DNA from: a virus | IMG/VR virus record: IMGVR_UViG_3300029813_000554 | Location: 1-31,102 of that record | Strand: one strand, 5' to 3' | Length of the DNA: 31,102 bases | Shown here: in pieces, positions 1 through 31,102 of the stretch | Layout of the letters: each line of letters opens with the position of its first letter | Numbering within the stretch: the stretch's first letter is position 1 | Notes under the pieces: generated by a model | What the model was told of the DNA's origin: nothing | Databases searched by the model: none | Seen by the model: the letters and a program-made list of their open reading frames with translations, nothing else | Program-made: the position numbers and the translations under genes

Positions 1-128
1 ACAACAAAATATTTAATACCGCTGTTCGCACCCTCGGTGATCATAAAATCCAGCTCCAGTTCAAAGCTGCCAAACTCTTTCTCAGTTACAATATCGCCGC
101 CATTTCTTGATTCGGCTCCTAAGAGCGG
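1..128 (-). CDS. Host gene fragment, DUF1080-type (3-keto-disaccharide hydrolase-like) domain, partial
   Basis: Reading leftward from the phage boundary, one frame stays open to the window edge and includes [18 protein letters not shown] and [11 protein letters not shown]. This matches the T-KEFGdFEL ... G-NSGI signature of DUF1080 (concanavalin-like, glycan-active) domains common in Bacteroidota polysaccharide-utilisation genes. Neither gene end is present. The frame runs right up to the phage left end, so the gene was interrupted there. The opposite flank reads as a different gene, which is unexpected for a simple insertion. Family assignment rests on about 40 residues. Confidence 0.6.
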
Positions 129-129
129 T

Positions 130-146
130 AAAACCAAACGTATAAA
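130..146 (+). repeat. Left-end transposase-binding-like site L1
   Basis: AAAACCAAACGTATAAA is the exact reverse complement of the first 17 bases of both right-end copies (30941 and 30964). It lies at the junction with host coding DNA. By analogy with Mu attL/attR these should be sites where the transposase binds and cleaves. That function is inferred; the repeat itself is directly visible. Confidence 0.8.
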
Positions 147-334
147 AAAGAAAATAGGGAATATGGGTGGAAATGACTGATAATAGTGGTTTGCAGAAGA
201 AAAATAGAAAAAGAGAAAAAAAAACAAAACGTATAAAAACGTAAAAAAGCCTTATTTTTTGATAAAATAAATTAAACGATTTTTAATAATAGGTTAATTT
301 GTGGTAGTTAAATAGGCTTTTAATGAGAAAAAAG
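147..334. other. Left-end non-coding region containing second terminal site
   Basis: This is very AT-rich DNA between site L1 and the end of the repressor gene. I see no convincing gene. It contains site L2 (221-237). A further AACGTAAAAAA tract follows at about 238-248 and could be a degenerate third site. It probably serves as the left transposition end. Confidence 0.6.
221..237 (+). repeat. Left-end transposase-binding-like site L2
   Basis: AAAACAAAACGTATAAA differs from L1 at a single base (C to A at the sixth position) and has the same orientation, 91 bp further in. Multiple sites at unequal spacing on the two ends (91 bp left, 23 bp right) are typical of Mu-like ends. Binding is inferred. 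Confidence 0.72.
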
Positions 335-781
335 CTATTTATTACCCCCTGAAAGCAGGTTGATCAGGCGCTGCTTATCCTTAAGCTGTGCGTCTTTGCC
401 CCTTATTACCTCCCGGAGAGCCTCTATGATCCTTTCTTTTTCTGCAAGGTTGATATTATGATATTTTTCTTGCTTATTCTTGACTAAATCAACCTGTTCG
501 TTTTGAGAGTATTTAGGATTTTTAGGCAGATTATTTTTAATTAGGTGTGTATTTAGGGAGACATTTAGGGAGACATTTAGGGAGACATTTTCATCAAAAA
601 AGAAATTATATGAAATGTTATATTTTCTTGCAATAGAATTTATGACCTCAATGGTTGGTTTAAATTTATCAAGTTCAATTTGCGAGATGACACCCCTGGT
701 TACACCAACAGCATTAGCAAACTCTTTTTGACTTAATTCAAAATAATTACGCAACTCCTTAAACTTCAGACTATATTTCAT
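335..781 (-). CDS. XRE-family phage repressor (Mu c-like)
   Basis: From the internal Met at 781 the protein is 148 aa. Residues about 3-60 form an XRE/Cro-C1 helix-turn-helix (LSQKEFANAVGVTRGVISQIE is the HTH core, followed by the usual PTIEVINSIARKYNI helix pair). A linker with three NVSL tetrapeptides and a charged C-terminal helix (about 110-148), probably for oligomerisation, follow. I prefer 781 to the upstream ATG at 811 because HTH proteins of this family begin just before the first helix and the upstream codons overlap the operator-like repeats. It is transcribed away from the early genes at the left end, the position of the Mu repressor, so it probably maintains lysogeny by binding the 782-853 region. 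There is no peptidase domain, so induction is not by LexA-like self-cleavage. Confidence 0.82.
   Translation of the reverse strand: MKYSLKFKELRNYFELSQKEFANAVGVTRGVISQIELDKFKPTIEVINSIARKYNISYNFFFDENVSLNVSLNVSLNTHLIKNNLPKNPKYSQNEQVDLVKNKQEKYHNINLAEKERIIEALREVIRGKDAQLKDKQRLINLLSGGNK
551..590 (-). repeat. 12-bp tandem repeat (x3 plus 4 bases) inside the repressor gene
   Basis: The unit ATTTAGGGAGAC occurs at 551-562, 563-574 and 575-586 and is followed by a partial ATTT. It encodes NVSL three times in the linker between the DNA-binding domain and the C-terminal helix. The unit is a multiple of three, so changes in copy number keep the frame. Confidence 0.9.
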
Positions 782-853
782 TATGCAATATTTTAATGCA
801 AAAAAATGCAATAAATTCTTGCATTGTTATATATTGTTGCTATATTTGCAATT
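782..853. promoter_or_regulatory. Repressor/early operator region with TGCAA-type repeats
   Basis: Between the divergent repressor and Ner-like genes, TGCAA/TTGCA cores recur at about 784, 797, 807, 819 and 847. The clearest element is a perfect inverted repeat AATGCAA-N7-TTGCATT at 805-825, whose right arm contains the TTG of the early promoter -33 box. The spacing and position suit operators for the XRE repressor or the Ner-like protein. Which protein binds is inference. Confidence 0.6.
819..848 (+). promoter_or_regulatory. Early promoter (Bacteroidota -33/-7 type)
   Basis: TTG at 819-821 is followed after exactly 19 nt by TATATTTG at 841-848. This fits the Bacteroidota primary sigma consensus TTG-N19-21-TAnnTTTG. 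It points at the Ner-like gene starting at 881, and the -33 element lies inside the inverted repeat 805-825, so a bound repressor would block it. Confidence 0.72.
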
Positions 854-880
854 ATAAATTAAGACAAACATACACAATAA

Positions 881-1159
881 ATGTCAAAAATCAAGTTTCC
901 TGAAAATATAGAGTTAGCTAAAAGACTCAGACTCGGCGATATCAGGATTATAGCGAAGGCAACCAATAGATCGCTCTGCCAGGTGCGGCTGATATTTTGT
1001 GGTCGACGCAGACTTACCCCCAGGATTAAATCAGCATACGAGATTGTTATAAAAATGAATGATGACATGGAGAGGGCTCTGAGTGAGGCTATGGCAAGTC
1101 AGAAAGAGAATTACCACAAGAAACATCCCAAGTTTATACATAACCAAAACTTACAGTAA
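881..1159 (+). CDS. Ner/Cro-like small DNA-binding protein (first early gene)
   Basis: This is a 92-aa protein. Residues about 18-50 (GDIRIIAKATNRSLCQVRLI) have the spacing of a helix-turn-helix, and the region is rich in Arg/Lys. The C-terminal third is charged and probably disordered. It is the first gene after the early promoter and is divergent from the repressor, the position of ner in Mu, whose product turns down early and repressor transcription. It ends in TAATG, overlapping the next start. The family match is weak at sequence level, so the role rests mainly on position and size. Confidence 0.6.
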   Translation: MSKIKFPENIELAKRLRLGDIRIIAKATNRSLCQVRLIFCGRRRLTPRIKSAYEIVIKMNDDMERALSEAMASQKENYHKKHPKFIHNQNLQ

Positions 1160-1311
1160 TGATTAAAAAAACAGTCAGACTCGTTAAAGATAAACCTGCT
1201 CCAGGAGACAGGAAATCGGTAATAGAATACAGGATTTGTGGTATTCTGATATATAAAAAAGAATTGTTTCATCCAACGGGCGAAGGAGAGGTGATATATT
1301 ACAGCTTCTGA
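1159..1311 (+). CDS. Small hypothetical protein (50 aa)
   Basis: The start overlaps the stop of the Ner-like gene (TAATG), implying translational coupling. The product begins MIKKTVRLVKDKPAPGDRKS and continues with alternating polar/hydrophobic residues ending in EVIYYSF, consistent with a small beta-rich domain. I do not recognise the family. Its last 13 bases overlap the end of a convergent small ORF (1299-1475). Confidence 0.55.
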   Translation: MIKKTVRLVKDKPAPGDRKSVIEYRICGILIYKKELFHPTGEGEVIYYSF

Positions 1312-1475
1312 ATATAGGGCATAAACCCGGAGGCCTCCTGGTCCAATTCCTTTGTATATGATAATTCTGAACGCATGGCGGAGCGCTTTTTAAGAAGATC
1401 TTTAACCTTCTGTAATTCGCGGTAAATAACATACTGATTAGCAAGAACCTTAATGAGTAATTCATATTTTTCCAT
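1299..1475 (-). CDS. Small leftward ORF in the early region (58 aa, helical)
   Basis: The product starts MEKYELLIKVLANQYVIYRE and continues with a lysine-rich amphipathic helix (ELQKVKDLLKKRSAMRSEL). It reads like a genuine short coiled-coil protein, not random sequence. It runs against the early operon and starts 45 bp from the 1521 gene, leaving a small divergent gap. The gap contains TACTTTTA on the minus strand, one base from a -7 box. Function unknown. It might be a small regulator acting on early transcription or a protein partner; both ideas are speculative. Confidence 0.5.
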   Translation of the reverse strand: MEKYELLIKVLANQYVIYRELQKVKDLLKKRSAMRSELSYTKELDQEASGFMPYIQKL

Positions 1476-1520
1476 AACAATTAGAATTTAATGAAACATA
1501 AAAGTAGTTAAATAATCAGA

Positions 1521-1955
1521 ATGGATGAAGAACTGTTGCTTGATTTTATCGATACCTGGAATAAAAAAAACCCTAACGAAAGGTTGACACCTTATATTAT
1601 ATCGCTGGTGGGCAGATATTTTAATATGGCAAAAAGCATGGGTTATGATATGGCATTGAATGATATTAAGAAAAAAATAAAACACCTTGAAACAAGCAAG
1701 GGAAGCATAATGACAAAACAACTATTCGGATTAATGAAAATGGACAATATGGCACTTTTTAAGACAGCGGCAAAAAATCTAAAAATCGGCGACGAATGCT
1801 GGTTGAAAGACTATAAAACGCCCTTTATTGTAATTGATAAAAATGAAACGGCAGTAAAAATAGAGCACAAATTGAAAAAATATATAAAGAGGCTATCACC
1901 AGACTGGCCCGTGTTGCACGAAGATATAGATAAGGCTAAACTTTTAGGACTATAA
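1521..1955 (+). CDS. Hypothetical early protein upstream of transposase (144 aa)
   Basis: It lies 3 bp before the transposase gene. The N-terminal half (residues 1-60) is helical and charged. The C-terminal half (about 78-125) contains KIGDECWLKDYKTPFIVID followed by a basic stretch, which resembles a small beta-barrel of the kind that binds nucleic acid or a partner. I do not recognise a named family. Its position just before A suggests an accessory or regulatory role in transposition, which is inference only. Confidence 0.7.
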   Translation: MDEELLLDFIDTWNKKNPNERLTPYIISLVGRYFNMAKSMGYDMALNDIKKKIKHLETSKGSIMTKQLFGLMKMDNMALFKTAAKNLKIGDECWLKDYKTPFIVIDKNETAVKIEHKLKKYIKRLSPDWPVLHEDIDKAKLLGL

Positions 1956-1958
1956 CAG

Positions 1959-4034
1959 ATGAAATTCATAGATAACACGTTGTATATTGAGTTTAAAGAA
2001 CTGGTTTCTGTGGGTATTTCAGGGGCTGCAATTAGAAAGGCAAAAAACAGAAACAGTTCCTCCTGGTCCTTCCTGCAGGATCCCGACGACCACCGAAAAG
2101 TGCTTATCGAATATGAAAAGCTAAAGTCAAAATACAAGAAGCTGGTAATCGATAAGCTGTGTGGCGGTCTTAAGCCTAATGAATATTTCAGCACACAGGC
2201 AATAAACCGGCATCTTGTAATTAAGCAGGGAGACATGGAATTCATTCAAAGCGAGACGGGCTTGCGTAAGGATACGCGAGCGAAAGCCGTCGAAGCATGT
2301 AAATACTTATATCTGCTTGAGCGGCTCAATACGGCAACACTAAAAAAGAAAGCTTTCCCGAAATGGACGGTAGATGAGTTCTGGGATAACCTGATCGCTC
2401 ACATTAAAGCAAACAAGACATTGAATAAAGGTGGCAAAGCGGGCATTAATCTATCGTCAAACCGGATCCGGCTAACCAATTTTGCAAAAAAATACTCACA
2501 AGACGGTCCATCGGTGCTCATCAGCCGGCGGATGAATAATAAAAACAGCTCAAAACTTGGAAAAACTATTGAAAACGGCAAACTAAGCGTATACTCAAAA
2601 GACCTGTTTACACAGCAAATGTCTCTCCTTCTTGAATTAAGAGCCAACCTGAACAATTTCGATTACGTTCAGATAACAAAAAAATACAACCTGGTTGCAC
2701 GCGATTTGAGATACCCGGAATTAACATCGAGACAGGTTGAAAGCATACTTTTCACCGGTGAACACAACCGGATCACATCCCCGGGGAGGTATGGTGCAGC
2801 ATATTATTATAATACACAAAGCATACAGGCAAAGCGCCGGCGACCGGTAATGCCCCTGCAGTATGTTACGGTAGATGGCTGGGAGGTTGAGCTTTTCTAC
2901 CAGGAAAGGGTTTATGACAGTCGTGGCAATTCAAAAATGTTATATGACCGCCGGCTAAAGGTTGTTATAATCCTCGACACCTTCAATAATTACCCTCTTG
3001 GGTATGCTATCGATGACCAGGAGAGCGCTATCCTTATTAAACAGGCTATGAAAAATGCGGTTGATCATGTTCACAAACTTACAGGCAGGTATTATATTCC
3101 TTACCAGATACAAAGCGACCATTTTGCTTATTCCGAAATGAAATCATTCTATGAGATGATGAGTCATGTCTTCACGCCTGCCCGCGTGGGTAATGCAAAA
3201 AGCAAGGTGATCGAGCCATATTTCAGGCATATAAACAAAACATATTGTCAGATGCTATATAACTGGAGCGGCTTCGGCATCACATCCAGGCGTGAGAACC
3301 AGCCAAACCGGTCCTTAAAGGATAAAATCAAGAAAAGCTTCCCTGACCGCCCGGGAGTTATCAGGCAGATTGAGAAAATCATAACAAGCGAAAGACAGGA
3401 AAGGATAGATAATTACATGCCCGCGCTTGAAAAAGCTAATAAAATGACATTGACCGATGAAAATTATCTGCGATATCTTGGTATCCAGCATAGCCGCACT
3501 GCAAAGCTTACCGGCAGGGGTTTCATGATCACGATCGGGGGCGTAAAAATGACTTACGATTCTTTCGACCGGGATTTTCGCAACCAGGATCACCGGAGCT
3601 GGCAGGCTTATTATGATCTGATGAATCTTAGTAAAATATTGGTTGAAGCGGATGATGGCAAATACCGGTTCATCCTGGATGAAAAATATGAGCAGCCGAT
3701 GGCGCTGAATGAACAAACGGCAGAGGACCGCCGCGAGCTTAAAAAGATAAAAGATTATAACAAGGCAGATGAGCAGGCTATAGCCGAAGCACGGGCTGAA
3801 AACATAAGGATCCTTGAAGATATGTTTTATGATCATCCGGAACTCGAGGATATACGTAAACTTACAATGTTCACACAGGACGGACAGCAGAAGAAACTGC
3901 TTCAGGAGGCAAAGGGCATCAAGGCGCTAAAGCCGCCTAAACGAAAAATTAAAGAAGAAGAGGAGGAGAGCATAGAGGAAAAGCATATGAAATACCTGGA
4001 CAGAAAAAATATTGATATGACAAAATATCTATAA
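1959..4034 (+). CDS. A: MuA-family DDE transposase
   Basis: This 691-aa protein cuts the phage ends and joins them to target DNA. The N-terminal part (about 1-260) carries DNA-binding helical regions. The RNase H-like integrase core shows a DDE triad: D306 in YVTVDGW, D387 in QIQSDHF and E419 in KVIEPYF, with a 31-residue D-E spacing. The region after about 500 matches the non-specific DNA-binding beta-barrel of MuA (GGVKMTYDSFDRDF). The C-terminal tail (about 600-691) is Lys/Glu-rich and should carry contacts to the B ATPase. Size is close to MuA (663 aa). It is followed by a hairpin and then the B gene. The terminal repeats are its probable binding sites. Confidence 0.95.
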   Translation: MKFIDNTLYIEFKELVSVGISGAAIRKAKNRNSSSWSFLQDPDDHRKVLIEYEKLKSKYKKLVIDKLCGGLKPNEYFSTQAINRHLVIKQGDMEFIQSETGLRKDTRAKAVEACKYLYLLERLNTATLKKKAFPKWTVDEFWDNLIAHIKANKTLNKGGKAGINLSSNRIRLTNFAKKYSQDGPSVLISRRMNNKNSSKLGKTIENGKLSVYSKDLFTQQMSLLLELRANLNNFDYVQITKKYNLVARDLRYPELTSRQVESILFTGEHNRITSPGRYGAAYYYNTQSIQAKRRRPVMPLQYVTVDGWEVELFYQERVYDSRGNSKMLYDRRLKVVIILDTFNNYPLGYAIDDQESAILIKQAMKNAVDHVHKLTGRYYIPYQIQSDHFAYSEMKSFYEMMSHVFTPARVGNAKSKVIEPYFRHINKTYCQMLYNWSGFGITSRRENQPNRSLKDKIKKSFPDRPGVIRQIEKIITSERQERIDNYMPALEKANKMTLTDENYLRYLGIQHSRTAKLTGRGFMITIGGVKMTYDSFDRDFRNQDHRSWQAYYDLMNLSKILVEADDGKYRFILDEKYEQPMALNEQTAEDRRELKKIKDYNKADEQAIAEARAENIRILEDMFYDHPELEDIRKLTMFTQDGQQKKLLQEAKGIKALKPPKRKIKEEEEESIEEKHMKYLDRKNIDMTKYL

Positions 4035-4040
4035 GAAAAA

Positions 4041-4072
4041 CCCCGGGGCATGTAAGTGCATAACACCCGGGG
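4041..4072 (+). promoter_or_regulatory. GC-rich hairpin between transposase and B ATPase
   Basis: CCCCGGG (4041-4047) pairs with CCCGGGG (4066-4072) across an 18-nt loop, preceded by five A residues. The 3' side is followed by CTTAATAATAA, not a T-run, so it is at best a weak terminator. It could instead mark an RNA processing or stability point that adjusts A versus B expression. Confidence 0.55.
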
Positions 4073-4098
4073 CTTAATAATAATCTAAATACAAAGAT

Positions 4099-5022
4099 AT
4101 GAAATTAAATTTAGAAACAAAAACATTAATCAGCGACGCTATAAGAACATATAGCGAAGCAAAAGGCGTTTCATTGAACGAAATTGCCCGCAGGTCAGGT
4201 ATTAACCAGGCAAATATTTCGATGATCGTGAACAGAAAAGGCGATGTAAAGGATCACTGGTATTACATTATTGCTGAATTTATAGGTTATGCGATAAAAA
4301 AGTCATACTGGCAAACGGTTGAGACTGCACAATTCAAGTCAATAATCGCACATTGTGACGATGCCAGGCGAGATGGCAAAAACCGGATATTGGTAGGTGA
4401 GACCGGTAGCGGGAAAACCTATACCGTCGATCGCTATATACAGGCTAATCCCGGCAATACATTCAAGATAAGGGTAAGTGCGGCGCATCAGCTTAAGGAT
4501 ATTATACATGAATTGATGACCGGCATGGGACTGGATGCAGTCGGCAGGCGTGTTACAAAAATCAATAACATAGCCAGGCGGTTTCAGTATTACCAGCTTC
4601 AGAATCTTGAGCCGCTGTTGATCGTAGACGAGGCTGAAAATCTGCGCCTGAATATGTATAGCATGATAAAAGCGATATACGATCAGCTTAACGGAATTTG
4701 CCCGGTTGTGCTGCTGGGAACACAGCAGATCATTACACAGATTGACAGACTGAGAAACAATAACAAAATAGGTATGCCGCAATTTTATCGCAGGTTTAAA
4801 GCCGGTATCAGGGAGCTGCCTGTTATAGACAGGACCTATAAACAGTTTCTGGATGGTATTATCGATAATGAGCTTAAGAAATATCTCCGGATGCTTTGTG
4901 ATAATTACGGCGAGCTTAACGATTATCTTGAATTTGCCCTGATGGAAGCCGACCGTCAGGGTCAGGATCTGACCATGGGCTTGTTTCGCGAAATATATAA
5001 TATAAATAAGGTAGCGGTATGA
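4099..5022 (+). CDS. B: MuB-like AAA+ ATPase, target-capture/transposition activator
   Basis: This 307-aa protein (MuB is 312 aa) has an N-terminal helix-turn-helix (about 22-45, LNEIARRSGINQANISMIV). Next come Walker A GETGSGKT (G100-T107) and Walker B LLIVDEAEN (D177, E178). A TQQI sensor-1-like segment follows, then a C-terminal helical domain. MuB-family proteins form ATP-dependent filaments on DNA, choose targets and stimulate A. The stop overlaps the next start (ATGA at 5019), indicating coupling to the downstream accessory genes. Confidence 0.93.
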   Translation: MKLNLETKTLISDAIRTYSEAKGVSLNEIARRSGINQANISMIVNRKGDVKDHWYYIIAEFIGYAIKKSYWQTVETAQFKSIIAHCDDARRDGKNRILVGETGSGKTYTVDRYIQANPGNTFKIRVSAAHQLKDIIHELMTGMGLDAVGRRVTKINNIARRFQYYQLQNLEPLLIVDEAENLRLNMYSMIKAIYDQLNGICPVVLLGTQQIITQIDRLRNNNKIGMPQFYRRFKAGIRELPVIDRTYKQFLDGIIDNELKKYLRMLCDNYGELNDYLEFALMEADRQGQDLTMGLFREIYNINKVAV

Positions 5023-5246
5023 ACCTTAAGGATGAATATGAATTTGTTTGCCCGCGTTGTGGTGAAATTAATCTGACCGAACCAATTCTGAACATGCGTA
5101 TCGGACACAATTCGGGTTATGCTAGCTGCTATAATTGTAAAGAATTTCTATATATCGAAATCTCGAATGATGATAAAATGATAGCGATGGAATACAATGA
5201 GCACCTTGAAGTGCTAAGGAATCTGATTAAGGAAGAATTATTATGA
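5019..5246 (+). CDS. Small zinc-ribbon protein
   Basis: This 75-aa protein has CPRC (C11, C14) and CYNC (C37, C40), a classic four-cysteine zinc ribbon, followed by an acidic helical tail. It overlaps B by 4 bp and the next gene by 4 bp, so it is a tightly coupled early gene. It could bind nucleic acid or a protein partner. No specific function can be assigned. Confidence 0.75.
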   Translation: MNLKDEYEFVCPRCGEINLTEPILNMRIGHNSGYASCYNCKEFLYIEISNDDKMIAMEYNEHLEVLRNLIKEELL

Positions 5247-5653
5247 AAGCAATAACCGATAAAATAAGGCTAAAACAGAGGCAGGAATCGGTAAGCAAAC
5301 GCTTTATGAACCTGCTTTCGATAAGTGAGGATAATTATCACATGCTGCATTACGATCTTACTTTTGCCTGGTTCAGGTATCACGAATATTTCGAAGTATC
5401 AGCCAGACAGTTTGTTTTTTCCAAAAGCTATCATAAATGGTGGAGCTATATTCTTATGATGTTGGAAGAAGTAATGCTCAACGATTATGAAAACTCAGAC
5501 CTGGGGTCCCGGAAGCTTAAAGAATTATATATCGACAAGGTTCTCGATCTGAACTACCGGCCCAACACCACCCTGGCACTTAAATGCAGGCAGGAGTGCG
5601 AGGAGGCTATGCGCAGAAATCCATCATTGAACAAAATGAAGATATACAGGTAA
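5243..5653 (+). CDS. Hypothetical early protein (136 aa)
   Basis: It starts inside the stop of the zinc-ribbon gene (ATGA). The sequence is helical and rich in aromatic residues (HYDLTFAWFRYHEYFEV, KSYHKWWSYILMMLEE) and soluble, with no membrane segment. I do not recognise a family. Co-translation with B and the zinc ribbon suggests a role in early replication or transposition or in host takeover. Confidence 0.65.
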   Translation: MKAITDKIRLKQRQESVSKRFMNLLSISEDNYHMLHYDLTFAWFRYHEYFEVSARQFVFSKSYHKWWSYILMMLEEVMLNDYENSDLGSRKLKELYIDKVLDLNYRPNTTLALKCRQECEEAMRRNPSLNKMKIYR

Positions 5654-5699
5654 TAACATTTAAAAATCATTTAAATAAAGCTATATATAAAAATCTATC

Positions 5700-5945
5700 A
5701 TGAATAAAAAAGAAGAATGTGAAAAGCTGCGTGGTGAAATAATAAGGTTCAAAGAAAGATGCGACCAATACCTTAAATGGCTTAACGACAATACAGATTC
5801 GGCATGCTTCAACGAAATGAGCAGGCATTACAATGATATATGTTTCAAGCTTCAAACAACCAGAGAACGGCTTAAGAGCATCAGCTCGGATAATAATAAA
5901 TATACAGCCTGGCAAAAACCTTTTGAACATAAATACATTTTTTAA
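5700..5945 (+). CDS. Hypothetical early protein (81 aa)
   Basis: This is a short charged helical protein starting MNKKEECEKLRGEIIRFKER with a probable coiled coil over residues 1-30 and three cysteines spread through it. It follows a 46-bp AT-rich gap after the previous gene and ends just before the AACTAAAA leader of the DUF3164 gene. Function unknown. Confidence 0.6.
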   Translation: MNKKEECEKLRGEIIRFKERCDQYLKWLNDNTDSACFNEMSRHYNDICFKLQTTRERLKSISSDNNKYTAWQKPFEHKYIF

Positions 5946-5961
5946 CTAAAAATCTTTAGAA

Positions 5962-6612
5962 ATGAAAGAAACAATCGACATCAACAAATTATCTGAAGCC
6001 GAGCTTCAGGAAGCGCTGCGAAAAAAGCAGGCAGAGAGGCAGGAACAACAAAGACTTGCACGGGAATCATATGAAGCCGAACGCGATACTCTGGTAAAAA
6101 ACATGGTGAAAGAGGCGAAAGATCTGCACATGAAAATGATTGGTTTTAAGGCACAAACCATCACCAGACTTGAGAATTTCCGCGATACCGCCAGGAAATA
6201 TGGCGATATCCGAAGCAACAGCAAGGGTGGGTTTGCTTTACGAAACACAGATCAATCAATGAAGGTTTCATATGATCGTAATACGAAAAGCGAATACGAC
6301 GAACGTGCAAGCCTGGCTGAAGATCTACTAAAAGAATTTCTTGTAGACAAAGTAAAAAAGAGAGATCAAAAGACTTACAGGATGATAACCTCATTGCTCA
6401 CACGGAATAAGACAACAGGAGAATTCAATCCTGTGAGCATAAATTCCCTTTTGGCAATCGAGGACAATTACAGCGATGAGCGTTGGAAAAAGTCAATGAA
6501 GCTTTTCCGCGAAAGCTATAACAACATTCTCATCAGTATGAGCGTGAGCTTTTTTGTGAAGGACGATCAGGACAAGGATCAGGCTATACCGTTAACTTTC
6601 GCATCTCTTTGA
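5962..6612 (+). CDS. DUF3164 family protein (Mu-like early gene)
   Basis: The protein is 216 aa. Residues 1-50 form a Glu/Gln-rich coiled coil. Residues about 60-216 follow the DUF3164 pattern: FRDTARKYG, KGGFALRNTDQSMKVSYDR, a helical block with VDKVKKRDQKTYRMI, then EDNYSDERWKKSMKLFRES and a C-terminal QAIPLTFASL. DUF3164 proteins are found in the early region of many Mu-like phages downstream of B. Their biochemical role is not established. The gene is preceded by an AACTAAAA-containing leader, not a Shine-Dalgarno sequence. Confidence 0.85.
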   Translation: MKETIDINKLSEAELQEALRKKQAERQEQQRLARESYEAERDTLVKNMVKEAKDLHMKMIGFKAQTITRLENFRDTARKYGDIRSNSKGGFALRNTDQSMKVSYDRNTKSEYDERASLAEDLLKEFLVDKVKKRDQKTYRMITSLLTRNKTTGEFNPVSINSLLAIEDNYSDERWKKSMKLFRESYNNILISMSVSFFVKDDQDKDQAIPLTFASL

Positions 6613-6615
6613 GAT

Positions 6616-6837
6616 ATGGATGTAATTGATCAGAACAAACTTTTAGATGCCAGCTTCAATCTGATTAAAGCAAGATATAATAAAGGCTGGATGGTTTATG
6701 TTAAGACACCCGAGCATCGCGAATGGCATATTTACAAAAAGATCGGCAGTAAAGCAAAACTTATTAAGCTCTTAACTGATCTTCGTAAAGAGTTTACATA
6801 CATAGATGTATTTAATATTTTAAATCAACTAAAATGA
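6616..6837 (+). CDS. Hypothetical early protein (73 aa)
   Basis: It starts 3 bp after the DUF3164 stop and its own stop overlaps the next start. The sequence alternates short strands and helices (GWMVYVKTPEHREWHIYKK) and contains no cysteine cluster or membrane segment. Unrecognised family. The dense packing argues that it is translated with its neighbours. Confidence 0.6.
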   Translation: MDVIDQNKLLDASFNLIKARYNKGWMVYVKTPEHREWHIYKKIGSKAKLIKLLTDLRKEFTYIDVFNILNQLK

Positions 6838-7253
6838 AACTGAAAACATTCGATCGCACACAGAGTAAATACAGATTTATAGATAAACCTGCTATTAGTT
6901 TTAATTCGGCAGGCGTGATCCGGATCAATAAATGTGCTTCTGAGCGAATTGGTCTGAAAAGTGGCGATAAGATGAAATTTTACCAGGACGAGGATAATCC
7001 TGAAGACTGGTATGTGGCAGTGGTTCCTAAAACCGATGAGCTTGGATTGAGAATCAGGCAATCCAATTCACAGATTGGTACATTTTGTTTAAATAGCATT
7101 GCAGTGGTAAAGAATCTTTATGAATCCATAGGCTTCAGGGGAAAAACGATCAAATTTCAACTAGGATCCGAGCCTCTTCGAGATTACAAACCTCTTCAAG
7201 ATTATTTGTGGGCAATTATAACCGCCATGGGAAATAAAAATAATGAGTCATGA
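6834..7253 (+). CDS. Hypothetical early protein with AbrB-like N-terminal hairpin pattern (139 aa)
   Basis: Residues about 20-60 (PAISFNSAGVIRINKCASER, then IGLKSGDKMKFYQDEDNPED) resemble the strand-turn-strand of swapped-hairpin AbrB/SpoVT DNA-binding domains (I-IN---A--LGLK-GDKV-FY). The C-terminal half resembles no family I know. If the match is right it is a small DNA-binding protein. The start overlaps the previous stop (ATGA), with AACTAAAA at 6827-6834 running into the ATG. Confidence 0.6.
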   Translation: MKLKTFDRTQSKYRFIDKPAISFNSAGVIRINKCASERIGLKSGDKMKFYQDEDNPEDWYVAVVPKTDELGLRIRQSNSQIGTFCLNSIAVVKNLYESIGFRGKTIKFQLGSEPLRDYKPLQDYLWAIITAMGNKNNES

Positions 7254-7369
7254 TCTGGATAATATTATCGTTTTCATTTGGTTTTATAGCTGGATTTTTG
7301 CTGGCTATAATATTGGCAGCCCACAGCGTTTACCGTGCCAAATACCTGGATGGTGCCGGATTGGAATAA
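7250..7369 (+). CDS. Single-pass membrane peptide (39 aa)
   Basis: The ATG sits in an ATGA overlap with the stop of the previous gene, the same coupling used throughout this operon. The product starts MIWIILSFSFGFIAGFLLAI and continues with a short polar tail, so residues 2-23 are one membrane helix with the N-terminus outside or buried. A longer ORF in another frame starting at 7243 looks spurious. Small phage membrane peptides can act in superinfection exclusion or lysis control; none of this is shown here. Confidence 0.6.
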   Translation: MIWIILSFSFGFIAGFLLAIILAAHSVYRAKYLDGAGLE

Positions 7370-7406
7370 GATCATCAGGAGGCTCACTAACCCGCTTTGG
7401 AACAAG

Positions 7407-7425
7407 CCCGGGATCGTCCCCCGGG
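7407..7425 (+). promoter_or_regulatory. GC-rich hairpin in the gap before the NDT-like gene
   Basis: CCCGGG at 7407-7412 pairs with CCCGGG at 7420-7425 across a 7-nt loop within the only sizeable gap (7370-7447) of this gene run. No T-run follows, so it is not a standard terminator. It lies 22 bp before the start of a gene of clearly lower GC and could mark an insertion joint or mRNA processing point. Confidence 0.4.
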
Positions 7426-7447
7426 GTGGGTTCAAATTTATTAATTA

Positions 7448-7861
7448 ATGAAAATTTATATAGCAAGTTCATGGAGAAACCAGCATGCTGTTGAAATGCT
7501 GACGAAGCTTTTGAGAGAGAAAAAGCATGAAGTTCTTTCTTTCGTTGAAAACAATTATAGTGAAAATAATAATCACGGCACAAAAAATTTTGACTTTGAA
7601 AAATGGGTAAATTCAAAACAATCTGACAAATCATTTAAGTATGACACTAATGGAGCAACTAAATGTAATTTGTTTATTTATATAAGTCCCGCCGGAAAAG
7701 ATGCTGCTGCACAATGTGGAATGGCTTGGGCAAGAGGGATTCCGATGTTAGGTTTATACGCAAAGGGAGAAGATTTTGGATTAATGAGGAAAATGTTTAC
7801 TGGGTGGTTTGAGAGATATGATGAATTACTGAATGTAATAGAAAAATACTTTAAAAAGTAA
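7448..7861 (+). CDS. Nucleoside 2-deoxyribosyltransferase-like Rossmannoid protein
   Basis: This 137-aa protein starts with the strand-helix signature KIYIASSWRN. A second strand leads into NLFIYISPAGKDAAAQCGMA (about 74-93) and MLGLYAKGED (100-109). That is the fold pattern of nucleoside 2-deoxyribosyltransferase-like proteins found in many phages, which bind nucleotides or their derivatives. Where active transferases carry a catalytic Glu in the S-GT--E-G motif, this protein appears to have Gln89, so it may not be a transferase. The gene is AT-rich compared with neighbours and is separated from both by gaps, suggesting a cargo gene. A role in nucleotide salvage or in countering host nucleotide-based defence is speculative. 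Confidence 0.65.
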   Translation: MKIYIASSWRNQHAVEMLTKLLREKKHEVLSFVENNYSENNNHGTKNFDFEKWVNSKQSDKSFKYDTNGATKCNLFIYISPAGKDAAAQCGMAWARGIPMLGLYAKGEDFGLMRKMFTGWFERYDELLNVIEKYFKK

Positions 7862-7883
7862 GATTAATTTTTAAAATAAAGTT

Positions 7884-8525
7884 ATGAAATTAAAGATTTA
7901 TGACAGATCGAGCCAGGCGCTTAAATGGAATAAAATTGATTCGGATAAATTCAGGAGTCTGTATCCCGATATTTCGAATAAGGAATTAGCTAACCTGTTC
8001 GGAGTATCCGAATCTTCTATAATGAACTGGGCCACAAAACTCGGTATTAAAAAGTCGCAGGAATATATGAGCAGGGGCCCGGGACAATTCAGAAAGGGGC
8101 ATCAGCCATGGAATAGGGATATAAAAGGGATTCACTTAAGTCGCGAAACTGAATTTAAACCGGGACACATACCGGCAAACACAAAGTATAACGGTTGCAT
8201 TAGCCTTCGCATCAGAAAGAGAAGAGATGGAAAATATTATTTCATAAGGTTAGATAAAATGATCTGGATACTGTATCACAGGTATTTGTGGGAAAAATAT
8301 TACGGACCTATTCCGGAAGGCAGGATTGTGGTTTTCAAAGACAGAGATACATTAAATGTATGCCTGGAAAATCTTGAATTAATTACCAAGAAGGAGAATA
8401 TGGATAGAAACCGTAATTATGAAAAGTCGTCCCGGAAAATGAAAGAAACCTGGAAAATTGAAAGGTTACGGGTTAAATACGGATTACAACAACAAACAAA
8501 ATTAAGGGTAAATAATTGCTACTGA
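7884..8525 (+). CDS. HNH endonuclease with N-terminal HTH
   Basis: The protein is 213 aa. Residues about 17-55 (SNKELANLFGVSESSIMNW) form a helix-turn-helix. The middle contains GQFRKGHQPWNRDIKGI, the segment usually preceding HNH_3-type nuclease domains. The C-terminal nuclease-like part shows LYHRYLWEKYYGPIPEG, VVFKDRDTLN and ENLELITKKENM. The first H and the N of the HNH core are visible. The usual His before the metal-binding turn is Phe (VFKD), a variant often seen in Bacteroidota phage members. It may be a homing-type or genome-processing nuclease. The HTH suggests sequence-specific binding. Confidence 0.82.
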   Translation: MKLKIYDRSSQALKWNKIDSDKFRSLYPDISNKELANLFGVSESSIMNWATKLGIKKSQEYMSRGPGQFRKGHQPWNRDIKGIHLSRETEFKPGHIPANTKYNGCISLRIRKRRDGKYYFIRLDKMIWILYHRYLWEKYYGPIPEGRIVVFKDRDTLNVCLENLELITKKENMDRNRNYEKSSRKMKETWKIERLRVKYGLQQQTKLRVNNCY

Positions 8526-8531
8526 TCAGGT

Positions 8532-8972
8532 ATGACAAACGAAAAAAAACATAAGCTCCGTAAAGCCCTGTTTGCAAGGTTCAGCGCCCTGGGTATAACC
8601 GACAGCCGCGAGCATGTTGTTTTCAATTTCACCCATGGACGCACAACAAGCACCCGGGAGCTCGAACCCTGGGAAATGGCAGAGCTTATCGAGAAGCTGG
8701 GCGGACCAAAAATAAAGGATTCCGATGATTATAAATGGGGAATGTTCGACGAATGCAACCGGCAGCACCGGTACATACTAAGCCTGTGCTACCAGTACAA
8801 CTGGACTACCTGGAGCCGGAAGCTTGGGAAACAGATAGCCGATATCGAACGCCTCGGACGCTGGCTTAAACATTACAGTGCGGTTAAAAAGCCACTTGCT
8901 ATGCAAACCGGCAAGGAGCTGCAACGCACAGTATTTCAGCTCGAACAAATGGTTGTAAAACAATATAATTAA
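8532..8972 (+). CDS. GemA-like (Mu gp16, DUF1018-type) protein, tentative
   Basis: This 146-aa protein has two helical halves: an N-terminal KKHKLRKALFARFSALGITD...GRTTSTRELEPWEMAELIEKL and a C-terminal half with QHRYILSLCYQYNW and RLGRWLKHYS. The two-part layout, basic N-terminus and location late in the early region match the DUF1018/GemA family of Mu-like phages. That family is linked to host gene modulation and DNA relaxation in Mu. The match is by pattern only. Its GC content is higher than that of the adjacent NDT-like and HNH genes. Confidence 0.5.
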   Translation: MTNEKKHKLRKALFARFSALGITDSREHVVFNFTHGRTTSTRELEPWEMAELIEKLGGPKIKDSDDYKWGMFDECNRQHRYILSLCYQYNWTTWSRKLGKQIADIERLGRWLKHYSAVKKPLAMQTGKELQRTVFQLEQMVVKQYN

Positions 8973-8979
8973 TATTGAT

Positions 8980-9288
8980 ATGATTACTGACAAACAACTC
9001 GAACAATGCGGCTTTATTAGCTCAACCGAAGAAGATCCTGTAAATAAAAACAGGTATGTAACCTTCAAAAAAGGTTTTTTGAAAGTTCGGCAGGCCCATA
9101 TTTACAATTACAAAACCAAATCATTAATAAAATCCGATCCAACAGTAATTTTATGTGTACCCATCATCCCTATAGTGAATAAGGATTGTATGCCAATCGA
9201 TGCTGTATGGGACAAGAATGTGCCCCTGGATCACATCAAAGATATGGATCAGCTCATACAGCTCGACAAACTTTTAAATGATAATTAA
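8980..9288 (+). CDS. Hypothetical protein (102 aa)
   Basis: It starts 7 bp after the GemA-like gene and its stop overlaps the next start (TAATG). The sequence is mixed alpha/beta with a hydrophobic strand VILCVPIIPIVNK in the middle and a helical C-terminus LDHIKDMDQLIQLDKLL. No recognisable family. Confidence 0.65.
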   Translation: MITDKQLEQCGFISSTEEDPVNKNRYVTFKKGFLKVRQAHIYNYKTKSLIKSDPTVILCVPIIPIVNKDCMPIDAVWDKNVPLDHIKDMDQLIQLDKLLNDN

Positions 9289-9605
9289 TGACTTACAGAC
9301 GCCTACTCAAATCAAGAAAAGGCAGGTCAGGCGACCTTATTAAAATGCGTAACTACACGCTTATTAATATGTATTATTACTATACCGAGATCAAGCGTCT
9401 GCGTTACGACTATACCATCGAGGCGCTAAGCCGGGACTTCTTTATCTCAGAACGAACAGTTCAGAACGTGATGAAGCAGCCTGAGAACAATAAATTACTA
9501 TCGTCCATATATGCTAAAAGACCATCGATAAGCTTGATCATCAAAGAATGCTCCCCGTTCCACATAGAAATTTTAACACACGAAAAAGAAAGGTACCTAA
9601 AATGA
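9288..9605 (+). CDS. Small HTH regulator, candidate late-gene activator (Mor position)
   Basis: This is a 105-aa basic protein. Residues about 27-65 (YYYYTEIKRLRYDYTIEALS, then RDFFISERTVQNVMKQ) form a Tyr-rich helix followed by a clear helix-turn-helix. This small protein type recurs in Bacteroidota phages. It sits at the end of the early region, where Mor lies in Mu, and Mor (129 aa) turns on middle transcription. I infer that it activates the divergent late blocks from the dyads at 18598-18750. Direct sequence similarity to Mor is weak. It overlaps both neighbours by 1-4 bp. Confidence 0.6.
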   Translation: MTYRRLLKSRKGRSGDLIKMRNYTLINMYYYYTEIKRLRYDYTIEALSRDFFISERTVQNVMKQPENNKLLSSIYAKRPSISLIIKECSPFHIEILTHEKERYLK

Positions 9606-9976
9606 AATATTATATTTATAAACTAATCAGCATTGTAGCTTCCCGCTATTATAAAACTGTAGTGGCAATCGAATACCGGTGGTTCAGGCTGTTCGGTCCT
9701 CCTGTGTGGGGTGTGCATCCCAGGTATCAGTTATATGCACACAGGCATATGCGCAAAATGCGCAAGCTCGCAAACCAAATGGTAAAATTCCTGAGGAAAA
9801 ATATCAGAAACCGGGCATCGTTTAAAAGGGCTGTAAATATTTATAACTTCAAATGGCAACGGTACTGCGACAAACAGCTCAATAAGTACCGCAACCTCGC
9901 CCCCGACCGGGACGGATTTAAACGATTCATAAATAATCGTGAAGGATCTATAAGGAAAGCCGGTTATGGAAAATAA
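9602..9976 (+). CDS. Basic hypothetical protein (124 aa)
   Basis: I chose the ATG at 9602, which overlaps the previous stop as ATGA, over an upstream in-frame ATG at 9548 that would overlap the HTH gene by 58 bp. The product is strongly basic and aromatic (HPRYQLYAHRHMRKMRKLAN, RAVNIYNFKWQRYCDKQLN). It probably binds nucleic acid, but no family is recognised. Confidence 0.6.
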   Translation: MKYYIYKLISIVASRYYKTVVAIEYRWFRLFGPPVWGVHPRYQLYAHRHMRKMRKLANQMVKFLRKNIRNRASFKRAVNIYNFKWQRYCDKQLNKYRNLAPDRDGFKRFINNREGSIRKAGYGK

Positions 9977-10163
9977 TTGTACTACAACTAAATTTGGAAA
10001 ACGATATCCGATGTGTAAAGACCAGCCTGCGCAAATCGACTGCAGAAATACTGATTGTATATATCATTGGAACGGAGCTTGCATAAATGTTTCGCCGGCA
10101 ATAACATTAAAAGAAGGAAAAGTAACCTGCTGGAGCTTCGAGAAACATAATCGCAAACCATAG
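9966..10163 (+). CDS. Cys-rich small protein (65 aa)
   Basis: Six cysteines (C5, C17, C26, C31, C39, C55) in 65 residues suggest a metal-binding or small knotted fold. It overlaps the preceding gene by 11 bp in another frame. Motifs visible are YPMCKDQ, DCRNTDCIYHWNGACI and KVTCWSFE. It is paired with a second Cys-rich protein immediately downstream. Function unknown. Confidence 0.6.
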   Translation: MENNCTTTKFGKRYPMCKDQPAQIDCRNTDCIYHWNGACINVSPAITLKEGKVTCWSFEKHNRKP

Positions 10164-10203
10164 CCGCTTGCGAAAAAAGGTAAAAAGAATATTACATCCG
10201 GCA

Positions 10204-10401
10204 ATGAAAAATCTGCAATATAAAATAATATTTCCGGTTACAAAAGAAGATATTTGTATTATGTGTCACTGGTCATCAGGATGTGATGGTTGCTGTAAAA
10301 AATGTAAAGATCAGTGTAATGCCTGCCAGGCTTGTGCTTTGAATGATAAATTCGAATATCTGCAGTCAAGATGGGAAGCCTGGAATTATATAGATTTTTA
10401 A
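10204..10401 (+). CDS. Very Cys-rich small protein (65 aa)
   Basis: I use the ATG at 10204; an in-frame TTG at 10168 would add 12 basic residues. Nine cysteines fall within residues 18-44 (CIMCHWSSGCDGCCKKC followed by KDQCNACQAC), too dense for a single zinc ribbon. They could hold two zinc ions or an iron-sulfur cluster. The N-terminus is strand-like, the C-terminus helical and aromatic. It ends directly before the AACTAAAA leader of the next gene. Function unknown. Confidence 0.6.
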   Translation: MKNLQYKIIFPVTKEDICIMCHWSSGCDGCCKKCKDQCNACQACALNDKFEYLQSRWEAWNYIDF

Positions 10402-10418
10402 ACTAAAACAACAAAATT

Positions 10419-10703
10419 ATGGCAAAGTATTTTTCAAGAATTACAGCCGATTACTGGACAATTAAAAACACGGCACACAAAGAGATCAGGGCTGTTGCCC
10501 AGGACATGGACCGCAGGATCATCGATCATACACAGGTTATTGCTTTCGGGCAGGAATTTGCAACCCGTATTGATGAAATTAATAAACAGAACCGAAGGTG
10601 TAAGGATCTACCCCTTGAAGCGGCAACATCACACAATAAAATTGATTATTACTTTAATGTTTCCGGGAATTTTATACTCTACCTGTTTAAAGCAAAGGAT
10701 TAA
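10419..10703 (+). CDS. Hypothetical protein (94 aa)
   Basis: It is preceded by AACTAAAACAACAAAATT, the leader type used by several genes here. The N-terminal half is helical (TADYWTIKNTAHKEIRAVAQ), the C-terminus strand-like (IDYYFNVSGNFILYLFKAKD). A second ORF in another frame (10495-10725) is a shadow. No family recognised. Confidence 0.6.
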   Translation: MAKYFSRITADYWTIKNTAHKEIRAVAQDMDRRIIDHTQVIAFGQEFATRIDEINKQNRRCKDLPLEAATSHNKIDYYFNVSGNFILYLFKAKD

Positions 10704-10725
10704 AAAAGCCGCTTACCAAAAATAG

Positions 10726-10733
10726 TATCTTTG
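10726..10733 (+). promoter_or_regulatory. Candidate -7 promoter box for the 10757-11422 genes
   Basis: TATCTTTG fits the Bacteroidota -7 consensus TAnnTTTG, 23 bp before the next start codon. No TTG is present at the expected -33 spacing, so the promoter may be weak or activator-assisted. It would give the following two AT-rich genes their own transcript. Confidence 0.5.
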
Positions 10734-10756
10734 TATAAACTAAAATCTTTAAAATT

Positions 10757-10963
10757 ATGGCACATTTTTTAATTACTAGCGCATCAATCGCCGATAGGCA
10801 CACGGAACCAGAAAGATCTCAATTAGATCCCAATTATTTCGAAAAATTAAAACAGGAAAAAATAAAAATAATAATTGAACTCGAAGGAAGCGGTAATACA
10901 CGAACAATACAAGAGGAACACATATTAAGCGAAATATTAACACGCCTGAATACTATTTATTAA
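10757..10963 (+). CDS. Hypothetical AT-rich protein (68 aa)
   Basis: It follows a candidate promoter and an AACTAAAATCTTT leader. The product has a short N-terminal hydrophobic stretch (MAHFLITSASIA) and a charged helix (YFEKLKQEKIKIIIELEGSG). Base composition is more AT-rich than the core phage genes, suggesting a cargo gene that is expressed with the membrane protein downstream. Function unknown. Confidence 0.55.
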   Translation: MAHFLITSASIADRHTEPERSQLDPNYFEKLKQEKIKIIIELEGSGNTRTIQEEHILSEILTRLNTIY

Positions 10964-10978
10964 CTAAAACCCTTTATC

Positions 10979-11422
10979 ATGAAAAAAACAATCATTTTAT
11001 TATTAGGAATTGTATTGACATTAAATGTCAATGCGCAATGGTATTTTAATTCATTTGGAGTTACAAATATCAATGAACTTAATGAAGCTCAATTAAATTT
11101 TGCTTTAGAAAAATCAACTAAAACAGTTGAAACAGGACAAACATTAACCTTTGTTGGTTCAGGAGCAGCAATTTTAGGTTATATTATATATGCTGCTTCT
11201 TTGAATAAAATAATTACGGATGATTACGGAAATGTATCAGAAAATGTTAATAAATCCTTTGCAGGAGCAGCCATAATGTATGGTGGTATTATAACGGTAG
11301 GGATAGGTATTCCTTTATGGATTAGCGGGACAAATCGAAGGAATGATATTGAAATTGCCTTGAAAAAGTATGATTCTGCTTATTTAAATGGAATAGGAGT
11401 AGGATTAAAATTCGCCTTTTAA
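10979..11422 (+). CDS. Exported/membrane protein, candidate lysogenic-conversion gene
   Basis: This 147-aa protein begins with a typical signal peptide: KKT, hydrophobic core to residue 17, likely cleavage after NVNA at about residue 20 before QWYF. Two further hydrophobic segments follow (about 55-75 and 93-113), so the mature product probably sits in the envelope. The gene is AT-rich, flanked by its own promoter upstream and by the structured RNA promoter downstream, and has no obvious virion or replication role. That is the profile of a phage cargo gene (moron). Possible roles include surface change or exclusion of other phages, neither shown. Confidence 0.65.
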   Translation: MKKTIILLLGIVLTLNVNAQWYFNSFGVTNINELNEAQLNFALEKSTKTVETGQTLTFVGSGAAILGYIIYAASLNKIITDDYGNVSENVNKSFAGAAIMYGGIITVGIGIPLWISGTNRRNDIEIALKKYDSAYLNGIGVGLKFAF

Positions 11423-11452
11423 TTCCTTCATGGACATACTTTATGAACAAAT

Positions 11453-11483
11453 TTGTTTTAAAGTAATTTATTTATTACATTTG
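11453..11483 (+). promoter_or_regulatory. Strong Bacteroidota promoter driving the structured leader RNA
   Basis: TTG at 11453-11455 is followed after 20 nt by TACATTTG at 11476-11483, matching TTG-N19-21-TAnnTTTG. Transcription should begin at about 11488-11492, which is exactly where the first arm of the structured RNA begins (11489). Confidence 0.75.
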
Positions 11484-11488
11484 CTCTC

Positions 11489-11616
11489 GAATGCATTAGA
11501 TACGAGAGTATCTTAGTTAATTATTTTTATTAATAAGAGGCCCGAAGGGTGCAAGCGGAAGGGAACAACCGCTGTCCTGATCTCGTATCAGTGCATTCAC
11601 ACCCCACCCGGGCCTC
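11489..11616 (+). ncRNA. Structured leader or small RNA with pseudoknot potential
   Basis: Stem P1 is GAATGCA (11489-11495) with TGCATTC (11592-11598), continued by GATACGAGA (11499-11507) with TCTCGTATC (11581-11589): 16 bp with a small internal loop. Inside is a hairpin AGCGG (11554-11558)/CCGCT (11569-11573). GAGGCCCG (11537-11544) pairs perfectly with CGGGCCTC (11609-11616), supported by GGGTG (11547-11551)/CACCC (11600-11604). This second pairing crosses P1, so it is either a pseudoknot or a mutually exclusive alternative fold. The region is GC-rich inside AT-rich DNA, has no ORF, starts at the predicted transcription start, and ends 18 nt before the BRO-N gene. It may be a regulatory leader of that gene or a free-standing RNA. 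Confidence 0.7.
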
Positions 11617-11634
11617 GCTGTAATTTATTGAGAC

Positions 11635-12306
11635 ATGAATGCATCAAAAGAAAAAGCCGGCAGATTACTGCCCGCCGTGTTCAGCTACGGCGAAAATCAA
11701 ATGCTGAGAGCCATAATGATTGATGATCAGCCATGGATGGTTGCAAAGGATATCTGCGACAATCTTGGTCTTACTCATTCAAAAGATATTGTAAGAAATC
11801 GTTTGGATGAAGACGAAAAGCTAAAGCGACAAATAGTCGCCTTTGGTCGTACCCAGAGCCGACTTGTTTGGTTTGTAAACGAAAGCGGGTTTTACAACCT
11901 TGTCTTTCACAGCCATAAACCTGAAGCAAAAGCCTTTCGTAAATGGGTAACCAGCGAGGTGCTGCCGCAGATAAGACAGACAGGCGCTTTCACGGCTGAC
12001 CGGGATTCCGGAATTAAAAACATGCAGGAGCTGGCAGATAAAGCTGCAGGTATCGCCGGCAGTTATAATAAGCTTGGCGCATACCTTGGCATGTCAGCTG
12101 CTTATTTCACTTTCCTGCATAACGATCCGCAAAGCTTAACCCCTGAGAGAGCCAGGCGCATGAGGGAGGGTTGTCTGCGTATTATAAAAAAAGGGATTAG
12201 CACTAGCGCACCGGATCACAGAACCACCGGGCTATTGATGCAGGTAGAAGATAAGGATTTGCGTATTGCCTTGTGGAAAAAGTTTAAGAAAGGCGGACTG
12301 GTATGA
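11635..12306 (+). CDS. BRO-N domain antirepressor-like protein
   Basis: This 223-aa protein has a BRO-N/Bro DNA-binding domain at about 25-117: MIDDQPWMVAKDICDNLGL, FVNESGFYNLVFHSHKPEAK and FRKWVTSEVLPQIRQTG. The C-terminal half (about 125-223) contains a helical region with AYLGMSAAYFTFLHNDP, which may be a second HTH-like or oligomerisation domain. BRO-N proteins in phages commonly act as antirepressors or transcription modulators. Here it sits under its own promoter and structured leader, away from the repressor, and overlaps the following gene by 4 bp. It may signal induction or tune late genes; the role is inferred. Confidence 0.82.
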   Translation: MNASKEKAGRLLPAVFSYGENQMLRAIMIDDQPWMVAKDICDNLGLTHSKDIVRNRLDEDEKLKRQIVAFGRTQSRLVWFVNESGFYNLVFHSHKPEAKAFRKWVTSEVLPQIRQTGAFTADRDSGIKNMQELADKAAGIAGSYNKLGAYLGMSAAYFTFLHNDPQSLTPERARRMREGCLRIIKKGISTSAPDHRTTGLLMQVEDKDLRIALWKKFKKGGLV

Positions 12307-12527
12307 AGCGGCTTAGTAACGAATCTAAGGGTAAAGTTTGCCACCTGGTGGAGGAGCAGATATTTGCCTGCTCCGATCCGTGCGACTTTGCCGAAACCCT
12401 CGACGACCTGTTTTTTTGTTATGCCAGGTACGAATTAACCTCAGGCATCGAGCAGGAATATGCCGAAACGGTTATTTACCACGTGGAAGTGCTCAAGCGC
12501 TTTTTTAAAGCGCTGCAGGTACTCTGA
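12303..12527 (+). CDS. Hypothetical protein (74 aa) coupled to BRO-N gene
   Basis: It overlaps the BRO-N stop by 4 bp (ATGA) and ends at the start of the bidirectional terminator. The product is acidic and helical (HLVEEQIFACSDPCDFAETL, VIYHVEVLKRFFKALQ), without membrane segments. Coupled translation suggests a partner of the BRO-N protein. Unrecognised family. Confidence 0.65.
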   Translation: MKRLSNESKGKVCHLVEEQIFACSDPCDFAETLDDLFFCYARYELTSGIEQEYAETVIYHVEVLKRFFKALQVL

Positions 12528-12563
12528 AAAAAAGCCCCGCTGGAATATGGCGGGGCTTTTTTT
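12527..12563. terminator. Bidirectional intrinsic terminator between convergent blocks
   Basis: AAAAAAA-GCCCCGC (12534-12540), a 9-nt loop, then GCGGGGC (12550-12556)-TTTTTTT. The stem is perfect with an A-run and a T-run on opposite sides, so it works for both strands. It separates the rightward early/BRO operon from the leftward structural block, whose last stop codon lies at 12562-12564. Confidence 0.92.
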
Positions 12564-12987
12564 ATCCCTCCAGGAACGTCCGGTATATCACCTGGAACAC
12601 CTTTATGGCATCGTTGCGCTTCTCGCGCACGGTCCTGATCCGTAGCAGCCCGGTATACACTGCTCCGTTTCCGCTGAAGTTATCCAGGGCAGTATGAATG
12701 CTGTTCAATATCTTAATGCGGTTCTTGGCAGCCGAGATGTTATCCACCAGGCTGCTGGTCTGTTCGGGCATACGAAAACAAACTCTTATCTGCATCTCAA
12801 CCTGCCCGGTCTGGTCTTCCGGGAAGCTTTCCCATTCAATATTGTTCAGATCGATAAGAGCAGCCGGCCAGCTCGGCAGCATAAACTTGTCATAAAAATC
12901 TATCTGCCCCTCGTCGCTGTCGATATACTTCAGATCAGCCACCTGGGCTTTCAGCTGCTTGCGTATGTCATCATATAATTCTTCCAT
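12562..12987 (-). CDS. Tail terminator/tail-completion candidate
   Basis: This 141-aa protein has an N-terminal helix (EELYDDIRKQLKAQVADLKY), a strand-rich middle (PAALIDLNNIEWES, GQVEMQIRVCFRM) and a helix-strand C-terminus (IKVFQVIYRTFLEG). This order is typical of phage tail terminator (gpU-like) proteins that cap the tail tube. It is the last gene of the leftward late block, downstream of the gpG-like gene, which supports a head-tail joining role. The assignment is by pattern and context. Confidence 0.6.
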   Translation of the reverse strand: MEELYDDIRKQLKAQVADLKYIDSDEGQIDFYDKFMLPSWPAALIDLNNIEWESFPEDQTGQVEMQIRVCFRMPEQTSSLVDNISAAKNRIKILNSIHTALDNFSGNGAVYTGLLRIRTVREKRNDAIKVFQVIYRTFLEG

Positions 12988-13012
12988 AATATTCTGTTTT
13001 ATAATGTTTGTT

Positions 13013-13174
13013 TCATTCTAAGGCATCTTTAACTATTTGACAAATTTCAATAACAGCATTATCTTGCTCTTTTGCTAATTCCAAATCAAAATTACTAAAA
13101 TTTTGCTCACCAACATCTTCAAGAATATATTGAATGTCTGATAATGCTTTTCTTAATTTGTCTTCTTCACTCAT
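13013..13174 (-). CDS. Small acidic protein (53 aa)
   Basis: Reading leftward from the ATG at 13174, the product begins MSEEDKLRKALSDIQYILED and ends CQIVKDALE; it is acidic and entirely helical. It lies between the 58-aa protein and the tail terminator candidate, separated from each by short gaps. The gene is AT-rich compared with the virion genes around it, so it may be an inserted cargo gene. Function unknown. Confidence 0.5.
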   Translation of the reverse strand: MSEEDKLRKALSDIQYILEDVGEQNFSNFDLELAKEQDNAVIEICQIVKDALE

Positions 13175-13183
13175 TATTTTTGT

Positions 13184-13360
13184 TTATTTTATTACTTCAA
13201 ACCACTCCTCAAACCACCCCCGGTTTTCTTCTACTATCTCAATAGATAGCCGAATCCGGTCAAATTCATCACTATACCATCTGCTGCCGTCAGGCTTAGT
13301 TACTTTTGCCCCTTCGCCAAGCCCCGGCATATCCTTTTTAAGTTTGTATATTTTTTTCAT
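13184..13360 (-). CDS. Small hypothetical protein (58 aa) in the late block
   Basis: The product reads MKKIYKLKKDMPGLGEGAKV and ends with NRGWFEEWFEVIK. The YKLKKDMPGL---GAKV opening followed by a D-aromatic turn and NPEWFE-like end is a small domain type I have seen in Bacteroidota phage proteins, with no defined function. It starts 2 bp after the gpG-like stop, so it is translated from the same mRNA. Confidence 0.6.
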   Translation of the reverse strand: MKKIYKLKKDMPGLGEGAKVTKPDGSRWYSDEFDRIRLSIEIVEENRGWFEEWFEVIK

Positions 13361-13362
13361 TT

Positions 13363-13884
13363 TCAGCTTAGTTCGCGTTTAATAACTTCTTTTACCATCT
13401 TCGCCAGGGTCTGGCTAACGCCCATGAACTGCCTTTTTGGTATCTTCACATCGAGCCTGGCTTTTTTCGTCAGCGCTATAGCCTTGTATTTCTCGCTCTT
13501 TGTCTCCATGTATCTTGCCCACGCCCAGCCCCTCATTTTTGCAGTAACCCTGGGATGCGTCGTTCCTCCCAGGTTATGTACCCGGGCATAAGGCAATCCG
13601 GTGCCTACTATCACGTAGTCCGGGGTTGTACGTACTATGCGAGGATCTCGACGCAGGTGCCCGCTCCCCTTGCCTACCAGTATAGCCCTGCCTGCATCCG
13701 TATTATCTTTCCTTGCCGGCCATTTGCTTATGCCTCCGTTAGCAAAGCCCTGGCGTTTGAAATTATCATCGATAAACTTCAATGCCACCGCCCCCATCTT
13801 AGGAGGCAACAGGTTAAGCTTATTGGCAAAGCGCCTCTTTATCTCGTCCCACCCGGGCTCTACTTTTATATACTGCTCGTTCAT
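13363..13884 (-). CDS. Phage virion morphogenesis protein (Mu gpG-like)
   Basis: This 173-aa protein matches the gpG/virion-morphogenesis pattern: FIDDNFKRQGFANGGISKWP near residue 38, AILVGKGSGHLRRDPRIV at about 68-85, and VGTGLPYARVHNLGGTTHPR at about 94-113. It then has a basic IPKRQFMGVSQTLAKMV motif near the C-terminus. In Mu, gpG acts in head-tail joining. The position after portal-MuF on the leftward block agrees. Confidence 0.85.
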   Translation of the reverse strand: MNEQYIKVEPGWDEIKRRFANKLNLLPPKMGAVALKFIDDNFKRQGFANGGISKWPARKDNTDAGRAILVGKGSGHLRRDPRIVRTTPDYVIVGTGLPYARVHNLGGTTHPRVTAKMRGWAWARYMETKSEKYKAIALTKKARLDVKIPKRQFMGVSQTLAKMVKEVIKRELS

Positions 13885-14009
13885 TTTCCTTTTTTTCGGT
13901 AAAAAATCCGGATTTCGCAGGCCTTGCAGAAAAACGGCTTAATCTAATGACTTCTAAGCCACTATCTCAATCCGCCTGATACCTTGATATACCCGATATC
14001 GACACTTTT
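13885..14009. other. Non-coding gap between gpG-like and portal genes
   Basis: I find no convincing gene. Minus-strand frames are interrupted by stops within about 20 codons. One short frame contains KPFFCKACEIR but lacks a start codon. Confidence 0.5.
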
Positions 14010-16109
14010 TCATTTCTTCTTAATAAAATCCTTACCAAGATCGCTTACCTTATCGGGCGTTTTCTTAAAGTAAGGACTATCGTCCGAGAATGCCTGGCGT
14101 GTTTTGCCTGAGTTAAAATTGAAAGCGTCAGGGACATCGGGCACACCTATTTTCGAAAGGTCTGTTTCCTTAGCCTGGCTGTAAGGCAGCTGAATTGGTC
14201 TGCAACGGCAGTTCCAGTCGTTTGGCGGATAATATTTATCCCAAAACGGATCGCTAAACCTTTTCACAACACCGTCGAGCGCAGCATGATCATCGCGTGT
14301 TTTATCGTCCATCACGGCGCTGTATTGCAGGAAGGGCATAGAATCGAAATTCTCGCTCATGTCGTTCCATTGTCGTGCCGTCTGCGACGAGCTGAATGCG
14401 GTGTTGTACTCGGTGAACAGGTAGTTCTTGTTATACTCCACATTCAGCAAGTTAACTGCTTCCATAAACTGGCTGAAGCTCCGCCGTCCACCCTCGCTGT
14501 TCAATATCAAACCATTAATTTCCTGCAGCTGCTGATAGTTCTTTGCAGCGCTGAACCGGTATACATTTTTCTCTATATGCTCGAGGGTTTCTTTATCTGT
14601 CAGGGCATATTTTGTCCTGATGCTTTTTGTCCTGGCGCGTCCATACCCCCGGCTCATTGCCTGGCTCAGGTATTCACCTACCAGCTTCACCATTTTTTCG
14701 TCTATTAAGAAATCCTGTGCCAGCTTGCCCTCGTAAATGAGTTTTGCCAGGCGGCGGGCTTCCTCATCGAGCTTCTTCGAAGTGTTCTTCAGGCTCTTGC
14801 TTGCCAGCGTGATCAGCCCCGGTTCCCTCGCCGGGGCGTAGCCGAAAAAATCCAGCAGCTTTACCAGCAAACCCCGGTCCTCATCCTTCAACTCCTTTTC
14901 TTTTTTACCTTCTTTCTCTTTTACCTTCTTCTCTTCTTCTTCAGCCTCAGCCTTCTCTTCCTCTGCCTTAGCCTTCTTTTGTACATCATAATCAGCAGGC
15001 TTAGGCACCCCGTAAGTCTCATAAAAATAATCATCATCGATAGGAATGAACATAGCAAGCCTTGTATCTATTTCGAGGCGGTCTTTTTTGCTAAGACCGT
15101 CGCTGGAATGAAAGGTCCATCCACCCCCTTCGACCGGAAAGCCGTGGGCTGCCAGGATTGGGGTAAGCTTCTCGGTAAGCACCCGCAACACAAACCTGCG
15201 ATCGGCTGCATAGATGCCAAACTCGACGCCCTGGTGAATGATCCCCTGGGCATAACCGCTTCCGGAAGTATCCTTGGTAGTCATAGTCTGTCCCAGGATC
15301 AGAACAGAGAGCGCTTCATCGCAGGCATTCTTAAGCTTCTCGTACAGCATACCGCTGCCGCTTGTATTTCCCCATTCAAATGTGAGATCTGTCTCTTTCG
15401 GTGTTACCACGTAAGCAGCCGAACCGGCTTTTTCAAGCGCCGCTTCGAGCGCTTTACGGCTCTCGGAATCATGAGTATCATATTTGCCATGGCGGAAAGG
15501 CATGCCGAATATTTCGGCAAACTGTGCCCAGTCGCCAAAATCGCCACGCTTATATATTACGTACTGTGCCGCCTTCAGCAACAGTCCGAAATTCTTAGGG
15601 TTTCCGACTTCGAGCAGGTATGGTTCATATTCCGGCAGCCGGTAAGGATCACCAAGCATATCAGTTTGATTTTTGATGATATGTCCGTTAACCGGGTTAA
15701 CATGCTTCCGGGGTATCAGCTCTATATCGTTATTGCCAAAATCGGTCCATAGCAAAGAATGCCCCCAGAATTTGCTGTTCATTATCTCGGTAAGTATTGT
15801 TTCGAAGCATGTCTTCTTTATGAGATCCCGAATCTCTTCAACTTCTTCACCATCTTTCGTGAAAAGCAGCGGGGTATTAAGAATAGCATTGATACGGCGA
15901 TCCATCACAGCTGTAAGGTGTCCGTCTAGATCTATCTCGAAATACAGATCGTATAATTGCCTGCGCCTGGGGTTTATTCCTTCGGCTGCCTTCAGGGCAT
16001 TTCGCCAGCTTTCGATATCCTGAACTGCCCGGTGGACAGGACGGATTATTATGTTTTGAATTACCGGACTTAATTTAGAGCCTTGTGAGGCTTTTTTTCG
16101 TGTTGCCAT
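14010..16109 (-). CDS. Portal (DUF935, Mu gp29-like) fused to MuF head morphogenesis domain
   Basis: This is a 699-aa protein. Residues about 1-375 are a DUF935 portal: YFEIDLDGHLTAVMDRR (56-72), FAEIFGMPFRHGKYD (197-211), ILGQTMTTKDTSGSGYAQG (271-289). A Lys/Glu-rich linker occupies about 378-412. Residues about 430-640 are a MuF/SPP1 gp7-type head morphogenesis domain ending in AVMDDKTRDDHAALDG (598-613) and PPNDWNCRCRPIQLP (628-642). Mu encodes these as two proteins (gp29, gp30). The reading frame is continuous here, so one polypeptide would link the DNA-entry portal with the minor head protein, unless cut by the phage protease. Highly expressed late genes of this type often cast long antisense ORFs, as seen here. 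Confidence 0.9.
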   Translation of the reverse strand: MATRKKASQGSKLSPVIQNIIIRPVHRAVQDIESWRNALKAAEGINPRRRQLYDLYFEIDLDGHLTAVMDRRINAILNTPLLFTKDGEEVEEIRDLIKKTCFETILTEIMNSKFWGHSLLWTDFGNNDIELIPRKHVNPVNGHIIKNQTDMLGDPYRLPEYEPYLLEVGNPKNFGLLLKAAQYVIYKRGDFGDWAQFAEIFGMPFRHGKYDTHDSESRKALEAALEKAGSAAYVVTPKETDLTFEWGNTSGSGMLYEKLKNACDEALSVLILGQTMTTKDTSGSGYAQGIIHQGVEFGIYAADRRFVLRVLTEKLTPILAAHGFPVEGGGWTFHSSDGLSKKDRLEIDTRLAMFIPIDDDYFYETYGVPKPADYDVQKKAKAEEEKAEAEEEEKKVKEKEGKKEKELKDEDRGLLVKLLDFFGYAPAREPGLITLASKSLKNTSKKLDEEARRLAKLIYEGKLAQDFLIDEKMVKLVGEYLSQAMSRGYGRARTKSIRTKYALTDKETLEHIEKNVYRFSAAKNYQQLQEINGLILNSEGGRRSFSQFMEAVNLLNVEYNKNYLFTEYNTAFSSSQTARQWNDMSENFDSMPFLQYSAVMDDKTRDDHAALDGVVKRFSDPFWDKYYPPNDWNCRCRPIQLPYSQAKETDLSKIGVPDVPDAFNFNSGKTRQAFSDDSPYFKKTPDKVSDLGKDFIKKK

Positions 16110-16198
16110 GATGTAGGATACCTAAGTTCTATTTAAGTTGATTACGTGTTCAATTAAACGGGATTTAAACGGGTGTATCATAGTGGGTTATACCCCGC

Positions 16199-16609
16199 CT
16201 AATAATGATTTTCTCTTTTCTTATTGCTTCCGTACAGAACCGGATCGTATGCAGCCTGCTCTGAAGTGACCGGCAGATCAGGCGTGATGGTGTTTTTAGC
16301 CACCAATTTCAGCCATTGAATTGCCTTGTCGTTTGCATCTTTTACCGTTTCGGTAACTTCAACCGATACAATTTTGTGGATCCGGAAAATTACAATGTCT
16401 TTTAAGATTGAAAGTATCATCTCGTCACGTTGTGTCCCGGTTTTTTCAAATATAGTTTCAACGTCAAAGCGCTGATTCAGATAGCTTTTCACTTCCGCGA
16501 TAGACTCGGAAATAATACTGGGAACTACCGTTGTATCATCTTCAATTATTGCATTTATTATTTCCAGCCGGTCGTGTGTTATTAATTCTGATTGAGTTAA
16601 AAATGCCAT
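16199..16609 (-). CDS. Head-tail connector, Mu gp36-like (DUF1320)
   Basis: This 136-aa protein begins FLTQSELITHDRLEIINAII and continues with IAEVKSYLNQRFDVETIF and an MILSILKDIVIFRIHKIV helix, then VKDANDKAIQWLKLVAK. It ends with the Gly/Tyr-rich tail seen in DUF1320 proteins. These act as head completion/adaptor proteins under the portal. The tail (YDPVLYGSNKKRENHY) is also characteristic. It lies between terminase and portal genes, in a compact leftward operon. Confidence 0.82.
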   Translation of the reverse strand: MAFLTQSELITHDRLEIINAIIEDDTTVVPSIISESIAEVKSYLNQRFDVETIFEKTGTQRDEMILSILKDIVIFRIHKIVSVEVTETVKDANDKAIQWLKLVAKNTITPDLPVTSEQAAYDPVLYGSNKKRENHY

Positions 16610-16645
16610 GATCTTTACCGTTTAAATCGTTTAAATCACTGAGTA

Positions 16646-18139
16646 TCAATATCTTTTTTTACTCGGCTTTCTTTTGCCGAATTTCATCGGCGTTGAAAGC
16701 CATATTTTATTATTGATCATCCATACTGCTCCTTCGACAGCATCCGGACCATCATCGTGGGAGCTCATCCCGGGAGCCATTGCCTTGAATTGTTCCTCCA
16801 GGCGTTGCATATGCGGGTTTTTCCGTTCGGCTTCATTGAGCCATAATTTTCCGTACGAGTTCAATGGCTCGAGCAGGCTTTCGATCCGCGTGAACTTATC
16901 GGGCTTTTTCCGGTGGTCGCCTTTTATCGGTACCACGTTGCCAGCGATAAGGCCTATCTCGACAAATTCGTGTAATATAATATCCTGCAGTGCATTTGCT
17001 TCCATATAATAATATGCCGCGCTTTCTCCTATCAGCTCCATTATATCATAATGCCACCTCACCATGTTAGCGGTAGTTGTTTGCTCGACAAATGCTTTGA
17101 TGATATGGAATTCATCTTTCCATTTGCCTACTAGTACGGTAGCTTTGAAATCGTTTTTCCTGCTCTCTTTGAACGACGGATCGGTATAGCAAACAAGCAT
17201 ATAATAATCTTTCAGGGGCCTCGCTTTTTTCCAGTTCATTTCCTTGAATACCGAACCTTCCGTTATAGGATTGTTGAAATATTCCTTCTGCCCGCTGGCA
17301 TACGATATCTTGCTAAGCATGTAATTTACGCGCATAAGAATATAACGCTCCTTCCAGGACGGCTGTCCATGCTTGTCAAGAATATTGATCATCTCGTAAT
17401 CATCAGCCATACGCGAAGCTTTCACTATACAGCTGTTCTTGCTGAGTATATTGCCCACAAAAATGAATCTTTTAGCACCGACTATCGACATACACGGGAA
17501 TAAAGCCTGCTCGATCCATTCGAATTTTTTATCGATACGGGTCTGATTTCTGCTTTCCTCGTCGGTATCGATATCGTCGATCAGTATATAATCCGGGCGG
17601 GCTTCCTCGTTGCGGGCACCACGCGGGCTCTGACCTGAGCCTATGCCCCTGAAGCTGCATCCGCCATTCGTTATAAACCTGCCCATCTCCCAGTTGCGTA
17701 AGCCTTTGAATACGCCGTAGTCATTCATCAGCCGTTGATTTGATTCAAGGTTGACCATTAACGGCATCAGCAGCTCATCGGCATTGTCTTTTGAATGACT
17801 CACCAGCAGCATATTTTTCATCTTCCCGGTGGTCATGAGACAAACCGGCAGAAACAAACCGGCGATTACGCTTTTTGCATGCTCCCGGGCCCAGGCACGC
17901 ACTATATAGATGGTATCGTTATCGATTACCTTACGGGCAAACCGTTTCTGAAAAGCTGCAAATTCGGCAGTGCAATACAAAGGAAAATAGAACTTGCAAA
18001 ACTCCGTGAAATGTTTCTCCAGGCGCTCGATCCTGACATGTTTTTCCTGCTCCCCTTCAACCGGCAGAGGCGTGGTACGTATCAGATTTCTACGATACTG
18101 GTCCCACCGGACAATTGCCTGTTTGTCTTTCAGTTTCAT
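16646..18139 (-). CDS. terL: Terminase large subunit (Mu gp28-like)
   Basis: This 497-aa protein is the packaging motor and headful nuclease. The ATPase half shows a terminase-type Walker A, RAWAREHAKS (81-90), Walker B YILIDDI (184-190), and a coupling-motif-like FVGN (227-230). The nuclease half (RNase H fold) has D320 in CYTDPSF, E380 in MEAN, and the acidic cluster HDDGPDA (461-467). It overlaps closely with the small subunit (2-bp gap). Mu-like phages package from pac into the adjoining host DNA, which fits the host flanks seen on this sequence. Confidence 0.95.
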   Translation of the reverse strand: MKLKDKQAIVRWDQYRRNLIRTTPLPVEGEQEKHVRIERLEKHFTEFCKFYFPLYCTAEFAAFQKRFARKVIDNDTIYIVRAWAREHAKSVIAGLFLPVCLMTTGKMKNMLLVSHSKDNADELLMPLMVNLESNQRLMNDYGVFKGLRNWEMGRFITNGGCSFRGIGSGQSPRGARNEEARPDYILIDDIDTDEESRNQTRIDKKFEWIEQALFPCMSIVGAKRFIFVGNILSKNSCIVKASRMADDYEMINILDKHGQPSWKERYILMRVNYMLSKISYASGQKEYFNNPITEGSVFKEMNWKKARPLKDYYMLVCYTDPSFKESRKNDFKATVLVGKWKDEFHIIKAFVEQTTTANMVRWHYDIMELIGESAAYYYMEANALQDIILHEFVEIGLIAGNVVPIKGDHRKKPDKFTRIESLLEPLNSYGKLWLNEAERKNPHMQRLEEQFKAMAPGMSSHDDGPDAVEGAVWMINNKIWLSTPMKFGKRKPSKKRY

Positions 18140-18141
18140 TG

Positions 18142-18582
18142 CTACTTCATTTTATATTTTATGTAGCCGTCCATCCATTCGATAATCTCCTGGGCTTTTG
18201 TAATATCTACTGTGCGCAGCCACTCGGTAAAATCCTGGAACACGTCGACTATATTGGCTATCGATACCTCTACTTCGAGATTCCGTGCAGCGCTGGCGAG
18301 CTTGCTTATTATATCTGCCTCTTTATTATTGCAATGCTTCTCATCCCTGCTCATTATGTGGTCGTTCAGGTTGCTGAGCTGTTCGTATATTCTGTTAAGC
18401 TCCTCTGCCCTGGTAATAATAAGACGGCTTTTCTTCTCTTTCCATCCATCCTGGTTTACCCAAAAGCTGATGGTTTTCTCGGCAACATTAACCTTTGCAG
18501 CTATTTCACGCTGGGTCATCGATGTTTTCAGGAATAGGATCTCAGCCCATTCCCTTTTCTGTTTCCTGTCGAGCCTTGGCAT
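18142..18582 (-). CDS. terS: Terminase small subunit, HTH type
   Basis: This 146-aa protein has an N-terminal helix-turn-helix at about 20-45 (MTQREIAAKVNVAEKTISFW), followed by VNQDGWKEKKSRL, the usual continuation in Mu-like/P2-like small terminases. Long helices (50-125) for oligomer formation come next. It is the first gene of the leftward late block and starts next to the control region at 18583-18765. It should recognise the phage pac site. Confidence 0.82.
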   Translation of the reverse strand: MPRLDRKQKREWAEILFLKTSMTQREIAAKVNVAEKTISFWVNQDGWKEKKSRLIITRAEELNRIYEQLSNLNDHIMSRDEKHCNNKEADIISKLASAARNLEVEVSIANIVDVFQDFTEWLRTVDITKAQEIIEWMDGYIKYKMK

Positions 18583-18597
18583 CTTGTAATTTTTGAA

Positions 18598-18621
18598 TCA
18601 AAGTTCATAGATATACTTTGA
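18598..18621. promoter_or_regulatory. Dyad overlapping late-promoter-like -7 elements (leftward block)
   Basis: TCAAAGT (18598-18604) and ACTTTGA (18615-18621) form a perfect inverted repeat with a 10-nt centre, just upstream of terS. Each strand therefore reads ACTTTGA, close to the TTTG of a -7 box (ATACTTTG rightward, GAACTTTG leftward), with no -33 TTG at the standard spacing on the leftward strand. This is what an activator-dependent late promoter could look like. Confidence 0.5.
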
Positions 18622-18627
18622 ATTTGG

Positions 18628-18703
18628 AAAAAAAAGTTACATGATAGGCCTAAAAAGGGTCCTAAAACAGGTCCCTATACCACCTGTCATGTAACTTTTT
18701 TTT
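18628..18703. terminator. Large symmetric hairpin in the divergent control region
   Basis: Eight A residues plus GTTACATGATAGG (18628-18648) pair with CCTGTCATGTAAC plus eight T residues (18683-18703): a 21-bp stem with a single G-T wobble. Inside the loop, AGGG-t-CCT (18656-18663) pairs with AGG-t-CCCT, giving a second nested stem. Because of the A8/T8 symmetry it would be an intrinsic terminator on either strand. It lies between two divergent start codons, not at the end of a gene, so it may block antisense transcripts, act as an attenuator, or act as DNA structure. Confidence 0.75.
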
Positions 18704-18708
18704 GGTAA

Positions 18709-18750
18709 ATTGATTAAGCTGTATCAATTTTGAATTGAATTTCAATCAAT
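18709..18750. promoter_or_regulatory. AT-rich dyads upstream of the rightward late block
   Basis: ATTGATT (18709-18715) and AATCAAT (18744-18750) are inverted, and a near-palindrome ATTGAATTTCAAT occupies 18734-18746. No good TTG/TAnnTTTG pair is visible before the protease start at 18766. I read this as the activator-binding part of a late promoter; this is inference. Confidence 0.4.
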
Positions 18751-18765
18751 GTCAGGTACAACACA

Positions 18766-20136
18766 ATGCCAAAAAGCTTTGTTCTAATCGACGAAAGTCT
18801 TCTGAGCCCGGGGTTCTGGGTGAAAGTGAAAGGTATCGATCTGAAGCAATTCAAGCGCAACCCGGTTATGTATTTCATGCATATACGCCCGGGTGAGTAT
18901 GAAAACAGCGGCAAAGATATGTTGCTTCCTATCGGGTATTGGGATAATATAAGGGTTGAAGATGACCAGGTGCTGGCAGATCCGGTTTATGATGATAAGG
19001 ATGAGTTTGCCGTTAAGATTCGCGACAAGGTTGATTCAAAAGTAATACGCATGGCATCGATTGGTCTGCAGCCTGTTATATGGAGCGAAGAAGAAAAGGA
19101 TATTAAGCCCGGCCAGCCGCATCCTACATTGATAAAATCGATAGCTATAGAAGCATCGATAGTCGATCGTGGAATGAATAACAATGCATTGAGATTGTAT
19201 AACGAAGATAATTCTGAAATAAAACTTTCTGACAATACTTTACCTGTTATAAAAACTATTAATCAAACACAAACGAAAATGAAAAAAATTCTGCAATTTT
19301 TTAAGCTGAATGAAAATTCCGGCGAGGATGCTGTTCTTCCGCTCGTTGAAGGACTTTCGAACGAAAATGACACTCTTAAGGCAAAGATAACCGGGCTGGA
19401 AGCAGAGGTGCAAACCTTTAAGGATAGAGAAAATTCAACCAGGAAAGACGATATAACAACCCTGGTTGATAAAGCTATTGCCGACCGGAAGATCCTGACA
19501 GGACAGAAAGATCAGTATGTAAAACTTTTAGAAGCCGATTTCGATACCACAAAGGCTTTGCTCGATGGGATGAAGGGTGTGGTAAAGCTCGGTGAAGGAC
19601 TTGGTGATAGTGAGGATACGGAACATAAAGACTGGAAGTGGGACGATTATCACACGAAGGATCCTGAAACCCTGGAGAAAATGAGAGATGCCGATCGGGA
19701 TAATTATATCAGGTTGTATGAAGCTAAGTTCAAGAAAAAGCCCAACCTGAAAGCAATTGTGGTTGCATTGATTCTCGCTTTGTTTCTCGCGATAGGCAGC
19801 CAGGCACAGACAATCAATTATCCGTTCGGCTATGCCGAGGAACAAACGGTTACTACCGACACCACGGTTCTCGACTTTACAACCTCTAACCAGGTGGTTT
19901 TTGTCACTGTCGCTGATGTCGATACTAATATTACCGTAACCTGTACACCGGCGAGCGAGATGCGTACCGGTGCCCTGTTATACCTTCAATTAACAGCCGA
20001 CGCCACAGAACGAACTATCACTTTTGGCACAGGATTAACGGGAGCTGCAGCAACTCATGCTGCGAGCAAAACAGTTATATACACCTTTATATACCGAAGC
20101 GGTTACAAGCTGCAAAGCACACAGCAAATCGATTAA
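18766..20136 (+). CDS. Prohead protease-scaffold fusion with C-terminal membrane-signal and beta domain
   Basis: This is a 456-aa protein. Residues 1-160 fit the Mu gpI/HK97-type serine protease, with candidate catalytic His39 (MYFMHIRP) and Ser98 (RMASIGLQPV). Residues about 172-320 are an acidic coiled-coil scaffold. Met172 (19279) starts MKKILQFFKLNEN and could be an internal start giving free scaffold, as Mu gpZ. Residues 328-352 (KAIVVALILALFLAIGSQAQ) look exactly like a Bacteroidota signal peptide ending in AQ, and 353-456 form a beta-rich domain. The position before the capsid gene fits protease plus scaffold. The extra signal-like segment and beta domain are not part of known gpI and may be a formerly separate small head protein whose ATG became CTG (Leu328). 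Confidence 0.8.
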   Translation: MPKSFVLIDESLLSPGFWVKVKGIDLKQFKRNPVMYFMHIRPGEYENSGKDMLLPIGYWDNIRVEDDQVLADPVYDDKDEFAVKIRDKVDSKVIRMASIGLQPVIWSEEEKDIKPGQPHPTLIKSIAIEASIVDRGMNNNALRLYNEDNSEIKLSDNTLPVIKTINQTQTKMKKILQFFKLNENSGEDAVLPLVEGLSNENDTLKAKITGLEAEVQTFKDRENSTRKDDITTLVDKAIADRKILTGQKDQYVKLLEADFDTTKALLDGMKGVVKLGEGLGDSEDTEHKDWKWDDYHTKDPETLEKMRDADRDNYIRLYEAKFKKKPNLKAIVVALILALFLAIGSQAQTINYPFGYAEEQTVTTDTTVLDFTTSNQVVFVTVADVDTNITVTCTPASEMRTGALLYLQLTADATERTITFGTGLTGAAATHAASKTVIYTFIYRSGYKLQSTQQID

Positions 20137-20164
20137 CTTTTTTTAACATAAAAAACCAATTCCA

Positions 20165-21229
20165 ATGAAAACAATTCTGAATCTTTTTACGGTAATTTTC
20201 TTTTCCGTCATAATGGCTCTTACCGGGGCCGCGTATGGACTCGATCCCCTGGCAGTGGGTGGAACAAGCTTTGCCTTATCCTTTATCTCCAGGCCGGCGG
20301 GTATTCTGTCTATGGCTATCCAGGTAGAGATCTGGCAGGAATATATTGTCGGTAACCTTTTTAAAGATAACCAGTTCCTGACATACGCGTATAGCGGCGA
20401 TCAGTATGTGATGGCAGGCAAAGTAGTTCATATACCCAATGCCGGAGCAAAAGCAACTGTAGTGCGTAACAGGAGCTCATTGCCTGCAGCTGTCACTCAG
20501 CGAACCGATGTGGATGTTACATACAGCCTTGATGAATTCACTTCCGATCCTATTCTGTTGACCAATGCAGAACAGGTTGAGCTGAGCTACGATAAGGTCG
20601 ATAATGTTCTGGGTGAGCACGAATCCGCCGTAAGCGAAACCCTTGCCGACTGGATGCTATACAAATGGGCGCCAACCGCCACCGCGCAGATCCTCCGTAC
20701 CACCGGCGCCACTACCTATACTGCCCATGCACCAAGCGCTACCGGCACACGTAAAGGCTTGATCATGGCAGATGTACGCGCAGCGCGTAAAGTTATGAGC
20801 AAGAATGGCGTTTCTAAAGATAACCGCTTTGCAATTGTCGATGCCGATATGCATGAACAGTTGATTGCCGATATGGCTCCAAGCACTTACCGTGATTTTA
20901 TTTCGGGCCACGATCCCAAGACCGGGGCTATTGGTAAGTTATACAGCTTCGTGTTCTTCGAGCGCGAATATGTGATGACTTATGATAATGCAGCCCCTCC
21001 GGTACCGAAAGAACCGGGAGCAACCGGGGCAACTACCGATAATGCAGCCGCACTTTTCTGGCAAAAAGATACCGTAGAGCGTGCAATCGGAGAGGTTAAG
21101 TTCTTCGAGAGACTGGATGATCCTACCTATTATGGCGATATCTATAGTATCCTCGTACGTGGTGGTGGCCGTAAACGCAGGAATGATCAAAAGGGCGTTA
21201 TAGCAATAGTACAGGCAGCAGGAGAATAA
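20165..21229 (+). CDS. Major capsid protein with hydrophobic N-terminal extension
   Basis: This 354-aa protein matches Bacteroidota phage coat proteins from about residue 50: MAIQVEIWQEYIVGNLFKDN, YVMAGKVVHIPNAGAKATVV, RTDVDVTYSLDEFTSDPI, and LLTNAEQVELSYDKVDNVLG. The first 49 residues (KTILNLFTVIFFSVIMALTG, then AAYGLDPLAVGGTSFALSFI) are hydrophobic, with two possible membrane helices, unusual for a capsid. They may be a delta-like domain removed by the upstream protease. Alternatively translation may start at Met50 (20312). It follows the protease/scaffold gene and precedes a strong hairpin, as expected for a highly expressed head gene. Confidence 0.88.
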   Translation: MKTILNLFTVIFFSVIMALTGAAYGLDPLAVGGTSFALSFISRPAGILSMAIQVEIWQEYIVGNLFKDNQFLTYAYSGDQYVMAGKVVHIPNAGAKATVVRNRSSLPAAVTQRTDVDVTYSLDEFTSDPILLTNAEQVELSYDKVDNVLGEHESAVSETLADWMLYKWAPTATAQILRTTGATTYTAHAPSATGTRKGLIMADVRAARKVMSKNGVSKDNRFAIVDADMHEQLIADMAPSTYRDFISGHDPKTGAIGKLYSFVFFEREYVMTYDNAAPPVPKEPGATGATTDNAAALFWQKDTVERAIGEVKFFERLDDPTYYGDIYSILVRGGGRKRRNDQKGVIAIVQAAGE

Positions 21230-21248
21230 TAATAAACCAACCAGGATA

Positions 21249-21301
21249 GGGTGCTGGTTGACAACGGATCGGACCATAGAGAAGGTCCGTCACCAGCACC
21301 C
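21249..21301 (+). promoter_or_regulatory. Strong hairpin after the capsid gene
   Basis: GGGTGCTGGT (21249-21258) pairs perfectly with ACCAGCACCC (21292-21301), and CGGACC (21270-21275) with GGTCCG (21284-21289) inside. GTTAGTAAAAAAC, not a T-run, follows, so it is not a standard intrinsic terminator. It probably protects or processes the 3' end of the capsid mRNA and lowers expression of the lysis genes downstream. Confidence 0.7.
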
Positions 21302-21323
21302 GTTAGTAAAAAACTTATAAGCA

Positions 21324-22091
21324 ATGACAAATAAAAAACAGCCGGTAAACCCCGCCAAATCAGCCCAAAAGCCTATAGTAGACAAAGAAGTCCAGGCTGC
21401 AGCTGACAAAATAGCTGCCGATAAGGAAGCCGCTGACAAAAAGGCTGCTGAAGAAAAAGCAGTAAGGGAAATAGTTGAAAAAGCCGTCAGGAAAATAATT
21501 GAAAAACGGGAAGCAACCTTGCCCGAAATCCTGGCTCGCCTGGAATCCGAACCGGCTACCAAACCGGAACCAGGGAAGGAGTACAAACCGCCCGAGAAGG
21601 TTAGCGAACACATCAGGTGGGAGGAAGCTACAGGAAGCGATACTGCAAAGGCTAAGGGCATTGAGAATATCCCACCTCCCGAAATAGTCGAGGTAATGAA
21701 GGGAACTGCCGAACGGCTTTTCGAGCCATTGAGACGTTTCTGGAAGATCCCCATCGCTGTGATCAGTTTCTACCGCTCACCGGGGACAGACAAGGCTCTG
21801 AAAGATGGCAAGGGCAATTTATACAAGAGAAGCAAAAAGGTAAGTCAGCACACTAAAGGTCAGGCTATCGACATCGACGCGCATGTTTTTGGAAATATAT
21901 CGAACCGGCAGATATTCGAATATATACTTAATGAACTGGTATTCGATCAGCTTATATGGGAGTTCGGCACTGATCAGGAGCCCGACTGGGTACATGTAAG
22001 CTATGCGCCCGGCCCGCGCATGCAGGTTCTGAAATCTTTGAAGGGCAATTTAGGAGTGGTGAAATACATCAACATGAAATCATGGAGATGA
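21324..22091 (+). CDS. Peptidase M15 endolysin
   Basis: The protein is 255 aa. Residues about 1-60 form an Ala/Lys/Glu-rich coiled coil. The catalytic part (about 125-245) is an M15-type zinc peptidase that should cut peptide cross-links in peptidoglycan. Zinc ligands are H176 and D183 in SQHTKGQAIDID and H224 in DWVHVSY. Typical flanking motifs IPIAVISFYRS and FDQLIWEFG are present. No signal peptide, so export depends on the holin encoded two genes downstream. It overlaps the next gene by 10 bp. Confidence 0.88.
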   Translation: MTNKKQPVNPAKSAQKPIVDKEVQAAADKIAADKEAADKKAAEEKAVREIVEKAVRKIIEKREATLPEILARLESEPATKPEPGKEYKPPEKVSEHIRWEEATGSDTAKAKGIENIPPPEIVEVMKGTAERLFEPLRRFWKIPIAVISFYRSPGTDKALKDGKGNLYKRSKKVSQHTKGQAIDIDAHVFGNISNRQIFEYILNELVFDQLIWEFGTDQEPDWVHVSYAPGPRMQVLKSLKGNLGVVKYINMKSWR

Positions 22092-22369
22092 GAGAATGGA
22101 TACTCAGCGGCGTAACTACCGGACTATTCCTTATAGCCTGGTTCAGTGTACGCACCTGGGTAAGCCGGACTAACCTGAAAATCGATAAGCTTATTGAAAA
22201 AATAGAAGTCCTGGCCGGGATCATGATTAGCCATAAGGAGCAGCTTGCATCTATGACCAGGCGCATAGGGTTGAATGAAAAAAGATTGAACGAACACTCT
22301 ACACGTATACGAAAAATCGAGGAAACGGATGCCGTACAAAATGCAAAAATCAACAATATAAAAACATAA
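22082..22369 (+). CDS. Membrane-anchored coiled-coil lysis-cassette protein (spanin/holin accessory candidate)
   Basis: This 95-aa protein (92 aa if started at the second Met, 22088) has one membrane helix at about 7-24 (ILSGVTTGLFLIAWFSVRTW) followed by a long heptad-patterned coiled coil to the end. It lies between the endolysin and the holin. Inner-membrane spanins have this layout, but no lipoprotein partner is visible. I leave the exact role open. Confidence 0.65.
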   Translation: MEMREWILSGVTTGLFLIAWFSVRTWVSRTNLKIDKLIEKIEVLAGIMISHKEQLASMTRRIGLNEKRLNEHSTRIRKIEETDAVQNAKINNIKT

Positions 22370-22373
22370 TAGC

Positions 22374-22808
22374 ATGGGACCTTTAACCTGGCTTACAAAA
22401 ATTATAGCGGGCAGCGAAAAAGGCATTATTGCCGATGTGTTTGAAGGCATAGACAGCCTTACAACCACCACAAAGGAAAAGGAGGAGCTGAAGCTTCAGA
22501 CTGTGAAAATGTACATAAACGACCGGCTGAGCGCACGGCAAATGTTTATGGACGATAGCGGACTGCAGAAATTGTTTGCCATCACTTTCCTGGTATTCTA
22601 CCTGGCTCTCACCGGGATTATGGTCTGGATAGTTTTCAAAATGGCATATAATAACCTCGATCTCGAAACCTGGGCAATTACACTTATCTCGACAATCTGG
22701 GGAGGCATGAGCGCCAAGGTGAACACCATAACCGATTTTCTGTTCGGCAGCTCAAAAGGCAGCCAGGAGAAGACGAAAATTTTCAATAACAATAATAAGA
22801 CCGGATAA
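22374..22808 (+). CDS. Holin (GTA_holin_3TM-like)
   Basis: This 144-aa protein begins with an amphipathic segment and GIIADVFEGIDSLTTT, then an acidic helix. Two strong membrane helices follow at about 66-87 and 96-115 (LFAITFLVFYLALTGIMVWI; TWAITLISTIWGG). The tail contains FLFGSSKGSQEKT, the FGSS-GS-K signature of the three-helix GTA-type holin family. It makes membrane lesions at the end of the lytic cycle so that the M15 enzyme can reach the wall. Confidence 0.82.
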   Translation: MGPLTWLTKIIAGSEKGIIADVFEGIDSLTTTTKEKEELKLQTVKMYINDRLSARQMFMDDSGLQKLFAITFLVFYLALTGIMVWIVFKMAYNNLDLETWAITLISTIWGGMSAKVNTITDFLFGSSKGSQEKTKIFNNNNKTG

Positions 22809-22810
22809 TC

Positions 22811-23236
22811 ATGGGAAAAATAATAGGACGCTTATTCGTAACCCACATCGGTGCTGCCGGAGGTGAAGCGGTTATTGCCGTTCAGGACTCGACCGACATT
22901 GAATTTAAGAACGACCTGCAGGAAGCGATCGTTGTGAATGATGCCGGCTGGGAATCGTTTATAGACGGCATAAGAGGCTGGTCAGCGAATGTTAACCTGA
23001 AGTACGACCAGGCTAATACACATATCGACAGTATTATTGAGAAGATAATAGATCCTGCTCAGAGTACCGATTTAACCGTGTTGATAGGGCAATATGCAGT
23101 TACCTCCGATATTGCCTGGGAAGGTATAGCTAAGATTGCGAATGCCAAGATAACAAGCCAGGTAAAAACCACCGTTACCATGAGTCTTGCCCTGCAGGGT
23201 ACAGGAGGTCTGATAAAGAGAACTAAACCAATATAA
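22811..23236 (+). CDS. Major tail tube protein, copy 1
   Basis: This 141-aa protein is of the phage tail-tube type: QDSTDIEFKNDLQEAIV, SFIDGIRGWSANVNLKYDQ, then a strand-rich C-terminal half ending TSQVKTTVTMSLALQGTGG. These proteins stack as hexameric rings into the tail tube. It starts 2 bp after the holin stop. The next gene is about three-quarters identical to it, so the two form a tandem duplication. Confidence 0.8.
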   Translation: MGKIIGRLFVTHIGAAGGEAVIAVQDSTDIEFKNDLQEAIVVNDAGWESFIDGIRGWSANVNLKYDQANTHIDSIIEKIIDPAQSTDLTVLIGQYAVTSDIAWEGIAKIANAKITSQVKTTVTMSLALQGTGGLIKRTKPI

Positions 23237-23238
23237 TC

Positions 23239-23652
23239 ATGATAATAGGACGCTTTTTCGTAACACATATCGGCGCAATTGGCAGCGAAACTGTTATTAC
23301 AGTTCAGGACTCGACCGATATTGAATTTAAGAACGATCTGCAGGAATCGATCGATGTGGGCGATGCCGGCTTTGAATCGTTTATAGATGGCATAAGAGGC
23401 TGGTCGGCGAACGTTAACCTGAAGTACGACCAGGTTAATACTGATATCGATAGCATAATAGCAGATATTATAGACCCGACCCAGGATACCAATGTTAACT
23501 GCCTGATAGGTCAGAATGCCGTTACCAATGATATCGCATATAAAGGAACTGCTAAGGTTGCGAATGCCAAGATAACAAGCCAGGTGAAAACCATTGTTAC
23601 AATGAGTATTGCACTGCAGGGTTCAGGAGGTATAACACAGGAAACTAAATAA
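23239..23652 (+). CDS. Major tail tube protein, copy 2 (tandem paralogue)
   Basis: This 137-aa protein is about 74% identical (hand count, about 102 of 137) to the preceding tail-tube gene, including identical VQDSTDIEFKNDLQE and FIDGIRGWSANVNLKYDQ blocks. The spacing is 2 bp. It is followed by an intrinsic terminator. Differences cluster around residues 75-100. The two may form a mixed tube, or one may be a specialised terminal ring. Confidence 0.8.
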   Translation: MIIGRFFVTHIGAIGSETVITVQDSTDIEFKNDLQESIDVGDAGFESFIDGIRGWSANVNLKYDQVNTDIDSIIADIIDPTQDTNVNCLIGQNAVTNDIAYKGTAKVANAKITSQVKTIVTMSIALQGSGGITQETK

Positions 23653-23670
23653 TCTCTTTTCATAGGTTCA

Positions 23671-23712
23671 AAACCCGGTGTCCCTGCATATGCTGGGGTT
23701 CCGGGTTTTTTT
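23671..23712 (+). terminator. Intrinsic terminator after tail tube genes
   Basis: AAACCCGG (23671-23678) pairs with CCGGGTTT (23701-23708), followed by further T residues to 23712. The loop contains CCC/GGG and the palindrome GCATATGC. Partial readthrough would set the lower level of the chaperone, tape measure and fibre genes relative to the abundant tube protein. Confidence 0.85.
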
Positions 23713-23723
23713 AAACATAAAAT

Positions 23724-24095
23724 ATGAAAACCATAACAATAAACAAAAAGGAATACGGTGTGCTTTTCGGTGCCCATCACCTGAAATATCTCGAGCAGGG
23801 TGGGTTTTCCGATACCCTGGGCGATAACTTCGTAGAGCTGAAGAACAGGTATCTCATAGTGCTGGCAGGCGTAAAAAACTGGTGCGATCTGAAAAACATC
23901 GAATGTGATATCGACCTGGTCGATATCGCCGGATGGGCAGACAGTCACCCGAAAGAGCTAAACGATGTTATAGATTGTTGGAACAATTCGCTCGTGGCAG
24001 GCAAGCCAATAAATGAATTTGCAGAGGACCTGGCACACGAAGCAAAAAAAAACAGAAAGCCGCTTCGTGGGAAGAGATTGAGGAATTTTCTATAG
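23724..24095 (+). CDS. Tail assembly chaperone G (zero-frame product)
   Basis: The 123-aa protein is a small acidic helical chaperone (GVLFGAHHLKYLEQGGFSDT, YLIVLAGVKNWCDLKNIECD) placed directly before the tape measure gene. It ends with a Lys/Arg-rich tail after the slippery site at 24047-24053. Like lambda gpG and relatives, it should bind the tape measure protein during tail building. It follows a terminator by 12 bp, so its expression depends on readthrough or a hidden promoter. Confidence 0.8.
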   Translation: MKTITINKKEYGVLFGAHHLKYLEQGGFSDTLGDNFVELKNRYLIVLAGVKNWCDLKNIECDIDLVDIAGWADSHPKELNDVIDCWNNSLVAGKPINEFAEDLAHEAKKNRKPLRGKRLRNFL

Positions 24096-24424
24096 GCGAG
24101 CTGGGCTTGTTGCGCAGGCATCTGTATACCATAACCCTGGGTGAGATTAAGGTTAAAATAAGAGCCTGGATCAGACATCAGGACCGGCACCAGGAGTATC
24201 AGCTCGAGATGCTCCGGATGAAAATATTTTTCGATCAGCTGGGCAATCCTTATCTCTCGCAGAAGCCGGATAGCCCTAAAGATATTTTTCCGATCGGCAA
24301 AAAGGAACAGAAGGAATACGATGAAGCGCATCCCAGGATGCAGCCTGATAATTTCAGCGACGATTATATCGATAGCATTAAGAAACTCGGATATACAATT
24401 ATAAACCCCCCGAAAGATGAATGA
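23724..24424 (+). CDS. Tail assembly chaperone GT (-1 frameshift product)
   Basis: Slipping back one base at A-AAA-AAC (24047-24053) joins the first 110 codons of G to an open -1 frame that continues from 24053 to the stop at 24424, giving about 233 aa. The first residues after the shift read QKAASWEEIEEFSIGELGLL, a continuous sensible T-domain, and they lie upstream of any ATG in that frame, which only a shift can reach. The T part then continues LYTITLGEIKVKIRAWIR. The fusion overlaps the tape measure start by 8 bp. It should link the chaperone to tube or tape measure subunits, as in lambda gpGT. Confidence 0.85.
24047..24053 (+). promoter_or_regulatory. Programmed -1 ribosomal frameshift site A AAA AAC
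   Basis: Within a run of nine A residues (24044-24052) followed by C, the zero-frame codons are GCA AAA AAA AAC, so the heptamer A-AAA-AAC is in the correct phase for -1 slippage. The zero frame stops at 24093-24095 and the -1 frame is open through 24424. No strong downstream stem is visible by eye. Confidence 0.85.
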
Positions 24425-26237
24425 CATTATAGGAAAATTATGGATGCTACTTGGAATCAAGAACAAGGATTTCAATAAAGGCATGGACAATGCCGATAAG
24501 AAAACCGGCAAGCTCGGCGGCTCATTCAAAAAGCTCGGTGGTATGATAACCGCCGCCCTTTCGGTTGCGGCTATCATTGCTGCGGGCAAGGCTTTGCTTA
24601 ATTTCACTAAGAAAGTCGTAGGTCTTTATGATACTCAGCTGAAAGCTGAAACAAAAGTCCGGCAGGCAGTTAAAAGTACGGGCGAAGCTGCAGGGCTTAG
24701 CCTCAGGCAGCTTAAACGCGAAGCTTCCGATCTGCAAAAAAATACAATGTTTGGCGACGAGACTATCCTTAATGATGTAACCGCACAGCTTCTCACATTT
24801 ACGAACATTATAGGCGAAAATTTCAAGCGTACACAAAAAGTAGTGCTCGATCTTGCTACACATCTCGATGGCGATCTGAAATCTGCAAGCATACAGCTTG
24901 GTAAAGCGCTTAACGATCCGGTTGCAAACCTGAGTGCTTTAAGCAAGTCCGGAATCCAATTCTCGACCGAGCAAAAAACAATGATCAATGGTCTTGTTGA
25001 ACAAAACAAGCTATTTGAAGCCCAGAGCATAATACTTACAGAGCTTGAAAGGCAGTACGGGGGTCAGGCAGAGGCAATGGCTAAGGCTGATTTAACAATG
25101 CGGAAATATAAAAATATGTGGAGTGATTATTTAGAGACAGTCGGCAAAGAATTTGCGGAAGCATATATACCGAGGACAACTGTCCTTTTGAAATTTTTGA
25201 TGCCGGATGTAGAAGAAGAAAAATCACCGATGGAAAAATTCATGGAGGGTTTCAAAGAAAAGACAAAAGGAATGCAGAAAGAGATGTACGAAGAATATGT
25301 TAAAGATGTTGAGTTTTATAGAAAACGTATGAAAGATGCCGTGGAAAAGGGACTAAAGGAAGAGGTAATGCATTGGGGTACTCATTTGGATAAGGCAAAG
25401 AATATAGTAAACGGGATAGAACTGTTCTGGAAATCCTTAGAGCCTCCTTTGGTAAAAATACCATCTCTTTATGAAAAAATTGCCGTCAGTTTAAAGGAAC
25501 TGAAAGAACAAAGAGAGGCAGCTATCACCCGGGAGGAAATAGCAGCTATAAACGATAAAGTCAAGGCACTGGAAGCCGAGAAAAAGGCGCTTGACAACCT
25601 CACTCAGTCGGATTTTATAAGATCGAAAATGAAGCTCCTTACCACCCGTACTGATATTTCAGGTTTGGTACCGCCGGTAAGCGGCGAACTTGCCGGTGTC
25701 AGCTCTGTTCTCAGTAAAAATGTTGAAATGAGTGAATACATACAGGGTATGATCGATGCAGAAACTGTAACGGTGAATCTCGCAGATGCAATATTAGTGC
25801 TGTCCATGATTGGAGTAGACGCCTTCAGTGATTTGATGGTTGGCGTCGGCGCGGGCAGTGTAGGTCTGAAAAAAATCTTTGATAGAGTAAATATGCAAGT
25901 AGCTGATTTTGGTATAACCTTTGGCAAGCAAATGGTAGCCGCTGGTATGCTTAAGGCTCTTGCTGACAAATTTTTATTTGTACCCGGCGAGCAGATCGTT
26001 GCTGCAGGCCTGGCTTTAATAGCCGTATCGAGCCTCTACAAAGGCGCAATATCAAAAGGCCCGTTCGGCTCATCCGGAGGCGGAGGTGGCGCAGCCATAA
26101 GCTATGCGACAGCCAATAGATATAAACCGTTATCATATGCTGGCGATAAAAGCAGCAATGTGGTTAAGTTTGTCATTGAGCAGGATCAATTGGTAGGTGT
26201 TTTAAAGTCATATAATAATCGAAAGAATAATTTCTGA
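24417..26237 (+). CDS. Tail tape measure protein
   Basis: This 606-aa protein is Ala/Lys-rich and mostly helical. The start (MLLGIKNKDFNKGMDNADKK) is the usual tape-measure opening, followed by a hydrophobic segment at about 42-62 (MITAALSVAAIIAAGKALLN). The conserved N-terminal domain is present (DLQKNTMFGDETILNDVTAQ, LGKALNDPVANLSALSKSGI). A second hydrophobic region lies near 500-545. It sets tail length and is ejected with DNA. The size implies a moderate tail by the usual length rule. It overlaps the GT gene by 8 bp and the next gene by 1 bp (TGATG). Confidence 0.9.
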   Translation: MNDIIGKLWMLLGIKNKDFNKGMDNADKKTGKLGGSFKKLGGMITAALSVAAIIAAGKALLNFTKKVVGLYDTQLKAETKVRQAVKSTGEAAGLSLRQLKREASDLQKNTMFGDETILNDVTAQLLTFTNIIGENFKRTQKVVLDLATHLDGDLKSASIQLGKALNDPVANLSALSKSGIQFSTEQKTMINGLVEQNKLFEAQSIILTELERQYGGQAEAMAKADLTMRKYKNMWSDYLETVGKEFAEAYIPRTTVLLKFLMPDVEEEKSPMEKFMEGFKEKTKGMQKEMYEEYVKDVEFYRKRMKDAVEKGLKEEVMHWGTHLDKAKNIVNGIELFWKSLEPPLVKIPSLYEKIAVSLKELKEQREAAITREEIAAINDKVKALEAEKKALDNLTQSDFIRSKMKLLTTRTDISGLVPPVSGELAGVSSVLSKNVEMSEYIQGMIDAETVTVNLADAILVLSMIGVDAFSDLMVGVGAGSVGLKKIFDRVNMQVADFGITFGKQMVAAGMLKALADKFLFVPGEQIVAAGLALIAVSSLYKGAISKGPFGSSGGGGGAAISYATANRYKPLSYAGDKSSNVVKFVIEQDQLVGVLKSYNNRKNNF

Positions 26238-28114
26238 TGGCATACGGTAATATCTATACAAAAACTTTTGTTAATATGTACGAAACCGAGACAGCTATTG
26301 CTATCCAAAAAAAAGATTATGCCGGTGAGTCTTATGATATCATATTAAATGTTGGACATTCAATTACAATTCAATATAATCTGAAAGACCGGATATATAG
26401 CACCGGGGCGATTATTAACATTCTGAACGATTTTGCAGACAAATTTTTGTTTGCAAAAATGACCTCGGAGCCTTACGAAACCTATAAATTAACAGTTAAA
26501 CAGGACGGGGATATATATTTTGAAGGATTTCTGCTTCCGCAAACATTCACGCAGGACATTAAATTCAAATCATTTGTAGGGCTGACATTCAGCAATGGAT
26601 TAACGATGCTTGAAAATATAACACCCTCATTCCTTACTGAAGGCATCGATGACTATATTACAGAGATGGATATATTGATCAATATATTTTCATACCTGAA
26701 TTTGAATTATACCATTTATATAAATACGACCTTGTATGAAGACTCGATGTCTGAAGCTGAAAAGGCGGATAACCCCCTGAGATTTACTTATATTAACAGG
26801 CTGGGGTTTCAAAAAAACGATTTGGACTGGGACGATGCGCTGACTATTCTCAACAAGATATTGAAAAGCATTAATGCAGATTGCTACATCCGGGGTGAGC
26901 GGATTATGATCGAGCGTTTTATTGACAGAAATAATAATCCCAAGACCTTTTGGACATACAATCCGGTCACCGAGGTATATAGTAGTACTGAAGAAGCCTT
27001 TTCCGAAACAAATTTGGATAATTTAAAATCTGAAGCAGGAAGTGTCAGATACCAGATAGATCCACCAATCAAAAAACTGAATGTGAAACTGAATCTTTTG
27101 CAGTTTAACAATATTATTTCCAATAATTTTGATAAGAATATATGCGAGAGCCCCCTGACCTTTTTTTATTGGATGTATAGTCATTTATTGACAATTTTAG
27201 ACACAAATTTTTCGAATAATTTTATGACGAGAGGTATATCTTTTACAAAATCAGGGGATACCTGGACTGGTTTTGAAAATGCTTATTTGTCATATTATAG
27301 TGTTTTTACGAATAAGAATGATGATGTAATTTTAAGTTTGAAATATAAGTGCTGGAAACGTGTTCCTGTTGGATATGTTTTGGATTTTTATTATATGATT
27401 GCTTTACGTGCACCTTCCGGGGGGGCCTGGAAGTATATTAATGAAAATGATGATATTGTAGCAGATGAAGTTTATTTAAAAACATCTATTGAAAATGACG
27501 GAGGTACATCAAAATTTGATTTTAATATTAACAGAACATTCGATTTGGTTGGCAAATTAGATGAATTAGGAGATATGGATGTTGCAATCGTTGTGAAAGC
27601 TCCCCAGATAGGAACAATAGCTAATCCTGATGTAAGAAATCCGCGGGATGGAATATATGGTGATTTTTCCTTGAATCAGGATAATATGAGAATAAACAAT
27701 CTTTTGGAGGCCGATCTCAATAATGAAGCATATAAAACAATAGAGGAGGAGCTGGATTTATATGATGCCGGGTATATTAATTACAGGACCACGAAATTAT
27801 TAAAAACAAATGACGCATATCGATGTGCCAATAGCTGGACTGACGGTCTTTATGCAGGCAAACCTCTTCAGCATCATTATATACTCAATCGTGGCAATTT
27901 ATATAATTCAAGCTGTCCTGTATTAACCAGAGTGTGTATTGATCCGGCGGCAGATATACGAATTGATGATATATTTTACACTGCTCTTTTAAAAGACGAT
28001 TTGAATAATAATATGAAATTTTATATCGATGATTTTTGTTATAATATGAGGCAGCATACATACGCGCTTACATTAAGACAGTGGATTGCTACCGTCGGCA
28101 AAACTATAGCATAA
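26237..28114 (+). CDS. Baseplate/distal tail protein (Bacteroidota phage type)
   Basis: This 625-aa protein follows the tape measure. The N-terminal part (AIQKKDYAGESYDIILNVGH, FADKFLFAKMTSEPYETYKL, QDGDIYFEGFLLPQTF) matches a pattern common in the tail-tip region of Bacteroidota phages: a strand-rich, hub-like domain. The middle contains DWDDALTILNKILKSINADC, as in gp27-like hub proteins. A large AT-rich stretch (roughly 27120-27560) contrasts with the surrounding bases and may be a swapped domain. It probably joins tail tube and fibre. Confidence 0.65.
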   Translation: MAYGNIYTKTFVNMYETETAIAIQKKDYAGESYDIILNVGHSITIQYNLKDRIYSTGAIINILNDFADKFLFAKMTSEPYETYKLTVKQDGDIYFEGFLLPQTFTQDIKFKSFVGLTFSNGLTMLENITPSFLTEGIDDYITEMDILINIFSYLNLNYTIYINTTLYEDSMSEAEKADNPLRFTYINRLGFQKNDLDWDDALTILNKILKSINADCYIRGERIMIERFIDRNNNPKTFWTYNPVTEVYSSTEEAFSETNLDNLKSEAGSVRYQIDPPIKKLNVKLNLLQFNNIISNNFDKNICESPLTFFYWMYSHLLTILDTNFSNNFMTRGISFTKSGDTWTGFENAYLSYYSVFTNKNDDVILSLKYKCWKRVPVGYVLDFYYMIALRAPSGGAWKYINENDDIVADEVYLKTSIENDGGTSKFDFNINRTFDLVGKLDELGDMDVAIVVKAPQIGTIANPDVRNPRDGIYGDFSLNQDNMRINNLLEADLNNEAYKTIEEELDLYDAGYINYRTTKLLKTNDAYRCANSWTDGLYAGKPLQHHYILNRGNLYNSSCPVLTRVCIDPAADIRIDDIFYTALLKDDLNNNMKFYIDDFCYNMRQHTYALTLRQWIATVGKTIA

Positions 28115-28115
28115 T

Positions 28116-30260
28116 ATGAATAACATAACAATAACCGAAAAGCAAATGAATTATCTTGAGGATGTGGTCTATAACGGATTGCAGCCTGCCGGATTTTCAG
28201 TTGGCGGAGGCGGAGGTGATACTTCCGGGTTATATTATTCAAAAGTGCAGCTCGATGGCGGACAGCTGGATAACCGTTATTTTACAGAAACCGAATCCGA
28301 TGCAAGATTTGCATATAAAAGCCATAACCATGATGATCTTTATTACACGAAAGCCCAATTAAATGCCGGACAACTTAATAATCTTTATTATACTATATCG
28401 GAAATAAACGACTGGCGGAATTCCGTTACAAAGACCGAAATGGGTTATCTGCATGGGGTGGCTTCAGGCATTCAAGGCCAGATAAATGCACGGGCAATCA
28501 TTTCAGGCACTCCTGTCGCTAATCAGGTTGCTACATGGATAAACGGAACGCATATAAAAGGAAATCCAAATCTTACTTTTGATGGGACTACTTTAGTAAA
28601 TAAGAGACATCAGTATAAGCAATATTCAACAGAAGCAGGAAAAACAGATTGGAGATTAACATTATATAACATCGATGCTGATCTTGCAACAATCTTTAAT
28701 TATGACGATAGTGAAGGTGCTTTTAGAAATATGGTTTTAGGAAATATTACTAATTTTCTTTATTTAGATTTAGCAAATACAAGGATTGGGGTTAATTGTG
28801 TTCCTTTGCATGGTTTTGATGTCAACGGAACTGGAAGATATACAAGTAATGTATTATTTGACGCAAATATAGGCACTAATAATTATGTCCCAAAAACAAC
28901 AGGCTGGCGAGGTAATTATGCCGGTGTATTTGATATAAGAAGATTATTTACCAATGAGCTTGTTACAAAAACATTTATTGCTGACATTGATTTGGCTTTG
29001 CTTTCCGGTCATATAGTTTCAAAAAGCGTAACACAAGTATCAAGAGATTTTACGGTCCCGGCAAATTCAAATACGGGTACATTATATGTTGAAGCACTGC
29101 CCGGACATCCAACCGCTCAAGTATTTGCTAATAATGATTGGATCCGGTTGCAGATAATAGACAGAACCGGTGGCGGTCTTACCTGGGTGGAAGTCTGGGG
29201 AACGGTTACAAGTTTTGTAGACGACGGAAACGGTGAGCAACACTATACATTCACAACGCAAGATGACGGCGGAGCATCGGGAAGTATTGTGCATGGCGGT
29301 GCAGCTGCACAGGACTTTGGGCAATCGGGTGATGGATTTATTCAACAGGAAGCAGGATATGAAACTCACACACCTTGGCTCCAGGTAGCTACATGGGTAA
29401 CGGATCCCTCGGTACCGGCAAATATCAATATTCGTTCACGTCTGGGAAATCTTGCCGGTATCACAGGGCAATCCGGATACGGATTGGTAATAAGAAAAGA
29501 TAATGATAATTATGTAAGCCAATGGTGGAATTCTGATGCAGATTGGGGTATAAGAGGATATGTAGGCGGAAATCAGGTTTTTAGACTTGGTGATGAAAAT
29601 AAAATTGCTTGTTTAACGATTGAAAATGATAAATTATATATTGGTACTGGAAATTACAACAATGCAGATACCAAATTTTATGTAGATAATGCCGGACAAT
29701 TCAGTTTGAAAGATCAATTTTCATGGAATGGAACTGATTTGTCTATTAAAGGAACCATCAGTACGACAATGGCTGGGGGCAATGAAGGTCTTAAGCTTTA
29801 TATGAATCAAATTTGGGAAAATGAATATAATAATGATTTAGGAGCTGTTTATATAAATTACCATGGTTACCATGCTGGAATTACAAAATTTAGAAATACA
29901 ATTATAGGAGATGGGAAAAATGCTGCTTTAATGACTTTAGAGGGTAGTGCTGCCAAAATTAACAACTATGCAAAAACCGAATTTCATAGAGGTATAGTTC
30001 CTATTAATAAAATTCATGGTGCAAATATTACAATTAATACAGTTTTTGATGCTCTTGCTCCTACAATTCCAAACACAAATAATGAAATGATATTAAACGG
30101 AAGCTACGAACATGGTGGGGTTAATATGATTTTAAGTTATGCAAAAAGGACAAGTCCAACTACTATTAATATGTATTATGTTTCAACAAATGGCACTGCA
30201 GGCGATGTTACTATAACTGATGGCTCTGAGACAACTATAGATGCTATTTCAATAGCATAG
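28116..30260 (+). CDS. Tail fibre / receptor-binding protein
   Basis: This is a 714-aa protein. The N-terminus (about 1-110) has a Gly-rich hinge and tandem fibre repeats (YYSKVQLDGGQLDNRYF; YYTKAQLNAGQLNNLYY) interspersed with SHNHDDLYYTK, a typical phage fibre motif. Later segments are beta-rich and low in Cys, with TGRYTSNVLFDANIGTNN-like fibre domains. The last part (about 480-714) is AT-rich and may be the host-specific tip. It is preceded by the baseplate-like gene and followed by small genes. No invertase or reverse transcriptase for fibre switching is present in this window. Confidence 0.82.
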   Translation: MNNITITEKQMNYLEDVVYNGLQPAGFSVGGGGGDTSGLYYSKVQLDGGQLDNRYFTETESDARFAYKSHNHDDLYYTKAQLNAGQLNNLYYTISEINDWRNSVTKTEMGYLHGVASGIQGQINARAIISGTPVANQVATWINGTHIKGNPNLTFDGTTLVNKRHQYKQYSTEAGKTDWRLTLYNIDADLATIFNYDDSEGAFRNMVLGNITNFLYLDLANTRIGVNCVPLHGFDVNGTGRYTSNVLFDANIGTNNYVPKTTGWRGNYAGVFDIRRLFTNELVTKTFIADIDLALLSGHIVSKSVTQVSRDFTVPANSNTGTLYVEALPGHPTAQVFANNDWIRLQIIDRTGGGLTWVEVWGTVTSFVDDGNGEQHYTFTTQDDGGASGSIVHGGAAAQDFGQSGDGFIQQEAGYETHTPWLQVATWVTDPSVPANINIRSRLGNLAGITGQSGYGLVIRKDNDNYVSQWWNSDADWGIRGYVGGNQVFRLGDENKIACLTIENDKLYIGTGNYNNADTKFYVDNAGQFSLKDQFSWNGTDLSIKGTISTTMAGGNEGLKLYMNQIWENEYNNDLGAVYINYHGYHAGITKFRNTIIGDGKNAALMTLEGSAAKINNYAKTEFHRGIVPINKIHGANITINTVFDALAPTIPNTNNEMILNGSYEHGGVNMILSYAKRTSPTTINMYYVSTNGTAGDVTITDGSETTIDAISIA

Positions 30261-30271
30261 TAATATTGATT

Positions 30272-30334
30272 ATGATGGCTGGAATAAAGGAATTGAGCGA
30301 AAAGGTAAAAATATTGGAAGGGCAAATTAATTAA
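30272..30334 (+). CDS. Very short ORF after the fibre gene (20 aa)
   Basis: It reads MMAGIKELSEKVKILEGQIN, a short amphipathic helix, 11 bp after the fibre stop. This is similar to the coiled-coil ends of phage fibre genes and may be a relic or a true micro-peptide. Support is weak. Confidence 0.3.
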   Translation: MMAGIKELSEKVKILEGQIN

Positions 30335-30346
30335 AATTTATAAATT

Positions 30347-30688
30347 ATGAAAAAACTAAAGGTAAAAAACTACGACATGACATTCTTAGGACTGGACGAA
30401 TCTCCGACAAATACAACCCATTTAATCGAGTACTGTTTGAATTTAATCCCTCCTGGTTCACAGGGCGACCCTGGTGGCTTTAGGCCCATTGATCTTAAAA
30501 ATGCCATGCGTATACAGAAAGTGCTCGATAAGGCACGTGAGGAGCTTAAAAAGAGCCCTGAGAAAACGAATTTTATCCGCTTAGAAGATTCTGATGCAAG
30601 AAATCTTAAAATAATAGTAGAACGATCGAGATGGGGTTCAAGAAGCCCAGATACACTCGATTTTATTAATGAAATCGATGCATTATAA
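30347..30688 (+). CDS. Hypothetical distal late protein (113 aa)
   Basis: The sequence is charged and soluble (FRPIDLKNAMRIQKVLDKAR, DARNLKIIVERSRWGSRSPD). It is the last rightward gene of the phage and lies next to the fibre gene. It could be a fibre chaperone or a late accessory protein. I do not recognise a family. Confidence 0.65.
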   Translation: MKKLKVKNYDMTFLGLDESPTNTTHLIEYCLNLIPPGSQGDPGGFRPIDLKNAMRIQKVLDKAREELKKSPEKTNFIRLEDSDARNLKIIVERSRWGSRSPDTLDFINEIDAL

Positions 30689-30742
30689 TCATACAGAGAT
30701 GAGCGTGGAGAGATGGAAAAATCATTTAATCATCATTTAAAA

Positions 30743-30765
30743 GCTAATATTTATTAGCAATTTTT
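30743..30765 (+). terminator. Candidate terminator at the right end of the late block
   Basis: GCTAAT (30743-30748) pairs with ATTAGC (30753-30758) across a 4-nt loop, followed by AATTTTT. The stem is short and AT-rich, so its strength is doubtful, but it lies 55 bp past the last rightward gene. Confidence 0.45.
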
Positions 30766-30773
30766 CTGCAATC

Positions 30774-30854
30774 TCATATGCAATAAACCGCCCTCGGATT
30801 AGAGGCACCCCAGCCGGCGATATTATTATTGATATTGAATAATACTTTTAACAT
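30774..30854 (-). pseudogene. Possible leftward fibre C-terminal remnant (26 codons)
   Basis: Reading leftward, ATG at 30854 to TGA at 30774 encodes MLKVLFNINNNIAGWGASNP followed by RAVYCI. The composition (NNN, GWGAS, RAV-C) resembles the C-terminal tip of phage fibre or FISUMP-like adhesin domains. It points toward the fibre gene, as alternate fibre tips do in invertible segments. It is too short to stand alone, so a relic or chance is possible. Confidence 0.3.
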
Positions 30855-30940
30855 AAGCTTAAAACACTAATTATTTGAAGTTTAGCAAACATAAAGCCTT
30901 ATTTAACCAACATTATTATATAAATAAAAATTGATTAAAA
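30855..30940. other. Right-end non-coding region
   Basis: This is AT-rich DNA with no gene I can support; it leads into the two right-end repeats. Together with the terminator and the short leftward ORF it forms the roughly 290-bp right end of the phage. Confidence 0.5.
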
Positions 30941-30958
30941 TTTATACGTTTGGTTTTG
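30941..30958 (-). repeat. Right-end transposase-binding-like site R2
   Basis: TTTATACGTTTGGTTTTG, identical to the copy at 30964-30981 and inverted relative to left site L1 (17 of 17 matching bases). It lies 23 bp inside the outer copy, so the two right sites are roughly two helical turns apart. Confidence 0.8.
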
Positions 30959-30963
30959 TAGTT

Positions 30964-30981
30964 TTTATACGTTTGGTTTTG
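30964..30981 (-). repeat. Right-end transposase-binding-like site R1
   Basis: This is the second direct copy of TTTATACGTTTGGTTTTG and marks the right boundary. Beyond its GGTTTT the sequence becomes host coding DNA. The match to L1 extends two more T residues inward (TTTTTATACG), giving a 19-bp inverted terminal repeat with 130-148. Confidence 0.82.
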
Positions 30982-31100
30982 CTGATTATACTATCCAGGA
31001 AATCAGAACCCATAAAATTAATGATACCATGCCGCGGATCGGAACTAATGGTCACCGGTATACCTAATTCGTCTTGTTCGGCAATTTTTTGTATTTCGTT
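30981..31100 (-). CDS. Host gene fragment, GH3 beta-glucosidase-like, partial
   Basis: Reading leftward from the window edge, a 40-codon open frame begins NEIQKIAEQDELGIPVTISS and continues DPRHG, the strongly conserved AE---LGIPV-IS-DPRH segment of glycoside hydrolase family 3. The frame runs to the phage right end. The piece expected on the other side of a simple insertion, the rest of GH3, is not found at the left flank, which is a DUF1080-type gene instead. Confidence 0.65.
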
Positions 31101-31102
31101 AT

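Follow-up and report, generated by a model that had tools for sequence, protein, structure and literature searches.

The DNA analysed here, a stretch of 31,102 nt referred to below as the window, is an IMG/VR virus record whose gene content is that of a Mu-like phage, with genes for a MuA-type transposase, a MuB-like ATPase and a repressor-like protein (Table 1). The early genes run rightward and the late genes converge on them. A gap between the last AT-rich early gene, which ends at 11422, and a BRO-N gene, which starts at 11635, holds the element described below, and the ORF list contains no reading frame of at least 60 aa within this gap on either strand. The dormancy of a temperate phage is under the control of antirepressors, and the product of the BRO-N gene would probably release this phage from dormancy. 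The short ORF that overlaps the BRO gene by 4 nt, in the same operon, found no family in a Pfam or PHROG scan. Judging from its sequence, the inverted repeat that follows is a probable bidirectional terminator of the BRO unit.

Elsewhere in the window, a free-standing HNH endonuclease gene lies in the early region (7884-8525; Pfam HNH_3, 4e-15), and a GC-rich, partly tRNA-like patch at 7380-7445 (CCGCTTTGGAACAAGCCCGGGATCGTCCCCCGGGGTGGGTTCAAAT), within a doubtful ORF, gave no tRNA or Rfam match. A long inverted repeat at 18629-18703 (AAAAAAGTTACATGATAGG ... CCTGTCATGTAACTTTTTT), which encloses a GGGTCC/GGTCCC-type hairpin between two divergent late operons, is perhaps a shared late regulatory site.

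Table 1. Positions, strands and basis of the features of the window
Feature	Position	Strand	Basis or remark
HTH repressor-like gene	335-811	-	
MuA-type transposase gene	1959-4034		weak match to rve domain
AAA ATPase gene resembling MuB	4099-5022		
Predicted Bacteroidota-type promoter	11452-11483	+	-33 TTTG 11452-11455; 20-nt spacer; -7 box TACATTTG 11476-11483
Possible 5' hairpin, A1 in loop	11484-11508	+	fold; CTCTCG (11484-11489) / CGAGAG (11503-11508)
A1 (a1b1), GAATGCATTAGATACGAGA, complementary to A'	11489-11507	+	sequence; element-specific match
c4-like core, 80 nt	11537-11616	+	MFE -34.6 kcal/mol; z -3.1 vs dinucleotide shuffles
Closing stem of core	11537-11544/11609-11616	+	8 bp
Inner helix of core	11547-11551/11600-11604	+	5 bp, GGGTG/CACCC
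Hairpin P2, AGCGG ... CCGCT	11554-11573	+	MFE; resembles P2 of c4-2, GCGGTATTGGAAACAACCGC
Hairpin P3, CTGAT-CTCGT-ATCAG, b' in and around loop	11577-11591	+	MFE
A' (b' + a'), TCTCGTATCAGTGCATTC, antisense to A1	11581-11598	+	sequence
a', TGCATTCA, complementary to a2	11592-11599	+	unpaired in c4 fold; 8-nt perfect match
BRO-N antirepressor-like gene, 223 aa, proposed target	11635-12306	+	Pfam Bro-N 6e-23; PHROG anti-repressor Ant 4.8e-37
a2 target, TGAATGCA, from TG of BRO start codon	11636-11643	+	complementary to a'
74-aa ORF	12303-12527	+	ORF list
14-bp inverted repeat with A and T runs	12527-12563		100% complementary; between converging early and late operons

Fold of the element and its pairing segments

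A preliminary description of this DNA had reported a near-perfect Bacteroidota promoter ahead of two crossing stems. Read from the sequence, the promoter pattern TTTG-N20-TACATTTG is perfect, and a pattern scan allowing spacers of 19-21 nt found the full pattern three times in the window versus 0.68 expected. The transcript start had been placed on the first base of the first stem; the promoter does lead into this segment, A1, but the sequence allows a range of starts from 11484 to 11489. Whether the possible 5' hairpin is wholly transcribed depends on the exact start. Hairpins of 3-8 bp are present at this place in 20 elements, the window among them, with a mean length of 4.95 bp versus 3.82 bp in shuffled sequences (P about 1e-4).

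Direct reading of the sequence confirmed both stems and their crossing. The first joins A1 to A' by 16 pairs with one bulge, and the second joins 11537-11551 to 11600-11616 through 8 bp (GAGGCCCG/CGGGCCTC) and the 5 bp of the inner helix; because the second stem crosses the first, the topology is that of a pseudoknot. The internal hairpin of the earlier account corresponds to P2, and the 128-nt patch does fold better than chance (z = -4.3 versus dinucleotide shuffles). When the core was folded alone, one structure dominated, with 42% of the ensemble, and the MFE and centroid agreed on its order: closing stem, internal loop, inner helix, P2, P3 and an unpaired TGCATTCA. The segment b' complements CGAGA of A1 and occupies the same position in P3 as does b' in the c4 RNA of phage P1. 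No U-run follows the closing stem in the window.

Inclusion of A1 in the folding led to formation of a competing A1-A' helix, the duplex being calculated at -26.3 kcal/mol. Over 11484-11670, two exclusive folds were calculated at -50.2 and -50.1 kcal/mol, in keeping with the competing or pseudoknotted folds previously proposed. Because the A1-A' helix and the core fold exclude one another and are equally stable by calculation, they would make a switch. Among relatives of the element, the energy difference between the two folds varies widely and scatters round balance (mean -1.0, SD 5.2 kcal/mol).

A third, partial copy of A1, absent from the preliminary description, was found at the BRO start codon. 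This segment, a2, contains 8 nt complementary to a' (calculated duplex energy -11.7 kcal/mol), and a match as good as that between ATGAATGCA and TGCATTCA was found in 1.4% of the 631 ATG contexts of the window. An MNA start (ATGAATGCA) is also present in relatives L026 and L038, where a' differs; part of the a2 match in the window could, therefore, stem from the protein sequence. A search of the target for a counterpart of b' (b2) found none, leaving the 8 nt of a2 as the only target piece seen.

Relatives in Bacteroidota phages and prophages

Searches of phages, plasmids and viral contigs revealed no close homologues of the window at the DNA level, and one-sequence protein scans with BRO and the transposase yielded no close homologues. 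An alignment of three MuA proteins led to 78 Mu-like viral loci, and in three of these, BRO genes are preceded by RNAs of unrelated sequence that share one order: A1, closing stem, hairpin, A', closing stem and ATG. A DNA pattern derived from a short core conserved in two of these three recovered one family, type I, and BRO gene scans of species genomes and viral contigs gave many more relatives, including window-like elements, type II. Altogether, the layout is common to about 40 divergent relatives in Bacteroidota phages and prophages, with A1 directly preceded by the same -7 box as in the window.

The proteins encoded downstream of the relatives contain BRO-N, KilA-N or AntA domains; one is ORF6N-like, below the Pfam cut-off yet with matches to anti-repressor PHROGs, and the gene downstream of L112 matched no family. 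Part of the set was found through the BRO search and is biased accordingly. However, in six loci (L024, L038, L094, L101, L106 and L132), which came from the MuA search or the RNA pattern, the genes served are other than BRO, so that the antirepressor link is independent of the search.

Type I is a conserved RNA of 170-190 nt ahead of antirepressor genes, with the core TAACCCCGTN8TTGTAATG, a hairpin (GGGCTTTTTTTATGCCC) and a terminal U-run. It occurs at L020 (7258-7476), L076 (9497-9726), L094, L101, L102, L106, L112, L132, L139, L140, L142, L153, L157, L168, L170, L180, L186, L190 and L207. Rfam 15 detected no type I RNA in the loci scanned, and the family deserves an entry of its own. A U-run 3' of the closing stem is found in all type I elements and in about half of type II.

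In both types, A' complements A1 as well as an A2 segment that adjoins or spans the start codon of the downstream gene. When partners were permuted, the match of A' to its own A1 and to its own A2 was reached in 0 of 20,000 permutations each, in type I and likewise in type II, where a misplaced box in L026 lowered the observed sum and makes the test conservative. The a2 register seen in the window recurs in 9 of 12 family members; in type II, the last two bases of a' are typically CA and its pairing sets in at the TG of ATG, as with ATGACTGTCA (L024), ATGCGAACCAAC (L154), ATGCAGACCC (L158), ATGAGTTTCAA (L174) and ATGCAAACA (L197).

The preliminary description had named covariation and conservation of the stems as a check. 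Run on the relatives, this check showed strong covariation and a recurring layout, although the structures were written by hand on alignments of related sequences and the figures are to be read as support, not as probabilities. For the core shared by type II and the Rfam family c4-2 (17 sequences, window left out), 90.6% of cells are paired versus 55% in shuffled alignments, the covariation score is 0.862 versus 0.222 +/- 0.029, and changes on both sides are seen in 18 of 19 pairs (13 of the 14 closing and inner pairs). Type I, with the A1/A' helix included (19 sequences), scored 0.505 versus 0.185 +/- 0.013; its conserved A1/A' block has changes on both sides in all five pairs with 100% of cells paired, while a second, poorly aligned block reaches 38% only. 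The covariation is a result on the wider family of divergent relatives, a set that contains no near neighbours of the window copy.

Detection of the window element by models was negative. Neither Rfam c4 (RF01695; at the gathering score or up to E 10) nor c4-2 nor c4-a1b1 matched within the window. A covariance model built without the window, R1, aligned 11537-11616 at 8.4 bits (E 4.3, not significant), and a second, R2, trained on c4-2 together with type II relatives and likewise excluding the window, did not list it. Because of these results, class membership of the element rests on its anatomy; it was rejected as a member of RF02944 and is called c4-like.

A descriptor consisting of the box and geometry only, which was written after the window had been seen, so that the shuffle test below is optimistic, gave one match in the window, with the BRO start as its target. 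In the fetched loci, it matched at 54 places, a number that includes mutual copies; most of the places lie directly upstream of antirepressor genes. Among 3000 windows shuffled by a first-order Markov model, none reached the combined score for box, 5' hairpin, A1/A', closing stem and start-codon match. At the loosest thresholds, 47 of the 3000 contained a match, none of which equals the A1/A' and closing-stem scores or the start-codon match of the window. Together with the layout repeated before antirepressors in dozens of loci, these counts leave an origin by chance, as unrelated inverted repeats within a GC-rich patch, as the least probable reading of all, even with the window not significant in Rfam or leave-one-out models.

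Several other candidates were rejected: weak Rfam matches in the window (mir-2068, CRISPR-DR36) as chance; tRNA and tmRNA, none being present in the window; an invertible segment or a site of recombination, the arm having no other copy within three mismatches; a retron, no reverse transcriptase lying beside the element; and a terminator of the upstream gene, the GC stem being followed by no U-run.

Side observations were made at individual loci. In L155 (4016-4107) and L091 (468-553), a c4-2-like core (E 1e-4 and 1e-3, respectively) lies apart from the other element that the locus contains. In L197, from Flavobacterium soyangense, Rfam RT-17 (122-226; 40.6 bits, barely over the cut-off) lies directly 5' of the c4-like element, with an RT-14 match there below the cut-off.

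Proposed control of the antirepressor

The best explanation, to which a probability of about 0.83 is assigned, is that 11484-11643 constitutes a module of the c4 type, through whose antisense RNA a Mu-like phage of Bacteroidota controls its BRO-N antirepressor gene. It builds on features delivered by the computation itself: the parts, their order and fold, the element-specific complementarity of A1, A' and a2, the covariation within the family and the association with antirepressors. The earlier suggestion of a switch or small regulatory RNA before an antirepressor-like gene is, thus, supported by homologues that share the layout and covary strongly. That description had also recognized no known riboswitch class, and no Rfam riboswitch matches within the window; it had left unnamed, however, a known kind, the phage c4 antisense RNA.

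In the proposed mechanism, transcription from the single promoter would yield an RNA with A1 first, the 80-nt core next and the antirepressor mRNA last. The core would be released either through processing or because a shorter transcript terminates. Its a' (UGCAUUCA), exposed between P3 and the closing stem, with b' held within P3, would pair, acting in cis or trans, with UGAAUGCA at the BRO start codon. As read from the sequence, the RNA most likely blocks antirepressor translation through this pairing, and the prophage would stay repressed and confer immunity. In the long transcript, A1 would take up A' over 16 pairs; because this helix would disrupt P3 and run across the closing stem, A1 should disarm the core, and BRO would be made.

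A purely cis-acting leader, in which exclusive folds at the 5' end of the BRO mRNA control translation or transcription of BRO in the same molecule and no RNA acts in trans, is judged unlikely and is the foremost of the alternatives. It would account for the two states of equal calculated stability, for the predicted placement of the element and BRO on the same strand and transcript, and for the overlap of the a2 match with the start codon, and a separate short RNA is not obvious where the closing stem lacks a U-run. However, in size and fold the core resembles c4, which in P1 is a processed, trans-acting RNA (PMC5320573), and the U-runs of all type I and about half of type II elements suggest that a separate short RNA is made.

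Exclusive folds and a pseudoknot ahead of a gene might also be expected of a riboswitch or protein-binding leader, with a ligand choosing between the folds. This is very improbable: a ligand pocket would be conserved, whereas the variable part of the element is exactly the segment that matches its own A1 and a2, and the riboswitch families of Rfam found nothing in the window. Operators at the DNA level have a slightly smaller chance still. According to this view, A1, the inverted A' and the start-codon copy bind a phage repressor, with the folds arising only incidentally, which would suit the three GAATGCA copies round the promoter and start codon and the HTH repressor-like gene of the phage. 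However, in relatives the repeat differs from element to element while pairing is kept; the closing stem, inner helix and P2 covary at the RNA level; and the 1-nt bulge alters the spacing of the copies, which a helix can tolerate but an operator cannot.

If the c4-type reading is extended to the family, Bacteroidota, which are major gut and marine bacteria, may carry in their phages and prophages widespread, mostly unrecognized c4-like immunity RNAs that are bistable, a single transcript having A1 at its extreme 5' end and the start-codon target competing with A1 for the antisense segment; this generalization is tentative, its odds being put at somewhat below even. Were it true, each set of A1, A' and a2 would define an immunity group of its own across BRO, KilA-N, AntA and ORF6N antirepressors; a function would also be found for the orphan c4-2 RNA. 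With the same logic before four antirepressor domain types in Bacteroidota, RNA-based phage immunity would be far commoner, and a role is suggested for the Rfam family c4-2. The target rule, by which a' has CA at its end and its pairing begins with the UG of the start codon, is testable, and the predicted immunity code implies that lysogens with the same a' should exclude one another's antirepressor expression.

Comparison with known antisense systems

Antisense-RNA control of an antirepressor is known in detail from phages P1 and P7. A GGW motif has been reported at the RNase P sites of c4; it is absent from the expected place in the window, where the core begins AAGAGGCCC and the closing stem GAGG. 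The c4 RNA has three stem-loops, is processed by RNase P and acts on its target mRNA through its a' and b' loops (PMC5320573), repressing Ant synthesis in trans (PMC8546580). The annotated P1 record gives the order promoter P1c4, a1, b1, the 77-nt c4 RNA, a2, b2, icd and ant. The window shares with P1/P7 c4 (RF01695) the succession of promoter, a1b1, core, a2 and antirepressor on one strand, with a1 and b1 annotated in P1 where the window has A1, and its core, 80 nt versus 77 nt, has the predicted fold of P1 c4: b' sits in the loop of P3, a' is unpaired, and the closing stem and P2 are likewise present. Over 11452-12306, the element lies directly upstream of the antirepressor gene on the same strand, with no gene between and a shared predicted promoter; a1b1 is present with its 16 pairs, and the a2 match at the start codon spans 8 nt (p 0.014). 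The window differs in that A1 lies at or near the transcript start, versus about 30 nt in for P1; in that a2 starts within the antirepressor start codon, whereas a2 of P1/P7 lies ahead of icd; in that neither b2 nor icd is seen; and in the host phylum, Bacteroidota, a 2010 survey having listed c4 RNA from Proteobacteria and phages only (PMC2864571).

The c4-2 family (RF02944, c4 clan CL00128), reportedly introduced in a 2017 motif paper, is likewise found in Bacteroidota, and has a core with an inner helix of the GGTG/CACC type and a GAAA-capped P2; at its loci, A1 comes right after a TAnnTTTG box and A2 lies beside the ATG. The window has this anatomy of closing stem, internal loop, GGTG/CACC-type helix and P2 (11537-11573, 11600-11616), and the same helix order is found in 17 relatives. 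One relative, the type II element L162, scores above the RF02944 cut-off (43.9 bits versus 41), with matches below it at the expected place in L174 and L197. Above the cut-off, c4-2 occurs in 9 of 395 sampled Bacteroidota genomes. In loci L239-L269, Rfam c4-2 RNAs lie between copies of A1 and A2, at up to six copies per genome. The copies inspected precede mostly short ORFs of about 77-95 aa, which may be c4-2 targets, whereas the window element precedes BRO-N; one such ORF that was scanned (MSTNTFSKETELRLTEFFNN...) matched no Pfam family.

Type I shares with the window the order A1, closing stem, hairpin, A', closing stem, A2 and antirepressor, and the pseudoknot of A1/A' with the closing stem. 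It differs in its length of about 170-190 nt, an extra 5' stem (P0), a GGGC-T7-ATGCCC hairpin, the conserved core and U-run, and an A2 that lies ahead of the ATG, where a2 of the window lies over it. Phage P22 provides another antisense RNA that holds an antirepressor gene off, Sar, which has its own promoter on the opposite strand; in contrast, the RNA of the window is encoded upstream of its target, on the same strand and with a shared promoter. A literature search, with most subscription journals outside its coverage, found no description of c4-like modules in Bacteroidota. The kind of element is already known from c4; its clear extension to Mu-like phages and prophages of Bacteroidota, before several antirepressor families, is new, as are the type I family, the start-codon register of a2 and the placement of A1 where the transcript starts.
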